Shown piece by piece: positions 1-64,000 of a DNA stretch of 64,000 nucleotides (position 1 is its first letter; the number at the start of each line of letters is the position of its first letter). The notes beneath the pieces were generated by a model, which worked only from the letters and a program-made list of their open reading frames with translations, was not told where the DNA came from and ran no database searches. Source of the stretch: Streptomyces sp. NBC_00286 (GTDB lineage Bacteria > Actinomycetota > Actinomycetes > Streptomycetales > Streptomycetaceae); the NCBI RefSeq assembly GCF_036173125.1, contig NZ_CP108054.1, forward strand, positions 5,084,001-5,148,000, written 5' to 3'. Both the position numbers and the translations under genes were made by a program.

Positions 1-469
1 CCCCGCCGCGTACGACCGTGGGGTGCCAGGGATCGAGGGTGCCGGTCGTGACGACACCGGTCGCCCCGAAGCCGGCGGCGAGACGGATCACGGCTCCGGC
101 GTTGCCCAGGTTGCGCGGATTGTCGAGCACCACGACGGGGGCGGGGCGCGGCGTGCGGGCCAGCGTCTCCAGGTTGGCCGCACGGGAGGGACGTACCGCC
201 AAAGCGGCCACCGCGGTGGGGTGCGGCCGGGGGACGAAGGCTTTGAAGACCTCCTCCGGGACCTGAACCAGGAGCCGGTCGAGCGTGTCCCGTACGTCCG
301 GGGCCAGTTCCTCGGCCAGCGCGAGGGCCGCCCGCCGGTCGGCGGTGACGGCCACCGGGACCTCAGCGTGGAAGCGTACGGCGTGCTTGAGGGCGTGGAA
401 GCCGTCGAGCAGTACGGAGGTGCCGGCGAGCCGGTGCCAGGCGCGTACGGGGTCGTCGGGGGCCGTCAT
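1..469 (-). CDS. TrmH/SpoU-family RNA 2'-O-methyltransferase (partial)
   Basis: The gene runs off the window at base 1, so only the N-terminal 156 residues are visible. The sequence LDNPRNLGNAGAVIRLAAGF from about residue 115 is the entry motif of the SpoU/TrmH fold, a knotted SAM-dependent methyltransferase that modifies a ribose in tRNA or rRNA. Residues before it form the short N-terminal extension usual for the family. The ATG overlaps the stop of the upstream HTTM gene (ATGA), so it is the last visible gene of a leftward operon. The RNA target cannot be inferred, and the SAM-binding C-terminus is outside the window. Confidence 0.85.
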   Translation of the reverse strand, partial: MTAPDDPVRAWHRLAGTSVLLDGFHALKHAVRFHAEVPVAVTADRRAALALAEELAPDVRDTLDRLLVQVPEEVFKAFVPRPHPTAVAALAVRPSRAANLETLARTPRPAPVVVLDNPRNLGNAGAVIRLAAGFGATGVVTTGTLDPWHPTVVRGG

Positions 470-1737
470 GCGGTGAAGCCTACGTGCGCCTGCTCGGCCT
501 CCTCCGGGGTGCGCTGATCACCCTTGCGGGGCCCCGGGATCGTAGGGCGGCGGCCGCGGGAAAACAGCCGCACGCGCGCGCGTGCCGCCCATCCGCCGAG
601 GCGGCGCAGGAAGGACGTCGGCAGGAAGACCGCGTCCGCCGCGATCATGGCGAGCGAGAAGAACGGCAGGCCGAGGACCACGGCGATCACGGCATGCTCG
701 GTGATCATGGCTGCCAGCAGGACGTTCTTCACCCTCCGGTTGAACAGCGTGAAGGGGAAGGCGACCTGCACCGCGACCGTCCCGTATGTCACCAGCATCA
801 CCAGGGTGCCGTTCGCGGTCAGCAGGTCGGAGAGGGCGGGCCAGGGCGAGAAGTAGTCGAGGTGGAGCGGGTAGTAGACGGCGGTGCCGTCCTGCCAGCG
901 CGAGCCCTGGATCTTGTACCAGCCGGCGGTCGCGTAGATCAGGCACGCCTCCGCCATGATCATGAACAGGGCGGCGTTGTGGCTGAGGTTGGCGAGGACA
1001 TCCAGGAAGATCCGCGGCTCGGCGCTCCGCGCCCGGCGTGCCACCACCCACCACAGGCCCTGCGCCACCCACAGCCCCCAGAAGAACGTCAGCCAGCCGC
1101 CCAGGAAGCCGCCGTCGATCTTCCCCGCGAGCGTGGCCGCGGCCAGCAGGAATCCGAGCACACCCCACAGGGCGGGACCCACCCTGTCCGGCCCAGAACG
1201 CTCTCCACGCGCGCGTGCCTCACGCCCGCGACGTTCGCGCCGCTCGTCCAGGGACCACACCTGGCCGCAGCGCGTGAACACCAAGTAGATCGCCATCAGG
1301 TGGATGACGTTGTCGCCGCCGTCACCCATGAAGACGCTGCGGTTCTGCAGCGAGAGAACGCCGATCATGAAGAGCACGGACATGGCGCGGGTTCGCCAGC
1401 CCAGCATCAGCAGGGCGCTCGACAGCACGGCCAGTGCGTAGACGATCTCGAACCAGATCTGGCTGTCGGACCACATGAGGGCCGTGAAGGCGTGGTTGTC
1501 CGCTATGAGCTGCTGGGCGAGGTCCCAGCTCCAGGGGCCGTCGGGCCCGTACATGTCCCGGCGGTGCGGGAATTCCCGCAGCAGGAACAGCAGCCAGGTG
1601 GCGGCGAAGCCGATGCGTATGACGGCGCTCTGATACGGGCCGAGCGCCGAACCGGTGATCCGGGAGATGCCGCGTGCGAGCTTCCGGTCGAGGTGGGACT
1701 TGTGCTCGAGGGTGCCGGTGCGGTCGTCGCTGCTCAC
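466..1737 (-). CDS. HTTM (vitamin K-dependent gamma-carboxylase-like) membrane protein
   Basis: A 423-aa integral membrane protein. Several hydrophobic segments, a WSWDLAQQLI stretch after the first, and FMGDGGDNVIHL in the middle match the HTTM domain. That domain is shared by gamma-glutamyl carboxylases and by bacterial SdpB-type proteins. The C-terminal 40 residues are basic and probably cytoplasmic. The GTG at 1737 overlaps the stop of the DUF5819 gene (GTGA), so the two are translationally coupled. An open frame continues upstream to 2250 but lies on the opposite phase of the DUF5819 gene and is not used. The coupling suggests a two-protein membrane unit; no substrate is evident. Confidence 0.85.
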   Translation of the reverse strand: MSSDDRTGTLEHKSHLDRKLARGISRITGSALGPYQSAVIRIGFAATWLLFLLREFPHRRDMYGPDGPWSWDLAQQLIADNHAFTALMWSDSQIWFEIVYALAVLSSALLMLGWRTRAMSVLFMIGVLSLQNRSVFMGDGGDNVIHLMAIYLVFTRCGQVWSLDERRERRGREARARGERSGPDRVGPALWGVLGFLLAAATLAGKIDGGFLGGWLTFFWGLWVAQGLWWVVARRARSAEPRIFLDVLANLSHNAALFMIMAEACLIYATAGWYKIQGSRWQDGTAVYYPLHLDYFSPWPALSDLLTANGTLVMLVTYGTVAVQVAFPFTLFNRRVKNVLLAAMITEHAVIAVVLGLPFFSLAMIAADAVFLPTSFLRRLGGWAARARVRLFSRGRRPTIPGPRKGDQRTPEEAEQAHVGFTA

Positions 1738-2600
1738 TGGGCCCCCGCCTCTGTCCTCGTGTCGCGCGTGCCTGCCGCCCGGTCGGCCTCGGTCACCGGC
1801 CACCAAGGCAGCTCGCGGAAGACCGGCTTTTCGGACACCTTCTCCGTGCTCCATGCCGGAGGCGGCACATTGGTCGTACGGGAGCGGACCTGGACCTGCT
1901 GGACGACCGCGCCCTTGCCGCCCGCCTGCTCTCGGTCCAGGCGCAGCACGACAAGGCGGCGCAGATAGCGCTCGGAGAGGTCGCCGCGCAGGCCGTCGGG
2001 ACGGTTCTCGTTGTCGTGTGTGCCCACGTAGAAGTCCCAGGCGCGGCGCAGGGCGTTCTGCTGGGTGTGGCTGGGCAGCAGGTTGCCGTCGATGGCTGCG
2101 CCGTCCAGTGCGGAGAGGTCGTACCAGCGGGTTGTCCGGGTGCCGCCGTCCGCGGCCCGTACCTCGGCGCGGACCTGGACCGCGATGTTCTGCTGCAGCG
2201 GATTGGGGGCGAAGAGCTTCCAGTTCTGCTCGAACTCGGGATAGACCCACTCGTCGATCGCCTGCCCGTGCTGCTTCGTGACCGTGTTCGAGGGCGCGAC
2301 GTGCAGAAACATCATGCCGAGGTGCACACAGGCGGCGACCGTGACTACGGCGAGGGCCAGGGCGAAGGCGATCTGGTAGCGGAGGGAAAGGACGGCTATG
2401 CCGGTGGGGGGAGGGGGTGTGGGGTCGTACTGCGGGGGCGCGGGGTCGTTCGGCGGGGGTGCGGTGGGGGCTGCGTGATCGTCCGGCGGGGAACCGGCAG
2501 GCGCTGCGCGGTCGTTCGGTGGGTGAGAGTCGGCAGCGGCGGGCTCAGGCTCGTCCGGCTGCTCGTGCCGGGGGTTCGAGCCCTCGTCGTACGCATCCAT
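1734..2600 (-). CDS. DUF5819 family protein (SdpA-like partner of HTTM protein)
   Basis: A 288-aa protein. About 70 residues at the N-terminus are Pro/Asp/Ala-rich and disordered, one membrane anchor follows near residues 75-95, and then an extracytoplasmic domain. The stretch NWKLFAPNPLQQN in that domain is the characteristic DUF5819 motif and resembles the conserved region of Bacillus SdpA. It is the first gene of the DUF5819-HTTM-methyltransferase operon, with 4-bp overlaps downstream. About 270 bp separate it from the divergent paa operon, so the two share an upstream region. Biochemical function is unknown. Confidence 0.8.
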   Translation of the reverse strand: MDAYDEGSNPRHEQPDEPEPAAADSHPPNDRAAPAGSPPDDHAAPTAPPPNDPAPPQYDPTPPPPTGIAVLSLRYQIAFALALAVVTVAACVHLGMMFLHVAPSNTVTKQHGQAIDEWVYPEFEQNWKLFAPNPLQQNIAVQVRAEVRAADGGTRTTRWYDLSALDGAAIDGNLLPSHTQQNALRRAWDFYVGTHDNENRPDGLRGDLSERYLRRLVVLRLDREQAGGKGAVVQQVQVRSRTTNVPPPAWSTEKVSEKPVFRELPWWPVTEADRAAGTRDTRTEAGAQ

Positions 2601-2757
2601 TCCGCCCCGTTTCCCGATGTCCGCCTGATTTCTGTCGCCGGCCGGACCGCTGCCGTACCGCCCGCGGGGTGCCGCGCCGCGACGTTCGCACCGGCACGGT
2701 ACTTAAGCCCGCCCTCCCGGCACAGCCCCGGCGAACACAGCGGCCACGACCATGACG

Positions 2758-2780
2758 TTGTCCACAGCGGGTTATCCACA
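2758..2780 (+). promoter_or_regulatory. Two consensus DnaA boxes upstream of paaA
   Basis: TTGTCCACA at 2758-2766 and TTATCCACA at 2772-2780 lie in the same orientation, 14 bp start to start. Both match the 9-bp DnaA consensus exactly. They sit between the divergent DUF5819 and paaA genes, about 41 kb from oriC. Confidence 0.7.
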
Positions 2781-2825
2781 GCGGTTGACACCTTACGGCC
2801 CTCGTCCCACCATTGAATCGGACGA

Positions 2826-2839
2826 ACCGAACGATCGGT
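2826..2839. promoter_or_regulatory. PaaR-like (TetR family) operator of the paa operon
   Basis: The 14 bases match ACCGNNCGNNCGGT, the core of the PaaR site known from Corynebacterium glutamicum. The site is 31 bp upstream of the paaA ATG. A TTGACA hexamer at 2785-2790 could be a -35 element. Repression lifted by phenylacetyl-CoA would be the expected control. No paaR gene is visible in the window. Confidence 0.6.
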
Positions 2840-2870
2840 CGGTAGCTTGATCAAGGTCGAGGGGGACCAG

Positions 2871-3881
2871 ATGGCGACAGCAGCCGAGCACCGCACCGCC
2901 CGCGCACAGGCGGACGGGATGGCGGACGAGGCCGCGCGGACAGCGGCGTACGAGGCTGTCTTCGACGCCGCCGTGGCCGCCGACGAGCGCATCGAACCGC
3001 GCGACTGGATGCCCGACGCCTACCGCTCGACGCTGGTCCGGCAGATCGCGCAGCACGCACACTCCGAGATCATCGGCATGCAGCCCGAGGCCAACTGGAT
3101 CACGCGCGCACCCTCTCTGCGCCGCAAGGCGATCCTGATGGCCAAGGTCCAGGACGAGGCCGGACACGGGCTCTACCTCTACAGCGCGGCGGAAACGCTC
3201 GGCACCAGCCGTGAAGAACTGCTCGACAAGCTGCACACCGGCCGCCAGAAGTACTCATCGATCTTCAACTACCCGACGCTGACCTGGGCGGACGTAGGCG
3301 CCATCGGCTGGCTGGTGGACGGCGCGGCGATCACCAACCAGGTGCCCCTGTGCCGCTGCTCATACGGTCCGTACGCGCGCGCGATGGTCCGCATCTGCAA
3401 GGAGGAGTCCTTCCACCAGCGCCAGGGATACGAGCTTCTGCTGACCCTCAGCCGCGGCACACCGGAGCAGCACGAGATGGCACAGGACGCGGTGAACCGC
3501 TGGTGGTGGCCCTCACTGATGATGTTCGGCCCGCCCGACGACGAGTCCGCGCACTCCGCGCAGTCGATGGCCTGGAAGATCAAGCGGCACTCGAACGACG
3601 AACTGCGCCAGCGCTTCGTAGACATCTGCGTCCCCCAGGCCGAATCCCTCGGACTCACGCTCCCCGACCCGGAGTTGAAGTGGAACGAGGAGCGGGGGCA
3701 CCACGACTTCGGAGCGATCGACTGGACGGAGTTCTGGGAGGTCCTCAAGGGCAACGGTCCGTGCAACGAACAGCGGATAGACCAGCGCAGGCAAGCACAC
3801 GAAGAGGGCGCATGGGTACGGGAAGCGGCGGCGGCCTACGCCGGCAAACACGCCGCAGGCAACGGGGAGGCGCGAGCATGA
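2871..3881 (+). CDS. paaA: Phenylacetyl-CoA 1,2-epoxidase, catalytic subunit PaaA
   Basis: A 336-aa diiron oxygenase subunit that, with PaaB, PaaC and PaaE, converts phenylacetyl-CoA to its ring-1,2-epoxide, the first committed step of aerobic phenylacetate breakdown. The carboxylate-histidine motifs DEAGH (residues 95-99) and EESFH (178-182) provide iron ligands. The ATG at 2871 has GAGGGGG just upstream; a TTG 24 bp earlier in frame is less likely. The stop overlaps the paaB ATG (ATGA). It is the first gene of a five-gene operon. Confidence 0.95.
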
Positions 3882-4165
3882 CCACAAACGACTGGCCGCT
3901 GTGGGAGGTCTTCGTACGCTCGCGCCGCGGACTCTCGCACACCCACGCCGGCAGCCTGCACGCTCCGGACGCCGAGCTGGCGCTGCGCAACGCCCGCGAT
4001 CTGTACACCCGGCGCGGCGAAGGCGTCTCCATCTGGGTCGTCCCCTCCACCGCGATCACGGCCTCCTCCCCGGACGAGAAGGATCCCTTCTTCGAACCGG
4101 CCGCCGACAAGCCGTACCGCCACCCCACGTTCTACGACATTCCGGAAGGGGTGAAGCACCTGTGA
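3878..4165 (+). CDS. paaB: Phenylacetyl-CoA epoxidase subunit PaaB
   Basis: A 95-aa protein of the PaaB family, which bridges PaaA-PaaC heterodimers in the epoxidase and has no catalytic centre. The length is normal. It starts [20 protein letters not shown], the conserved opening of the family, and ends in the usual [10 protein letters not shown] region. It overlaps paaA by 4 bp and its TGA overlaps the paaC GTG, so the three structural subunits are probably made in fixed ratio. Confidence 0.95.
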
Positions 4166-4881
4166 CGGTCACCGCCGGTTCCGCGGCCGCCATCGCCCTC
4201 GGCGACGACGCCCTGGTGCTCTCGCACCGACTGGGGGAGTGGGCGGGCAAGGCGCCCGTACTCGAAGAGGAAGTGGCCCTCGCCAACATCGCCCTCGACC
4301 TGCTCGGCCAGGCACGGGTCCTCCTGTCGATGGCAGGCGACGAGGACGAGCTGGCATACCTCCGCGAGGAACGCGACTTCCGCAACCTCCAGCTGGTCGA
4401 GCAGCCGAACGGCGACTTCGCCCACACGATCGTCCGCCAGCTGTATTTCTCCACCTATCAGCGACTGCTGTACGCGGAACTGGCCTCCGGAGACGGCGAG
4501 TTCGCCCCGCTCGCGGCCAAGGCCGTCAAGGAGGTCGCCTACCACCAGGACCACGCCGAACAGTGGACGCTGCGACTGGGCGACGGCACTGCCGAGAGCC
4601 ATCAGCGGATGCGAAAGGCCTGCGAGGGGCTGTGGCGGTACACCGGTGAGATGTTCCAGCCGATCGAGGGGGTGGACGTCAACTGGAAGGAGCTGGAAAC
4701 CAGTTGGCTCGAGTCCGTCTCCGCCGTTCTGCGCCGGGCGACCCTCGACGTGCCGGAAGGCCCACGAACCGGGGCGTGGACCGCGGGTGCCGGACGCCAG
4801 GGGCTGCATACGGAACCCTTCGGTCGGATGCTCGCCGAGATGCAGCATCTGCACCGCAGCCACCCGGGGGCGTCATGGTGA
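4162..4881 (+). CDS. paaC: Phenylacetyl-CoA epoxidase structural subunit PaaC
   Basis: A 239-aa ferritin-like subunit that pairs with PaaA. The helical stretches LANIALDLLGQAR and AVKEVAYHQDHAEQW are typical. In characterised systems PaaC keeps the fold but has lost iron binding and serves as scaffold. The GTG at 4162 lies in the GTGA overlap with paaB. Longer in-phase frames upstream run through paaB and are not real. The end overlaps paaD. Confidence 0.93.
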   Translation: MTVTAGSAAAIALGDDALVLSHRLGEWAGKAPVLEEEVALANIALDLLGQARVLLSMAGDEDELAYLREERDFRNLQLVEQPNGDFAHTIVRQLYFSTYQRLLYAELASGDGEFAPLAAKAVKEVAYHQDHAEQWTLRLGDGTAESHQRMRKACEGLWRYTGEMFQPIEGVDVNWKELETSWLESVSAVLRRATLDVPEGPRTGAWTAGAGRQGLHTEPFGRMLAEMQHLHRSHPGASW

Positions 4882-5468
4882 CCAGGACGACACCCCCCGA
4901 AGGGGAGACGACGCTCCTTGAGAAGGAGCTGCACAGGCTCGCCGGTTCCGTGCCCGATCCCGAGCTGCCGGTCCTGACCTTGGAAGAGCTGGGCGTGCTC
5001 CGCGCGGTCCACGTCCGTGGGGGCGGTGCGGTCGAGGTCGAGCTGACGCCCACGTACACCGGCTGCCCGGCCATCGAGGCCATGTCGGCGGATATCGAGA
5101 GGGTGCTGTACGAACACGGGGTGCCCGAGGTGACCGTACAGACCGTGCTCTCCCCTGCCTGGACCACGGACGACATCTCGGACGAAGGACGCCGCAAGCT
5201 ACGGGAGTTCGGGATAGCACCGCCGCGTACGCAGCGGGCGAAGGGGCCGGTTCCGATATCGCTCGGCCCGACGCGGCCTGCCGCGCACACTCCGGACGGG
5301 GTGGCCGAAGCCCCACCGGATGCGGGCTCTCAGGCGGACCCCGTGCGCTGTCCGCACTGCGGCTCCGCCGACACCGAACTGCTCAGCCGCTTCTCGTCCA
5401 CCGCGTGCAAGGCGCTGCGGCGATGTCTGTCCTGCCGTGAACCGTTCGACCACTTCAAGGAGTTGTGA
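4875..5468 (+). CDS. paaD: Phenylacetyl-CoA epoxidase accessory protein PaaD
   Basis: A 197-aa protein. The N-terminal half is a MIP18/DUF59 domain (VPDPELPVLTLEELGVLR, then TPTYTGCPAIEAM), as in iron-sulfur assembly factors. The C-terminal part is a zinc ribbon with the pairs CPHC and CLSC. PaaD is needed for an active epoxidase and is thought to help cofactor maturation, probably of PaaE. The ATG at 4875 is used here; GTG at 4878 is also possible. The stop TGA shares its last A with the paaE ATG. Confidence 0.92.
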   Translation: MVTRTTPPEGETTLLEKELHRLAGSVPDPELPVLTLEELGVLRAVHVRGGGAVEVELTPTYTGCPAIEAMSADIERVLYEHGVPEVTVQTVLSPAWTTDDISDEGRRKLREFGIAPPRTQRAKGPVPISLGPTRPAAHTPDGVAEAPPDAGSQADPVRCPHCGSADTELLSRFSSTACKALRRCLSCREPFDHFKEL

Positions 5469-6541
5469 TGGCCCGCTTCCACACACTCCCGGTGGCCGCG
5501 GTCGACCAGCTGACCGACGACTCCGTCGCCCTGACCTTCGCGGTACCGCCGGAGCTGCGCGAGGAGTACCGGTACGCACCGGGCCAGCACCTGGCGCTGC
5601 GGCGCACGGTCGACGGCACAGAGATACGGCGCACGTACTCGATCTGCTCGCCGGCGCCCGACCCCGCTGCCGGGGAGGGCGACGGCCCCCGGACGCTGCG
5701 GGTAGGGGTGCGGCTCGTCGAGGGCGGGTCCTTCTCGACGTACGCCCTCAAGGAGATCGGTGTCGGCGACGAGTTGGAGGTGATGACACCAGCAGGCCGT
5801 TTCACACTCGAACCGGCGCCCGGGCTGTACGCGGCGGTGGTCGGCGGCAGTGGCATCACACCCGTGCTGTCGATCGTCACGACACTGCTGGCCCGAGAGC
5901 CCGAGGCGCGGTTCTGCCTCATACGCAGCGACCGTACGTCCGCCTCGACGATGTTCCTCGAGGAGGTCGCCGATCTGAAGGACCGCTTCCCGGAGCGGTT
6001 CCAGCTGGTGACGGTGCTCTCCCGCGAGGAGCAGCAGGCCGGTCTGCCCTCCGGTCGGCTCGACCGCGAGCGGCTCACAGGGCTGCTGCCGGCGCTGCTG
6101 CCGGTCGACGCGGTGTCGGGCTGGTTTCTGTGCGGGCCGTTCGGGCTGGTGCAGGGGGCGGAGCGGGCGTTGCGCGACCTCGGGGTCTCACGGAGCCGTA
6201 TCCACGAGGAGATCTTCCATGTGGACGACGGGGCCGCACTAGCTGCCCCCGTGCCGACTCCCGCACACAGCACGGTGACCGCACGGCTCGACGGGCGCGC
6301 GGGCACCTGGCCGGTGCGGGACGGCGAGCCGCTCCTGGAGACGGTGCTGCGCAACCGCCCCGACGCCCCGTATGCCTGCCGGGGAGGGGTGTGCGGGACC
6401 TGCCGGGCGTTCCTGGTCTCCGGCGAGGTGCGCATGGACCGCAACTTCGCGCTGGAGCCGGAGGAGACAGAAGCGGGGTATGTGCTGGCATGCCAGTCCC
6501 ATCCGGCAACGGAAAAGGTGGAGTTGGACTTCGACCGGTGA
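5468..6541 (+). CDS. paaE: Phenylacetyl-CoA epoxidase reductase PaaE
   Basis: A 357-aa electron carrier that passes electrons from NADPH through FAD and a [2Fe-2S] centre to PaaA. The FAD motif RTYS is at residues 55-58. An NAD(P)-binding ferredoxin-reductase domain follows (VVGGSGITPVLSI). The C-terminal plant-type ferredoxin domain has cysteines at about 304, 309, 312 and 342 (CRGGVCGTC plus a distal Cys). It is the last gene of the operon. A 14-bp tandem repeat covers its stop codon. Confidence 0.95.
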   Translation: MARFHTLPVAAVDQLTDDSVALTFAVPPELREEYRYAPGQHLALRRTVDGTEIRRTYSICSPAPDPAAGEGDGPRTLRVGVRLVEGGSFSTYALKEIGVGDELEVMTPAGRFTLEPAPGLYAAVVGGSGITPVLSIVTTLLAREPEARFCLIRSDRTSASTMFLEEVADLKDRFPERFQLVTVLSREEQQAGLPSGRLDRERLTGLLPALLPVDAVSGWFLCGPFGLVQGAERALRDLGVSRSRIHEEIFHVDDGAALAAPVPTPAHSTVTARLDGRAGTWPVRDGEPLLETVLRNRPDAPYACRGGVCGTCRAFLVSGEVRMDRNFALEPEETEAGYVLACQSHPATEKVELDFDR

Positions 6542-6578
6542 GCTTTGGCGGGTGAGCTGTGGTGGGTGAGCTGTGGCG
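6537..6578 (+). repeat. Three tandem copies of a 14-bp unit
   Basis: The units are GGTGAGCTTTGGCG, GGTGAGCTGTGGTG and GGTGAGCTGTGGCG, head to tail with no spacer. The first unit carries the paaE stop codon, and each copy contains TGA. The array probably arose by slippage; no function is evident. Confidence 0.8.
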
Positions 6579-6648
6579 GTGGCGAGTTTCGGGGGTGTTG
6601 AGCTCAGCCTGCCGACAGCTCCCGGGCTGCCGCACCGTTCCCTTTTCA

Positions 6649-6662
6649 TAGAACTTGTTCTA
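6649..6662. promoter_or_regulatory. KstR-like TetR operator (TAGAACTTGTTCTA)
   Basis: The arms TAGAAC and GTTCTA are a perfect inverted repeat around TT, fitting the TNNAACNNGTTNNA motif described for the mycobacterial steroid-catabolism repressor KstR. It lies 78-91 bp upstream of the acyl-CoA dehydrogenase start. No tetR-type gene is in the window. Confidence 0.55.
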
Positions 6663-6739
6663 CCTTGACGCTCCGTCAGATCCATCGACGGGCCTATCCG
6701 CTCCGTCCGATGGATCAGGTACGCGTGGGAGGACAGGCT

Positions 6740-7876
6740 GTGGACTTCAGCTTCAGCGAGGAGCAGCAGGCGGCCGTGGAAGCGGCCCGGGCGGTGTTCG
6801 CCGGAGTCGCGCCGGACGGGGTGCCCTCACCCGCACTCACCGCGGGCGCCGTCGCGGACGACTTCGACCGGACGCTGTGGGGCAAGCTCGCCGACGCCGA
6901 CCTGCTGAGCCTGCTGCTCGACGCGCGCTACGGCGGGGCGGGGCTGGACGCCATCGCGCTGTGCCTGGTGCTGCGCGAGTCGGCGAAGGTCCTCGCGCGG
7001 GTGCCGCTGCTGGAGAGCAGTGCGGCGGCGTTGGCCGTGCAGACGTACGGCGGTGAGGAGTTGAAGGCGGAGTTACTGGCGCGGGCCGGGCAGGGCGAGA
7101 CGGTGCTGACCGTCGCCGCGAACGGCCGTACCGGACACGACGGCGCCGAACTGGCCGTCACCGCACGCCGGGAAGGCGACGTGTGGGTACTGGACGGGGT
7201 GCAGACGGCGGTTCCCTGGGGCTGCAACGCGGACTTCGTCGTCGTACCCGCGCTGAGCACCGGCTCAGGCCGCGCCGTGCTCGCCCTCGTACCGCGCGGC
7301 CACGAAGGCACCGCGCTCGCCGAGCAGGTCTCCACGACAGGAGAGCGGCTCGGCGAACTCCGGCTGGACTCCGTACGCCTCACCGCTCGCAACGTCATCG
7401 ACGCCGACGGCGCCTGGGAGTCGCTACGGGATCTGCTCGCGACCGGCACGTGTGCGCTGGCGCTCGGCTTGGGCGAGCGCGTTCTCGGGATGACGAGTGA
7501 ATACACCAGCAAACGAGAGCAGTTCGGATTCCCGGTCGCCACCTTCCAGGCGGTGGCCGTGCAGGCCGCCGACCGCTATGTCGATCTACGCGCGATGGAG
7601 GCGACCCTCTGGCAGGCCGCGTGGCGGATAAGCACCGGGGCGGGCGGTGCGCTGCCCGCGTCCGGCGACATAGCCGTGGCCAAGATCTGGGCCTCCGAGG
7701 GAGTACGACGCGTCGTCCAGACCGCGCAACATCTGCACGGAGGCTTCGGCGCCGACACCGACTACCCCCTGCACCGCTACCACGCCTGGGCCAAGCACCT
7801 GGAACTCTCCCTGGGCCCGGCAGCAGCCCACGAGGAAACGCTGGGCGACCTGCTGGCGGCGCACGCACTGGCGTGA
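6740..7876 (+). CDS. Acyl-CoA dehydrogenase with an in-frame TTA codon
   Basis: A 378-aa flavoenzyme of the acyl-CoA dehydrogenase family, expected to form an alpha-beta double bond in a CoA thioester using FAD. Family features are FSFSEEQ at the start, the REQFGFPVATFQAV segment and the C-terminal QHLHGGFGADTDYPLHRY. The GTG at 6740 follows GGGAGGAC and gives the usual opening VDFSFSEE; an in-frame ATG at 6710 is possible. Codon 112 (7073-7075) is TTA, which in Streptomyces is read by the developmentally controlled bldA tRNA. It stands alone behind the KstR-like site. The substrate is unknown; steroid side chain or branched acyl-CoA are guesses. Confidence 0.88.
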   Translation: MDFSFSEEQQAAVEAARAVFAGVAPDGVPSPALTAGAVADDFDRTLWGKLADADLLSLLLDARYGGAGLDAIALCLVLRESAKVLARVPLLESSAAALAVQTYGGEELKAELLARAGQGETVLTVAANGRTGHDGAELAVTARREGDVWVLDGVQTAVPWGCNADFVVVPALSTGSGRAVLALVPRGHEGTALAEQVSTTGERLGELRLDSVRLTARNVIDADGAWESLRDLLATGTCALALGLGERVLGMTSEYTSKREQFGFPVATFQAVAVQAADRYVDLRAMEATLWQAAWRISTGAGGALPASGDIAVAKIWASEGVRRVVQTAQHLHGGFGADTDYPLHRYHAWAKHLELSLGPAAAHEETLGDLLAAHALA

Positions 7877-7901
7877 CGCCTCGCTAGAACGCGACGCCCC
7901 G

Positions 7902-8249
7902 CTAGAGGACGAAGCCCGGCTGGCCCTTGTCGTCCACGACAGGGCGCCCGGCCGCGGCCCAGACCTGCATACCGCCGTCGACGTTCACCGCGTCGATGCC
8001 CTGCTGGACGAGGTACATCGCGACCTGCGCGGAACGACTGCCCGAGCGGCAGATCACGTGGATCCTGCCGTCCTGCGGCGCCGCCTCGGTCAACTCGCCG
8101 TAGCGCGCCACGAATTCGCTGATGGGGATGTGCAGCGCCCCCGCCGCGTGACCGGCCTGCCACTCGTCGTCCTCCCGGACGTCCAGCAGAAAGTCTCCGT
8201 CCGCGAGATCTCCGACCTCGACCGTGGGCACACCAGCTCCGAATTGCAT
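7902..8249 (-). CDS. Single-domain rhodanese-like protein
   Basis: A 115-aa rhodanese domain. The active-site loop is VICRSGSRSAQVAMYL, with the catalytic cysteine at about residue 66 in the six-residue loop CRSGSR. Such single-domain proteins transfer sulfane sulfur or serve as sulfur relays. The ATG at 8249 begins MQFGAGVPTVEVGDL; a longer start at 8294 would add 15 poorly conserved residues. It lies tail to tail with the acyl-CoA dehydrogenase gene and downstream of the J-domain gene. No sulfur-metabolism partner is nearby. Confidence 0.9.
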   Translation of the reverse strand: MQFGAGVPTVEVGDLADGDFLLDVREDDEWQAGHAAGALHIPISEFVARYGELTEAAPQDGRIHVICRSGSRSAQVAMYLVQQGIDAVNVDGGMQVWAAAGRPVVDDKGQPGFVL

Positions 8250-8331
8250 ACGCCCGACGCTACCCGACCCGCCCACCACCTGCGCCCGGGGCACCGTGTA
8301 CCCCAGTGAGGCCGGCCGACAGCCGGTGAAA

Positions 8332-9339
8332 CTAGCCGAGCAAGCCCGCCAGCTCCGCCTCGCGCTCGCTCAGCTGCGTCAGCAACTGCTCGGCGATCTC
8401 CTCCAGCAGCCGGTCGGGGTCCTCCGGGGCGAGCTTGAGCATCGCGCCGATCGCGCTCTCCTCCAGGTCACGGGCCACAACGCTGAGCAGTTCCTTGCGC
8501 TCGGCGAGCCACTCGAGGCGGGCGTACAGCTCCTCGGCGCGGCTCGGGCGCCATTCCTTGGGTACGGGCCCGGCTGCCCATTCCTCGGACAGCTCCTGGA
8601 GCAGGGCCTCGTCCCCGCGGGCGTACGCGGCGTTGACCCGGGCGATGAACTCGTCCCGCCGCCGGCGCTCGGCATCGTCCTGCGCCAGATCGGGGTGCGC
8701 CTTGCGGACCAGTTCGCGGTAGAGCTTGCGGGCCTCGTCGCTCGGGCGCACGCGCTGCGGTGACCGAACCGGCTGCTCGGTCAGCATGGCCGAGGCCTCC
8801 GGGGACAGCCCGTCCGAGTCGAGCCAACCGTGGAACAGCTCCTCGACCCCCGGCATCGGCATGACCCTGGCCCGCGCCTCCTGCGCCTTGCGCATGTCCT
8901 CCGGGTCGCCGGTGCGGGCTGCCCGGGCCTCGGCGATCTGCGCGTCCAGTTCGTCGAGCCTCGCGTACATCGGCCCGAGCTTCTGGTGGTGCAACCGAGA
9001 GAAGTTCTCCACCTCGACGCGGAAGGTCTCCACCGCGATCTCGTACTCGATCAACGCCTGCTCAGCGGCACGCACGGCCCGCTCCAGCCGCTCCTCGGGC
9101 CGCACCTGCTCCTCACCGGAAGCCTCGTCGGCGGAATCCCCGCTCATGGAATCCTTCGCGGCAGAATCCCCGCTCGTGGACTGCTGATCCGCGGAATCCC
9201 CACTCGTAGACCGCTCGTCGGCGGAACCCTCACCAGCCGATCCCTCGCCCCCAGCCGACGGAACATCATCCGCCCACGGCCCCGGGGCCCCCTCCTCAAC
9301 AGGCGGCTCGGACTGCGACTGCTCAGCTTCCGGCGTCAT
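8332..9339 (-). CDS. Large actinobacterial J-domain protein
   Basis: A 335-aa protein with a J-domain signature near residues 208-250: the HPD tripeptide in KAHPDLAQ with flanking helices (KLYRELVR, FIARVNAAYARG). This is the part that stimulates DnaK ATPase. About 75 N-terminal residues are acidic and Ser-rich and include a decapeptide repeat, followed by a long charged coiled-coil region. It lacks the Gly/Phe and zinc domains of DnaJ. The ATG at 9339 is preferred to GTG at 9342. No DnaK or GrpE gene is nearby, so its client is unknown. Confidence 0.75.
   Translation of the reverse strand: MTPEAEQSQSEPPVEEGAPGPWADDVPSAGGEGSAGEGSADERSTSGDSADQQSTSGDSAAKDSMSGDSADEASGEEQVRPEERLERAVRAAEQALIEYEIAVETFRVEVENFSRLHHQKLGPMYARLDELDAQIAEARAARTGDPEDMRKAQEARARVMPMPGVEELFHGWLDSDGLSPEASAMLTEQPVRSPQRVRPSDEARKLYRELVRKAHPDLAQDDAERRRRDEFIARVNAAYARGDEALLQELSEEWAAGPVPKEWRPSRAEELYARLEWLAERKELLSVVARDLEESAIGAMLKLAPEDPDRLLEEIAEQLLTQLSEREAELAGLLG
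9120..9225 (-). repeat. Approximate 30-bp tandem repeat inside the J-domain gene
   Basis: It encodes three imperfect decapeptides: STSGDSADQQ, STSGDSAAKD and SMSGDSADEA. The array lies in the disordered acidic N-terminus and is likely to vary in copy number between strains. Confidence 0.7.
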
Positions 9340-9444
9340 CACCCACCCAGCCTAGGTCACGAGCCGCCCGCCGACCGGAGTACTTAGCTGGACAGGCCTC
9401 TCGGGGGGCTCCCCCTCCCCCCGCCCCCACCCCGCCCCTCCCCC

Positions 9445-10887
9445 TCAAACCCCCAACTCCCCCACAACCCTCCCCGCCTTCACAGCCCCCACCAACTCCG
9501 CATGGTCCGCCTCCGTGCGGTCCGCGTAAGCCACCGAGAAGGACGCGATCGCCTCGTCCAGTTCCTCGCTCTTGCCGCAGTAGCCCGCGATCAGGCGGGG
9601 ATCGGCGCTGTGGGCGTGCGCGCGGGCCAGCAGAGCGCCTGTCATCCGGGCGTAGTCGTCGATCTGGTCGGCGGCCAGGGCCGCCGGGTCCACGCTGCCC
9701 TTGCGGTTGCGGAACTGACGTACCTGGAAGGGCCGCCCGTCGACCGAGGTCCAGCCGAGCAGGATGTCGCTCACGACCTGCATGCGCTTCTGGCCGAGGA
9801 CGACACGGCGGCCCTCGTGCTCGACCTCCGGCACCGTCAGGCCCGCCGTCCTCAGGTGCGGCACCAGGGCGGAGGGGCGGGTCTCCTTCACCTGGAGGAC
9901 GAGAGGTTCGCCACGGTGGTCCAGCAGGAGCACCACGTACGAGCGCAGGCCCACGCTTCCCGTGCCTACCACGCGGAACGCGACGTCCTGCACCGCGTAC
10001 CGCGCGAGGAGCGGGAGGCGGTCCTCGGAGAGCGTGGTCAGGTACTCCTCCAGCGACGCCGCCACCCCGGCGGCCTCCGCGTCGGGTATGCGCCGCAGCA
10101 CCGGTGGCGCGTCGACGAAGCGGCGCCCGCCGCCCTCGACCGGCTCCGTCGACTTCGCGGCGAAGCGGCCACTGGTGTTGGCCCGCGCCTTCTCCGAGAC
10201 CCGTTCCAGGGTGCCCAGCAGGTCGTGGGCGTCGGTGTGCGAGACCAGTTCCTCGTCCGCGATGGCGTTCCAGGCGTCCAGGGCCGGGAGTTTGGCGAGC
10301 AGCCGCATGGTGCGCCGGTAAGAGCCGGTCGCGTAGTGCGCCGCCTTGCGGCAGGTGTCCTCGCCCGCTCCCGCCTCCCGGCCCGCGAGGACCAGCGAGG
10401 TCGCGAGCCGTTTGAGGTCCCATTCCCAGGGCCCGTACACGGTCTCGTCGAAGTCGTTCAGGTCGATGACGAGGCCGCCGCGCGCGTCCGCGTAGAGGCC
10501 GAAGTTCGCCGCGTGCGCGTCCCCGCAGATCTGCGCGCCGATGCCTGTCATGGGCGTACGCGCCAGGTCGTATGCCATGAGTCCGGCCGAGCCGCGCAGG
10601 AAGGCGAAGGGGCTGGCGGCCATTCGTCCGACCCGTATCGCCGTGAGCTCGGGGATGCGGCCGCGGTTGGACTCCTCGACGGCGGTCACGGCGCTCGGCC
10701 GGTCACCGTTCCCGTCCAGGGAGGCGTGCGCTGCCCTCGAGACCCGCTCCCGCAGGGCCTTGCCCTCTTCCTTGGGAGACCCCTGTGCCGGCCACTGCGC
10801 GAACCCGCGCACATCGGCGACTCTGGCCCGTCCCGTCTGCTCCGTCTGCTCAGCCCGTGCTGCCACCGCGCCACCGCTCTCGCTCAC
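9445..10887 (-). CDS. DUF2252 family protein (kinase-fold-like)
   Basis: A 480-aa DUF2252 protein. The segments AQICGDAHAANFGLYA and VIDLNDFDETVYGPWEWDL resemble the catalytic and metal loops of aminoglycoside-phosphotransferase-like folds and are the family hallmarks. The actual substrate is not established. The GTG at 10887 has GGGAGG nine bases upstream. It appears to be a single-gene unit between the J-domain gene and tRNA-Leu. The 3' end sits in a C-rich stretch at 9400-9460 without a clear terminator. Confidence 0.85.
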   Translation of the reverse strand: MSESGGAVAARAEQTEQTGRARVADVRGFAQWPAQGSPKEEGKALRERVSRAAHASLDGNGDRPSAVTAVEESNRGRIPELTAIRVGRMAASPFAFLRGSAGLMAYDLARTPMTGIGAQICGDAHAANFGLYADARGGLVIDLNDFDETVYGPWEWDLKRLATSLVLAGREAGAGEDTCRKAAHYATGSYRRTMRLLAKLPALDAWNAIADEELVSHTDAHDLLGTLERVSEKARANTSGRFAAKSTEPVEGGGRRFVDAPPVLRRIPDAEAAGVAASLEEYLTTLSEDRLPLLARYAVQDVAFRVVGTGSVGLRSYVVLLLDHRGEPLVLQVKETRPSALVPHLRTAGLTVPEVEHEGRRVVLGQKRMQVVSDILLGWTSVDGRPFQVRQFRNRKGSVDPAALAADQIDDYARMTGALLARAHAHSADPRLIAGYCGKSEELDEAIASFSVAYADRTEADHAELVGAVKAGRVVGELGV

Positions 10888-10961
10888 TTGGACCGCCTCC
10901 CCCGTGCACGAACATCAACTTGCCACGACGGTACCGCCGGGCGCCGATCCGTGTGAGGGCC

Positions 10962-10988
10962 TGTGGACAACCCCGCGCCTGTGGAAAA
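10962..10988 (-). promoter_or_regulatory. Two DnaA boxes upstream of the DUF2252 gene
   Basis: TGTGGACAA at 10962-10970 is a perfect DnaA box on the reverse strand. TGTGGAAAA at 10980-10988 is a one-mismatch copy in the same orientation, 18 bp away. Confidence 0.5.
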
Positions 10989-11092
10989 CTCCCAGGCCCG
11001 CCCTGTGATTGTCCTCACCCAAGACGCCCCGGCGCGATCCGGGGCGAGCCCGAGGCCACCCGGGCCCGCCCGGCCTGAACCCCGGACAACGC

Positions 11093-11126
11093 GAAAGCCC
11101 CGCAGGTCCAAGACCTGCGGGGCTTC
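11093..11126 (-). terminator. Terminator after tRNA-Leu
   Basis: A perfect stem of about 15 bp with a 3-base loop lies directly beyond the tRNA 3' end. There is no long U-run, as is usual in this GC range. Confidence 0.8.
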
Positions 11127-11131
11127 ATTTG

Positions 11132-11215
11132 TGCGCGAGGGGGGAGTTGAACCCCCACGCCCTTGCGGGCACTGGAACCTGAATCCAGCGCGTCTGCCTA
11201 TTCCGCCACCCGCGC
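11132..11215 (-). tRNA. tRNA-Leu (anticodon CAG)
   Basis: 84 nt with a 7-bp acceptor stem (GCGCGGG with CTCGCGC), an anticodon loop TTCAGGT between CTGGA and TCCAG, and a long variable arm (TGCCCGCAAGGGCG) as in class II tRNAs. The T-loop is GTTCAACTC. CCA is not encoded in full. It reads CUG codons. Confidence 0.97.
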
Positions 11216-11705
11216 ATTGGGTGTGTCGTCCGTCTCTCACCGAGGGGTGGGAGCGCCTGGCGACATGCAGAAGATTAGCACGCTGCCAAGGGTGGATTCA
11301 CATCCCTTTCCGGGGGCAGCAACGAGGCAGGGGCGGGGCGGCAGACCCCGGGATCACCTGCGCAGCCGCCCCTCACGGTGCCTTGTGCCCCATCGCTGCC
11401 ACCCGATACGTATCGGCCAGAACCTGTTCACGTATCAACCTCGTACCGGTCCCGGCCATCTCCCCAGGAGGCGGACAGGGACCACAGTCGGGTGCGGGAC
11501 ACTGTGGTGAAGCCACCTCTACGATCCTTCCCATGGGAGTGCCCAGGGGGAGTTCGAAGAGGAGCTCCGAAGGGAACTTCGGGAGGGGACTTCAGTGGGC
11601 GTCGACACCCGTCGACGGTGCCCACAGGGGGAACCAGCCGATTTCCCGGCGCGTGGATACGATCAGTAAGCAGTACCAGGACAGCGACGAAGGAGGAGGT
11701 GCCCC
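11216..11705. other. 490-bp intergenic region between tRNA-Leu and fhaA
   Basis: This holds the leftward tRNA-Leu promoter (a TAATCT -10 candidate reads leftward near 11273-11278) and the upstream region of the fhaA-pknB operon. It also contains the 14-bp palindrome at 11403-11416. No convincing open reading frame is present. Confidence 0.6.
11403..11416. promoter_or_regulatory. Perfect 14-bp palindrome CCGATACGTATCGG
   Basis: This is a self-complementary site 290 bp upstream of fhaA, the size and symmetry of a dimeric repressor operator. The half-site CGATAC recurs as a spaced inverted repeat upstream of pknB (17737-17755). The binding protein is unknown. Confidence 0.45.
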
Positions 11706-12560
11706 ATGGGAGTCCTGAAGAAGTTCGAGCAGCGTCTCGAAGGTCTGGTCAACGGCACCTTCGCCAAGGTGTTCAAGTCCGAGGTCCAGCCCGTCGAGAT
11801 CGCGGGAGCGCTGCAGCGCGAGTGCGACAACAACGCGACGATCTGGAACCGTGAGCGGACCGTCGTCCCCAACGACTTCATCGTGGAGCTGAGTACGCCG
11901 GACTTCGAGCGTCTCAGCCCCTACTCCGGCCAGCTCGGCGACGAGCTCGCCGGCATGGTGCGCGACTACGCGAAGCAGCAGCGCTACACCTTCATGGGCC
12001 CCATCAAGGTCCATCTGGAGAAGGCGGACGACCTCGACACCGGTCTGTACCGGGTACGCAGCCGTACGCTCGCCTCCTCCGCCAGCCAGCAGGCTCCGGA
12101 GCGCGCTCCCGCGGGAGGTCCGGCCGGCCGCCGCGAGGCCTACGGCTTCCCGCAGGCGGCCTCGCCTGCGGGCGCTCCGCCCATGCCGTCAGCGCCGCCG
12201 CCCGGTGGCCGTCCCGGCCCCGCGGCGCCGATGGCCCAGGGCCGTGGCGCGGCGGCTCCCGGCCCGCTGCCCGGTGCGCGCGTACGGCACTGGATCGAGA
12301 TCAACGGCACTCGCCATCAGATCTCCCGCCCGACGCTCGTGCTGGGCCGCAGCACCGACGCCGACGTGCGGATCGACGACCCCGGCGTCTCGCGCCGGCA
12401 CTGTGAGATCCGGACCGGAACGCCCTCGACGATCCAGGATCTCGGGTCCACCAACGGCATCGTGGTGGACGGGCAGCACACCACCCGCGCTACGCTCCGC
12501 GACGGCTCGCGGATCGTCGTGGGCAGCACCACCATCATTTACCGGCAAGCCGAAGGGTGA
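11706..12560 (+). CDS. fhaA: FhaA: DUF3662 plus FHA phosphopeptide-binding protein
   Basis: A 284-aa cytoplasmic protein. Residues 1-125 are the DUF3662 domain (KKFEQRLEGLVNGTFAKVFK onward), followed by a Pro/Gly/Ala linker and a C-terminal FHA domain (about 195-283) with the phosphothreonine-binding pattern GRS...SRRH and LGSTNG. In mycobacteria FhaA binds the phosphorylated MviN pseudokinase and restrains peptidoglycan synthesis. The start is preceded by GGAGGAGGTG. It is the first gene of the PknB operon. Its likely partner here is the pseudokinase at 56727-58487. Confidence 0.95.
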   Translation: MGVLKKFEQRLEGLVNGTFAKVFKSEVQPVEIAGALQRECDNNATIWNRERTVVPNDFIVELSTPDFERLSPYSGQLGDELAGMVRDYAKQQRYTFMGPIKVHLEKADDLDTGLYRVRSRTLASSASQQAPERAPAGGPAGRREAYGFPQAASPAGAPPMPSAPPPGGRPGPAAPMAQGRGAAAPGPLPGARVRHWIEINGTRHQISRPTLVLGRSTDADVRIDDPGVSRRHCEIRTGTPSTIQDLGSTNGIVVDGQHTTRATLRDGSRIVVGSTTIIYRQAEG

Positions 12561-12570
12561 AGCGGGGGCA

Positions 12571-13089
12571 ATGTCAGAGCTGACCCTCACGGTCATGCGG
12601 CTGGGTTTCCTGGCCGTACTGTGGCTGTTCGTGATCGTGGCCGTGCAGGTCATCCGCAGCGATCTGTTCGGAACGCGTGTCACACAGCGCGGCTCGCGCC
12701 GGGAGAGCGGACGGCCGCAAGCGGCCGCCCGGCGGCAGGACGCACCTCCGCAGCAGCGCCAGCAGGCGAGCGGCGGCGGCCGTCAACGCCGTGGCGCGCC
12801 CACCAAGCTCGTCGTCTCCGAGGGCATCCTCGAGGGAACGACGGTCGCGCTGCAGGGGCAGACCATCACGCTGGGGCGTGCGCACGACTCCACGATCGTC
12901 CTGGATGACGACTACGCCTCCAGCAGGCATGCCAGGATCTACCCGGACCGTGATGGCCAGTGGATCGTGGAGGACCTAGGGTCCACCAACGGTACGTATC
13001 TCGACCGGACCCGGCTGACGACCCCCACGCCGATTCCGCTGGGCGCGCCGATCCGCATCGGCAAGACCGTCATCGAGCTGCGGAAGTAG
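12571..13089 (+). CDS. fhaB: FhaB (FipA-type) FHA-domain membrane protein
   Basis: A 172-aa protein with one N-terminal membrane segment (LTVMRLGFLAVLWLFVIVAV, about 4-23), a basic linker, and a C-terminal FHA domain (GRAHDSTIVLDDDYASSRHA, then LGSTNGTYLDR) that binds phosphothreonine. Mycobacterial FhaB/FipA is a PknB-linked division and elongation factor. It lies 10 bp after fhaA. The ATG at 12571 is preceded by AGCGGGGGC. Confidence 0.93.
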   Translation: MSELTLTVMRLGFLAVLWLFVIVAVQVIRSDLFGTRVTQRGSRRESGRPQAAARRQDAPPQQRQQASGGGRQRRGAPTKLVVSEGILEGTTVALQGQTITLGRAHDSTIVLDDDYASSRHARIYPDRDGQWIVEDLGSTNGTYLDRTRLTTPTPIPLGAPIRIGKTVIELRK

Positions 13090-13173
13090 TACGACAATGA
13101 GCGAGCGGAGCGAGCACGCAGCGGCGGTCCCCTGGGCGGACCCCGGCGCGCTCCCGACCGGAGGGTGGGCACC

Positions 13174-14754
13174 GTGCGGATGTACCCGGAGCCGACGGGC
13201 GAGGTGCGCATGAGTCTGTCACTGCGCTTCGCCGCCGGATCGCACAAAGGCATGATCCGCGAGGGCAATGAGGACTCCGGTTATGCCGGTCCGCGCCTGC
13301 TCGCGATCGCCGACGGGATGGGCGGCCAGGCCGCCGGTGAGGTCGCCAGTTCCGAGGTGATCTCCACCATCGTCGCACTCGACGACGACGTGCCGGGTTC
13401 CGACATCCTGACCTCGCTGGGCACGGCCGTGCAGCGCGCCAACGACCAGCTTCGGCTGATGGTCGAGGAGGACCCCCAGCTCGAGGGCATGGGGACGACC
13501 CTCACGGCACTGCTGTGGACCGGGCAGCGGCTCGGTCTCGTGCATGTCGGCGACTCCCGTGCGTACCTGCTGCGGGACGGCGTGCTGACGCAGATCACCC
13601 AGGACCACACCTGGGTGCAGCGGCTCGTCGACGAGGGACGTATCACCGAGGACGAGGCCACCACGCACCCGCAGCGCTCGCTGCTGATGCGTGCGCTGGG
13701 CAGCGGCGACCATGTCGAGCCGGATCTGTCGATCCGTGAAGTCCGAGCAGGCGACCGGTACTTGATCTGCTCCGACGGTCTGTCGGGGGTGGTCAGCCAC
13801 CAGACGATGGAGGACACTCTCGCCAGCTACCAGGGCCCGCAGGAGACCGTGCAGCAGCTGATCGAGCTCGCGCTGCGCGGCGGCGGCCCGGACAACATCA
13901 CGGTGATCGTGGCCGACGTACTCGACATCGACGGTGGGGACACCCTCGCGGGGCAGATGTCCGACATCCCGGTCGTCGTGGGCGCGGTCGCCGAGAACCA
14001 GCAGCAGCAGTTGCACGACGACGGCACGATGCAGACGCCCGCGGGCCGCGCCTCCAGCCTCGGCCGTCCCGCGCCCTCGGGGGGCGGCGGCGAGTTCGGC
14101 CCGCCCGGCAGCGGCGACACGACGGGATACGTACCGACGGACGGCTTCGGCGACTACACCGAGGACGACTTCGTCAAGCCGCGCCGCGGACGCAAGTGGC
14201 TGAAGAGATCCCTCTACGGCGTGCTCGCGCTCGCCGTCATCGGCGGCGGGCTGTACGGCGGTTACCGCTGGACACAGACGCAGTACTACGTCGGCACCAA
14301 GGGCGAGCACGTCGCGCTGTACCGCGGTATCAGCCAGGATCTGGCCTGGGTTTCGCTGTCGAAGGTGGAAAAGGACCACCCCGAGATCGAACTCAAGTAC
14401 CTGCCGCCGTATCAGCAGAAGCAGGTCGAGGCCACGATCGCCGAGGGCGGCCTCAGCGACGCCAGGTCGAAAATCGAGGAGTTGGCCACGCAGGCGTCAG
14501 CTTGCAAGAAGGACGCCGAACGCAGGCAGGCCGAGAGCCGTAATAACTCTCAGACAGGTGAAGGCGAAGCAGGCGGCACCACGGGAACCACAAGGACGTC
14601 CGTGGCGTCGAAGGCGACACCATCACCGACCCAGAGCCCGACCTCGCAGGCATCACCGTCCGCCGACCCGTCCCCCACCGCACCCACTCCCACACCCGGT
14701 CCCAGCCTCTCGGAGGAAGAGCAGAAGCTGGTCTCGCTGTGCGGTAAGCAGTAA
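13174..14754 (+). CDS. pstP: PP2C-family Ser/Thr phosphatase PstP
   Basis: A 526-aa protein. The N-terminal PP2C phosphatase domain carries the metal and catalytic motifs GNEDSGYAG, IADGMGGQAAGE, GDSRAYLLRDG and GGPDNIT. One membrane helix at about 346-366 leads to an outside domain with a Ser/Thr/Pro-rich tail. It reverses phosphorylation by PknB and is the cognate phosphatase of the operon. The GTG at 13174 follows GGAGGG; GTG 13165, ATG 13180 and ATG 13210 are in-frame alternatives. The 84-bp gap from fhaB carries an AGCGAGCGGAGCGAGC motif of unknown role. Confidence 0.95.
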   Translation: MRMYPEPTGEVRMSLSLRFAAGSHKGMIREGNEDSGYAGPRLLAIADGMGGQAAGEVASSEVISTIVALDDDVPGSDILTSLGTAVQRANDQLRLMVEEDPQLEGMGTTLTALLWTGQRLGLVHVGDSRAYLLRDGVLTQITQDHTWVQRLVDEGRITEDEATTHPQRSLLMRALGSGDHVEPDLSIREVRAGDRYLICSDGLSGVVSHQTMEDTLASYQGPQETVQQLIELALRGGGPDNITVIVADVLDIDGGDTLAGQMSDIPVVVGAVAENQQQQLHDDGTMQTPAGRASSLGRPAPSGGGGEFGPPGSGDTTGYVPTDGFGDYTEDDFVKPRRGRKWLKRSLYGVLALAVIGGGLYGGYRWTQTQYYVGTKGEHVALYRGISQDLAWVSLSKVEKDHPEIELKYLPPYQQKQVEATIAEGGLSDARSKIEELATQASACKKDAERRQAESRNNSQTGEGEAGGTTGTTRTSVASKATPSPTQSPTSQASPSADPSPTAPTPTPGPSLSEEEQKLVSLCGKQ

Positions 14755-14786
14755 GCAACGCACGCTGTGAGAGGCCCCGTTACGCG

Positions 14787-16235
14787 ATGAGCAGTACTAC
14801 GAACCCATCGACGCACCATACGTCCACGATCGGCGCCATCGGTGCGCCCAGCCGGCGCAACACCGAGCTGGCGCTGCTGGTGTTCGCCGTCGTCATCCCG
14901 GTGTTCGCCTACGCCAATGTGGGCCTGGCCGTCAACGACCAGGTCCCCTCGGGCCTGCTCGGCTACGGCCTGGGGCTCGGCCTGCTCGCCGCGGTCGGCC
15001 ATCTCGTCGTACGGAAGTTCGCGCCGTATGCGGATCCGCTGATGCTGCCGCTGGCGACGCTCCTCAACGGACTCGGGCTGGTGATCATCTGGCGGCTCGA
15101 CCAGTCGGAGCGCTTGCAGGCGAGCAACACGTTCGTCGAGGCGGCCCCCCGCCAGCTGCTGTACTCCGCGATGGGGCTCGCCCTGTTCGCGGTGGTGATG
15201 ATCTTCCTCAAGGATCACCGCGTCCTTCAGCGCTACACCTACATCTCCATGGCCGGGGCCCTGTTCCTGCTGGTGCTGCCGCTGGTGCCGGGTCTCGGTT
15301 CAAACATCAACGGCGCCAGGATCTGGATCAGGATCCCCGGCCTCGGCAGCCTCCAGCCCGGCGAGTTCGCGAAGATCGCCCTCGCCGTCTTCTTCGCCGG
15401 GTACCTGATGGTGAAGCGGGACGCCCTCGCCCTCGCCAGCCGCCGTTTCCTGGGCCTGTACCTGCCGCGCGGCCGCGATCTCGGCCCGATTCTCGTCGTC
15501 TGGGCAATCTCGATCCTCATTCTGGTCTTCGAGACGGACCTCGGTACGTCGCTGCTGTTCTTCGGAATGTTCATCATCATGCTGTACGTCGCCACCGAGC
15601 GGACCAGCTGGATCGTCTTCGGTCTGCTGATGTCCGCAGTCGGTGCCGTCACCGTGGCGAGCTTCGAACCGCACATCCAGACGCGTGTGCAGGCCTGGCT
15701 CGACCCGATGCGCGAATACCAGCTCAGCCGCGCCGGGACCTACGACGGCGTCTTCCACTCCGAGCAGGCGATGCAGGCCCTCTGGGCCTTCGGCTCCGGC
15801 GGCACCCTCGGCACCGGCCTCGGCCAGGGCCAGTCCGACCTCATCGGCTTCGCCGCCAACTCCGACTTCATCCTCGCCACCTTCGGCGAGGAACTGGGCC
15901 TGGCCGGCGTCATGGCGATCCTGCTGATCTACGGCCTGATCGTGGAACGCGGCGTACGCACCGCCCTCGCCGCCCGCGACCCCTTCGGCAAGCTGCTCGC
16001 CGTCGGCCTCTCCGGCGCCTTCGCGCTCCAGGTCTTCGTGGTCGCCGGCGGCGTCATGGGCCTGATCCCGCTGACCGGTATGACTCTGCCGTTCGTCGCA
16101 TACGGCGGTTCATCGGTGATCGCCAACTGGGCACTGATCGGCATCCTGCTCCGGATCAGCGACACCGCACGCCGACCGGCGCCGTCGCCCGCCCCGAACC
16201 CCGACGCCGAGATGACCCAGGTGGTCCGACCGTGA
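14787..16235 (+). CDS. rodA: SEDS peptidoglycan glycosyltransferase (FtsW/RodA/SpoVE family)
   Basis: A 482-aa polytopic membrane protein of the SEDS family, which polymerises lipid II together with a class B PBP. Family signatures include the NGARIWIRIPG loop, the FETDLGTSLLFFGMF helix with its conserved acidic residue, and MTLPFVAYGGSS near the C-terminus. The Thr/Ser-rich N-terminus and Pro-rich C-terminal tail are cytoplasmic. It overlaps pbpA by 4 bp, as expected for a SEDS-PBP pair. RodA is the name by position in the conserved fhaAB-pstP-rodA-pbpA-pknB order; a sporulation-specific role is possible. Confidence 0.93.
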   Translation: MSSTTNPSTHHTSTIGAIGAPSRRNTELALLVFAVVIPVFAYANVGLAVNDQVPSGLLGYGLGLGLLAAVGHLVVRKFAPYADPLMLPLATLLNGLGLVIIWRLDQSERLQASNTFVEAAPRQLLYSAMGLALFAVVMIFLKDHRVLQRYTYISMAGALFLLVLPLVPGLGSNINGARIWIRIPGLGSLQPGEFAKIALAVFFAGYLMVKRDALALASRRFLGLYLPRGRDLGPILVVWAISILILVFETDLGTSLLFFGMFIIMLYVATERTSWIVFGLLMSAVGAVTVASFEPHIQTRVQAWLDPMREYQLSRAGTYDGVFHSEQAMQALWAFGSGGTLGTGLGQGQSDLIGFAANSDFILATFGEELGLAGVMAILLIYGLIVERGVRTALAARDPFGKLLAVGLSGAFALQVFVVAGGVMGLIPLTGMTLPFVAYGGSSVIANWALIGILLRISDTARRPAPSPAPNPDAEMTQVVRP

Positions 16236-17701
16236 ACAAACCCCTGCGCCGGATTGCGATCTTCTGCGGACTCCTGGTGATGGCGCTGCTGATCCGCGAC
16301 AACTGGCTCCAGTACGTCATGGCCGACGAACTGAGGACCAACAAAGAAAACCGCCGGGTGACCATCTCCCGCTACGCCCAGCCGCGCGGCGACATCATCG
16401 TCGACGGCAAGCCGATCACCGGCTCCACCGAGACCTCGAGCGGCGACTACAAGTGGAAGCGCACCTACAAGGACGGCGAGATGTGGGCCCCCGTCACGGG
16501 CTACGCCTCGCAGGCCTTCGGCGCGACGCAGCTGGAATCCATCGAGGACGGCATCCTCACCGGCAACGACGACCGGCTGTTCTTCCGCCGCACCCTCGAC
16601 ATGATCACCGGCAAGAAGCAGAAGGGCGGCAACGTCGTCACCACCCTCAGCGGCGCCGCCCAGAAGGCGGCCTTCGAGGGCCTCGGTGACAAGAAGGGCG
16701 CCGTCGCCGCCATCGACCCATCCACCGGTGCGATCCTGGCGCTCGCCTCAACGCCGTCGTACGACCCGTCGACGTTCGCCGGGAACTCCACGGACACCGA
16801 CACCAAGGCCTGGACCAAACTCCAGAAGAAGCAGAACCCCGACGACCCGATGCTCAACCGGGCGCTGCGCGAGACCTACCCGCCCGGCTCCACCTTCAAG
16901 GCGGTCACCGCGGCCGCGGCCCTGGAGCACGGCCTCGTCGAGGACCCCGACGCGAAGACCGATTCGCCGGACCCGTGGACCATGCCGGACACCACCACCG
17001 AGCTGCCGAACGAGGGCAACATCCCGTGTAAGGACGCGTCACTTCGCAACGCCCTGAAGTTCTCCTGCAACACCGTGTTCGGCAAGGTCGGCTCCGACCT
17101 CGGCAAGGACAAGATGCTGGAGACCGCCAAGAAGTTCGGCTTCAACGAGGAGCAGTTCGTACCGGTCCGCGCCAGCGCCTCCGTCTTCCCCACCGCCATG
17201 GACAGGCCGCAGACCGCGCTCAGTTCCATCGGCCAGTTCGACACCGCCACCACCCCGCTCCAAATGGCCATGGTGGCCTCGGCCATCGCCAACGACGGCA
17301 CCCTCATGAAGCCGTACATGGTCGACCGGCTGATGGGCCAGAACGTGGACGTCGTCGAGCAGACCGAACCGAAGGAGATGAGCAAGCCGCTCTCCCCGGA
17401 CAACGCCCAGAAACTCCAGTCGATGATGGAGACCGTCGTCGACGAGGGCACCGGCACCAAGGCGCAGATCCCGAACGTCAAGGTCGGCGGCAAGACCGGT
17501 ACCGCCCAGCACGGCGTCAAGAACGAGCTGGCGCCGTACGCCTGGTTCATCTCGTACGCGAAGGCCGACGACGGCAGCTCGCCTGTCGCCGTCGCCGTCG
17601 TCGTCGAGGACAGCCAGGCCGAACGTGACGACATCTCCGGCGGCGGTCTCGCCGCACCGATCGCGAAGGACGTGATGAAGGCAGTACTCGACAGCAAGTG
17701 A
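16232..17701 (+). CDS. pbpA: Class B penicillin-binding protein PbpA
   Basis: A 489-aa transpeptidase with an N-terminal membrane anchor (about 7-25) and an extracytoplasmic transpeptidase domain. The active-site motifs are STFK at 220-223, SCN at 278-280 and KTG at 421-423. It crosslinks peptidoglycan and is the partner of the SEDS protein encoded just upstream. The GTG at 16232 lies in the GTGA overlap. About 170 bp separate it from pknB, which may have its own promoter. Confidence 0.95.
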   Translation: MNKPLRRIAIFCGLLVMALLIRDNWLQYVMADELRTNKENRRVTISRYAQPRGDIIVDGKPITGSTETSSGDYKWKRTYKDGEMWAPVTGYASQAFGATQLESIEDGILTGNDDRLFFRRTLDMITGKKQKGGNVVTTLSGAAQKAAFEGLGDKKGAVAAIDPSTGAILALASTPSYDPSTFAGNSTDTDTKAWTKLQKKQNPDDPMLNRALRETYPPGSTFKAVTAAAALEHGLVEDPDAKTDSPDPWTMPDTTTELPNEGNIPCKDASLRNALKFSCNTVFGKVGSDLGKDKMLETAKKFGFNEEQFVPVRASASVFPTAMDRPQTALSSIGQFDTATTPLQMAMVASAIANDGTLMKPYMVDRLMGQNVDVVEQTEPKEMSKPLSPDNAQKLQSMMETVVDEGTGTKAQIPNVKVGGKTGTAQHGVKNELAPYAWFISYAKADDGSSPVAVAVVVEDSQAERDDISGGGLAAPIAKDVMKAVLDSK

Positions 17702-17736
17702 CCCCGCTCACGTCCCCTTCACATCGGTGCACGTTG

Positions 17737-17755
17737 CGATACCGGTCCTGTATCG
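17737..17755. promoter_or_regulatory. Inverted repeat CGATAC-N7-GTATCG upstream of pknB
   Basis: Six-base arms separated by 7 bp lie 119-137 bp upstream of the pknB ATG. The half-site is the same as in the palindrome upstream of fhaA. It could bind the same regulator with different spacing, or be chance. Confidence 0.35.
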
Positions 17756-17873
17756 GGTGACGGTTGTGGCCAGGTCAGTAAAGGCGAGCCGGGTACGGTA
17801 TGCCCGGACAGCACACCGCCGGACCACACAACTGGGTGCGGTCGGAACCGACGGAGAGGGCTGGTAGGTAGCT

Positions 17874-19907
17874 ATGGAAGAGCCGCGTCGCCTCGGCGGC
17901 CGGTACGAGCTGGGCCAGGTGCTCGGCCGTGGTGGCATGGCGGAGGTACATCTCGCCCATGACACACGGCTCGGCCGCACCGTGGCGGTGAAGACGCTGC
18001 GCGCGGACCTCGCGCGCGACCCGTCCTTCCAGGCCCGGTTCCGCCGGGAGGCCCAGTCGGCCGCCTCGCTCAACCATCCCGCGATCGTCGCCGTGTACGA
18101 CACGGGTGAGGACTACATCGAGGGCATCTCCATCCCGTACATCGTGATGGAGTACGTCGACGGGTCCACGCTGCGCGAGCTGCTGCACTCCGGGCGCAAA
18201 CTGCTGCCCGAGCGCGCCATGGAGATGACCATCGGCATCCTCCAGGCCCTCGAGTACTCACACCGCAACCAGATCGTCCACCGCGACATCAAGCCGGCGA
18301 ACGTCATGCTGACGCGCAACGGCCAGGTCAAGGTCATGGACTTCGGCATCGCCCGCGCCATGGGCGACTCCGGCATGACGATGACGCAGACCGCCGCGGT
18401 CATCGGCACCGCCCAGTACCTCTCACCGGAGCAGGCCAAGGGCGAGCAGGTCGACGCCCGGTCCGACCTGTACTCCACCGGCTGCCTGCTCTACGAGCTG
18501 CTGACGGTCCGGCCGCCCTTCGTGGGCGACTCCCCGGTCTCCGTCGCGTACCAGCACGTACGCGAGGAGCCGCAGCCGCCGAGCAACTTCGACCCCGAGA
18601 TCACGCCCGAGATGGACGCCATCGTCCTGAAGGCCCTGGTCAAGGACCCGGACTACCGCTACCAGTCCGCCGACGAGATGCGCGTCGACATCGAGGCCTG
18701 CCTCGACGGCCAGCCCGTCGCGGCCACCGCGGCTATGGGCTCCGTCGGCTACGGCGGCTACCCCGACGACAAGCCGACCACCGCCCTGCGCCCCACCCCC
18801 GGCGGCCAGCAGACGTCCATGCTCCCCCCGATGAACCCGGACGACGGCGGCTACGGCTTCGACGGAGGCGACCGCCGCCGCCCGAAGAAGAGCAACGCCT
18901 CTACGATCCTCCTGGTCGTCGCGGGCATCCTGGTCCTGGTCGGCGCGGTCCTGATCGGCCGGTGGGTGTTCAGCTCGACGGGCGGTGCGGGCGACGAGTC
19001 GTTCCCGGCACCCAACTTCGTCAACCGGACCTTGCCGGACGCCAGAGACATGGCGAAGAACGTCGACTTGAAGGTCGCGACGAAGGAACAGCCTTGCGAT
19101 GACACCCCGAAGGGCAGTGTCTGCGACCAGACCCCGAAGGCGAAGGACCCGGTCAACAAGGGCGACACGGTCACGCTGACGGTGTCGACGGGGGCGCCGA
19201 AGATCGCTGTGCCGGACGTCAAGAATCTGCCCTTCGAGAAGGCTGAGGCCACGCTCACGGAGAAGGGCTTCGATGTCCAGAGGAAGACCGAGGAGTCGGA
19301 CCGGACTGCCGGCATCGTCCTCGCCCAGGATCCGGAAGGCGGCTCGGAGGAGGAGAAGGGCTCGACCGTCACCCTGACCGTCGCCAAGGAGCAGGAGCAG
19401 GAAACCGTTCCGGACGTCACGGGCAGGACCTGTGACGAGGCCAAGGCCCAGATGGAGGCCAACAACCTCACCGGCGTCTGCGTCGACGTGGAGACGGACG
19501 ACGACAACCTGGTCGGCAAGGTCATCGCCACCGACCCCGAGGCCAACTCCCAGGCCGATCCGAACTCCACGGTGAACATCCAGATCGGCAAGGAAGCCGA
19601 GGACGAGGAGAAGGTCCAGGTCCCGCAGGTGGTCGGCCGGACCGTGGGCCAGGCCAAGCAGATCCTGAACCAGGCCGGCTTCACGAACATCCAGTTCCAG
19701 CCGGGCGCCGACCAGAGCGACACCGCGCTCGTCCAGGACCAGGACCCGGACCCGGGCCAGCAGGTCGACGACCCGGCCGGCACAACGATCACCCTCAACA
19801 CCATCGGCTTCAACAACAACGGCGGCAACAACAACGGCGGCGGAGACAACGGAGGCGGCGGCATATTCGGCGGCGTCAACGGCGCCTCCGCCCGCACCGA
19901 GGACTGA
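17874..19907 (+). CDS. pknB: PASTA-domain Ser/Thr protein kinase PknB
   Basis: A 677-aa transmembrane kinase. The cytoplasmic catalytic domain (about 10-275) has GRGGMAEV, the VAVK lysine at 40, HRDIKPANV with catalytic Asp138, and DFGIARA. One membrane helix lies near 343-366. Four extracytoplasmic PASTA repeats follow (about 378-650), which sense muropeptides or lipid II. The tail is Asn/Gly-rich. It phosphorylates FHA partners and envelope proteins. It ends 33 bp before a large palindromic terminator. Mycobacteria also carry pknA here; it is absent. Confidence 0.97.
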   Translation: MEEPRRLGGRYELGQVLGRGGMAEVHLAHDTRLGRTVAVKTLRADLARDPSFQARFRREAQSAASLNHPAIVAVYDTGEDYIEGISIPYIVMEYVDGSTLRELLHSGRKLLPERAMEMTIGILQALEYSHRNQIVHRDIKPANVMLTRNGQVKVMDFGIARAMGDSGMTMTQTAAVIGTAQYLSPEQAKGEQVDARSDLYSTGCLLYELLTVRPPFVGDSPVSVAYQHVREEPQPPSNFDPEITPEMDAIVLKALVKDPDYRYQSADEMRVDIEACLDGQPVAATAAMGSVGYGGYPDDKPTTALRPTPGGQQTSMLPPMNPDDGGYGFDGGDRRRPKKSNASTILLVVAGILVLVGAVLIGRWVFSSTGGAGDESFPAPNFVNRTLPDARDMAKNVDLKVATKEQPCDDTPKGSVCDQTPKAKDPVNKGDTVTLTVSTGAPKIAVPDVKNLPFEKAEATLTEKGFDVQRKTEESDRTAGIVLAQDPEGGSEEEKGSTVTLTVAKEQEQETVPDVTGRTCDEAKAQMEANNLTGVCVDVETDDDNLVGKVIATDPEANSQADPNSTVNIQIGKEAEDEEKVQVPQVVGRTVGQAKQILNQAGFTNIQFQPGADQSDTALVQDQDPDPGQQVDDPAGTTITLNTIGFNNNGGNNNGGGDNGGGGIFGGVNGASARTED

Positions 19908-19940
19908 CACCCACCCCGTCCTCATAGGGCCCGCATACGG

Positions 19941-19996
19941 CTCGTGAAAGAGGTCCGGCACCCTTCGTACGAAGGGTGCCGGACCTCTTTCACGAG
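19941..19996. terminator. 56-bp perfect palindrome, bidirectional terminator of pknB and srtE2
   Basis: Two 28-bp arms are exactly self-complementary with no spacer. Read either way, the stem ends in AAAGAG or CTCTTT. It lies between the convergent pknB and sortase genes, 33 and 34 bp from their stops. Confidence 0.9.
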
Positions 19997-20030
19997 TACT
20001 ACGACTGAGTCCCACAGGACCCCAGTCACA

Positions 20031-20771
20031 TCAGCGCAGCTCCTCCGGCGGCGTCCGCTCGTCGTCCACCTTCTCCACCCGGTCCAGCTCGCCCCACACC
20101 ACGTACCGGTACGTGGAGGTGAAGACCGGGGTGCAGGTCGTCAGCGTGATGTAGCGGCCCGGCTTCTTCTTGCCGGATTCCTTGGGGACGGGGGCGAGGA
20201 CATCGACGTTGTACTTGGAGGTCTCGGGGAGGGTCTCGTAGACCTTGTAGACGTACCACTCGTCCTTGGTCTCGAAGACGATCGGGTCGCCCTTCTTCAG
20301 CTTGTCGATGTTGTGGAACTTCGCGCCGTGCCCGTCGCGGTGCGCGGCCAGCGAGAAGTTGCCCTTCTTGTCCTGCGGGAGCGCGGACTTGATCGGGTCG
20401 GTGTAGTAGCCGGCGGTGCCGTCGTTGAGGGACTTGGCGGCGGTGCCCTTCTTGACCAGTACCTCGCCGTTCTTCATCGCGGGTACGTGCAGAAAGCCGA
20501 TGCCGTCCTTGGTGTCCAGGCCGATCGGACCGCGGTCCTCGGCCCAGTGGTCGCGCACCTTGTCGCCCTGCTTGTCGGCCTTGCGGTCCGCGACGACGTT
20601 CGTCCACCACAGCGAGTAGGCCACGAACAGGCCGAGGATCAGGCCCGCCGTGATGAGCAGTTCACCGAAGACGCTGACGGCCATCGCGATCCGGCCGGGG
20701 CCGCGACGGCGCGGTGCGGGCGAATGCGCCGATGCCGCGGTCTGCTCTTCGTGGTCGGTCGTCGCTGCCAC
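20031..20771 (-). CDS. srtE2: Class E sortase (SrtE2-type)
   Basis: A 246-aa membrane-anchored cysteine transpeptidase that attaches LPXTG/LAXTG-type surface proteins to peptidoglycan. The membrane helix is near residues 30-52. The catalytic triad is in AAHRDGHG (His), TLTTCTP (Cys213) and YRYVVWG (Arg). The GTG start at 20771 is 13 bp after the previous gene. In S. coelicolor the sortase next to pknB is SrtE2, which with SrtE1 is needed for chaplin anchoring and aerial growth. The symbol is assigned by position. Confidence 0.9.
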   Translation of the reverse strand: MAATTDHEEQTAASAHSPAPRRRGPGRIAMAVSVFGELLITAGLILGLFVAYSLWWTNVVADRKADKQGDKVRDHWAEDRGPIGLDTKDGIGFLHVPAMKNGEVLVKKGTAAKSLNDGTAGYYTDPIKSALPQDKKGNFSLAAHRDGHGAKFHNIDKLKKGDPIVFETKDEWYVYKVYETLPETSKYNVDVLAPVPKESGKKKPGRYITLTTCTPVFTSTYRYVVWGELDRVEKVDDERTPPEELR

Positions 20772-20784
20772 TCTTCATCTGTCC

Positions 20785-22026
20785 TTAACTGACGAGCGCA
20801 TCCGGCTTGCCCTTGCTGCGCGGCCGTTCCTCGACCATCTTGCCCCAGACGATCATCCGGTACTTGCTGGTGAACTCGGGAGTGCAGGTCGTCAAAGTGA
20901 TGTAGCGGCCCGCCGTGGTGAAACCCGACCCCTTGGGAATCGCGTCCAGGACGGCCGTATTGCTCGGCGCCGTCACCGGCAGGATCGACGCCATCGTGTA
21001 GACGAAGTACTGGTCCTGCGTCTCCACGACGATCGGATCGCCCGGCTGGAGCCGGTTGATGTACCGGAACGGCTCGCCATGCGTGTTGCGATGCCCGGCA
21101 AGCCCGAAGTTGCCCGTCTTCGCGTCCGGCATCGCCGTCTTCAGATCGTCCTCCGCGTAGTGACCGACCATGCCGCGGTCCAGCACCCGCTTCTTGTCGA
21201 TGCCCTCGGCGATCGGCACGACCACATCCAGCTTCGGAATGTGCAGAAGGGCGAAGCCCTGCCCCGGCTCGAACGCCCCCGGCTTCCGCTTGCCGGCCGC
21301 CCAGTCGTTCTGCAGACTGCTCGCCGCACTGCCCGCCTGGGCCTCCGCCCGGATGTTCGTCCACCACAGCTGATACGTCACGAACAGCAGCATCAGCACG
21401 CCCGTGGTGATGAACACCTCACCGATCGCCCGGCTGGCCATCACCGCCATTCCGGGCTTCTGCGCCCGAGCCGCCCGCCGCGCCTCCACGCGCGAGCGCG
21501 GCGTCGCGCCGTGCTCCTCCGCCGACTGCTCGTGCGTCGGCCCGCCATGCCGCCCATGCCGCTTGGCGGCCTTACGGCGGGCCGCACGGCCACCGGCATC
21601 CGGGGCATGGGAACGGGCGTGCGTGGCAGACCTGGCAGCCCGCATGGACTCGCTGTCCGGTACCCGCAGCGCGACGGTCTCTTCATCGATCGGGGGCATC
21701 GGAGGGGGCGACGAAGCGGGCACGTACGGCTGGGAGTACGCCTCCTCCTGCCACGCCTCTCCGTACGACGGCTCCCCGTGATCGAGCCTCGGCCTCGGGG
21801 AGGGTTCGTCGTACGAAGGCTCGTGCGAGGGCTCGTTCGACGGTGAAGACTGCGGCTCCGCGTACGACGAAGCCGTCTGCTCCCCGTACCAGTCCCGCGC
21901 ATACCCCTGCGGGTCGTACCACTCCTGCTCCGGCCCTGCAGCGCCGCCATACGCGGCAGCGGCCCCGTACACGGTGTCCTCACCGTACGGGGCGGCACTG
22001 TCGCGCTCGGGGCGCAGGGCGGTCAC
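20785..22026 (-). CDS. srtE1: Class E sortase with long cytoplasmic N-terminus (SrtE1-type)
   Basis: A 413-aa sortase. About 195 residues, acidic and Tyr/Pro/Ser-rich then basic, precede the membrane helix VFITTGVLMLLFVTYQLWW; this tail is unusually long for the family. The catalytic domain has GHRNTHGEPF (His), TLTTCTPEF (Cys381) and YRMIVWG (Arg). The GTG at 22026 overlaps the pabA stop by 4 bp. It resembles the SrtE1/SrtE2 pair that displays long chaplins in Streptomyces. What the long tail does is not known. Confidence 0.9.
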   Translation of the reverse strand: MTALRPERDSAAPYGEDTVYGAAAAYGGAAGPEQEWYDPQGYARDWYGEQTASSYAEPQSSPSNEPSHEPSYDEPSPRPRLDHGEPSYGEAWQEEAYSQPYVPASSPPPMPPIDEETVALRVPDSESMRAARSATHARSHAPDAGGRAARRKAAKRHGRHGGPTHEQSAEEHGATPRSRVEARRAARAQKPGMAVMASRAIGEVFITTGVLMLLFVTYQLWWTNIRAEAQAGSAASSLQNDWAAGKRKPGAFEPGQGFALLHIPKLDVVVPIAEGIDKKRVLDRGMVGHYAEDDLKTAMPDAKTGNFGLAGHRNTHGEPFRYINRLQPGDPIVVETQDQYFVYTMASILPVTAPSNTAVLDAIPKGSGFTTAGRYITLTTCTPEFTSKYRMIVWGKMVEERPRSKGKPDALVS

Positions 22027-22661
22027 GCCGTGGCCCTGCCCACCACCGGGGCAAGCCCCGTCGACCTGGCCACGGCCTCCGGGTCACCGCACTCGGCCAG
22101 CCAGTTGGCCAGCATGCGGTGACCGTGCTCGGTCAGCACCGACTCGGGATGGAACTGCACACCCTCGACGGGCAGTTCACGATGCCGCAGCCCCATGATG
22201 ATCCCGTCATGCGTACGGGCCGTGACCTCCAGCTCAGCCGGAACGGTGCCCGGCTCGGCGGCCAGCGAGTGGTAACGCGTCGCCGTGAAGGGCGACGGCA
22301 GCCCCGCGAAGACACCCCGCTCCGCGTGCTCGACGAGGGAGGTCTTGCCGTGCAGCAGTTCGGGCGCTCGGTCCACCACGCCGCCGTACGCCACCTGCAT
22401 CGACTGCATGCCCAGGCAGACCCCGAAGACGGGGACACCGGTCGCCGCACAGTGCCGCACCATGTCGACGCAGACACCGGCCTCTTCCGGAGTGCCGGGC
22501 CCGGGCGACAGCAGCACACCCGCGAAGCCGTCCTGGGCATGCGCCGTCGACACCTCGTCGTTGCGCAGCACCTCGCACTCGGCGCCCAGCTGATACAGGT
22601 ACTGGACCAGGTTGAAGACGAAGCTGTCGTAATTGTCGACGACGAGAATCCGCGCGCTCAC
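22023..22661 (-). CDS. pabA: Class I glutamine amidotransferase, PabA/TrpG type
   Basis: A 212-aa amidotransferase that releases ammonia from glutamine for an aminodeoxychorismate or anthranilate synthase. The opening VVDNYDSFVFNLVQYL, oxyanion loop SPGPGTP, nucleophile loop GVCLGMQS (Cys near 81) and the downstream GVQFHPES (catalytic His) are all intact. The GTG at 22661 overlaps the 53-aa gene (GTGA). A frame extending to 22844 is not supported. This amidotransferase next to pknB is conserved in actinobacteria; the synthase it serves is elsewhere. Confidence 0.93.
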   Translation of the reverse strand: MSARILVVDNYDSFVFNLVQYLYQLGAECEVLRNDEVSTAHAQDGFAGVLLSPGPGTPEEAGVCVDMVRHCAATGVPVFGVCLGMQSMQVAYGGVVDRAPELLHGKTSLVEHAERGVFAGLPSPFTATRYHSLAAEPGTVPAELEVTARTHDGIIMGLRHRELPVEGVQFHPESVLTEHGHRMLANWLAECGDPEAVARSTGLAPVVGRATA

Positions 22662-22819
22662 TGGTTGTCCACCGTCACATCGTTGAAGGGAAGCAGCGGT
22701 TCGGCCCACGGGAAGACGTACTGGAACAGCACATAGACCACCGCGAGCACAAGCACGAGCGAAATCAGCGCCCGCATCAAGGTGTTTCCCGGCAGATGCC
22801 GCCAGATCCAGCCGTACAT
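22658..22819 (-). CDS. 53-aa single-pass membrane protein between sortase and pabA genes
   Basis: A small protein with the opening MYGWIWRHLPGNTLMR, one strongly hydrophobic helix (ALISLVLVLAVVYVLFQYVF, about 17-36) and a short C-terminal tail ending DVTVDNQ. The ATG at 22819 has AAGGGACGG just upstream. It overlaps pabA by 4 bp and begins 31 bp after the third sortase gene. Its position inside the sortase operon suggests an envelope role, but no family was recognised. Confidence 0.75.
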   Translation of the reverse strand: MYGWIWRHLPGNTLMRALISLVLVLAVVYVLFQYVFPWAEPLLPFNDVTVDNQ

Positions 22820-22850
22820 GCCGTCCCTTCCGTCGCCGTACCACACCAGA

Positions 22851-23546
22851 CTAACGGCGCAGCGCCTCAGGTTTCCCAGCCTCCACGGGCTGTGTGGCAT
22901 CAAGGTGCGCCCACACGATCAGCCGGTGGCTGCGGCCCCATTCCGGTTCACAGGTCGTCAGCGTCAGATAGCGGCCCTCGCGGGTGTATCCGGACTTGGG
23001 TGGCACAGGGTCGATCACGGCGATGTCCGTGGGCACTGTTTTGTAGGGCCCCTTGTCGATCCGGTACGTGAACCATGTCGTGCCGTCGGTCAGCACCACC
23101 GCGTCGCCGGCGCGCAGCTTGGGGAAGTCCTTGAACGGGTCCCCGTAGGTGCGGCGATGGCCCGCGACGGCGAAGTTGCCCTCCTGGCCGAGCTGCGCGG
23201 TGCTCGCGTAGTGGCCGAGGCCCTTCTTGAGGGTGTCGGTCTTCGTGCCTTCGAGGACGGGCTTGTTCCACGTGAAACCGAGCCTCGGGATGTACATGAC
23301 GGCGAAGGGATCGCCGTCCTCGTACGGCGCCGGCGGCTCGGGATTCTCGGGAGTAGGGGCCCCAGACGCCTCGGACTCGGCCGCGACCGTCCCCTTCGAC
23401 CACCGGTCCTGGAGGCTGGCGATCTGGTCGTCCATCGCACTGTCGGCCTTCACGCCCGTCCATAAGAGCACGTAGGCGACAAACAGCACGATCACGCTGC
23501 CACCGGTGATACACAGTTCGCTCAACGTCCTGATGATCACTCGCAT
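22851..23546 (-). CDS. Third class E sortase, with an in-frame TTA codon
   Basis: A 231-aa sortase. An N-terminal membrane helix (about 13-31) leads to a Pro/Glu-rich spacer and the catalytic domain. The triad is in VAGHRRTYGDPF (His), TLTTCEPEW (Cys199) and HRLIVWAHL (Arg). It differs from its two neighbours in having Glu after the catalytic Cys. Codon 28 (23463-23465, reverse) is TTA, in the membrane helix, so translation should depend on the bldA tRNA. A degenerate parS overlaps the coding sequence at 23274-23289. Confidence 0.9.
   Translation of the reverse strand: MRVIIRTLSELCITGGSVIVLFVAYVLLWTGVKADSAMDDQIASLQDRWSKGTVAAESEASGAPTPENPEPPAPYEDGDPFAVMYIPRLGFTWNKPVLEGTKTDTLKKGLGHYASTAQLGQEGNFAVAGHRRTYGDPFKDFPKLRAGDAVVLTDGTTWFTYRIDKGPYKTVPTDIAVIDPVPPKSGYTREGRYLTLTTCEPEWGRSHRLIVWAHLDATQPVEAGKPEALRR
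23274..23289. other. Degenerate parS (TGTTCCACGTGAAACC)
   Basis: 14 of 16 positions match TGTTTCACGTGAAACA, and 13 of 14 in the core. It lies within the third sortase gene, about 20 kb from oriC. ParB binding here is uncertain. Confidence 0.4.
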
Positions 23547-23564
23547 CGGCGGCTCCCGGCGCGC

Positions 23565-24344
23565 TTACTCCACAGGCTTCGCGTAGTGGAGATCCACTGT
23601 GCCCGAGTAGCCGGGAAGAGTCACTGGCCCTTCCTCCTCGACTTTCCAGCCGAGCCCATAGACGTTGACGTACACCATGTAGTTCTGGATAGCGGGCGAC
23701 GCGGTCAGGGCCCTCTGCAGTTTCTCCGGGTCACCGACCGCCGTGATCTTGTACGGGGGCGAGTAGACCCGGCCCTGAAGGATCAGGGTGTTGCCCACGC
23801 AGCGAACGGCACTGGTGGAGATCAACCGCTGATCCATGACCTTGATCCCCTTGGCACCGCCCTGCCACATGGCGTTGACCACGGCCTGCAGATCCTGCTG
23901 GTGAATGACCAGGTAGTCCGGCTGCGGCTCGGGATAACCGGGAAGCTTGGCCGTGGCGTTCGGCGGAGCATCGTTCAACGTGACCGTGAGCGCCTCGCCC
24001 TTGAGCTTCTGCGTACCCGCGTTCTTCTCCAGAGCCGCGAGCCTGTCGTCCTCCGCCTTCGTACTGCCGTCATCACGGTCGGCCAGCGCCTCGACGTCCT
24101 CACGCAAGGTCGCGTTGCTCTCGTCGAGCCGGCCGTTCTTGTGACTGCGCTCGTGAATGAGATCGGAGAGCTTCAGCAACGAGGCATCCGTCCGGATATT
24201 GGTGCCCTTGGCCGTATTGAAACTGGTGAAGAAGATCAACCCGGCGAGCGCGAACACAGCCGCCGTCAGCACACGCACCGGCCGAAATCGCCGCATACGC
24301 ACAGGGCTGGAACTCGCCTGGGACGAGTCGGCAGAATTGCTCAA
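23565..24344 (-). CDS. DUF881 family membrane-anchored protein
   Basis: A 259-aa protein. An N-terminal anchor (about 26-42, VLTAAVFALAGLIFFTSF) is followed by a predicted coiled coil (about 60-110) and the DUF881 domain with NAMWQGGAKGIKVMDQRL. The overall plan resembles division and envelope scaffold proteins, and the family is conserved beside crgA in actinobacteria, but its function is unproven. The start is TTG at 24344 with AAGGG upstream. It is the first gene of the sortase operon and is divergent from crgA, sharing a 142-bp promoter region. Confidence 0.85.
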   Translation of the reverse strand: MSNSADSSQASSSPVRMRRFRPVRVLTAAVFALAGLIFFTSFNTAKGTNIRTDASLLKLSDLIHERSHKNGRLDESNATLREDVEALADRDDGSTKAEDDRLAALEKNAGTQKLKGEALTVTLNDAPPNATAKLPGYPEPQPDYLVIHQQDLQAVVNAMWQGGAKGIKVMDQRLISTSAVRCVGNTLILQGRVYSPPYKITAVGDPEKLQRALTASPAIQNYMVYVNVYGLGWKVEEEGPVTLPGYSGTVDLHYAKPVE

Positions 24345-24486
24345 CGTACCCTTATCTCCTTCGGCGCCGCGGAAGCACTACGCTAACGGACGCCCGGGGG
24401 AGCGCTAAGAGTCCCCTTGTACGCTGCCCCGGAGCCAGCCAACGTTCCCTGCGCGGCCACGCAGCGCATCGACAGGAGAGACCCTC

Positions 24487-24741
24487 GTGCCGAAGTCACG
24501 TATCCGCAAGAAGGCCGACTACACGCCGCCCCCGGCGAAGCAGGCAACCAATATCAAGCTGACCAGCCGCAGCTGGGTCGCTCCGGTCATGCTGGCCATG
24601 TTCCTCATCGGCCTGGCCTGGATCGTCGTTTTCTATGTGACGGACGGCTCACTGCCGATCGACGCGTTCGGCAACTGGAACATCGTGGTCGGCTTCGGGT
24701 TCATCGCCGCGGGATTCGCCGTTTCTACGCAGTGGAAGTAA
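24487..24741 (+). CDS. crgA: Cell division protein CrgA
   Basis: An 84-aa protein with two membrane helices (about 34-53 and 66-79) after a basic N-terminus, [16 protein letters not shown], which is the family signature. CrgA coordinates growth and septation in Streptomyces by opposing FtsZ ring assembly, and in mycobacteria it recruits divisome parts. The GTG at 24487 is preceded by CAGGAGAG. A DnaA-box cluster lies immediately downstream. Confidence 0.95.
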
Positions 24742-24800
24742 CGCGGCCCCAAGGTGTCGGGGAGCTGTACGCAAGTGCTGGCTCTCCCTGCCCATGAGAG

Positions 24801-25015
24801 TTATCCACAGCCATCCACAACCGTCCACAGTGGGGCGGTGGAAAACATCCGAAGATCTGTGGATAACCCATCGGGAGTTGACACCGGTGTGACTGGCCCA
24901 CTGGGACCCAGAAGTCTGTTCGCCCCTTGTCCTGCCTGGGAAAACGCAGGTCAGCGACAAGGGGCACACCTGTTCCCACACAGCATGCACAAGATCCGGC
25001 ACAGTCTGTGGACAA
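24801..25015. promoter_or_regulatory. DnaA-box cluster between crgA and the rhomboid gene
   Basis: TTATCCACA (24801), CCATCCACA (24811) and CCGTCCACA (24821) start exactly 10 bp apart, so they lie on one face of the helix. TGTGGATAA (24858-24866) and TGTGGACAA (25007-25015) point the other way. Three of the five are perfect. There is no open reading frame in the 283-bp gap. DnaA-box clusters away from oriC that titrate DnaA have been described in S. coelicolor. Confidence 0.75.
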
Positions 25016-25024
25016 CGCCGTCCC

Positions 25025-25918
25025 TCAGGTGAGCTGACCGGTCCTGACGAGTGTCATGACCACAACCGCGATCAGCACCAGTGCGCAGACGCCGTACTGG
25101 ATCAGAGCCCGCCGTCCACGGGGTGCGTGGACCATCGCGTAGCCGATGACTACGCCGCCGACGAGGCCGCCGATGTGGGCTTCCCAGGCGATGTTGCTCC
25201 ACCCGAAGGTGAAGATCAGGTTGATCACGAGGAGGGCGATGACGGGGCGCATGTCGTAGTTGAGGCGCCGCATGAGTATGGCGGTGGCGCCGAAGAGGCC
25301 GAAGATGGCGCCGGAGGCGCCGAGCGAGGGCTGGTTGGGTTCGGCGAGGAGGTAAGTGAGGGCGCTGCCTGCGAGGCCGGAGATTGCGTAGAGGGCGATG
25401 TAGCGGGCGCGGCCGAGGGCTGCTTCGAGGGGGCCGCCGATCCACCACAGGCTGAGCATGTTGAAGGCGATGTGGATGACGCTGCCGTGCAGGAACATGG
25501 CCGTGACGAGGCGGTACCACTGTCCTTCGGCGACGCCTTCGAGGCCGAGGCCCGGCACGAGGGCGCGGCCGATGAGGTCGAAGCTGTCGGTGAAGCGGTC
25601 GCCGATGGAGAGCTGCACGAGGAAGAGCGCGAGGTTGAGGCCGAGGAGGATCTTGGTGACGAGCCTCGGGTCTTCGGTGAGCGTGCCGCCTGCGAGGGTG
25701 CGCGGCTGGCTGGCGGTCGGTGAGTGGCCTGTGCCGGATCCGCTTCGTACGCACTCGGGGCACTGGAAGCCGACCGAGGCGCTGATCATGCACTCGGGGC
25801 AGATGGAGCGCTCGCAGCGGGTGCAGCTGATGCCGGTCTCCCGGTCGGGGTGCCGGTAGCAGGTGGGCAGGCTCTGGGCGTCCTGCGGTCCCTGCGGGCT
25901 GCCTGGCACCTGGTCCAT
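25025..25918 (-). CDS. Rhomboid intramembrane serine protease with N-terminal zinc finger
   Basis: A 297-aa protein. Residues 1-55 hold a B-box-like zinc finger with the pairs CTRC, CPEC and CPEC plus His and Cys at YRHPDRETGISC. Six to seven membrane helices follow. The rhomboid catalytic serine is in SLGASGAIFG and the histidine in EAHIGGLVGG. It cleaves substrates inside the membrane. The ATG at 25918 begins MDQVPGSPQ. It lies downstream of ppiA in the same direction, behind a hairpin. No substrate is known. Confidence 0.93.
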   Translation of the reverse strand: MDQVPGSPQGPQDAQSLPTCYRHPDRETGISCTRCERSICPECMISASVGFQCPECVRSGSGTGHSPTASQPRTLAGGTLTEDPRLVTKILLGLNLALFLVQLSIGDRFTDSFDLIGRALVPGLGLEGVAEGQWYRLVTAMFLHGSVIHIAFNMLSLWWIGGPLEAALGRARYIALYAISGLAGSALTYLLAEPNQPSLGASGAIFGLFGATAILMRRLNYDMRPVIALLVINLIFTFGWSNIAWEAHIGGLVGGVVIGYAMVHAPRGRRALIQYGVCALVLIAVVVMTLVRTGQLT

Positions 25919-25975
25919 GGGGTCCCCTCATTCTCCGTACGACGGGCACACGGCGGTGTCCCTGGGACGCGTACC

Positions 25976-26024
25976 CCAATGCACCGCCCCGCCCTTCCTT
26001 CTACGGACGGGCGGGGCACATTGG
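25976..26024 (-). terminator. Hairpin between ppiA and the rhomboid gene
   Basis: The outer stem CCAATG/CATTGG and inner stem CCCCGCCC/GGGCGGGG are separated by an internal loop, with a 14-base apical loop. It probably terminates ppiA. Confidence 0.6.
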
Positions 26025-26062
26025 TTCCCTGGCCTTGGCGGTTGTGAGCGGAGGTTCGGGTC

Positions 26063-26590
26063 TCAGCGGGTCTCGACGACGACCGACTCGATGACCACGT
26101 CGTTGACGGGGCGGTCGGTGCGAGGGTTGGTCTGCATCGAGGCGATGGCGTCGACGACCTTCTGGCTGGCCGCGTCGGTGACCTCGCCGAAGATGGTGTG
26201 CTTCCGGGTCAGCCAGGCCGTCGGGGAGACGGTGATGAAGAACTGTGAGCCGTTGGTGCCCGGGCCGGCGTTCGCCATGGCCAGCAGGTACGGCCTGTCG
26301 AAGGCGAGGTCGGGGTGGAACTCGTCCTCGAACTGGTAGCCGGGGCCGCCTGTGCCGTTGCCCAGGGGGTCACCGCCCTGGATCATGAATCCGCTGATCA
26401 CCCGGTGGAAGACCGTGCCGTCGTAGAGCCTGTCCGTGGTCTTCTCCCCGGTCTCGGGGTTGGTCCACTCACGCTCGCCCTTGGCGAGCTCGACGAAGTT
26501 CCGGACCGTCTTGGGCGCGTGGTTCGGCAGGAGCCGGACTTCGATATCGCCTTGGTTGGTCTTCAGGGTGGCGTAGAGCTGCTCAGCCAC
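26063..26590 (-). CDS. ppiA: Cytosolic cyclophilin-type peptidyl-prolyl isomerase
   Basis: A 175-aa cyclophilin. Active-site motifs are FHRVISGFMIQGGDP, LAMANAGPGTNGSQFFIT and the conserved substrate-pocket region TAWLTRKHTIFGEV. There is no signal peptide, so it acts in the cytoplasm. It catalyses cis-trans isomerisation of Xaa-Pro bonds. The GTG at 26590 (VAEQLYATLKTNQGD) with GGAAGG upstream is preferred to a longer frame reaching 26740. The gene is conserved beside the gyrA-tRNA block in actinobacteria. Confidence 0.95.
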   Translation of the reverse strand: MAEQLYATLKTNQGDIEVRLLPNHAPKTVRNFVELAKGEREWTNPETGEKTTDRLYDGTVFHRVISGFMIQGGDPLGNGTGGPGYQFEDEFHPDLAFDRPYLLAMANAGPGTNGSQFFITVSPTAWLTRKHTIFGEVTDAASQKVVDAIASMQTNPRTDRPVNDVVIESVVVETR

Positions 26591-26921
26591 GATCTGCCTT
26601 CCGTTGTCCTTTGTGACGTCTCGATCCTCGCACGGTCGGCGCTGCCCGTCGTGCGTCGCCACCGTTCTGAGCTGCTTCGTACCTAAGGGGGGCATGGCCG
26701 GTGAATCCGTGGCATTGTCGTCGACAAGCCCTTGTTGCACCGTATTGATCAGTTATTGCCCCGCGTGCGCATGCAGTCGGTTCGCATGACCCGGATGCTC
26801 GCTCGCGAATGCCCCGGAGCGCTCCGACAGGCATGATCCCCATAAGGGTGGAAAGGTGAACTGTGTCTTTCTGGGGGATCTCCGCACTTCCCCCCGTACG
26901 CCACCGAGGAGGAGGATTCCC
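26591..26921. other. 331-bp divergent intergenic region (ppiA / DUF5324)
   Basis: It must hold promoters for ppiA (leftward) and the DUF5324 gene (rightward). No operator or coding sequence was recognised. Confidence 0.5.
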
Positions 26922-27635
26922 GTGACCCGCATCGACAGCGTGCGCGCCGCGACCGGCTCGGCGAAGGGCAGCGTGCTGCACGCCGCGGAAGCGGTGGCGC
27001 CTTACGCCGACACGGCCAAGGACCGGGCCGCGCACTACGCGCATGAAGCACGCGTACGGCTCGCGCCGAAGGTGTCGGCAGCCGCTCACCAGGCCGCCGA
27101 TCAGGCTCGTACGCAGTACGACGCCCATCTCGCACCGCGGCTGGAGCAGGCACGCACTCATGTGCCGCCGAAGGTCGACTACGCCGCCCACGAGGCTGCG
27201 CTGCGCGCCCGCGTCGCCGCCCGGCAGGCCGCCGAGTACTCCCGGCCGAGGATCGATCAGGCCAGGGCGGCGGCCGGGCCGGTCCGCGAGGAGGCCGCGG
27301 CCCGTAGCACGGCGGCTCTGGCGGCGCTGCGCGGCCAGGTCTCGCCGAAGGAGATCGAGAAGCTGGCCCGTAAGCATCAGCGGCGGGCCAGGGTCGGACG
27401 CCTCGCGAAGGGACTGGCCGTTCTGGGCGTCCTGGCGGGCGGTGCCTTCGCCGCCTGGAAGTGGTGGGACAAGCAGGCCAACCCCGACTGGCTGGTGGAG
27501 CCGCCGGCCGCCACGGAGGTGCCGGACACCGGTCAGCTGACTTCGGTCGACGGCAGCGGCCAGGACGCGCTCGACCCGGAGGTCCAGGCGAAGCAGGCCG
27601 AGGCGGAGGCGGCGGAGCGCGACGAACGCGGCTGA
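26922..27635 (+). CDS. DUF5324 family membrane-associated protein
   Basis: A 237-aa protein, rich in Ala, Arg and His, that is largely long amphipathic helix (residues 1-145) resembling apolipoprotein- or PspA-like repeats such as VAPYADTAKDRAAHYAHEAR. One membrane helix follows (about 165-183, LAKGLAVLGVLAGGAFAAW) and then an acidic C-terminus. The GTG at 26922 follows GGAGGAGG. It matches the Streptomyces family DUF5324. A perfect hairpin terminator lies 77 bp downstream. Function is unknown; membrane binding is inferred from the helix pattern. Confidence 0.8.
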   Translation: MTRIDSVRAATGSAKGSVLHAAEAVAPYADTAKDRAAHYAHEARVRLAPKVSAAAHQAADQARTQYDAHLAPRLEQARTHVPPKVDYAAHEAALRARVAARQAAEYSRPRIDQARAAAGPVREEAAARSTAALAALRGQVSPKEIEKLARKHQRRARVGRLAKGLAVLGVLAGGAFAAWKWWDKQANPDWLVEPPAATEVPDTGQLTSVDGSGQDALDPEVQAKQAEAEAAERDERG

Positions 27636-27711
27636 CGTAGCTGGTTCATGTCAGTTCGCCGCGGTTCGTGGCGGCCTTCATCGACTGGATTCAACGTCGC
27701 TTGGTTTCAAT

Positions 27712-27754
27712 ATCGCTGTGGGCCGGAGGCCTGAGGTCTCCGGCCCACAGCGAT
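27712..27754 (+). terminator. 16-bp perfect-stem terminator after DUF5324
   Basis: ATCGCTGTGGGCCGGA pairs with TCCGGCCCACAGCGAT around an 11-base loop. A degenerate parS begins at its last base. Confidence 0.8.
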
Positions 27755-27769
27755 GTTTCACGTGGAACC
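27754..27769. other. Degenerate parS (TGTTTCACGTGGAACC)
   Basis: It matches 14 of 16 bases of the parS consensus. It is intergenic, next to the DUF5324 terminator, about 16 kb from oriC. Streptomyces parS sites of this quality can bind ParB weakly. Confidence 0.45.
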
Positions 27770-27830
27770 GAGGGCCTGTGGAAACAGCCGAGGCGACCGA
27801 GGCGCATGGATCAGGCAAAGCCGGTACAGA

Positions 27831-27871
27831 AAGGCCCCTCCCACCGCGTTTCCGCAGGTCGGAGGGGCCTT
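27831..27871 (-). terminator. Terminator after tRNA-Ala
   Basis: AAGGCCCCTCC (27831-27841) pairs with GGAGGGGCCTT (27861-27871), 8 bp beyond the tRNA 3' end. Confidence 0.8.
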
Positions 27872-27878
27872 CCGGGTG

Positions 27879-27951
27879 TGGAGCCTAGGGGAGTCGAACC
27901 CCTGACATCTGCCATGCAAAGACAGCGCTCTACCAACTGAGCTAAGGCCCC
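27879..27951 (-). tRNA. tRNA-Ala (anticodon TGC)
   Basis: 73 nt with acceptor stem GGGGCCT/AGGCTCC (one G-U pair), D-arm TAGCTCAGTTGGTAGAGC, anticodon loop TTTGCAT and T-loop GTTCGACTC. CCA is not fully encoded. In mycobacteria this tRNA directly follows tRNA-Ile; here about 5.2 kb separates them. Confidence 0.97.
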
Positions 27952-28083
27952 GGATGGGAAGCGTCCGCCGTGAGAATCTTCTCCCGGAAGAGCGTCGCAG
28001 CCCAGAGTACCGGGTTACCCCCAGGATCCTGCAAAAGGATTGGGGTCCCGGCGAACGACCACTCTCCATAAGATGCTCGACGT

Positions 28084-28101
28084 GGTTCGCTTCAGCGAAC
28101 C
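28084..28101. promoter_or_regulatory. Inverted repeat GGTTCGC-TTCA-GCGAACC upstream of the HTH gene
   Basis: Seven-base perfect arms with a 4-bp spacer lie 28 bp upstream of the HTH-protein start. This is a plausible autoregulatory operator or a 5' leader hairpin. Confidence 0.45.
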
Positions 28102-28128
28102 GCGGTACGTAGCGATGGGGAGACGCGA

Positions 28129-28677
28129 ATGGACGCCGCACAGCAGGAAGCAACCGCAAGAGCGCGGGAGCTTCAGCGGAATTGGTACGGAGAGCCGCTG
28201 GGGGCGCTCTTCCGTAGGCTCATAGACGACCTGGGGCTCAACCAGGCTCGTCTGGCGGGGGTATTGGGACTGTCCGCACCGATGTTGTCGCAGCTGATGA
28301 GTGGTCAGCGCGCCAAAATCGGTAACCCGGCGGTGGTGCAGCGAGTGCAGTTGCTGCAGGACCTCGCCGGTCAGGTCGCCGACGGCAGCGTGAGCGCCGC
28401 CGAGGCCACCGAGCGCATGGACGAGATAAAGAAGTCGCAGGGGGGCTCGGTGCTCAGCAACAGCACGCAGTCGACGAGCAGTTCGGGTGCTCCCACGGTC
28501 AAGCGGGTGGTACGCGAGATACAGTCGCTGCTCCGCTCCGTGGCGGCCGCGGGGGACATCATCGAGGCGGCGGACACCCTCGCCCCGAGCCACCCGGAAC
28601 TGGCAGAGTTCCTCCGGGTCTACGGAGCGGGCCGCACCTCTGACGCGGTCGCGCACTACCAGTCCCACCAGAGCTGA
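28129..28677 (+). CDS. HTH (XRE-like) DNA-binding protein
   Basis: A 182-aa protein. Residues 30-75 form a helix-turn-helix (LGLNQARLAGVLGLSAPMLS). A linker rich in Ser, Thr and Gln follows, and a helical C-terminus (about 120-180) that could dimerise or bind a partner. The ATG at 28129 has GGGGAG upstream. The gene precedes a receptor-like kinase gene in the same direction with a 131-bp gap, so the kinase may act on it; that is inference from position. No target genes are known. Confidence 0.85.
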   Translation: MDAAQQEATARARELQRNWYGEPLGALFRRLIDDLGLNQARLAGVLGLSAPMLSQLMSGQRAKIGNPAVVQRVQLLQDLAGQVADGSVSAAEATERMDEIKKSQGGSVLSNSTQSTSSSGAPTVKRVVREIQSLLRSVAAAGDIIEAADTLAPSHPELAEFLRVYGAGRTSDAVAHYQSHQS

Positions 28678-28808
28678 GCCCACCGCCCGGCCGCTGAACC
28701 TCCCGTACTCCGCAGGTCTGTTGAGCCTGCTGGTTGCGGGGAGCGAGGCAGCCGGGCCTCTCGATGAGGCCGCCGTACCGACTGCCGAAGGGGGAGCGAC
28801 GCACGACC

Positions 28809-30473
28809 ATGGGTGAGGTCTTCGCCGGCCGGTACGAACTGGCCGATCCGATCGGGCGCGGGGGAGTCGGTGCGGTCTGGCGCGCCTGGGACCACCGGCG
28901 GCGCCGGTATGTGGCCGCCAAGGTCCTGCAACAGAGCGACGCGCACGCGCTGTTGCGCTTTGTGCGGGAGCAGGCGCTGCGGATCGATCACCCGCATGTG
29001 CTCGCTCCGGCCAGCTGGGCGGCCGACGACGACAAGGTTTTGTTCACCATGGACCTGGTGGGCGGAGGCTCGCTGGTCCATCTGATCGGGGACTACGGTC
29101 CCTTGCCGCCGGTGTTCGTCTGCACCCTGCTCGACCAGCTGCTGTCGGGGCTCGCCGCGGTGCACGCGGAGGGGGTCGTGCACCGCGACATCAAGCCTGC
29201 CAACATCCTGCTGGAGGCGACCGGAACGGCCCGTCCGCGGCTGCGGCTGTCCGACTTCGGCATCGCGATGCGTCTGGGCGAGCCGCGGCTGACGGAGACC
29301 AACTACGTTGTGGGTACGCCCGGTTACCTCGCACCCGAGCAACTGCTCGGCGAGGAGCCGGACTTCCCCGCCGACCTGTTTGCCGTGGGTCTGGTCGCCC
29401 TCTATCTGCTGGAAGGCGCCAAGCCCGACGCCAGGGCACTCATCGAGCACTTCGCGGCTCATGGCACTCCGGGTGCTCCCAAGGGCGTTCCCGAGCCGCT
29501 GTGGCAGGTCGTGGCCGCCTTGGTGCAGCCGGACCCACAAGCGCGGTTCCGCACCGCCACGGGGGCGCGCAAGGCCCTTGGCGCGGCCAGGGAGCTCCTG
29601 CCGGACCCGGGCCCCGACGACGAAGTGATCGAAATCTTCGACCAACTCGGCCCACTCCCGGCGGGGTTCGGCCCGGAGGGTCCGCTCCCAGCGGGGTTCG
29701 AACCGGACAGACCGCCGCCAGGGTCCGGCCCGGACGACAGGCTGCAGACGGGCTCCGGCCCAAACGCACCACTCCCTCCCGCTCCTGGCCGGGGGCACAA
29801 CAGCGCTCCCCAGCACCCCAACCCGGGCCACGACAGCTCGGCTGACCACCCCAGCGCGGGCACTGCGCCGCCGCATCCGCAGACGGGTGCCGTCTCGTCC
29901 CCGGCCGACGCGGGCGCCGCACCCTCTGACGGCACCTCCACGGCCGTACCCCCTGTCGGCTCCCCCACGTCCGACGCCGTACCGCCTCCGCCCGCCCCCG
30001 ATGCCGTAACCCCACAGCCCTCCCCGGCGTCCACGATGTCGGACACCGGCAGCTTCCACCTCCCGCCTCCGCCTCAACCCCGGACGGCCACCTCCTACAC
30101 GCAGCGGCACCAGCAGGCACACCCACAGCGCGCCCCACAGCCCCAGCAGCCCGCTCAGCCCCAGCCCGAGCAAGCCCCCACTCCCCCCAACTCGTTCGCG
30201 CTCCCGGCTCCCGCCCACGCTCCGTCGTACGGACCCGCCCATGTGCCCTCCCCCCAGGTCGCGGCCCCCGCGTCGCAGCCGTACGCATTTGCCTCTACTG
30301 CTTCATACACCGCTCGCGACGTCCAGGTTCCCCCTCAGCCACAGCCAATTGCGCGGCGCCGCGGCAGGCGCGCGCTCCGGCGCCCCGGGCCGCCCGCGCA
30401 GGTGGCGATTCCGGTGCTGCTGCTGGCGTTGGTCTGCTTCGCGGTCGGGTTCTGGGCCCTGACTCAGATCTGA
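28809..30473 (+). CDS. Ser/Thr protein kinase with Pro-rich linker and C-terminal membrane anchor, no PASTA domains
   Basis: A 554-aa kinase. The catalytic domain (about 1-260) has GRGGVGAVW, the VAAK lysine, HRDIKPANI and DFGIAMR, so it should be active. A long Pro/Gly/Ser-rich region (about 275-520) with repeats such as GPLPAGF leads to one C-terminal helix (VAIPVLLLALVCFAVGFWAL) that ends the protein three residues later. There is therefore essentially no outside sensor domain, unlike PknB. The ATG at 28809 has GGGGGAG upstream; a frame from 28734 is less likely. It lies convergent with the next gene. Confidence 0.9.
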   Translation: MGEVFAGRYELADPIGRGGVGAVWRAWDHRRRRYVAAKVLQQSDAHALLRFVREQALRIDHPHVLAPASWAADDDKVLFTMDLVGGGSLVHLIGDYGPLPPVFVCTLLDQLLSGLAAVHAEGVVHRDIKPANILLEATGTARPRLRLSDFGIAMRLGEPRLTETNYVVGTPGYLAPEQLLGEEPDFPADLFAVGLVALYLLEGAKPDARALIEHFAAHGTPGAPKGVPEPLWQVVAALVQPDPQARFRTATGARKALGAARELLPDPGPDDEVIEIFDQLGPLPAGFGPEGPLPAGFEPDRPPPGSGPDDRLQTGSGPNAPLPPAPGRGHNSAPQHPNPGHDSSADHPSAGTAPPHPQTGAVSSPADAGAAPSDGTSTAVPPVGSPTSDAVPPPPAPDAVTPQPSPASTMSDTGSFHLPPPPQPRTATSYTQRHQQAHPQRAPQPQQPAQPQPEQAPTPPNSFALPAPAHAPSYGPAHVPSPQVAAPASQPYAFASTASYTARDVQVPPQPQPIARRRGRRALRRPGPPAQVAIPVLLLALVCFAVGFWALTQI

Positions 30474-30555
30474 GCCAAGAGCCCGACAACTGAAAGCACG
30501 AGAGCCCCCGTGGCGCCCGAACCCCAGCCTGTGAGCCCTGGCCTGGGTCAGCCGC

Positions 30556-31947
30556 CTACGGTGCCCGCGGCGGCTCGTATCCCCGCGCGACCGCACCGCT
30601 AGCCATCGCCGACGAACCCCCCGCCCGCCTCCGGGCGACCACGGTCCACACCCCGAGCCCCAGCACGAGCACGCTCCCCGCACCGATCCCGCCAGCGGCC
30701 ACGAGCTTCATCGTGGCGTCGCTGTCACCACCCTCGCGCCCGCTCGCTGCCGTGGCACCGCTTGCCGCCGCGTCCGTATCCTCCTCGGTGACCTCGAACA
30801 CACCGCGCGGCTCGGCCGCTCCCGCGTACGCCGGCTCGGCGCCCGGCGCACCGCTCACCCGCACGCTCAGTAGCAGCTCGATCGCCCCGTCGCCGAACTT
30901 GTCGGCCGTCTCGGCGGCGAGATGCGCGGCAAGGTAGTACCAGCCGGCGAACCGCATCCCACCGACCTGGTCGTCGACGGTGTACCGGTTCTCGTACGCG
31001 ACCGCGGGCAACGGCTCCAGGACAGCCGCCCTCGGCGTGCCGTCGTATTCGGTGCGAGCGTTGCCCACGAAGGCGCGTACGGGGTTGTGGAGCGACATGA
31101 CGAGGGCGGTGCCAAGGAAGCCATCGCCGTCGGCCGCGCCCAGTTCGGCGGTGGCGTAGAGCTGTTGCCCCCAGTCGACCGGGACCCGGTAGTAGAGCGT
31201 CTGCCCAGCCCTGATGCCGCCTTTCCAGACGCCCTCCTCGAGGGCGCGCGCATCGTTGAAGCTCGTACCGCCCCTGCGGGGCTGCGCCGTGCCGCTGACG
31301 GGCTCTGGGGAGGCGGAGTTCCAGGTCTCGGGGGCCGTCGTAGGGCCGGTCTTCTCGAGGGCGGGCTCGGACACGTACTGAAGCTCCAGACTCCAGTCGT
31401 CCGGCGAGGAATCTGCTCGGCTGGTGCGTTCCACGGCCACGTAGTACGTCCCTGCCGTCTGACAGGCCAAGCCGTCGGGGCCGGCCCTGCGTGACGCCCA
31501 GGCGGTGAGGGGGCGCGGGCTCCCGGTAGGCCCGAACCGGGCTTCATCGGCGTCTCCGGAGAAGCAGGTGCGGCCGGCGGAGTCCTGGAGGGAGACCTTG
31601 ATGCCGTCCGAGGAGGCGACCGTCGTCCCCGCCCTAGGGACTGCGGTGGCCGAGACGTACGCGTTGGAGGCGCTGTCGAGCCGGAGTCGGTAGTAGGCCT
31701 TCTCGTTGTTCTGGAGGGAGCTCCGGTAGGTCCCGCCCGGGGCGAGCTGTACGGCCTCGGTCCTGTTCGACGCGCCCTCGACCTGCCGGGCGTCGTCGGC
31801 AAAGGCGTACGGAACAGGGGAACCGGCCGCCATCCCCTGCTCGCGCGCTTGTGCTCGCGCCGGCCCGGGCAGCACCGCGACCGCGCACAGCGCTGCCATG
31901 CAGGTCATGACCGTACGGCCGCACCACCACTCCGTGCGCCGCCCCAT
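30556..31947 (-). CDS. Secreted cell-surface protein with C-terminal membrane anchor
   Basis: A 463-aa protein. The signal peptide (RTVMTCMAALCAVAVLPGPA, ending ARA at about 32) is followed by two beta-rich domains with repeated GGTYRSSLQNNEKAYYRLRL- and GGIRAGQTLYYRVPVDWG-like segments. Then come a Ser/Thr/Asp-rich stretch and a C-terminal membrane helix (about 410-435) with a basic tail. It looks like a type I membrane surface protein. No enzyme motif was found. The ATG at 31947 (MGRRTEWW) gives the best signal peptide; GTG at 31983 is the alternative. Confidence 0.75.
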   Translation of the reverse strand: MGRRTEWWCGRTVMTCMAALCAVAVLPGPARAQAREQGMAAGSPVPYAFADDARQVEGASNRTEAVQLAPGGTYRSSLQNNEKAYYRLRLDSASNAYVSATAVPRAGTTVASSDGIKVSLQDSAGRTCFSGDADEARFGPTGSPRPLTAWASRRAGPDGLACQTAGTYYVAVERTSRADSSPDDWSLELQYVSEPALEKTGPTTAPETWNSASPEPVSGTAQPRRGGTSFNDARALEEGVWKGGIRAGQTLYYRVPVDWGQQLYATAELGAADGDGFLGTALVMSLHNPVRAFVGNARTEYDGTPRAAVLEPLPAVAYENRYTVDDQVGGMRFAGWYYLAAHLAAETADKFGDGAIELLLSVRVSGAPGAEPAYAGAAEPRGVFEVTEEDTDAAASGATAASGREGGDSDATMKLVAAGGIGAGSVLVLGLGVWTVVARRRAGGSSAMASGAVARGYEPPRAP

Positions 31948-32163
31948 CACGCGCCACCCCTCGTCGTAGCCCCGGATCGTCACTCTTCGGGCTGTCGCGA
32001 ACCGGCATCATCCCGCCCCGAACACCGCGAAGCCCCGACCATCCTGCCCCGCCCGCCGCCGCGCCATCCCTGCTTCAGCGACACAAGCGCTTCCTGTGCA
32101 TGGCGCCACAAAGACGGGGCGCGAAGACATGGCCACAGACTTGGAAACGGCCCTGGAGCCAAC

Positions 32164-32194
32164 AAAAAACCCCGACCGCGAGGGCGGTCGGGGT
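32164..32194 (-). terminator. Strong Rho-independent terminator after DLW-39
   Basis: CCCCGACCGC pairs with GCGGTCGGGG around a 4-base loop, followed on the transcript by a run of six U residues. Confidence 0.92.
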
Positions 32195-32218
32195 CTGTAC
32201 TGAGACTGTCGTCGCTAC

Positions 32219-32347
32219 TCACGAACCCGTGGGCACGGAGTCAGTCGCCTCCGTCCACAGATCCTGCTCGGCGCGATCCGCCTGGATCTGGCGGTACACG
32301 AGGAGCCCGCCGATGGCGGCCAGTGCGACCAGGAGAAGCTTCTTCAC
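32219..32347 (-). CDS. DLW-39 family small membrane protein
   Basis: A 42-aa protein with one N-terminal hydrophobic segment (LLLVALAAIGGLLVY) and the C-terminal motif DLWTEATDSVP that names the DLW-39 family of actinobacteria. The GTG at 32347 follows GAGG. It has its own strong terminator, and a promoter with a TATAGT -10 at about 32394-32399 (reverse) just downstream of a 22-bp operator-like palindrome. Function is unknown; the family sits near gyrA in related genomes. Confidence 0.85.
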   Translation of the reverse strand: MKKLLLVALAAIGGLLVYRQIQADRAEQDLWTEATDSVPTGS

Positions 32348-32673
32348 CGCGCGACCTCGTCTTTCCTTGACGTAGGGGACCTCTGGCGCCCGACTATACA
32401 CACCGACCGATACCGATCGGTGACCTGCGTCGGCCCTCAACTCCCGCCCGGCACACAGCCGTAGAAGCGGATGCCACGGCTCCGACCGCAGAGTGACAAC
32501 TCACTGGATTCTGCAGTTTTCGGCACCTTCTTCCACTTTACGGATCTCTTGGGTCCATCCGGGTGGTGTTCATCTGAAGAGCGACGCCCCGCGAGCGTCG
32601 GTCCACCACTTCGCGGCCCTCATACACATCATGAGGAAAGTACGCAAATCGCCCAACCCGAAAGTGAGGGACC
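32348..32673. other. 326-bp divergent intergenic region (DLW-39 / small secreted protein)
   Basis: This holds the DLW-39 promoter and its palindrome, then a stretch of lower GC (about 32500-32560) that probably contains the promoter of the rightward gene. No coding sequence was seen. Confidence 0.55.
32401..32422. promoter_or_regulatory. 22-bp imperfect palindrome in the DLW-39 promoter
   Basis: The arms CACCGA and TCGGTG flank an alternating CCGAT/ACCGA centre, and 18 of 22 positions are symmetric. It abuts the TATAGT -10 candidate of DLW-39, so a bound protein would block that promoter. The pattern resembles TetR-family operators. Confidence 0.5.
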
Positions 32674-33003
32674 ATGGTCAGGAACAAGGTCATGAAGCTG
32701 TGGACCGCCGTCATCACCGCCTTCATCGCACTGTGCACGACACTCGGACTGGTCACGACAGCCGCCGCGGCCACCCCGGTACCCCAGACCGAGCCCGCCC
32801 GCAAGGCGAGCCCCACGGTCACGGCCCCCGCGATGTCCCCCTGGGCCCTGTCCTTCAGCCACACCCTGCCTCCCACGATGAAGCAACGCATCCACGCCGA
32901 GGCCCACGGCTCCTCACCCAGCTGCCGCCACCGCCCACCGACGGACGACACAGCCTCCCAGGACGGGGAGGAGGCCGACTCCGCCACTCCGTGCACGACC
33001 TGA
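32674..33003 (+). CDS. Small secreted protein, DUF6344-like
   Basis: A 109-aa protein with a clear signal peptide: basic NKVMK, hydrophobic LWTAVITAFIALCTTLGLVT, then AAAA cleavage region at about 33. The mature part is Pro/Ser/Thr/His-rich with two Cys and no recognised fold. It resembles the Streptomyces DUF6344 family. The ATG at 32674 follows GAGGGACC. It is monocistronic, and a bidirectional hairpin lies 78 bp downstream. Function is unknown. Confidence 0.7.
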   Translation: MVRNKVMKLWTAVITAFIALCTTLGLVTTAAAATPVPQTEPARKASPTVTAPAMSPWALSFSHTLPPTMKQRIHAEAHGSSPSCRHRPPTDDTASQDGEEADSATPCTT

Positions 33004-33080
33004 CATAGACGACGCAGCCGCCGACTACCCCTCGATGACGATCACAGCCGGGCGAACTTGCGTGCGCCGCCGGACACGGA

Positions 33081-33110
33081 AAACCCCCAACCGCAACTGG
33101 TTGGGGGTCT
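33081..33110. terminator. Bidirectional hairpin between the small secreted protein and tRNA-Ile
   Basis: ACCCCCAACC pairs with GGTTGGGGGT. It has A-runs on the left and U-like tails on the leftward transcript, so it mainly serves tRNA-Ile. Confidence 0.8.
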
Positions 33111-33118
33111 TCGTAGTG

Positions 33119-33192
33119 TGGGGCTAACAGGATTTGAACCTGTGGCCTCATCCTTATCAGGGATGCGCTCTAACCAACTGAGCTATAGCCCC
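33119..33192 (-). tRNA. tRNA-Ile (anticodon GAT)
   Basis: 74 nt with acceptor stem GGGGCTA/TAGCCCC, D-arm TAGCTCAGTTGGTTAGAGC, anticodon loop CTGATAA and T-loop GTTCAAATC. CCA is not encoded. It follows gyrA and DUF3566 as in other actinobacteria. Confidence 0.97.
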
Positions 33193-33232
33193 GCCGCGCT
33201 CTGCGGTGTACGTCCCGCGCGCTGACCTCTGA

Positions 33233-33261
33233 AGATTAGCGCACCTCCGGGTCAGTCCCAA
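33233..33261 (-). promoter_or_regulatory. tRNA-Ile promoter
   Basis: Reading leftward, TTGGGA (33261-33256) and TAATCT (33238-33233) are separated by exactly 17 bp, and the -10 lies about 40 bp from the tRNA 5' end. This is a good vegetative-type promoter. Confidence 0.7.
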
Positions 33262-33278
33262 AATCGATATCCGAGGTG

Positions 33279-33346
33279 GCCTCTTGCCTGCCCGGACGGC
33301 GTTCGAGCGCATCCCTGACAAGGATGCGCTCACATCGTCAAGAGGC
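33279..33346 (-). terminator. Nested hairpin after the gyrBA-DUF3566 genes
   Basis: The outer stem GCCTCTTG/CAAGAGGC (33279-33286 with 33339-33346) encloses a perfect 10-bp inner stem GAGCGCATCC/GGATGCGCTC (33305-33314 with 33322-33331). It begins 12 bp beyond the DUF3566 stop. The inner hairpin copies the tRNA-Ile anticodon arm. Confidence 0.6.
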
Positions 33347-33357
33347 GTTGAAGACGG

Positions 33358-34071
33358 TTACTCGTCTTCCGCGAGCGTCAGTTCGATGCCGCCGACGAAT
33401 CCAGCCGAGAGGTTGTAGATGAACGCGCCGAGGGTGGCGAGCGCGGTGGCGAGGACGACGTCGATGACCGCGATGATCGACGTGAAGATGAGCACGCGCG
33501 GCAGCGACAGGAAGGACTGCAGATCGAAGCCGTTGGACTCGTTCGAGCCCGTGGCCTCGGAGATCGTGCCGCCCACCGTGGAGAAGACGCCCATGGCGTC
33601 CATGACCATCCACAGCACCGCGGCCGCGACGATCGTGCAGATGCCGAGCGCGATGGAGAGCAGGAAGCTGACCTTCATCACCGACCAAGGGTCGGCCTTG
33701 GCCACCCGAAGGCGCGCCTTGCGGGTGCGAGGTGTCGTACTCGCTCCGGTGCGCGGCCGGCGGACGGCGCCGGCCGCGGGCGGTGGCGGCGGCTGTGTCG
33801 GGTACGCCTGCGGCGGGTGGTACGGCTGTGCGGGCTGCTGGGGCTGCCGCTCGCCGGGCAACGGCGAACCGGAGGCCGGAGGCGCCGGCGCGCTGCCCGG
33901 CGCCGCGCCCGCCGCGTACTGCGGCGTCTGCGCGCCTCGGGTGTCCGTCACAGTTCCCCCCTGGGGTCCCTGAGAGTCATTGGGCGCTTGGGAGTCCTTC
34001 GCGTCCTTGGCGGGGCCACGGCCGCCGTCCGTCTCCGTACCGGTCGATCCGGCGCCCGTGGCTCCGCTCAC
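33358..34071 (-). CDS. DUF3566 transmembrane protein
   Basis: A 237-aa protein. A long Pro/Gln/Gly-rich disordered N-terminus (about 1-120) is followed by the DUF3566 domain with two membrane helices (VSFLLSIALGICTIVAAAVL and ILIFTSI-like region near 190-215) and the family ending FVGGIELTLAED. The GTG at 34071 is 18 bp after gyrA. The family invariably follows gyrA in actinobacteria. Its role is not established; an envelope or division role is likely from the neighbourhood. Confidence 0.9.
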   Translation of the reverse strand: MSGATGAGSTGTETDGGRGPAKDAKDSQAPNDSQGPQGGTVTDTRGAQTPQYAAGAAPGSAPAPPASGSPLPGERQPQQPAQPYHPPQAYPTQPPPPPAAGAVRRPRTGASTTPRTRKARLRVAKADPWSVMKVSFLLSIALGICTIVAAAVLWMVMDAMGVFSTVGGTISEATGSNESNGFDLQSFLSLPRVLIFTSIIAVIDVVLATALATLGAFIYNLSAGFVGGIELTLAEDE

Positions 34072-34089
34072 GATGACTCACTCCTCGCG

Positions 34090-36681
<2,592 letters not shown>

Positions 36682-36723
36682 TGCTGGTGAAGATCCTTTC
36701 TGGTGCGGTCAGCTGAGACCGAC

Positions 36724-39180
<2,457 letters not shown>

Positions 39181-39723
39181 TCACCCGTAGGTGTCGCCGG
39201 GCCCGGTGCTGCCCGGGGCGCGCAGGGGGCCGTAGCGACGGGAGGGGCCGGCGGGATTGAGCACCTTGATCATCCGCACGGTGCCATGGCCCAGGTCCTC
39301 GTTGAGGCGCGCGACCAGAGCCGGAGTGAGACGGCGCAGCTCCGTCGCCCAGACCGTGGAGTCGCACTGCACGGTCAGCACGCGTTCGTCCTCGTCGTAC
39401 CCCTGCGGCACGCAGTGCTGGGCCAGCTTCTCGCCGACGATCTCCGGCCACCGGCCCATCACGCCGCCCACGGCGGCCGGGGTCTCCCAACCCCGTTCGT
39501 TGATAAGCCGGTTGATGGCGGCGCCCAGCGCCATCGGATCGCGGCCGTCGGCGCGCGCGCCGGAGCGCAGACCACCGCGCCGCGCCTGCTTCTTCTGCTG
39601 TGCCGCGTCTCCACGCGCGCGTGCCTGTTCTTTCGCCGCGCGCAGGGCCACGCGCGCGAGGTCGACGCCGGACGGTTCGGGAGACTTGGGGGTCTTCTCC
39701 GGTTCGGGTGTGTTTTTGCTCAT
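39181..39723 (-). CDS. DUF721 (DciA-like) protein
   Basis: A 180-aa DUF721 protein. The conserved core (about 65-150) contains [31 protein letters not shown] and [18 protein letters not shown]. In bacteria lacking DnaC, DciA proteins of this family help load the replicative helicase DnaB. This protein's place in the dnaN-recF operon fits that role, but the activity is inferred. The basic N-terminus is disordered. It overlaps recF by 4 bp (ATGA). Confidence 0.88.
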
Positions 39724-40844
39724 ACGCGCTCCACCGCGCCCTCCGCCACCACGTACCGCGTGCCCGTCAGTACGGCCGGTACATCGTCGTCGACCGCCGC
39801 CGTCACCAGGACCTGCTCACCCGGCGCGACCAGCTCGGCGAGACGTTCGCGGCGCCGGGTGTCCAGCTCGGCGAACACGTCGTCGAGGACCAGCACCGGC
39901 TCGTTGCCCTCGGCCCGCAGCAGGTCGTACGAGGCCAGACGCAGCGCCAGCGCGTACGACCAGGACTCGCCGTGTGACGCGTATCCCTTTGCGGGCATCT
40001 GGCCAAGCTTCAGCAGTAGTTCGTCCCTGTGCGGGCCGACCAGGGTGACGCCCCGCTCGATCTCCTGCTTGCGGGATTCCGCCAGAGCCGCCATCAGCTG
40101 CTCGTGCAGCTCCTCGCGCGCGTGGCCGACGATTTCGGGCGAGGAGGGCTTGTACTCCAGGGCCACGGGGCCGCCGCCGGGCGCCAGCTGCTCGTACGTC
40201 TTGTCGGCCAGCGGCTGGAGCGCGGCGATCAGATCGAGCCGCTGCGCGAGCAACTCGGCGCCCACGCGCGCGAGATGCTGGTCCCATACGTCGAGCGTGG
40301 ACAGGTCCATGGAGCGGCCGCCGTGGCGACGGGCCAGCGCCGCCGACTTGAGGAGGGTGTTGCGCTGCTTGAGCACGCGCTCGTAATCGGAGCGCACGCC
40401 CGCCATGCGCGGGGCGCGCGCGGTGATCAGCTCGTCCAGGAAGCGCCGACGCTCGCCCGGGTCGCCCTTGACGAGTGCGAGATCCTCGGGCGCGAACAGC
40501 ACGGTCCGTACGATGCCGAGTACGTCACGGGGTCTGACCTGCGACGACCTGTTGATACGGGCGCGGTTCGCCTTCCCGGGGTTCAGCTCCAGCTCGACGA
40601 GCTGCTGGCGCTCGCCCTGCCGTACTTGCGCCCGGATGATCGCTCGGTCCGCGCCCACCCGCACCAGAGGCGCATCGGAGGAGACGCGGTGGCTTCCGAG
40701 GGTCGCCAGATAGCCGACCGCCTCGACAAGGTTCGTCTTGCCCTGCCCGTTGGGGCCCACGAAGGCGGTGACGCCCGGATCGAGCGCGACCTCGACCCGG
40801 GCGTACGAGCGGAAGTCGGCCAGCGACAGATGCGTGACGTGCAT
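39720..40844 (-). CDS. recF: DNA recombination/repair ATPase RecF
   Basis: A 374-aa SMC-like ATPase that loads RecA at single-strand gaps. Walker A is GPNGQGKTN near 30-38 and Walker B is [12 protein letters not shown] near the C-terminus. The start motif [19 protein letters not shown] is typical. The ATG at 40844 is used; the open frame upstream lies in noncoding DNA with a DnaA box (40905-40913). Confidence 0.97.
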
Positions 40845-40904
40845 GGTCGTTCGCCGACCTCCCCCAACGTGTTGCTTCCGGTTGTCCCCGGCCTGTCCCC
40901 TGCT

Positions 40905-40913
40905 TGTGGACAA
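40905..40913 (-). promoter_or_regulatory. Consensus DnaA box between gnd and recF
   Basis: TGTGGACAA, an exact match, sits 60 bp upstream of recF in the 106-bp gap to gnd. Confidence 0.6.
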
Positions 40914-40950
40914 CCAGGTCACCCCAGGTGTGGAGAACCTGGGACGTGGA

Positions 40951-41826
40951 TTACTTCTTCTCGACCGCGTGGCCGCCAAACTGGTTCCGCAGCGCCGCGA
41001 TCATCTTCATCTGCGGCGAATCGTCCTGCCGGGAGGAGAAGCGCGCGAAGAGCGACGCGGTGATCGCCGGCAGCGGAACCGCGTTGTCGATGGCGGCCTC
41101 CACAGTCCAGCGGCCCTCTCCGGAATCCTGTGCATAACCCTTGAGCTGCTCCAGGTGCTCGTCCTCGTCGAGGGCGCTGACCGCCAGGTCGAGCAGCCAG
41201 GAGCGGATGACCGTGCCCTCCTGCCAGGAGCGGAAGACCTCGCGTACGTCGGTGACGGAGTCGACGGCCTGCAGGAGCTCCCAGCCCTCGGCGTAGGCCT
41301 GCATCATCGCGTACTCGATACCGTTGTGGACCATCTTCGCGAAGTGCCCGGCGCCGACCTTGCCCGCGTGTACGGCGCCCGCGTCACCCTCCGGCTTGAG
41401 CGCGTCGAAGACCGGGCGCACCTTGGCTACGTTCTCGGCGTCGCCGCCGTACATCAGCGCGTAGCCGTACTCCAGGCCCCAGACGCCGCCCGAGACACCG
41501 CAGTCGACGAAGCCGATGCCCTTGGCCGCCAGCTCCTCGGCGTGCCGCTCGTCATCCGTCCAGCGCGAGTTGCCGCCGTCCACGACGACGTCGCCGGGCT
41601 CCAGGAGATCGGCGAGCTCATCGATGGTGGACTGGGTCGCCGCCCCGGCCGGGACCATCACCCACACCACGCGCGGAGCATCGAGCTTGCCCACAAGCTC
41701 CTCAAGGCTGTGGACATCGGCGAGGTCCGGATTGCGGTCGTATCCGAAGACGGTGTGGCCTGCGCGGCGTATGCGCTCGCGCATATTGCCGCCCATCTTG
41801 CCGAGACCGACGAGACCGAGCTCCAT
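40951..41826 (-). CDS. gnd: 6-phosphogluconate dehydrogenase (decarboxylating), short form
   Basis: A 291-aa enzyme that oxidises 6-phosphogluconate to ribulose 5-phosphate and CO2 with NAD(P)+. The Rossmann motif [12 protein letters not shown] opens the protein. Substrate-site motifs are [17 protein letters not shown] and KMVHNGIEY. It is shorter than the 470-residue type, matching the GntZ-like short form. It is always found between dnaN and recF in Streptomyces. There is no functional link to replication other than position. Confidence 0.95.
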
Positions 41827-41964
41827 CAGGGTGTTCCTTCACTGACGACGTGGCGTGAGGGGCACTTTCGTACCTGCGTCCGAGCCTAAACCCGGACGCT
41901 CCCGCACATCTGTGGGCATAGCCGCTCAGACGTACGCCCTCACCTGCGGACTCTCGTCAGTAGC

Positions 41965-43095
41965 TCAGCCGCTCAGCCGCACCGGCATGATCAGGTACTT
42001 GTACGCCTCGTCCGCCTCCGCGTCCACGGCCGGCTTGCCGCTGAGGAGCGCCGGCTTGGTGGACGTCGTGAAGGAGAGCTGGGCCACCGGGGAGTCGATG
42101 GCGCTCAGGCCGTCGAGGAGGAACGTCGGGTTGAAGGCGATCGAGACGTCGTCGCCCTCCAGCTGGGCGTCGACCCTTTCCACAGCCTGTGCGTCGTCAC
42201 TGGAGCCGGCCTCCAGGATCAGCACACCCTGCTCGAAGCTGAGCCGCACCGGCGTGTTCCGCTCGGCGACCAGGGCCACGCGCTTGACGGCCTCCACGAA
42301 GGGGGCGGTCTCGATGACGGCGATCGAGTTGAACTCTGTCGGGAACAGCGAGCGGTACTTCGGGAGGTCGCCCTCCAGCAGGCGCGTGGTCGTACGCCGG
42401 CCCGCGCCCTCGAAGCCGATCAGGCCCTCGCCCGCGCCCGAACCGGACAGCGCCAGGATCACGCTGTCACCGCTCGTGAGCGCCTTGGCGGTGTCCAGGA
42501 GCGTCTTGGCGGGCACCAGGGCGACCGCGGACGCCTCCGGGTTCTCCGGCTTCCACAGGAACTCGCGTACCGCGAAGCGGTAGCGGTCGGTGGACGCCAG
42601 CGTGACCGTGTCGCCCTCGATCTCGATGCGTACGCCGGTGAGGACGGGCAGCGTGTCGTCGCGGCCGGCGGCGATGGCCACCTGGGCGGCGGCGGAGGCG
42701 AAGACCTCACCGGGGACGGTGCCCGTGGCCGACGGCATCTGCGGCAGCGCGGGGTACTCCTCCACAGGCAGGGTGTGGAGCGTGAAGCGCGAGGAACCGC
42801 AGACCACCGTCGCCCGTACACCGTCTGTGGAAATCTCCACCGGCCGGTTGGGCAGGGCGCGGCAGATGTCGGCGAGCAGGCGGCCGGAGACGAGCACCGT
42901 GCCTTCCTCGTCGACCTCGGCGTCGACAGAGACGCGAGCCGAGACCTCGTAGTCGAAGCTGGACAGGCTCAGCGCGCCCTCCTCGGCCTTCAGCAGAAGG
43001 CCGGCGAGCACAGGCGCCGGCGGTCGTGCCGGGAGGCTGCGTGCCGCCCAGGCCACTGCCTCCGCGAGTACGTCGCGTTCCACCCGGATCTTCAC
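41965..43095 (-). CDS. dnaN: DNA polymerase III beta sliding clamp
   Basis: A 376-aa protein with three repeated clamp domains that encircles DNA and tethers polymerase. The start VKIRVERDVLAEAVAWAARS and the ending YKYLIMPVRLSG are typical. The GTG at 43095 with GGAGGC upstream gives the usual length. A longer open frame runs into oriC and is not coding. It is transcribed away from oriC, leftward with recF. Confidence 0.97.
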   Translation of the reverse strand: MKIRVERDVLAEAVAWAARSLPARPPAPVLAGLLLKAEEGALSLSSFDYEVSARVSVDAEVDEEGTVLVSGRLLADICRALPNRPVEISTDGVRATVVCGSSRFTLHTLPVEEYPALPQMPSATGTVPGEVFASAAAQVAIAAGRDDTLPVLTGVRIEIEGDTVTLASTDRYRFAVREFLWKPENPEASAVALVPAKTLLDTAKALTSGDSVILALSGSGAGEGLIGFEGAGRRTTTRLLEGDLPKYRSLFPTEFNSIAVIETAPFVEAVKRVALVAERNTPVRLSFEQGVLILEAGSSDDAQAVERVDAQLEGDDVSIAFNPTFLLDGLSAIDSPVAQLSFTTSTKPALLSGKPAVDAEADEAYKYLIMPVRLSG

Positions 43096-44041
43096 CGTTG
43101 CCGCCTCCGTCTGTTGCCGGCGCTCTCGCCCTGCTTCGCGTTCGTCGTCTGACTCGGTGTCGCTCGGTCCGCTCAGGGGAAGGACACCGGGGACCAGTCT
43201 GACGCACAGCACTGACAGTCGGTGCCCCTCGGGGTCAAGTCGTTCCGAGCGGCACCTGAGGCGCCGAACGCGAGTTGTGCACAGCCCCCTCTTCGAAACG
43301 AATTCCCAGCTCTCTCTAGTTGGGAGTAGTAGTAGGGGCTGTGGATACCGTGGATAACCTCGTATACGCAGGTCAGCGCCGGTTTTTTGTCCACTGGCCC
43401 TGTGGGTGGAGGCGGTGGACAACCGGGGTTCGCTGTGGACGGGGAAAAGTTCTGCACACCCGATGCACAGGATCGGGGCAGTTCTCCCCAGCGGCGTCCC
43501 CAGGTTTACCCAGGTTCCCCACAGCCCAACCGGACACCTTGGTGTGACGCGGTTCACTCAGGGCGGTGAATGAGCACGTCAGGTTGCCGAACAGTGGACA
43601 GTGATGTGGAGAAACCGGAGATCGCTGGGGACAACCGGCCTCAGCCTGTGGGCCACCGGTGGACAACTTTCCCCACAGCCTGTGGATCTTCTCGTCGTCC
43701 ACAGACTGTGGAGATCGTCTGTCCACGAATCCACAGTCGGCTGACCTGGCTTGATCCTCTTTTAGCAGTGCACCCTGTGGACACGTTCTGGACAACTTCC
43801 CGGTCCCCAGGGTGTGGACTCGAGAAAATACCGGAATCTGTGGAGGGTGGCCGTAACGCGGCGCGTATTCGAACAGCGGGTGCTCCTCGGGTGACCGCGG
43901 TTCGATGCAAAACACGGCCCGCATCGGCGGAGGACGACCGCAGAATGCGTACGAGAACCCGGCCGGAGCCGTACGAGAGCAGCGAAAGGCGCCCTCGGGG
44001 ACGTGCCCCGGGGCGCCCTCAGTGACGTATGGAAAGAGCTG
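43096..44041. other. oriC, the chromosomal replication origin
   Basis: A 946-bp non-coding region between dnaN and dnaA. About 20 DnaA-box-like 9-mers in both orientations were read between 43275 and 43847. The best include TTGTCCACT 43387, GGTGGACAA 43414 and 43658, TGTGGACGG 43434, TGTGGATCT 43681, TCGTCCACA 43695, TGTGGACAC 43776 and TGTGGACTC 43813. None matches the consensus exactly. A lower-GC patch lies near 43748-43770. A dnaA terminator closes the right side. Confidence 0.95.
43988..44017 (-). terminator. Terminator after dnaA
   Basis: GGCGCCC/GGGCGCC with an inner CGGGG/CCCCG stem, followed by TTTCGC on the transcript. Confidence 0.75.
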
Positions 44042-46015
44042 TCAGCTGTTCTTGATGCGGTTCGTGAGCTCGGTGACCTGGTTGTAGATGGAGCGGCGCT
44101 CGGCCATCAGGGCGCGGATCTTGCGGTCGGCGTGCATGACGGTCGTGTGGTCACGGTTGCCGAACTGTGCGCCGATCTTCGGGAGCGACAGGTCGGTGAG
44201 TTCCCGGCACAGGTACATGGCGATCTGCCGGGCCGTCACCAGGATGCGGCTGCGCGAAGCTCCGCACAGGTCCTCCACGGTGTGGCCGAAGTAGTCGGCG
44301 GTCGCGGCCATGATGGCCGTCGCCGTGATCTCAGGAGCCGCGTTCTCGCCGCCCGGGATCAGGTCCTTGAGGACGATCTCCGTGAGGCCGAGGTCGACCG
44401 GCTGCCGGTTGAGCGAGGCGAACGCCGTGACGCGGATCAGCGCGCCCTCCAGCTCGCGGATGTTCCGCGAGATCCGCGAGGCGATGAACTCCAGTACCTC
44501 CGGAGGGGCGTTGAGCTGCTCCTGCACCGCCTTCTTACGAAGGATGGCGATACGCGTCTCCAGCTCGGGCGGCTGGACATCGGTGATCAGCCCCCACTCG
44601 AAACGGTTCCGCAGCCGGTCCTCCAGGGTCACCAGCTGCTTGGGCGGCCGGTCCGAGGACAGCACGATCTGCTTGTTCGCGTTGTGGAGCGTGTTGAAGG
44701 TGTGGAAGAACTCCTCCTGCGTCGACTCCTTGTCCGCGAGGAACTGGATGTCGTCGACAAGAAGGATGTCCATCTCGCGGTAGCGCTTGCGGAAACTGTC
44801 GCCCTTGCCGTCGCGGATGGAGTTGATGAACTCGTTGGTGAACTCCTCCGAGCTCACATACCGGACGCGCGTGCCCGGGTAGAGGCTGCGGGCGTAGTGG
44901 CCGATCGCGTGCAGCAGGTGTGTCTTGCCGAGTCCCGACTCCCCGTAGATGAAGAGGGGGTTGTACGCCTTCGCTGGTGCCTCGGCGACGGCGACCGCGG
45001 CCGCGTGCGCGAAACGGTTCGAGGCTCCGATGACGAACGTGTCGAAGAGGTACTTCGGATTCAGGCGGGCGGTTGGCTCGCCCGGACCTGTCGCGGGGGC
45101 CGGCTGCGCGGCCAGCGGGCCGGGTGCGCCGCTGGGGGCGGGCAGGGTCGAGCCGACGGGGCCGCCGCGGTGGACGTGACCGCTGCCGGACGGCGACGGC
45201 TGCTCGGGCAGTTGGCGGCGGTCCGGCCGCTGGTCGTAGTCGGAGCGCGGCTGGTCGTAGTCGGCCCTCTGCTGCTCGTAGCGGGAGCGCTCCAGGGACT
45301 GTGGCCGGTAGTCCTGCTGAGGCGTGGCATAGGGGTCCCGCTCCGGGAAGCCGAGCCGTTGCTGCTGCCAGCCGTAGTCGTCGCCCTGCGAGGGCCGTGG
45401 CCAGCTGCCCTGCTCGGGGCGCGGCTGGTAGTCGGGATACGCAGGGCGGGCGGTGGGAAGCTGATCCGCGCGGGCGGTGGGAAGCTGATCCGCGCGGGGG
45501 GAGGGGAGTTGGTCGGCGCGGGCAGCGGGAAGCTGGTCGGGACGGCCCTGGTCGTGGTTGCGTTCGCGCGGTCGGTCGTCGTCGCGGTGGCGGCCGTACC
45601 CGTCGTATCCGTCGCGCCCCTCGTACGCGTCTCTTCCGTCTCGTCCCTCGTATCCGTCCCTGCCGCTCTGCGCGGACGGGAGTTCGGTCTCCTCATAGCG
45701 GGGTCGGCGCTGGGCGGGGGGCGTCGGCGGGGGTTCGCCGGCGGAGTCGTCGACGGTGATCGCGATACGGATCGGTCGGCCGCACTCGCGGCTCAGCGTG
45801 TCACTGACGATCGGCGCCAGGCGGCCCTCGAGCACACCTTTCGCGAATTCGTTAGGGACCGCGAGCAGCGCGGTGTCCGCGACCAGTGCCAGCGGCTGGC
45901 AGCGCTTGATCCAGTGCTCGTCCTTCGCCTCGACGCCCTGCCCTCGCCCTTCACCGAGGAGTTCCTCCAGTACGCGTGGCCACACTGCGGCAAGATCGGC
46001 AGGTACGTCAGCCAC
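44042..46015 (-). CDS. dnaA: Chromosomal replication initiator DnaA
   Basis: A 657-aa AAA+ initiator. Domain I (about 1-90) is followed by an unusually long acidic, Arg/Asp/Gln-rich domain II (about 95-310) with internal repeats. Domain III has Walker [10 protein letters not shown] near 358 and Walker [10 protein letters not shown]. Domain IV ends in the DnaA-box-reading motif [15 protein letters not shown]. The long linker is typical of Streptomyces. The GTG at 46015 is used. Confidence 0.98.
45445..45541 (-). repeat. Tandem 24-30 bp repeat in dnaA domain II
   Basis: It encodes about four copies of RADQLPxA ([16 protein letters not shown], then ADQLPTAR twice). It lies in the flexible linker and may vary in copy number between strains. 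Confidence 0.75.
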
Positions 46016-46433
46016 AGGGCACGCTCTCTCACGGGTCCCTCGAACGTGTGGTTCGCGGGACGGGTCGGGTTGTCACTCGGGTGGGCGGGTGGAACGAGGC
46101 GGTTGGGGCGGGGCGAACGAATCGGATGGGTCAGGAGAAGGGAACGAATCGAAGTCCAGCCACGGTAGTCAGGGCGACCGCTGCGGTTCAAGTTGTTGTC
46201 CCCAGCCTGTGGATAGTGTCTCCTGTCGCCGCTGGTTTGACCGGATGGCGTAGCCGCGCGTACCGTTGCCAGGTCGAGTTGTCGATGGTTGCTGCCGCCT
46301 GCCTCCGATGGGCATAGATCACGTACGAGTGATCGGGAAGCGGTGCACTCGGGCGTAAGCGAGCTACTCGTGGGCGCACGGTGACAGCCATGACGGCACC
46401 CCGCCATCTACCGATTCTTTCTGGAGCCCCCGA
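46016..46433. other. 418-bp divergent region between dnaA and rpmH
   Basis: It carries the dnaA promoter region with two facing DnaA boxes (46196-46216) and a GATCAC-N6-GTGATC inverted repeat at 46317-46334, and must hold the rpmH promoter. No coding sequence was seen. Confidence 0.7.
46196..46216. promoter_or_regulatory. Facing DnaA boxes in the dnaA promoter region
   Basis: TTGTCCCCA (46196-46204) and TGTGGATAG (46208-46216), each one or two mismatches from consensus, face each other across 3 bp. Paired boxes at this position mediate dnaA autoregulation in Streptomyces. Confidence 0.65.
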
Positions 46434-46571
46434 GTGAGCAAGCGCACCTTCCAGCCGAACAACCGTCGTCGCGCGAAGACCCACGGCTTCCGGCTGCGCA
46501 TGCGCACCCGTGCCGGCCGCGCGATTCTCGCGTCCCGCCGTGGCAAGGGTCGCGCCCGCCTGTCCGCCTGA
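46434..46571 (+). CDS. rpmH: 50S ribosomal protein L34
   Basis: A 45-aa basic protein with the universal L34 sequence: [20 protein letters not shown], then [19 protein letters not shown]. The start is GTG. The small gene is easily missed. It precedes rnpA by 19 bp, the order found across bacteria. Confidence 0.97.
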
Positions 46572-46590
46572 TCGCAGTACAGGTCATGAC

Positions 46591-46962
46591 GTGCTGCCTA
46601 CCGAGAATCGGCTGAGGCGGCGCGAGGACTTCGCGACCGCGGTACGCCGGGGGCGCCGGGCCGGACGCCCGCTTCTCGTCGTCCACCTGCGTAGTGGTGC
46701 AATGGACCCGCACGCGCCTGGGGAGAGCGCTCCCCCGTCGCGTGCGGGTTTCGTTGTCAGCAAGGCGGTGGGGGGCGCGGTCGTTCGCAACAAGGTGAAG
46801 CGCAGACTTCGTCATCTGATGCGCGATCGAGTGGCCCTGCTGCCCCCCGGTAGCCTGGTAGTCGTACGAGCGCTGCCCGGTGCGGGTGACGCCGACCATG
46901 CACAGCTGGCCCAAGACCTGGATGCCGCTCTGCGGCGGCTACTGGGAGGGGGCGCGCGATGA
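46591..46962 (+). CDS. rnpA: Ribonuclease P protein component
   Basis: A 123-aa basic protein that supports the RNase P RNA in trimming tRNA 5' leaders. The RNR motif is in [36 protein letters not shown] is the conserved N-terminus. The GTG at 46591 is used. The stop overlaps yidD (ATGA). Confidence 0.96.
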
Positions 46963-47324
46963 AGTACCCACTGCTGGCTCTCATCAAGCTGTACCAGTGG
47001 ACCATCAGCCCGCTGCTCGGGCCGGTGTGCAAGTACTACCCGTCGTGCTCCCACTACGGGTACCAGGCCATCGACCGTCATGGCGCGATCAAGGGAACGG
47101 CGCTCACTGCCTGGCGCATCCTGCGGTGCAATCCGTGGTCGCTGGGCGGCGTGGATCACGTACCGCCGCGCAAGCGTCCGCGGTGGCACGAAATGCTTCG
47201 TCACACCTGGAGCGCACGCAAGGGCGGGAACTCCGCCGCCGAACCGGCCACCGGAGGGCACGGTATGTCCGACCAGCCCTCGAGCCCGGCCGCCGAGACC
47301 CCGTCCCATGCTCAAGGAGCCTGA
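46959..47324 (+). CDS. yidD: Membrane protein insertion efficiency factor YidD
   Basis: A 121-aa protein of the YidD family. [15 protein letters not shown] and [15 protein letters not shown] with its conserved cysteines, then RCNPWSLGG, are all present. It binds the inner face of the membrane and helps YidC. The C-terminal 40 residues are a Streptomyces-type hydrophilic extension. Confidence 0.95.
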
Positions 47325-47327
47325 TTA

Positions 47328-48641
47328 GTGGACACGATTGCCAGTCTCTTCAGCTTCATCACGACACCCGTTTCCTGGGTCATCGTCCAGTTCCACACGG
47401 TGTACGGCGCCCTCTTCGGCGATGACACCGGCTGGGCCTGGGGCCTTTCCATCGTGTCCCTGGTGATCCTGATCCGAATCTGCCTGATCCCGCTCTTCGT
47501 GAAGCAGATCAAGGCGACCCGGGCCATGCAGACGCTCCAGCCCGAGATGAAGAAGATCCAGGAGCGCTACAAGAACGACAAGCAGCGTCAGTCCGAAGAG
47601 ATGATGAAGCTGTACAAGGAGACGGGCACCAACCCGCTTTCCTCGTGCCTTCCCATCCTGGCGCAGTCCCCGTTCTTCTTCGCCCTGTATCACGTGCTCA
47701 ACAGCATCGCGAACAACGACACCGTCGGTGTGATCAACGATCGTCTGCTGGAGAGTGCCCAGCAGGCGCATATCTTCGGTGCGCCGCTTGCCGCGAAGTT
47801 CACCGACAGCTCGTCGGATGTCGCCGCGCTCGACGCCTCGCTGACCACCGTCCGCATCGTCACCGCGGTCATGATCCTCCTGATGTCGGCGTCGCAGTTC
47901 TACACGCAGCGCCAGCTGATGACGAAGAACGTCGACACCACGGTGAAGACACCGTTCATGCAGCAGCAGAAGATGCTGATGTACGTCTTCCCCATCATGT
48001 TCGCCGTCTTCGGCATCAACTTCCCCGTCGGTGTCCTCGTCTACTGGCTGACCACCAACGTGTGGACCATGGGCCAGCAGATGTACGTGATCCACAACAA
48101 CCCGACCCCGGGTTCCAAGGCTCAGGCCTCCTACCTGGAGCGTCTGTACAAGCGCGTCACGCACCACGGCAAGACGCGCGGCCGCGGTGAGAAGGCCATC
48201 GTCAAGGCCATTGTCGCCAAGGGCCGTGACCGCAATGAGTACGAGCGCAAGTTCATCAACGGTCTGATCAAGGCGGGCCTCGCGGCCCAGGCCGATGGCA
48301 CGGTGGTGAAGAGCGAGGTCACGACCGTCGCCGAGACCGAGGACGGCACCCCGGCGACCAGCACCCCCAAGCGTCAGCAGCCCAAGCGCCAGAGCAAGTC
48401 CCGGCGTCAGTCGGGCGCCAGCCATGGCGGTGCCGGTGGCGCCAAGACGACGGATGACTCCGGGGCGAAGACCTCCCTGAGCAAGTCCGACGGGCCACAG
48501 GACGCCAAGCCGACGGGGGGCAAGCCCGCCTCCGGCGGTAAGCCTGCCTCGGGTGGCAAGTCCACTTCCGGTGGCACACGCAGCAAGGCCCAGTCCGGAC
48601 GCAAGGGTCCGCAGCGGCCCAAGTCCCCCTCCAAGAAGTAA
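47328..48641 (+). CDS. yidC: Membrane protein insertase YidC (Oxa1 family)
   Basis: A 437-aa insertase. Helices include [15 protein letters not shown] and [20 protein letters not shown]; the conserved positive groove Arg is in LIRICLIP. The hydrophilic C-terminus (about 315-437) is Lys/Gly/Ser-rich, with [12 protein letters not shown] repeats, and is likely to bind ribosomes. The GTG at 47328 follows 4 bp after yidD. Confidence 0.96.
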
Positions 48642-48656
48642 GAAGGAGTCCATCCC

Positions 48657-49169
48657 GTGACGGAAGGCACCACCTCCGCCGCCACCGAGGGTGGCGACAC
48701 CCTGACCCGCCTTGAGCAGGAGGGTGAAATCGCGGCGGACTACCTCGAGGGTCTGCTGGACATCGCGGATCTCGACGGCGACATCGACATGGACGTCGAG
48801 GCCGACCGCGCCGCTGTCTCGATCATCAGCGACACGGGCAGCCGTGACCTGCAGAAACTGGTCGGCCGTGACGGCGAGGTGCTCGAGGCTCTTCAGGAGC
48901 TCACGCGGCTGGCCGTTCACCGGGAGACCGGGGACCGTAGCCGGCTGATGCTGGACATCGCGGGCTACCGCGCCAGGAAGCGGGAGGAGCTGTCCGAGCT
49001 GGGCGCCAAGGCCGCCGCCGAGGTCAAGAGCTCTGGCGAGGCAGTGAAGCTGAAGCCGATGACGCCCTTCGAGCGCAAAGTGGTGCATGACGCGATCAAG
49101 GCCGCGGGTCTGCGCAGCGAGTCCGAGGGCGAGGAGCCGCAGCGCTTCGTCGTCGTGCTTCCCGCTTGA
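48657..49169 (+). CDS. jag: Jag (KH-R3H) RNA-binding protein
   Basis: A 170-aa cytoplasmic protein with a KH domain (LQKLVGRDGEVLEALQELTR) followed by an R3H domain (RKREELSELG and MTPFERKVVHDAIKAAG). It is encoded right after yidC throughout bacteria and binds RNA; in Gram-positives it affects cell shape. The GTG at 48657 is 15 bp after yidC. The N-terminal Jag motif domain is absent, making this the short form. Confidence 0.95.
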   Translation: MTEGTTSAATEGGDTLTRLEQEGEIAADYLEGLLDIADLDGDIDMDVEADRAAVSIISDTGSRDLQKLVGRDGEVLEALQELTRLAVHRETGDRSRLMLDIAGYRARKREELSELGAKAAAEVKSSGEAVKLKPMTPFERKVVHDAIKAAGLRSESEGEEPQRFVVVLPA

Positions 49170-49189
49170 ATCGGTACGTACGTTCCTCC

Positions 49190-49216
49190 GGCCCCGTCTG
49201 TTGCGCAGGCGGGGCC
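49190..49216 (+). terminator. Terminator after jag
   Basis: GGCCCCG pairs with CGGGGCC around a CTG/CAG inner stem, followed by GAGCTTTG. Confidence 0.65.
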
Positions 49217-49308
49217 GAGCTTTGTCAGCCTGGTAGTGCCTGTTGGTTCCTTGTGGCCCTGGTGATCAGCGCCCAGTGCGCTTGTGCGGTACGGAAGGAC
49301 GGTTCCCC

Positions 49309-50025
49309 GTGACGGAGGCAGCGGAGCTCCCCCCTGCGCCTGAGCAGGCCCGGGCGGTATTCGGCGATCGCTTCGCAAACGCGGTTCGGTACACGGAACT
49401 GCTGGCGGACGCAGGAGTACAGCGCGGACTGATCGGTCCCCGCGAAGTGCCTCGCCTGTGGGAGCGGCACTTGCTGAACTGCGCGGTGCTCTCGGAAGTC
49501 GTGCCTGAGGGTGTGACCGTGTGTGACGTCGGCTCCGGCGCCGGGCTGCCCGGCATCCCACTGGCCCTGGTCCGCCCGGACCTGAAGATCACGCTGCTCG
49601 AACCGCTGCTGCGGCGTACGAACTTCCTCACCGAGGTCGTAGAGCTGCTCGGCCTCGACCATGTGACCGTGGTCCGCGGCCGTGCCGAGGAGGTCCTGGG
49701 CAAGCTGCCTCCCGTCCATGTGGTGACGGCGCGGGCCGTGGCGCCCTTGGACCGCCTCGCAGCATGGGGAGTGCCGCTCCTGCGTCCGTACGGAGAGATG
49801 CTTCTACTCAAGGGCGACACCGCGGAGGAAGAGGTCAAGGGTGCCGGGGCCGCGCTGAGCAAGCTCGGTGCCGTGGAGACCTCCGTGCTCCACGTCGGTG
49901 AGGGTGTGGTGAGTCCGCTCGCTACTGTGGTGCGGGTGGAGGTCGGGGAAAGCCCAGGGGGTGTGCGCTTCGCGGCCAAGCGTGCCAAGGCTGCTCGGAT
50001 CGGACGGGCGCGTCGTCGTCGCTGA
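49309..50025 (+). CDS. rsmG: 16S rRNA (guanine-527-N7)-methyltransferase RsmG
   Basis: A 238-aa SAM-dependent methyltransferase of 16S rRNA; its loss gives low-level streptomycin resistance. The SAM motif is VGSGAGLPGIPLAL, with conserved LWERHLLNC and TARAVAPLDRLAAW. The GTG at 49309 follows GGAAGGAC; a frame from 49243 is less likely. The basic C-terminus ends RIGRARRRR. The gene leads into parAB. Confidence 0.96.
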   Translation: MTEAAELPPAPEQARAVFGDRFANAVRYTELLADAGVQRGLIGPREVPRLWERHLLNCAVLSEVVPEGVTVCDVGSGAGLPGIPLALVRPDLKITLLEPLLRRTNFLTEVVELLGLDHVTVVRGRAEEVLGKLPPVHVVTARAVAPLDRLAAWGVPLLRPYGEMLLLKGDTAEEEVKGAGAALSKLGAVETSVLHVGEGVVSPLATVVRVEVGESPGGVRFAAKRAKAARIGRARRRR

Positions 50026-50117
50026 TCCGTCCTGACGACGAGACGTACTCCACACAAGCTGGCAAAACTACGCATGTCGGAGTGTCGCGCAGGCGCTGTC
50101 TCGGGCGCTGTGCATCG

Positions 50118-50133
50118 TGTTTCACGTGAAACG
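50118..50133. other. parS site (core GTTTCACGTGAAAC)
   Basis: The 14-bp core at 50119-50132 is perfect; the flanks read T...G. It lies in the rsmG-parA gap and is a high-affinity ParB site. Confidence 0.9.
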
Positions 50134-50263
50134 TCGCTCACTCCTGCATGGCATCATCAGTCGCGGCCGCGCTGCGGCCGAACCCCGCGACCGCAATCCC
50201 CTCGGATCCCTCAAGGGGAGACCTTCTCCGAGCAGCAACAGCTCCCCCGGAGAGGGTGCGGAG

Positions 50264-50290
50264 TTGTCCACAGAGGTGGATTTCTCCACA
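50264..50290 (+). promoter_or_regulatory. Two DnaA boxes upstream of parA
   Basis: TTGTCCACA (50264-50272) is perfect and TTCTCCACA (50282-50290) has one mismatch. They are in the same orientation, 18 bp apart start to start, just before the parA start. Confidence 0.55.
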
Positions 50291-50326
50291 GAAGCACGGG
50301 CCTCGCTGGTTCACGACCCCGAAGGC

Positions 50327-51400
50327 ATGGGAGGCTCTGTTCATTGCGAGCCTGAAGTCGAGGAGAGTGAATCCTTGCGGTCCGACGCCAACATCGCGGG
50401 ACCGATGACCGATCCGGTCCCCGGTCCCCGTACCGAGTCGATGGGGGACGATGTTTCACGTGAAACACCGCCCCCGATGGACGACACTCCCATCGGTCGT
50501 GCTGCCCAACTGGCGGTGGAGGCTCTAGGCCGCGCCGGCGAGGGCCTGCCACGGCCTGAGCAGACCCGTGTGATGGTGGTTGCCAATCAGAAGGGCGGGG
50601 TGGGCAAGACCACGACGACGGTCAACCTCGCCGCGTCGCTTGCCTTGCACGGCGGGCGGGTCCTGGTGATTGACCTCGACCCTCAGGGCAATGCGTCCAC
50701 TGCGCTGGGCATCGACCATCACGCCGAAGTCCCGTCCGTCTACGACGTCTTGGTCGAGAGCAAGCCGCTCTCCGAGGTCGTCCAGCCGGTCCCCGATGTC
50801 GAGGGTCTTTTCTGTGCACCTGCCACGATCGATCTCGCCGGTGCGGAGATCGAGCTGGTCTCTCTGGTGGCACGGGAGAGCCGTCTGCAACGAGCGATCC
50901 AGTCGTACGAGCAGCCGCTGGACTACATCCTCATCGACTGCCCGCCGTCGCTGGGCCTGCTGACGGTCAACGCACTGGTCGCCGGTGCGGAGGTCTTGAT
51001 CCCGATTCAGTGCGAGTACTACGCGCTGGAGGGTCTGGGTCAGCTGCTGCGGAACGTCGACCTGGTGCGAGGGCATCTCAACCCCGCGCTGCATGTCTCG
51101 ACGATTCTGCTCACCATGTACGACGGCCGGACGCGACTGGCGTCCCAGGTCGCGGACGAGGTGCGCAGCCACTTCGGCGAGGAGGTGCTGCGGACGAGCA
51201 TTCCGCGCTCGGTCCGCATCTCCGAGGCGCCGAGCTACGGGCAGACAGTGCTGACCTACGACCCGGGGTCGAGCGGTGCCCTCTCCTATCTTGAGGCGGC
51301 ACGGGAACTCGCGTTGCGCGGCGTCGGCGTGACGTATGACGCGCAGCATGCCCACTTGGGCGCACACAACGATCAGAGCATGGTGGAGGGGATCCAGTGA
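50327..51400 (+). CDS. parA: Chromosome partitioning ATPase ParA
   Basis: A 357-aa Walker-type ATPase that directs ParB complexes and segregation into spores. The deviant Walker A is [23 protein letters not shown] and [11 protein letters not shown] follow. About 85 residues precede the Walker A motif. The true start is uncertain: ATG 50327 is chosen, but TTG 50375 behind GAGGAG, ATG 50405 and an open frame from GTG 50117 exist. A perfect parS lies inside the gene at 50452. Confidence 0.93.
50452..50467. other. Perfect 16-bp parS inside parA
   Basis: TGTTTCACGTGAAACA, matching the full consensus, is read through as coding sequence (DVSRETP). Confidence 0.95.
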
Positions 51401-52500
51401 GCGAGCGACGGAGGGGGTTGGGCCGTGGTCTCGGCGCACTGATCCCGGCGGCCCCGGCAGGGGAGAAGACGGCGCCTCCGGCGGCGGGGGGAGCATCTAC
51501 CTCTCCGGCCGCAGTGCCCGTACTCACCGCGGAGCGCGGAGTGGCGGCGGCGAAGGTCGCCACGCTTCCGCCGGGCAATGTTTCACATGAAACAGCGGAG
51601 CCTTCGGCGAACGGTTTCGCGGAAGCGCCCGCGGCTCCCGTCGGGGCGCACTTCGCCGAGCTGCCCCTCGACTCCATTTCGCCGAATCCACGCCAGCCTC
51701 GCGAGGTGTTCGACGAGGACGCTCTCGCCGAACTCGTCACCTCCATCAAGGAGGTCGGGCTTCTCCAACCCGTCGTCGTACGGCAGTTGGGCCCAGACCG
51801 CTACGAGCTGATCATGGGCGAACGGCGCTGGCGGGCTTGCCGTGAGGCAGGGCTCGAGGCCATCCCGGCGATTGTGCGGGCCACGGAGGACGAAAAGCTT
51901 CTCCTGGACGCGCTCCTGGAGAACCTGCACCGCGCTCAGCTGAACCCGCTGGAAGAGGCGGCTGCCTACGATCAGCTGCTGAAGGACTTCAACTGCACGC
52001 ACGACCAGTTGGCAGACAGGATCGGCCGCTCGCGTCCGCAGGTCTCCAACACGCTGCGTCTGCTGAAGCTGTCGCCCGCGGTCCAGCGTCGTGTCGCCGC
52101 CGGAGTGCTCTCTGCAGGCCATGCGCGGGCCCTGCTCTCTGTCGACGACTCGGAGGAGCAGGACCGTCTGGCTCACCGCATCGTGGCCGAGGGACTCTCG
52201 GTGCGGGCGGTCGAGGAAATTGTCACCCTTATGGGATCGCGCCCCAAGTCCACTCCGCGCTCCAAGGGGCCGCGGGCCGGCACACGGGTCTCTCCGGCGC
52301 TGACCGACCTCGCCACGCGCCTCTCGGACCGCTTCGAGACCCGCGTGAAAGTCGACCTCGGCCAGAAGAAGGGAAAGATCACCGTTGAGTTCGCCTCAAT
52401 AGATGATCTGGAACGAATCCTCGGCCAGCTGGCGCCGGGTGAAGGGCCGGTCCTCCAGAAGAGCCTCTTGGACGACGACGCCGAGGGCTCCGAAGCCTGA
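51397..52500 (+). CDS. parB: Chromosome partitioning protein ParB
   Basis: A 367-aa CTP-dependent DNA clamp that loads at parS and spreads. The CTP-binding domain has NPRQPRE, GERRWRA and [14 protein letters not shown]. The parS-reading HTH is [22 protein letters not shown]-terminal dimerisation domain follows ([10 protein letters not shown]). The GTG overlaps the parA stop (GTGA). A near-parS with one mismatch is embedded at 51579. Confidence 0.97.
51579..51594. other. One-mismatch parS inside parB (TGTTTCACATGAAACA)
   Basis: The central CG becomes CA, breaking symmetry at one base; encoded as NVSHETA. The same peptide context (VSxET) as in parA suggests it is a decayed or selected site. 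Confidence 0.7.
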
Positions 52501-52538
52501 GCCTCAGGGGTGGTCACGATTCCTTTCGGCCGACCATC

Positions 52539-52581
52539 AGAGCGGGCCGTGTCCGGTGTGTACCGGAACACGGCCCGCTCT
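52539..52581 (+). terminator. Terminator after parB
   Basis: A 14-bp perfect outer stem (AGAGCGGGCCGTGT/ACACGGCCCGCTCT) with an inner CCGG stem, followed by TTTGCTTTCT. Confidence 0.9.
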
Positions 52582-52825
52582 TTGCTTTCTGGCGGTATCG
52601 ATGGAATCGCATCGTGGATACGATGCGATCGAGTATGGCGCATCCACCTGGCAGCACCTTCTGTGGGGAGGCGGAAGCCATGCGGGCGATGAACCGCACC
52701 GGACTGGTGAGCGCGGGCCTGGGGCTTGGCGCGGTCGGCGGCTTCGTCGGCAGCCTGCTCAGGGAAAGGAGCGCTCTGACTGCCGCTCGTGATGCCGCGG
52801 GCGAAGGAAGCGAGGAACTGCCTTC

Positions 52826-53443
52826 ATGGGGCGTCGGCTCGTACCGCTCACGCTGGACAACCTCCAGGACCTTCCCAAGCGCTGCCGCACGTGCGTTTTC
52901 TGGGAGTTGGACCCAGTCAGCGGTCAGGCCGCGGTAAAGGCAGGCACACCAGAGCTGGAGAAGGAAGCGTGGATCTCCGCCGTCCTGCTGGAGTGGGGAT
53001 CCTGTGGCCGGGTCGTCTATGTGGACGAGGTGCCGGTGGGCTTCGTCCTCTACGCGCCGCCCGCCTACGTGCCGCGCTCCACGGCGTTTCCCACGAGCCC
53101 GGTCTCCCCTGACGCGGTCCAGTTGATGACGGCCTTCATCATGCCGGGCTATCAGGGACAGGGACTCGGACGTGTGATGGTCCAGACGGTCGCCAAGGAC
53201 CTGCTGCGGCGGGACTTCAAGGCGATCGAGGCCTTCGGAGACGCCCGGTGGAAGGAACCGGCCTGTGTCCTGCCCGCCGACCATCTGACCGCGGTGGGCT
53301 TCAAGACGGTCCGGCCCCATCCGACGTACCCGAGACTGCGGCTGGAGCTGCGCACCACGCTCTCCTGGAAGGAGGACGTGGAGCTCGCGCTCGACCGGCT
53401 TTTGGGGGCCGTACAGAAGGAGCCGGCCCTGCGGCCGCTATAG
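52826..53443 (+). CDS. GNAT-family N-acetyltransferase
   Basis: A 205-aa acetyl-CoA-dependent acetyltransferase. The start VPLTLDNLQDLPKRCRTCVF and the acetyl-CoA loop MPGYQGQGLGRVMVQ are clear. It takes the position occupied in mycobacteria by other genes between parB and trxA. Substrate unknown. The ATG at 52826 is preferred. It lies convergent with trxA, separated by a terminator and a parS. Confidence 0.9.
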   Translation: MGRRLVPLTLDNLQDLPKRCRTCVFWELDPVSGQAAVKAGTPELEKEAWISAVLLEWGSCGRVVYVDEVPVGFVLYAPPAYVPRSTAFPTSPVSPDAVQLMTAFIMPGYQGQGLGRVMVQTVAKDLLRRDFKAIEAFGDARWKEPACVLPADHLTAVGFKTVRPHPTYPRLRLELRTTLSWKEDVELALDRLLGAVQKEPALRPL

Positions 53444-53452
53444 GCGCTCATG

Positions 53453-53486
53453 CGAATGGGCCATCCCCTCCGGGTTGGCCCATTCG
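53453..53486. terminator. Bidirectional terminator between GNAT and trxA genes
   Basis: CGAATGGGCCA pairs perfectly with TGGCCCATTCG. It lies directly against a parS site. Confidence 0.8.
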
Positions 53487-53502
53487 TGTTTCACGTGAAA
53501 CA
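53487..53502. other. Perfect 16-bp parS
   Basis: TGTTTCACGTGAAACA, intergenic, 30 bp beyond the trxA stop. Confidence 0.95.
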
Positions 53503-53531
53503 ACGCCGCGTCCGTGCAGCGCCACAGCCGA

Positions 53532-53864
53532 CTACTCGGTAATGAAGTCTTCCAGGTCCCGGACGATTGCGGCCTTCGGCTTGGCACCGACGATGGTCTT
53601 GGCTACTTCGCCGCCCTGGTAGACGTTCAGGGTGGGGATGGACATGACGCCGTACTTGGCGGCCGTACCCGGGTTCTCGTCGATGTTGAGCTTGACGACC
53701 TCGATCTTGTCGCCGTACTCGGCGGCGATCGCCTCGAGCGAGGGCGCGATCTGACGGCACGGACCGCACCAGGCGGCCCAGAAGTCCACCAGGACGGGCT
53801 TGTCGCTCTTGAGGACATCCTGTTCGAAGGAGTCGTCGGTCACATGCTTCAGGGTGCCGGCCAC
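53532..53864 (-). CDS. trxA: Thioredoxin
   Basis: A 110-aa cytoplasmic disulfide reductase. The active site is WAAWCGPCRQIAP. The cis-proline is in MSIPTLNVYQGG. The GTG at 53864 has AAGGAG upstream. It follows trxB by 43 bp and is likely cotranscribed; both lie downstream of sigM, as in mycobacteria. Confidence 0.97.
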   Translation of the reverse strand: MAGTLKHVTDDSFEQDVLKSDKPVLVDFWAAWCGPCRQIAPSLEAIAAEYGDKIEVVKLNIDENPGTAAKYGVMSIPTLNVYQGGEVAKTIVGAKPKAAIVRDLEDFITE

Positions 53865-53907
53865 TGCGGGCTCCTTAACTGGTTGGTGCGGTGGGGTGGT
53901 TGGGGGG

Positions 53908-54879
53908 TCAGACGGTGGTCTTCTCGGGCTCGGCCGCGGATTCGTCATCCGCGAGGGCCGCGAGGAAGCGCTCGGCGTCGAGGGCGGCGGAGCAGCCGGT
54001 GCCGGCCGCGGTGATCGCCTGGCGGTAGGTGTGGTCCACCACGTCGCCGCAGGCGAAGACACCCTGGATTTTCGTCCTGGTCGAGGGCGCGTCGACCTTG
54101 AGATAGCCCTCGTCGTCCAAGTCGAGCTGGCTCTTGAACAGCTCCGTGCGCGGGTCGTGGCCGATCGCGATGAACAGACCCGTCACCGGCAGTTCGGAGA
54201 GCTCCCCCGTCTTCACATTGCGCAGCTTCAAGCCGGAGAGCTTCTGGTCACCCTGGATCTCGGCGACCTCGCTGTCCCAGACGAACTTGATCTTCGAGTC
54301 GGCGAACGCGCGCTCCTGCATCGCCTTCGAGGCGCGCAGAGTGTCACGGCGGTGGACGACCGTCACGGACCTGGCGAACCGGGAGAGGAAGGTGGCCTCC
54401 TCCATCGCGGTGTCACCGCCGCCGATCACAGCGATGTCCTGGTCCTTGAAGAAGAAGCCGTCACAGGTCGCGCACCAGGAGACGCCGCGTCCGGAGAGCG
54501 CGTCCTCGTTGGGCAGACCAAGCTTGCGGTGCTGGGAGCCCGTGGCGATGATGACGGCCTTGGCGCGGTGCACGGTGCCAGCCGTGTCCGTGACCGTCTT
54601 GATCTCACCGGTGAGGTCGACCGCGACAATGTCGTCCGGAACGAGCTCGGCACCGAAGCGCTCGGCCTGGCCCCGCATGTTGTCCATGAGCTCGGGGCCC
54701 ATGATGCCGTCCTGGAAGCCGGGGAAGTTCTCCACCTCGGTGGTGGTCATCAGCGCGCCACCTGCGGTGACGGCGCCCTCGAACACCAGTGGCTTGAGCG
54801 ACGCGCGGGCGGTGTAGAGCGCCGCCGTATAGCCGGCGGGCCCGGAGCCGATGATGATCACGTTACGGACGTCGCTCAC
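53908..54879 (-). CDS. trxB: Thioredoxin reductase (NADPH)
   Basis: A 323-aa flavoenzyme that reduces thioredoxin. FAD motif [12 protein letters not shown], redox pair in [15 protein letters not shown] motif [13 protein letters not shown], second FAD motif [10 protein letters not shown]. The GTG at 54879 ([11 protein letters not shown]) is used. The active pair is CATC, the standard low-Mr form. Confidence 0.97.
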
Positions 54880-55063
54880 GGCTTGATTCCTCGTCTCTGA
54901 CGACTGCTTCGTACGACCGGTGGGAGCCTGTCTCACAACTCTCACCCCACCCAACGGATCCTACGGGGCGTGCATTCCCGACTGTGTCCGGGCACACGGC
55001 GGCGGGATGTCCGCACGGCGACAGCATGGATGCCATGGACCGGAGTACCGGAGTGAAGCTCGC

Positions 55064-55993
55064 TCAGCGTCGCTCGTAGGACTGCCGCAGCAGCACCTTG
55101 CCAGCCGAGTCCGGGGACTTGGCGATGCAGGCGGAGTCGACAACATAAGCGGTGACCCGCGTCGCGTTGGAGGCGTCAGGCAGCACCACGAGATAGACCT
55201 TCGTGCTTTCGTAGGTGCCTGTCCTGTAGGCGAGGGCGGCTTCGTCACGACCGATGCCCTGCTGGATGCATTTGGGCACCGCGACTTTGGGCTCCCGCAG
55301 AGTGCTCGGCTCGTCAGAGTCGGACGCGGAACCCCAGGGTGACTGCTCTTTTCGACTGCCGCCGTCCTCGCCCTCGCTGTCGGCGAGGAGCTCCGTGACC
55401 TGACTCTCCAGCTTCCCCTCGGTGAAGGTGTTCGCGGCGTCGGCGCGCTCCTGCTCTGGAGTGGTGCCCGGAGTGTCGTCGCCCATCGACTGGAGAAGAA
55501 GGCCGCCCAACCCGAGCGCTGCGGCCGTGAACATGGCGCTGAGGACGACCGCGCCGCGACGGCCTCGCCGCGTGCGCTTCGTAGTACGTCCCGGTCCGGT
55601 GGCAGCGCGAGGGCGTCCTGCGGGACGGTCGGCCGCGGTCGATGTTTCACGTGAAACACGCGCGCCGTCGCTCTCGCCTGCCATGAGACGGGAGGCGCCC
55701 ACGGGCTCCCGGCCGTCCGCAGTATCCGCGTCCGGCTCCCTGGCATTCAGGAGTGCCTCCGCGGCGAGAGCGGCATCGATGCGCTCCGCGACGTCGGTAG
55801 GCATGCGCGAGGGGCCCGGCAGTGTGCCGAGCATGCCTCGGATCTCTTCCAGCGATGCGTACACGTCGGCACAGAGAACGCAATCCTCCAGATGCCGGCG
55901 CACATCTGCCGTACGGGAAGGCGGGAGCAGACCTTCGGTGAGGTCGGAGATCTCCGTGACTTCCGGGTGCCCGGCCGTGTCGGTCGATGTCAC
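55064..55993 (-). CDS. Putative anti-sigma factor (zinc-finger, single-pass), partner of SigM
   Basis: A 309-aa membrane protein. The N-terminal zinc-anti-sigma motif is VRRHLEDCVLCADV (H-x3-C-x2-C). A basic linker precedes one helix (about 148-170). The extracytoplasmic domain (about 171-309) has two Cys (PKCIQ and DSACIA) that could form a disulfide. The GTG overlaps the sigM stop (GTGA). A perfect parS is embedded at 55643. It likely holds SigM inactive at the membrane. Confidence 0.88.
   Translation of the reverse strand: MTSTDTAGHPEVTEISDLTEGLLPPSRTADVRRHLEDCVLCADVYASLEEIRGMLGTLPGPSRMPTDVAERIDAALAAEALLNAREPDADTADGREPVGASRLMAGESDGARVSRETSTAADRPAGRPRAATGPGRTTKRTRRGRRGAVVLSAMFTAAALGLGGLLLQSMGDDTPGTTPEQERADAANTFTEGKLESQVTELLADSEGEDGGSRKEQSPWGSASDSDEPSTLREPKVAVPKCIQQGIGRDEAALAYRTGTYESTKVYLVVLPDASNATRVTAYVVDSACIAKSPDSAGKVLLRQSYERR
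55643..55658. other. Perfect 16-bp parS inside the anti-sigma gene
   Basis: TGTTTCACGTGAAACA, about 12 kb from oriC, in the region encoding ARVSRETST. Confidence 0.95.
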
Positions 55994-56706
55994 GCTCGCC
56001 CACCTCCGCCCTTCACAGCAGTTGAATCACTTGGCCCTGCATCCGGTACTCCCGCTGCGGGTGGGACGGGTGTCCCCTGCGTGCGGTTCCGTTCTTCGCC
56101 CGACTTCTTGCTGTCCTCGCCACCTCCGGCGTCCGTACGCAGGTGTCTGAGCAGCGGGAGGAGCCGGGCTCTGCCACGTGCGCAACGGCTCTTGACTGTG
56201 CCGGTCGGCACGTCGAGCGCGCGGGCGGCCTCCGCCACGGGGTAGCCCTGCATGTCCACCAGGACGAGGGCGGCGCGCTGATCGGGCGGCAGGGTGCCGA
56301 GGGCTTCGAGGAGCTCGCGGTGCAGATCGTTGCGCTCGGCCGGCGCGGACGCCGACTCATGCGGCTCCAGTAGCTGCTCTAGGCGCTCCGTGTCATCGAC
56401 GGGAGACGTCTTGCGGGAGGCCGCCTTGCGTGCGCGGTCGAGGCAGGCGTTCACCGTGATGCGGTGCAGCCACGTGGTGACGGCCGACTGGCCGCGGAAG
56501 GTGTGGGCGGCGCGATAAGCGGAGACGAGGGCGTCCTGGACCGCGTCAGCGGCCTCCTCACGGTCTCCCAGAGTCCGCAGGGCCACTGCCCAGAGCCGGT
56601 CGCGGTGGCGCCGCACAAGCTCACCGAAGGCGTCGGGGTCACCCTCGACATGGCGGGCGAGGAGATCCTGATCGCTCGTCCCGTCGTATCCGGCATCGTC
56701 TGCCAT
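55990..56706 (-). CDS. sigM: ECF RNA polymerase sigma factor SigM
   Basis: A 238-aa ECF sigma factor. Region 2 contains DREEAADAVQDALVSAYRAA and region 4 the HTH YPVAEAARALDVPTGTVKSR. The C-terminal 45 residues are a disordered Gly/Ser-rich tail. The arrangement sigM-anti-sigma-trxB-trxA is conserved with Mycobacterium, where SigM is linked to envelope and redox stress. The ATG at 56706 is used. Confidence 0.93.
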   Translation of the reverse strand: MADDAGYDGTSDQDLLARHVEGDPDAFGELVRRHRDRLWAVALRTLGDREEAADAVQDALVSAYRAAHTFRGQSAVTTWLHRITVNACLDRARKAASRKTSPVDDTERLEQLLEPHESASAPAERNDLHRELLEALGTLPPDQRAALVLVDMQGYPVAEAARALDVPTGTVKSRCARGRARLLPLLRHLRTDAGGGEDSKKSGEERNRTQGTPVPPAAGVPDAGPSDSTAVKGGGGRA

Positions 56707-56726
56707 CGGACCCCCTCCCCTCGGCT

Positions 56727-58487
56727 TCAGCTGGTCACCTTGATGTCCGCTACTCGGCCACGGTAGTTACCCTCGTCGGTCAGCGGCAGTTCGGTCAGCC
56801 AGATCAAGAGATAGCGGGTCTCGACGGACTCGTCGGGCTTGAGCACTCCGGTCGTACCGGATCCTTGGGCGACCTTGGAGAAGGCATTAAAGGATGGGGG
56901 CTCCGCGCCCGCTTCGCCGGAGGCGGCTCGGAGCTCGACGGACGTGTCGCCCACAAAGGAGACGGTCACCTTCCCGACCTGCTGGACCTTGCCGAGGTCG
57001 AGAATGACGCCCACGCCCGACTTCAGACGACCGAAGTCGGCGCTCGTGTAGAAGCTCGTCTCCCAGTACGTGCCCGGACTGCTGTCGTGGGCCTTCTCTA
57101 TGTCCTCCGGATTCTCGGATCCGTCGGCGCCGAACGGGTCGAAGGCGCGGGCACCCTGGATGGCGATCGGCTTGCTGGCCGGCTTCTTCGCACCCTTGTC
57201 GTTGTCGTCCGTCGTCTGCGTCTTGTCGGTGTCGTCGGACTTCCCACGCTCCATGAGGGCGTCTGCCAACTGCCAACTGCCAAGGCCCAGCGCGGCGATG
57301 AGCAACGCGGACACACCCCACTTGAGGGCCTTGCCGGTACGGCTCTGCAACGGGGGCGGAGGCGACGGCACCGGCTGCGTGACGCCGGACCCCGGTGCCT
57401 GACGCCCGTACGAGCCTTGCTGGTACGTGGTGCGCTGGTAGTCCGGCGGCCCGGTGAACGCGGGCTCGGGCGGGCGGATGCGCGGCATCTCGCCGATCGC
57501 CTTCACCAGCTCTTCCGGCGTGGTGCACGGCGGTTCCTGGCGGGAGGCCGTAGCACCGTCGTTGACGAGTGCGCGCATCGCGAGTTCCGCCAGACCACGG
57601 TGCACTCCGGCGCGCACCTGGTCGGGCGCGATGAGCCCGACGCCCTTCGGCAGCCCGGAGAGGCCGTATGCGTCGTTCTCATACGGCCACCGCTGGGTGA
57701 GGGCGGCGTACAGCAGCGCGCCGATCCCTTCAGTGTCGGTGCGCTGGGGGGTGTCGGAGCTGATGCCGCGCAGCGCGGCGTTCACGGCGAGCCCGCGGAT
57801 ACGCCACTGACCGGACGAGGAGCGCAGCACCGCGCCCGGGGTCAGCCGCAGATGCGCCAGCCCTTCGCGGTGCGCGGCCGCCATCGCCTGGGAGACCTGA
57901 CTGACCATCTGATACGCGTCGTGCACCTCCAGCGGGCCGGCGGCTAGAAGCGTCGTCAGTTCTGTGGAGTCGGGCAGCCATTCCTGCACCACGTAGACCA
58001 GGTCGTTCTCCTCGACCGCGTCCAGCACTTGGACGAAGCGGGGATCGCCCAGGAGGGCGGCGGAACGGGCCGCCGCCAGGACGGAGCGCGCTCGCGGATG
58101 GTCTGCGGGCAGTAGGTGCACGCCGACGGCACGACGCAGCTTCTCGTCCACGGCACGCCAACTACTGAAACCGTCCAGACGGGTGACGCATTCTTCGAGC
58201 CGGTAGCGTCTGGCGAGCTTGTGGCCGCTGTGCAACTCGGGCGGTGAGGTCCTGTCGGGGCTCTCGTCCCCGCCGCTCCCCTGTGCCTCTTCGCTCTCCG
58301 AGATTTCCGTGTCCCGCTCCCGGTTCTGGGCCACCCCGTCGGCCGTGGACTGGTCCGCCTTGGCGGTCAGCGGCTCATCACCGCTGTTGTCTGCCACGTC
58401 GACGGCAGCCGTGCTCCGTTCCGCCACCGTCGTTCCTGCCTCCCCATCCGTTGCCCGCTGTCCGACGCCAAAGCCAATTGTGCCCAC
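56727..58487 (-). CDS. Membrane pseudokinase with extracytoplasmic discoidin-like domain (split MviN module)
   Basis: A 586-aa protein. An acidic N-terminus (1-85) is followed by a kinase-fold domain (about 90-330). The catalytic residues are gone: no glycine-rich loop, no VAIK lysine (VGVHLLPAD), HLRLTPGAV where HRDxKPxN is expected, and no DFG. One membrane helix (about 390-410) leads to a C-terminal beta domain (WETSFYTSADFGRLKSGVGV onward) of F5/8-type binding fold. In mycobacteria the same two domains are fused to MurJ as MviN and bind FhaA when phosphorylated. The GTG at 58487 starts 57 bp after murJ. Confidence 0.85.
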   Translation of the reverse strand: MGTIGFGVGQRATDGEAGTTVAERSTAAVDVADNSGDEPLTAKADQSTADGVAQNRERDTEISESEEAQGSGGDESPDRTSPPELHSGHKLARRYRLEECVTRLDGFSSWRAVDEKLRRAVGVHLLPADHPRARSVLAAARSAALLGDPRFVQVLDAVEENDLVYVVQEWLPDSTELTTLLAAGPLEVHDAYQMVSQVSQAMAAAHREGLAHLRLTPGAVLRSSSGQWRIRGLAVNAALRGISSDTPQRTDTEGIGALLYAALTQRWPYENDAYGLSGLPKGVGLIAPDQVRAGVHRGLAELAMRALVNDGATASRQEPPCTTPEELVKAIGEMPRIRPPEPAFTGPPDYQRTTYQQGSYGRQAPGSGVTQPVPSPPPPLQSRTGKALKWGVSALLIAALGLGSWQLADALMERGKSDDTDKTQTTDDNDKGAKKPASKPIAIQGARAFDPFGADGSENPEDIEKAHDSSPGTYWETSFYTSADFGRLKSGVGVILDLGKVQQVGKVTVSFVGDTSVELRAASGEAGAEPPSFNAFSKVAQGSGTTGVLKPDESVETRYLLIWLTELPLTDEGNYRGRVADIKVTS

Positions 58488-58544
58488 AGTCCACCGCTAT
58501 GCACGACACACGGTCCCGGACGATGGTTGTGCGCGTACCCCGCT

Positions 58545-60791
58545 TCAGCGCCCGAGGCGCCCGCGGACCATGCCGACCATTCCGTTCAGTTCCTCGATGC
58601 GCATACGCCGAGCCGCGACGAAGAAGACGCCGAGCAGGGCGATGCCCCCGCCGAGGAGGGCGGCCAGGGAGCCGAGGACACCCTGCCCCAGCCCCTGGGT
58701 GATTCCGTAACAGGCCGCGGCGGCCAGCAGCGCCGCCGGTACCGAGGCGATGCCGAGCCGGGCGTACGTACGCAGGACGCGAGCTCCGTCCAAGTCACCG
58801 CCCAGCCTCTTGCGCAGCCTCTGCCAGGCCACGCCCACGCCGATCGCGTACGCGAGACCGTAGGACGCGGCCATGCCCGCCACCGCCCAGAGGGGCGGCA
58901 GAAGGATGTAGCAGAGCGCCGAGGCGCTCGCGTTGACGGCGGCCACAATGACCGTGTTGTAGAAGGGAGTCCGGGTGTCCTCGTACGCGTAGAAGGCGCG
59001 TAGCACGACGTATTGCACGGAGTACGGGATGAGGCCGAGCCCGAAGGCCATCAGCATGTAACCCATCTTCGTGGCCGCGTCGGTGCCGGAGGAGCCGAAG
59101 ATCAGGGTGCACATCGGGACGCCGAGTGCGACGAAGCCGAAGGCGATCGGCACGATCGCGACGGCCGTGGTGCGCAGGCCCTGGGAGATGTCGTCGCGGA
59201 CGGCACCCGCATCGCTTTCGGCGGCCGAACGCGAGAGTCTCGGCAACAGGGCAGCCATCAGCGAGACGGTGATGATGGCCTGCGGGAGTCCCCAGATGAG
59301 CTGAGCGTTGGCGTAGGCGCTGTAGCCCGTTCCGGGGGTTCCCGTGTCCGTGACCGCAGCGGTGGCCAGCTGGGTGACGACAAGGACGCCCGCCTGGTTG
59401 GCGAGGACGAACAGGATCGTCCACTTGGCGAGCATCGCCGTCTTGCCGAGGCCGTTGCCCTTCCAGTCGAAGCGCAGCCGCAGCCGGAACCCAGTTTCGC
59501 GCAGGTACGGGATCATCGCCAGGGCCTGGACGACAAGGCCGAGCAGGACACCGATACCGAGCAGCCGCTGGCCCTCCGGCGGGATGTTCCCCGCGGTCAT
59601 CCCGGAGTTCGCCGACGTACCGTACACCCAGAGGAACATGCCGAGCGTCACGATGATGACGATGTTGTTGAGGACCGGAGTCCACATCATCGCGCCGAAC
59701 TTGCCGCGGGCGTTGAGGATCTGGCCCATCACCACATGGATGCCCATGAAGAAGATCGAGGGCAGGAAGTAGCGGGTGAAGGTGATGCCAACCTCGTTGG
59801 CTGCGGCGTCATTGGCCACCGGCACCGACAGCATGCTGACCAGGAGCGGTGCGGCGAACATCGCGAGCAGGGTCAGCGCGCCGAGCGCCACCATGACAAG
59901 GGTCAGCAGACGGTTCGCATAGGCCTCACCCCCGTCGTCGTCCTCCTTCATGGCGCGCACGAGCTGCGGTACGAAGACGGAGTTGAGGCCGCCTCCCACC
60001 GTCAGGATGTAGATCATCGTCGGCAGCTGGTACGTGACCTGGAAGGTGTCGCCCAGGAGGGCGGTGCCCAGTGCGGCGACGATCAGCGCGGACCGGATGA
60101 AGCCCGTGAGGCGGGACACCATCGTGCCCGCCGCCATGACCGCGCTCGACTTCAGCAGACTCGACGCGCGGCCCGCAGACTTCTGCGGCGCGGCCGTGGG
60201 CGCCGACGCGGGCGCAGGCGGCGGAGACTGAGGGGCCGCGGGAGCCGGCTCGGGCGTGGGGGACGGCACACCAGGCGGAGAAGACACACCGGGCGAACCC
60301 GCAGGGGGATACGCGCCGCCCTGCTGCTGGTCACGGAAGAGATACGCGAAGGCATCAGGCTCGTGGCGCTGCTCGCCGGCCTGGGTCACCAGGTCGTCCA
60401 CGCCCACGAACTGGGTCGTACGGGCGTCGTCACCGTAGGGAAGGTGCTGCGTCAGGCCGTCTGGCTCGGGCGCCGGGGTCTGCGCCCATACACGTGGATC
60501 GGGAGCGTGCGGCGGCTGCGGCGGCTGGGCGTAGAGCTGCTGCGGCGGGGGGTATGTGCCGGGCGGTGGCGGGGGATGCGCGGCGCGGTCGTACAACGCC
60601 TCGTCGACCGGATCCTGGGTGGCGCGATCCCGAACCCCGTAGGGATCCTGTCCGTAGGCGTCCTGGAGGTACGCGTCGGCGGGGGGCTGTGGCGGCACCT
60701 GTCCGGGCTCCGGCGGTCCCTGCGGCGGGTCGTCGGGGTAGCCGGAGCCCCCCGCGCCCTGACCGCGGTCACCGTCGTACGGCGCGTTCAT
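58545..60791 (-). CDS. murJ: Lipid II flippase MurJ (MviN), lacking the fused pseudokinase
   Basis: A 748-aa protein. About 215 residues of Pro/Gln/Tyr-rich disordered N-terminus precede a 14-helix MOP-family transporter. Family motifs include VMAAGTMVSRLTGFIRSALI and TVGGGLNSVFVPQLVRAM. It moves lipid II across the membrane for peptidoglycan synthesis. Unlike mycobacterial MviN it ends right after the transporter (MRIEELNGMVGMVRGRLGR), with the pseudokinase encoded next door. Confidence 0.95.
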   Translation of the reverse strand: MNAPYDGDRGQGAGGSGYPDDPPQGPPEPGQVPPQPPADAYLQDAYGQDPYGVRDRATQDPVDEALYDRAAHPPPPPGTYPPPQQLYAQPPQPPHAPDPRVWAQTPAPEPDGLTQHLPYGDDARTTQFVGVDDLVTQAGEQRHEPDAFAYLFRDQQQGGAYPPAGSPGVSSPPGVPSPTPEPAPAAPQSPPPAPASAPTAAPQKSAGRASSLLKSSAVMAAGTMVSRLTGFIRSALIVAALGTALLGDTFQVTYQLPTMIYILTVGGGLNSVFVPQLVRAMKEDDDGGEAYANRLLTLVMVALGALTLLAMFAAPLLVSMLSVPVANDAAANEVGITFTRYFLPSIFFMGIHVVMGQILNARGKFGAMMWTPVLNNIVIIVTLGMFLWVYGTSANSGMTAGNIPPEGQRLLGIGVLLGLVVQALAMIPYLRETGFRLRLRFDWKGNGLGKTAMLAKWTILFVLANQAGVLVVTQLATAAVTDTGTPGTGYSAYANAQLIWGLPQAIITVSLMAALLPRLSRSAAESDAGAVRDDISQGLRTTAVAIVPIAFGFVALGVPMCTLIFGSSGTDAATKMGYMLMAFGLGLIPYSVQYVVLRAFYAYEDTRTPFYNTVIVAAVNASASALCYILLPPLWAVAGMAASYGLAYAIGVGVAWQRLRKRLGGDLDGARVLRTYARLGIASVPAALLAAAACYGITQGLGQGVLGSLAALLGGGIALLGVFFVAARRMRIEELNGMVGMVRGRLGR

Positions 60792-60837
60792 GGTTACCCC
60801 ACCTCATCGTCCCCGGGCCCACCGGCCACGACTTCGC

Positions 60838-63246
60838 TCAACGGTCCACTCTCTCACCCGTGCCGGACGGGTCGGTGCTTTCCGGTGCGGTGTCCGGTGA
60901 AGGGTCACTCGGCTGCTCCGGGTCGTCTTCCCTGGATCCCACTGGCGACGCCAACGCGGATTCCGCATCGGACCTCGGCCCCGACTCCGGGTGGAACGCC
61001 GCTTCACGACCAGCCTCGGCGTCGTCCTCAGCGCCGTCGTCCGGCCCCTCCTCGGCCCGCCTGGCGGCCGCGCGCTTGCGCTGGGTGTACATCCGGAACC
61101 CGGCGAGCACGAGCAGCAGCACACCGCCGGCGATGACGAGCATCACTGTGGGGGTGATCTCGGTGACGCTCACGTCGAACGTGATTTCCTCGCCATACGG
61201 TTGGCCGTCCTCCGTGTAGAGCTGGGCGGTCACCGCGTACCGGCCGTTGGCCCGGCCGTTGGCGGTGAACTTAACCGACTCGCTGTGCCCGCCCGACACC
61301 TCCACCCGCTGTTCCCAGTAGGCACGCTCACGCTCACCGATGCTCAGGCGCGACGGATGCTTCGACGTCAGGCGAAGCACCAGATGGTCGACGCCCTGGA
61401 CGAGGTTGTTCTGCACGGTGATCGGAATCGTGGCGCTGCGGCCCGACAGCTTCGCCTCGGACTTTTTGATCAGTGCGACCTGCTCGGTGAGCTCGTCGAT
61501 ATACGCATCCACGCCATAGCGGTACACGACTTCCTCGGCTTCATGACCGCGCCAGGACGTGGACATCGCCCGGTTCAGGGCACGCCCGAAGGGGGTGATC
61601 ACCCGGTCCTCCTCGGTGAGGATCACCCGGAATTTGTTGATCTTCCGCTGAATCTCCTCGACATGCTCGAAGGTTTTCGGCGGCAGTTCCTGCTTGCTGA
61701 GCGAGGAGGGGTACTCCGACTCCGAGGGGACCCGCGTGGTGGCGCCGGGGTCGGGCTTGGCCTCGGTGGCCGCGGACAGCTCCGCCGACTCCGACCAGTT
61801 CGCGCCCTGGAGGGCTGTGAGCGCCTGCGCCATCTCCTGGGCTTGGCTGGCTGACGGCATGCGCTGCGGGGCGACCACGATGCTGCGCTGCTTCCCAGGC
61901 TGCTGCAGGTTGATCATCAAGGTCTGGGCGAGGAATTCCTGCACGGCGAGCGTGGAGTTGCCGGCCACCGCCATGTCGCCCTGGAACGCCGTCGACAGGC
62001 GGGCGTCCGCGACCACCGCCGTCGTGCCGCCGCCGATGGGCCGGGCAGCACTGGGGGTGTACGACAGACCGCCGGTCTCCTGGAGGCTGTCACTGCGGGA
62101 GATCACCTTGTCGGCGCCGGCGGAGGTGGCGACCTTGACGATCGACGGGTCGATCGCTCCATTCGCGGGCCAGGCGTAGTCCGTGCTCGGCGTTACATGG
62201 AGGATCGACTCCACCGTGGTGGCGGCCACCTCTGTGGCGTCCTTGAGGTGGCTCAGCGACCCGGCGATCTTCGTGCCCTTGTGAGCCAACGACGCCAGAT
62301 CTGGGTCGGCGAAGGGGAGGGCGACGACTTCCTTGCCCTCGACCGCCTTCTCCAGCTCGGCGAGCCACTGCTTGGCGACCTCCTTGTGGGTGCCCGCTGT
62401 GGTGGTGTCGGTGCCGGTCCGGATCTCGTAGCCGCCCACCATCGCGACCACGGAGGCCAAGAGGTCCGGATCGATCACCCACGTGACGTCCAGCTCCTTG
62501 CCGAGCGTGACGAGCTGCTGCAGCCGACCGCCGGGCGCGAGCTCCGCGGCCAGGTCGTCGTCCTTGAAGACGGGAGTCTGCTGCTCGTTCGAACCCGTCT
62601 CGGCCGTCATATGGGGGGTGGAGATCAGGGGCCAGAGGTACGTCGTCCTGCTCTTCCTCTCCGCAGCGTCAGGCTGCCAGGGCAGGAAGGTCCGCTCGAT
62701 ACCGAGAATCCGCTCGTACGGCTGGGCGGCGGTCTCCCCGGTGAGCGTGACCCCGAGCTGGTAGACGCCGTCGGCACCGAGTTCCAGCTCGTCCACAGGG
62801 ACGGAGAGGCTGAAGCCTTGCGGGACGCCCGGCGCCAGCTTGGCGAAATCCTGCACGTATGAGCCGTCGACCTCGGTGCCCGCATAAGGGTTGTTCTTCG
62901 CGGCCGTGTCGATCGACGAGCGGCCGTTCATCGTCGGTCCCACGCGCAGACCGAGCTGGGCGTCCGTGACCGACTGCTTGCCGTTGTTCGTGATCCGGCC
63001 CGAGACGGTGAGCGTGTCGCCGTCCGAGGGAACGCTCGGGCTGAGTGAGTGCAGGGAGATGTCAACCGTTTTGGAGCCCGTGGCGGCGGCCACGGCGGTG
63101 CGCTCGGCGGCGTCCGCGGACGGCGAGGCGGGCAGCTGGAGAAGGCCGGCCAGCAGAGGCGCTCCGGCGAGCAGTACTCCGGTGCGCCGCAGCCACCGGC
63201 GGGCAGGTGAGGCACTCGTCCCCTGGAAGTCTGCCGCCTGGGCCAC
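60838..63246 (-). CDS. DUF6049 family secreted membrane-anchored protein
   Basis: An 802-aa protein. A signal peptide (about 20-47) is followed by a large extracytoplasmic region with Ig-like and alpha/beta domains, then one membrane helix (VMLVIAGGVLLLVLAGF, about 705-722) and an acidic cytoplasmic tail. Its place upstream of murJ matches mycobacterial Rv3909. The GTG at 63246 is used. Function is unknown; coexpression with the flippase suggests a cell-wall role. Confidence 0.85.
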   Translation of the reverse strand: MAQAADFQGTSASPARRWLRRTGVLLAGAPLLAGLLQLPASPSADAAERTAVAAATGSKTVDISLHSLSPSVPSDGDTLTVSGRITNNGKQSVTDAQLGLRVGPTMNGRSSIDTAAKNNPYAGTEVDGSYVQDFAKLAPGVPQGFSLSVPVDELELGADGVYQLGVTLTGETAAQPYERILGIERTFLPWQPDAAERKSRTTYLWPLISTPHMTAETGSNEQQTPVFKDDDLAAELAPGGRLQQLVTLGKELDVTWVIDPDLLASVVAMVGGYEIRTGTDTTTAGTHKEVAKQWLAELEKAVEGKEVVALPFADPDLASLAHKGTKIAGSLSHLKDATEVAATTVESILHVTPSTDYAWPANGAIDPSIVKVATSAGADKVISRSDSLQETGGLSYTPSAARPIGGGTTAVVADARLSTAFQGDMAVAGNSTLAVQEFLAQTLMINLQQPGKQRSIVVAPQRMPSASQAQEMAQALTALQGANWSESAELSAATEAKPDPGATTRVPSESEYPSSLSKQELPPKTFEHVEEIQRKINKFRVILTEEDRVITPFGRALNRAMSTSWRGHEAEEVVYRYGVDAYIDELTEQVALIKKSEAKLSGRSATIPITVQNNLVQGVDHLVLRLTSKHPSRLSIGERERAYWEQRVEVSGGHSESVKFTANGRANGRYAVTAQLYTEDGQPYGEEITFDVSVTEITPTVMLVIAGGVLLLVLAGFRMYTQRKRAAARRAEEGPDDGAEDDAEAGREAAFHPESGPRSDAESALASPVGSREDDPEQPSDPSPDTAPESTDPSGTGERVDR

Positions 63247-63477
63247 GCGCTCGTCCGTCCCTCGTCGTCGTCAGTGGTCGTCGGAATGTGCGTCCACGCA
63301 TGGTAACGATGCGCGCTGAGGGGAAGTGCCGCGGTCCGCCCCACAAGATCGGGGGGCCGGGCCGGGCTGTCGCCTATGTGCACGTATTGAGGGAGGCGCC
63401 CCAACTGGGATCGGGTAAGCGCCTGCACACTTAATGGAGGCGCTCACCGTCGCCCGCGCCACGTACCCTTTTCTGTT

Positions 63478-64000
63478 GTGCCGAACGCCAACGAAGACAA
63501 TCCCAACGCCCTGAGCCAGGTGCAGCACCGCGCGGTGAGTGAACTGCTGCGAGTGTCCCCCGTCGCCGACGATCTCGCCCGCCGTTTCCAGGAGGCCGGG
63601 TTCTCCCTCGCCCTGGTCGGCGGCTCGGTCCGGGACGCCCTGTTGGGCAGGCTCGGAAACGACCTGGACTTCACGACCGACGCCCGTCCCGAGGACGTAC
63701 TGAAGATCGTGCGGCCCTGGGCGGACGCCGTATGGGAGGTCGGGATCGCCTTCGGGACGGTCGGGGCGCAGAAGGAAGCCCGTGTCGGGGACGCTGTTCA
63801 GCGTTTCGACATCGAGGTGACGACGTACCGCTCGGAGGCGTACGACCGGACCTCGCGCAAGCCCGAGGTCTCGTACGGCGACTCCATCGAGGAAGACCTG
63901 GTGCGCCGCGACTTCACGGTCAACGCGATGGCTGTGGCTCTTCCGGAGAAGGAGTTCATCGACCCGCACGACGGGCTGCGGGACCTGGCAGAGCGTGTGC
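63478..64000 (+). CDS. pcnA: CCA tRNA nucleotidyltransferase / poly(A) polymerase family protein (partial)
   Basis: The gene continues past the end of the window; 174 residues are visible. The class II nucleotidyltransferase head is intact: LVGGSVRDALLGR, the metal-binding DLDFTTDA, and RRDFTVNAMAVAL. In Streptomyces this position carries an RNA nucleotidyltransferase that adds CCA or poly(A) tails to RNA; the exact activity cannot be read from the head alone. The GTG at 63478 is used (VPNANEDNPNALSQVQHRAV). It is divergent from DUF6049, with a 231-bp shared promoter region. Confidence 0.92.
   Translation, partial: MPNANEDNPNALSQVQHRAVSELLRVSPVADDLARRFQEAGFSLALVGGSVRDALLGRLGNDLDFTTDARPEDVLKIVRPWADAVWEVGIAFGTVGAQKEARVGDAVQRFDIEVTTYRSEAYDRTSRKPEVSYGDSIEEDLVRRDFTVNAMAVALPEKEFIDPHDGLRDLAERV

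Follow-up and report, generated by a model that had tools for sequence, protein, structure and literature searches.

A transmembrane pseudokinase encoded beside murJ in Streptomyces is the unfused counterpart of the C-terminal half of mycobacterial MviN

Introduction

Which task is served by a kinase fold devoid of catalytic residues whose gene lies beside that of the lipid II flippase MurJ? The question is raised by two neighbouring open reading frames, separate and unfused, in the stretch of Streptomyces DNA analysed here (64,000 nucleotides, henceforth the window; Table 1). A first-pass annotation had read them as a split form of mycobacterial MviN, with the pseudokinase as a separate, FhaA-binding regulatory subunit of the flippase. 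In the literature open to our search we came across no description of MurJ and such a pseudokinase as a split pair, and no mention of the S. coelicolor genes of the pair, for which we looked, was found in the accessible part of PMC3123327.

Materials and methods

The draw from the class of Streptomyces comprised 118 genomes, 115 of which contain MurJ, and 101 were read, i.e. 93 loci and 8 of the genus, the window included. Genomes were left out if the contig ends soon after murJ (G247, G251, G258, G265, G280, G301, G304), if the genus or family was already represented (G282, G297, G310, G314, G321, G330) or if the MurJ match is partial (G307). The 119 class genomes counted below consist of the 93 class loci and 26 Streptomyces genomes, some of them from the order draw, the window being excluded. 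From the order draw 20 of the loci listed were used, and 15 of its 50 genomes, which gave no match at the strict threshold, were left out. The second MurJ of G359 (L121) was dropped; L092, a weak partial match, was scored as having no pseudokinase beside MurJ, as was L048 of G312, where the MurJ match is weak.

Results

Architecture of the pair

MurJ of the window scores 509.4 bits against TIGR01695, which exceeds the NCBIfam equivalog cut-off of 235.55, and matches PF03023 at 2e-122. As the first-pass annotation had observed, it stops at the transporter domain (residues 211-739), and a C-terminal extension is absent. In contrast, the MurJ domain of mycobacterial MviN is followed by a linker, E541-F680, which the accessible part of PMC6180346 reports to be essential and CwlM-binding. 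The pseudokinase is listed as an open reading frame at 56727-58487 (-); the probable start at 58427 is based on lengths of 562-567 aa in 98 of 120 homologues among the matches listed.

Table 1. Features of the window that bear on the murJ-pseudokinase pair.
Feature	Position	Strand	Basis or remark
murJ, lipid II flippase, 748 aa	58545..60791	-	TIGR01695 and PF03023 profile matches
Transmembrane pseudokinase gene, probable 566-aa form	56727..58427	-	GTG start, GGAGG upstream
Kinase-fold region, catalytic residues absent	57474..58226	-	ORF residues about 88-338
Juxtamembrane linker, model confidence mostly low	57336..57473	-	YQRTTYQ-type motif frequent in Streptomycetaceae; T947-type site absent
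Transmembrane helix	57252..57335	-	ORF residues about 385-412; DSSP of structure model
Outer domain, CBM32 / F5-8 type C-like beta-sandwich	56730..57182	-	Assigned by fold
FhaA: FhaA_N and FHA domain	11706..12560	+	GRS, SRRH and STNG motifs kept
PstP-type PP2C phosphatase	13165..14754	+	NF033484 231.4 bits, cut-off 230
PknB, PASTA Ser/Thr kinase, catalytic residues intact	17874..19907	+	NF033483 724.9 bits

Structure model and profiles confirm the arrangement of kinase fold, membrane helix and outer beta-domain that had been described for this gene, while a hydropathy scan at a threshold of 1.6 leaves the helix undetected in several Streptomyces pseudokinases. The outer fold, earlier called discoidin-like, proves to be a CBM32 / F5-8 type C-like beta-sandwich. 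Its identity to the modules 4zxe, 4zz5 and 7d2a is 14-17%. Against the Pfam F5-8 type C family the outer domain of the window protein reaches 15.0 bits (E 0.027) and that of L132 37.3 bits, above the cut-off of 28.2, with those of L133, L143 and L167 scoring below it. A profile of the outer domain matches 205 of 210 rows, 39 of the 210 having built the profile and seven pairs being repeats, and among the fused rows of Mycobacteriaceae it picks up L091, L098 and L101 (1.1e-30 to 3e-27); the domain is absent from three loci of family f65. By position, layout and outer domain the window gene is the counterpart of the C-terminal half of Rv3910 / MviN (PDB 3OTV, 3OUK, 3OUN, 3UQC), the latter being fused to MurJ whereas the former is a gene of its own.

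Catalytic residues and kinship of the kinase domain

At the places of VAIK, HRD and DFG the window pseudokinase carries VGVH, HLR and GLA, and thus the Lys and both Asp are lost, in agreement with the first-pass annotation. The VAIK Lys is replaced by His in all 27 Streptomyces. The activation loop is short, 20 residues separating the DFG position from the next conserved Asp as against 43 in PknB of the same genome. In the MviN pseudokinase, as far as the accessible parts of the literature describe it, the aromatic residues F724 and W789 fill the ATP pocket; the window protein has Trp at the W789 position, where it is nearly invariant in profile A1, and Ser at the F724 position.

A special closeness of this kinase domain to that of Rv3910, implied by the label split MviN, is not supported. 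A profile built without mycobacterial rows finds PknB (4.8e-31) ahead of Rv3910 (2.2e-19), a profile of split rows assigns 149 bits to PknB versus 126-130 bits to six mycobacterial rows, and the window protein as lone query prefers PknA and PknB. Profile A1 reverses the order (Rv3910 at 1.2e-62), but partly by construction as it includes three f3 rows, so that this evidence is partly circular. With the ActPs3 family the window protein has in common the degraded VAIK, HRD and DFG, the short activation loop and a C-terminal membrane segment. Because its kinase sequence is no nearer to Rv3910 than to PknB, we file it as a counterpart and not as a member. Members other than MviN are said, in the accessible part of O'Boyle 2025 (PMC12599244), to be without the carbohydrate-binding domain of MviN, whereas the outer-domain profile matches nearly all rows here.

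In the kinase tree, like our other trees a quick search supported by SH-aLRT only, the window-type and mycobacterial domains group together (99, starred) apart from active kinases. A topology that keeps the mycobacterial rows out of the class group is nevertheless not rejected on the kinase domain (p 0.47), so catalysis may have been lost more than once. The PASTA kinases PknB / StkP resemble the window protein in being Hanks-type membrane kinases with a wall-facing domain in the context of wall synthesis. They are, however, active and bear PASTA domains where the window protein lacks the catalytic residues and bears a CBM32-like domain; moreover, they are unpaired with MurJ in the window.

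A MurJ neighbour of the same layout occurs at 14 loci of other classes, chosen because a kinase adjoins MurJ there, which retain the Lys in 14, the HRD Asp in 11 and the DFG Asp in 14 cases. Of the 14 genomes of family f9 for which both MurJ and the kinase are among the matches listed, 13 have the two side by side. As far as sequence can tell, it is new here that murJ-adjacent homologues in other classes keep catalytic residues, and the pseudokinase has the appearance of a wall-facing receptor kinase that has decayed.

Split and fused forms

Comparing fused with split forms across the class, as had been proposed along with the first-pass annotation, gave 95 genomes with a separate pseudokinase gene, 14 with a MurJ fusion and 10 with none beside MurJ (119 in total). 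The split form is therefore common and not a special case, and the two-gene layout is probably older than the mycobacterial fusion. Streptomyces has a split counterpart, as do 29 of the 36 families read; fusions were seen in Mycobacteriaceae, Jiangellaceae and one Sporichthyaceae MAG. Taken together, MurJ and pseudokinase reject a single origin of the fusion (AU p 5.8e-10); the kinase domain by itself does not reject one clade of all fused rows (p 0.29). A fusion shared by Jiangellaceae and the Sporichthyaceae MAG gives p 0.071, and p 0.572 on the kinase domain, and a split Jiangellales MAG (L134) branches with the fused Jiangellaceae. The fusion happened more than once, which suggests that MurJ and the pseudokinase share a task.

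In one genome (G214) the pseudokinase gene lies about 225 kb away from murJ. The pseudokinase is missing beside MurJ in 3/3 loci of family f8, all three having FhaA, and a genome-wide search of one f8 genome (G225) gave no full-length match of the class type (best 2.0e-50). In family f85 FhaA is missing in 7/7 genomes and the pseudokinase in 2/2 loci. Evidence on co-inheritance of pseudokinase and FhaA is weak either way.

FhaA docking

We consider it unlikely that the mycobacterial circuit operates here with separate genes, i.e. that PknB phosphorylates the linker, FhaA docks on it and MurJ is restrained. The window does hold PknB, PstP and FhaA, as the first-pass annotation had pointed out and as profile matches and motifs verify; the GRS, SRRH and STNG motifs of this FhaA are canonical FHA motifs. 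A YQxTTYQ-type motif with Thr is, in addition, found by a loose pattern in 57 of 59 Streptomycetaceae linkers. Mycobacterial FhaA, however, binds MviN at T947 according to the accessible parts of the literature, and the aligned column, which was located together with those of F724 and W789, contains Thr in 6/6 fused Mycobacteriaceae but in none of 27 Streptomyces and none of the 15 fused rows outside Mycobacteriaceae (3 of the 15 being repeats). Within four columns of T947 a Thr is found in 0/27 Streptomyces, 0/15 other fused rows, 2/69 other split rows of the class and 3/14 rows of other classes. The pattern T-x-x-[ILVM], present in 19/27 Streptomyces, 38/69 other split, 10/14 other-class and 2/15 other fused linkers, is uninformative as it is common in long linkers. 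FhaA_N, furthermore, is widespread in the phylum (217 of 246 genomes) and occurs even where MurJ has no such pseudokinase next to it. Accordingly, of the separate FhaA-binding subunit proposed earlier, the gene of its own and the correspondence to the MviN half stand, whereas FhaA binding as judged by T947 is not supported. Docking at the T947 site is rejected for Streptomyces; docking by another Thr is possible. Even in mycobacteria the sign of the FhaA effect is disputed, as stated in the accessible part of PMC11898655.

Neighbouring genes

Where the gap between murJ and pseudokinase exceeds 1.2 kb, it holds an NlpC/P60 gene in 22 of 22 loci read in the class and likewise in L221, from another class; the open reading frames tested between both genes in L220 and L224 have no Pfam match. 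Downstream of the window pseudokinase come an ECF sigma gene and then one whose zinc-finger match is weak (0.011, below the cut-off). This would fit a wall-stress receptor tied to the hydrolase or to the sigma factor without direct contact to MurJ. Yet the gap of the window is without an NlpC/P60 gene, and the fusions unite the pseudokinase with MurJ rather than with hydrolase or sigma factor, which leaves this explanation improbable. Equally improbable is the idea that the pseudokinase mainly controls active PknB or PknA via kinase-kinase dimers, its adjacency to murJ reflecting shared regulation, since its fusion to MurJ on more than one occasion points at MurJ as the partner.

Discussion

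The explanation we prefer, to which as a whole we assign a probability of about one half, is that of a MurJ-partner membrane scaffold descended from a murJ-adjacent receptor Ser/Thr kinase. The ancestor would have been a wall-facing kinase encoded next to murJ, which in the class of Streptomyces presumably lost catalysis and was retained as a scaffold, a single-pass membrane protein working alongside the flippase. Its association with MurJ is likely because the pairing is conserved and the fusion repeated; that it may also leave MurJ again is a conjecture of the first-pass annotation. The CBM32-like outer domain would most likely bind wall glycan close to the flippase, while the dead kinase inside, by means of its own fold and a possibly phosphorylated linker, may recruit or release cytosolic regulators which in turn would set MurJ output and hence lipid II flipping. 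Separate gene fusions would then have joined the partners in Mycobacteriaceae and Jiangellaceae, two proteins remaining in Streptomyces. As the best full-length relative is, among the matches listed, not beside MurJ in many other families across the phylum (f21, f25, f34 and f42 are examples), the link to MurJ need not be the sole or first role of the family.

A farther-reaching reading is offered tentatively and, taken jointly, must be called doubtful. Lipid II export in Actinomycetota would once have been under a murJ-adjacent receptor kinase that used its CBM32-like domain to sense wall glycans and phosphorylation to signal. In the class to which Streptomyces and Mycobacterium belong, this kinase would have lost catalysis and turned into a ligand-gated MurJ scaffold, fused at least twice, with FhaA docking on Thr947 a late addition in Mycobacteriaceae. 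If this were true, the murJ-adjacent active kinases of other classes would sense the wall and act on the flippase without an intermediary.

Descriptions of the MviN pseudokinase present it as a fused domain. To our knowledge, the walls of Streptomyces and Jiangella are without arabinogalactan. The split counterpart in Streptomyces and most families read, together with the fused form in Jiangellaceae, stands against the statement, in the accessible part of a 2023 paper (PMC10166564), that the extended pseudokinase domain is confined to organisms whose envelope has an arabinogalactan layer. The two-gene form renders the flippase and its presumed regulator separable for study in a genus that is harmless and used in the laboratory, a series from receptor kinase via pseudokinase to fused domain is available, and the murJ-adjacent active homologues offer a testable connection of wall sensing to lipid II export.

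The murJ and pseudokinase genes

In the window, MurJ ends where its TIGR01695 domain ends, and the pseudokinase is encoded by the next gene. Alignment of the latter with PknB from the same genome (9.85 Mb, one contig) reveals VGVH in place of VAIK, an alanine at the alpha-C Glu, HLR at HRD and GLA at DFG, which bears out the first-pass annotation as far as a catalytically stripped kinase fold encoded apart from MurJ is concerned. The protein is probably 566 aa long, starting 117 bases past the murJ stop, since 98 of the 120 pseudokinase homologues listed measure 562-567 aa and a GTG at 58427 is preceded by GGAGG. Among the matches listed, its closest named relatives are all from Streptomyces.

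Coordinates of the features discussed
Feature	Position	Strand	Remark
murJ	58545-60791	-	TIGR01695 match at residues 211-739 of 748
Pseudokinase ORF	56727-58487	-	586 aa; next after murJ
DUF6049 protein gene	60838-63246	-	directly upstream of murJ; PF19516, 5.1e-59
Second FhaA_N match in the window's genome	G000:C1:367238-367534		3.3e-21; some other genomes of the genus likewise
Pseudokinase L231	G214, 3620878-3622449		about 225 kb away from murJ of the same genome

Split and fused forms

A TIGR01695 search placed MurJ in 115 of the 118 class genomes and in 35 of the 50 order genomes (strict threshold); 120 loci, each with 5 kb downstream, were then scanned with a profile for the pseudokinase. 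Counted by genome (n=119), it has its own gene, on the strand of murJ, in 95, is part of the MurJ ORF in 14 and is missing from the locus in 10; counted by family (n=36), 29 have the split form, three the fused and four neither. The fused form occurs in f3 (6/6), which we read as Mycobacteriaceae (its locus L101 matches the Rv3910 structures at 3.8e-150), in f79 (7/7; Jiangella ureilytica and J. rhizosphaerae among others) and in f75 (1/1; a Sporichthyaceae MAG). Families f77 and f78 include Planomonospora and Microbispora, and Frankia and Pseudofrankia, respectively. A second set of 80 named loci, seven of them repeats of the first, comprises 73 split and seven fused ones (three Jiangella, two Phytoactinopolyspora, one Haloactinopolyspora and the Sporichthyaceae MAG). 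The "split MviN" proposed earlier is hence a real arrangement, yet not an oddity: it is the usual and probably the older state, and its breadth is new here. The pairing with murJ can also break, as in G214.

Over 1200 bases separate murJ from the opening of the pseudokinase ORF in 22 loci of the class, and in all 22 this gap contains an NlpC/P60 gene (L012, L015, L025, L026, L028, L029, L035, L037, L043, L044, L046, L050, L051, L055, L056, L057, L064, L065, L068, L071, L072, L080; for L068, the match came from the second ORF tested). A further ORF is present in some wide gaps. In other classes, L221 likewise has NlpC/P60 between murJ and the kinase gene, whereas L220 and L224 gave no match with the ORFs tested.

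Outer domain and linker

The outer-domain profile matches 205 of 210 rows. PMC12599244, by comparison, defines the ActPs3 family, whose known member is MviN, and describes the other members as being without MviN's carbohydrate-binding domain. The remaining five rows are L052, L068 (truncated where the retrieved sequence ended) and three f65 loci. The f65 loci (L032, L034, L039; genomes of 1.0-1.7 Mb) keep the membrane helix but not the outer domain, the helix being followed by only 26-37 residues.

Six f78 loci (L041, L042, L053, L054, L060, L062) carry very long Gly/Tyr/Arg/Asp-rich linkers ahead of the membrane helix and share a TGLM[ST] motif just past the kinase fold. In Streptomycetaceae, a YQxTTYQ-type Thr-Tyr motif of the linker is common (a loose pattern finds it in 57 of 59) and is a candidate phosphosite. 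According to PMC6180346, CwlM is bound by the mycobacterial linker E541-F680, which may be indispensable; in contrast, Streptomyces MurJ is without such an extension.

Relation to MviN and FhaA

Judged from sequence, the pseudokinase is the MviN counterpart by position, layout and outer domain, but not by its kinase sequence. An outer-domain profile built without mycobacterial rows recovers the fused L091, L098 and L101 (1.1e-30 to 3e-27), whereas the corresponding kinase profile scores PknB (4.8e-31) better than Rv3910 (2.2e-19). A profile of 69 split rows scores Jiangellaceae and the MAG highest, at 250-305 bits; then come the active homologues from other classes (152-210), PknB (149) and, last, the mycobacterial rows (126-130). 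An apparent closeness to the Rv3910 kinase by profile A1 (1.2e-62 versus 6.6e-41 for PknA) is in part a product of how the profile was built, A1 holding three mycobacterial rows. PMC10166564 limits the extended pseudokinase domain to arabinogalactan-bearing organisms. The kinase tree puts the mycobacterial rows inside the class group, where their branch is 2.0 changes per column long, the simplest reading being a fast divergence after fusion; a position outside the group is, however, not rejected (p 0.47), and catalysis could alternatively have been lost separately in the mycobacterial line.

Numbering of 3UQC was fixed by F724 and W789, residues named in PMC12599244, which makes T947 the threonine of ADRTEV. 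Its equivalent is present in all six fused Mycobacteriaceae but in 0/15 other fused rows (three repeats), 0/27 Streptomyces, 0/69 other split class rows and 0/14 rows of other classes; as linkers align poorly, these counts speak to the homologous site only. A T947-like FhaA docking site thus appears confined to Mycobacteriaceae, which is new here, and the "FhaA-binding" ascribed to the Streptomyces protein finds no backing in the known site. FhaA_N occurs in 105/118 class and 217/246 phylum genomes and FhaA is therefore independent of the pseudokinase. PMC11898655 supports the FhaA-MviN association but argues that FhaA promotes wall synthesis, and PMC3989709 restates the FhaA model.

Probable origin and repeated fusion

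Lys, HRD Asp and DFG Asp occur together in 0/110 class rows, and the alpha-C Glu in 0/110; partial retention in some lineages (Lys, Asn and DFG Asp in L025, L057, L064 and L072, for example) looks like gradual decay. A full-length profile finds relatives across the phylum. Among genomes with both rows listed, the relative directly follows MurJ in 13/14 of f9; adjacency also occurs in f20, f50, f54 and f60, while in f21, f25, f34 and f42, for example, the best relative among the rows listed lies elsewhere. The 14 MurJ-adjacent loci of other classes retain Lys, alpha-C Glu and DFG Asp throughout and HRD Asp in 11, the exceptions being the three f20 loci; all have the outer domain (E 2.8e-25 to 9.9e-37). 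Five relatives not beside MurJ (L226-L230) possess Lys, DFG Asp and the CBM32-like outer domain (5/5 each) and HRD Asp (4/5), which argues for a kinase family wider than the MurJ pair, predicted to be one of receptor kinases in Actinomycetota. The class pseudokinases cluster together in the tree built on the kinase domain (99, starred), and the active kinases branch outside this cluster. The pseudokinase likely originated from an active, wall-facing receptor kinase adjoining murJ, a derivation that is new here.

The tree of MurJ plus pseudokinase (65 rows, 826 columns) separates the class from other classes with full support, joins fused Mycobacteriaceae to the split form of f6 (99) and fused Jiangellaceae to a split Jiangellales MAG (98), and implies three changes of split/fused state. 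Uniting all fused rows in one group is rejected (p 3.4e-6 with LG+G4, 5.8e-10 with LG+C20), although not by the kinase domain alone (p 0.29). In our reading, a split ancestor gave rise to fused forms at least twice; more than one fusion is new here. The function of the pseudokinase in Streptomyces is putative, and the repeated fusion of the same pair, a classic sign of proteins that work together, hints that MurJ and the pseudokinase may do so.
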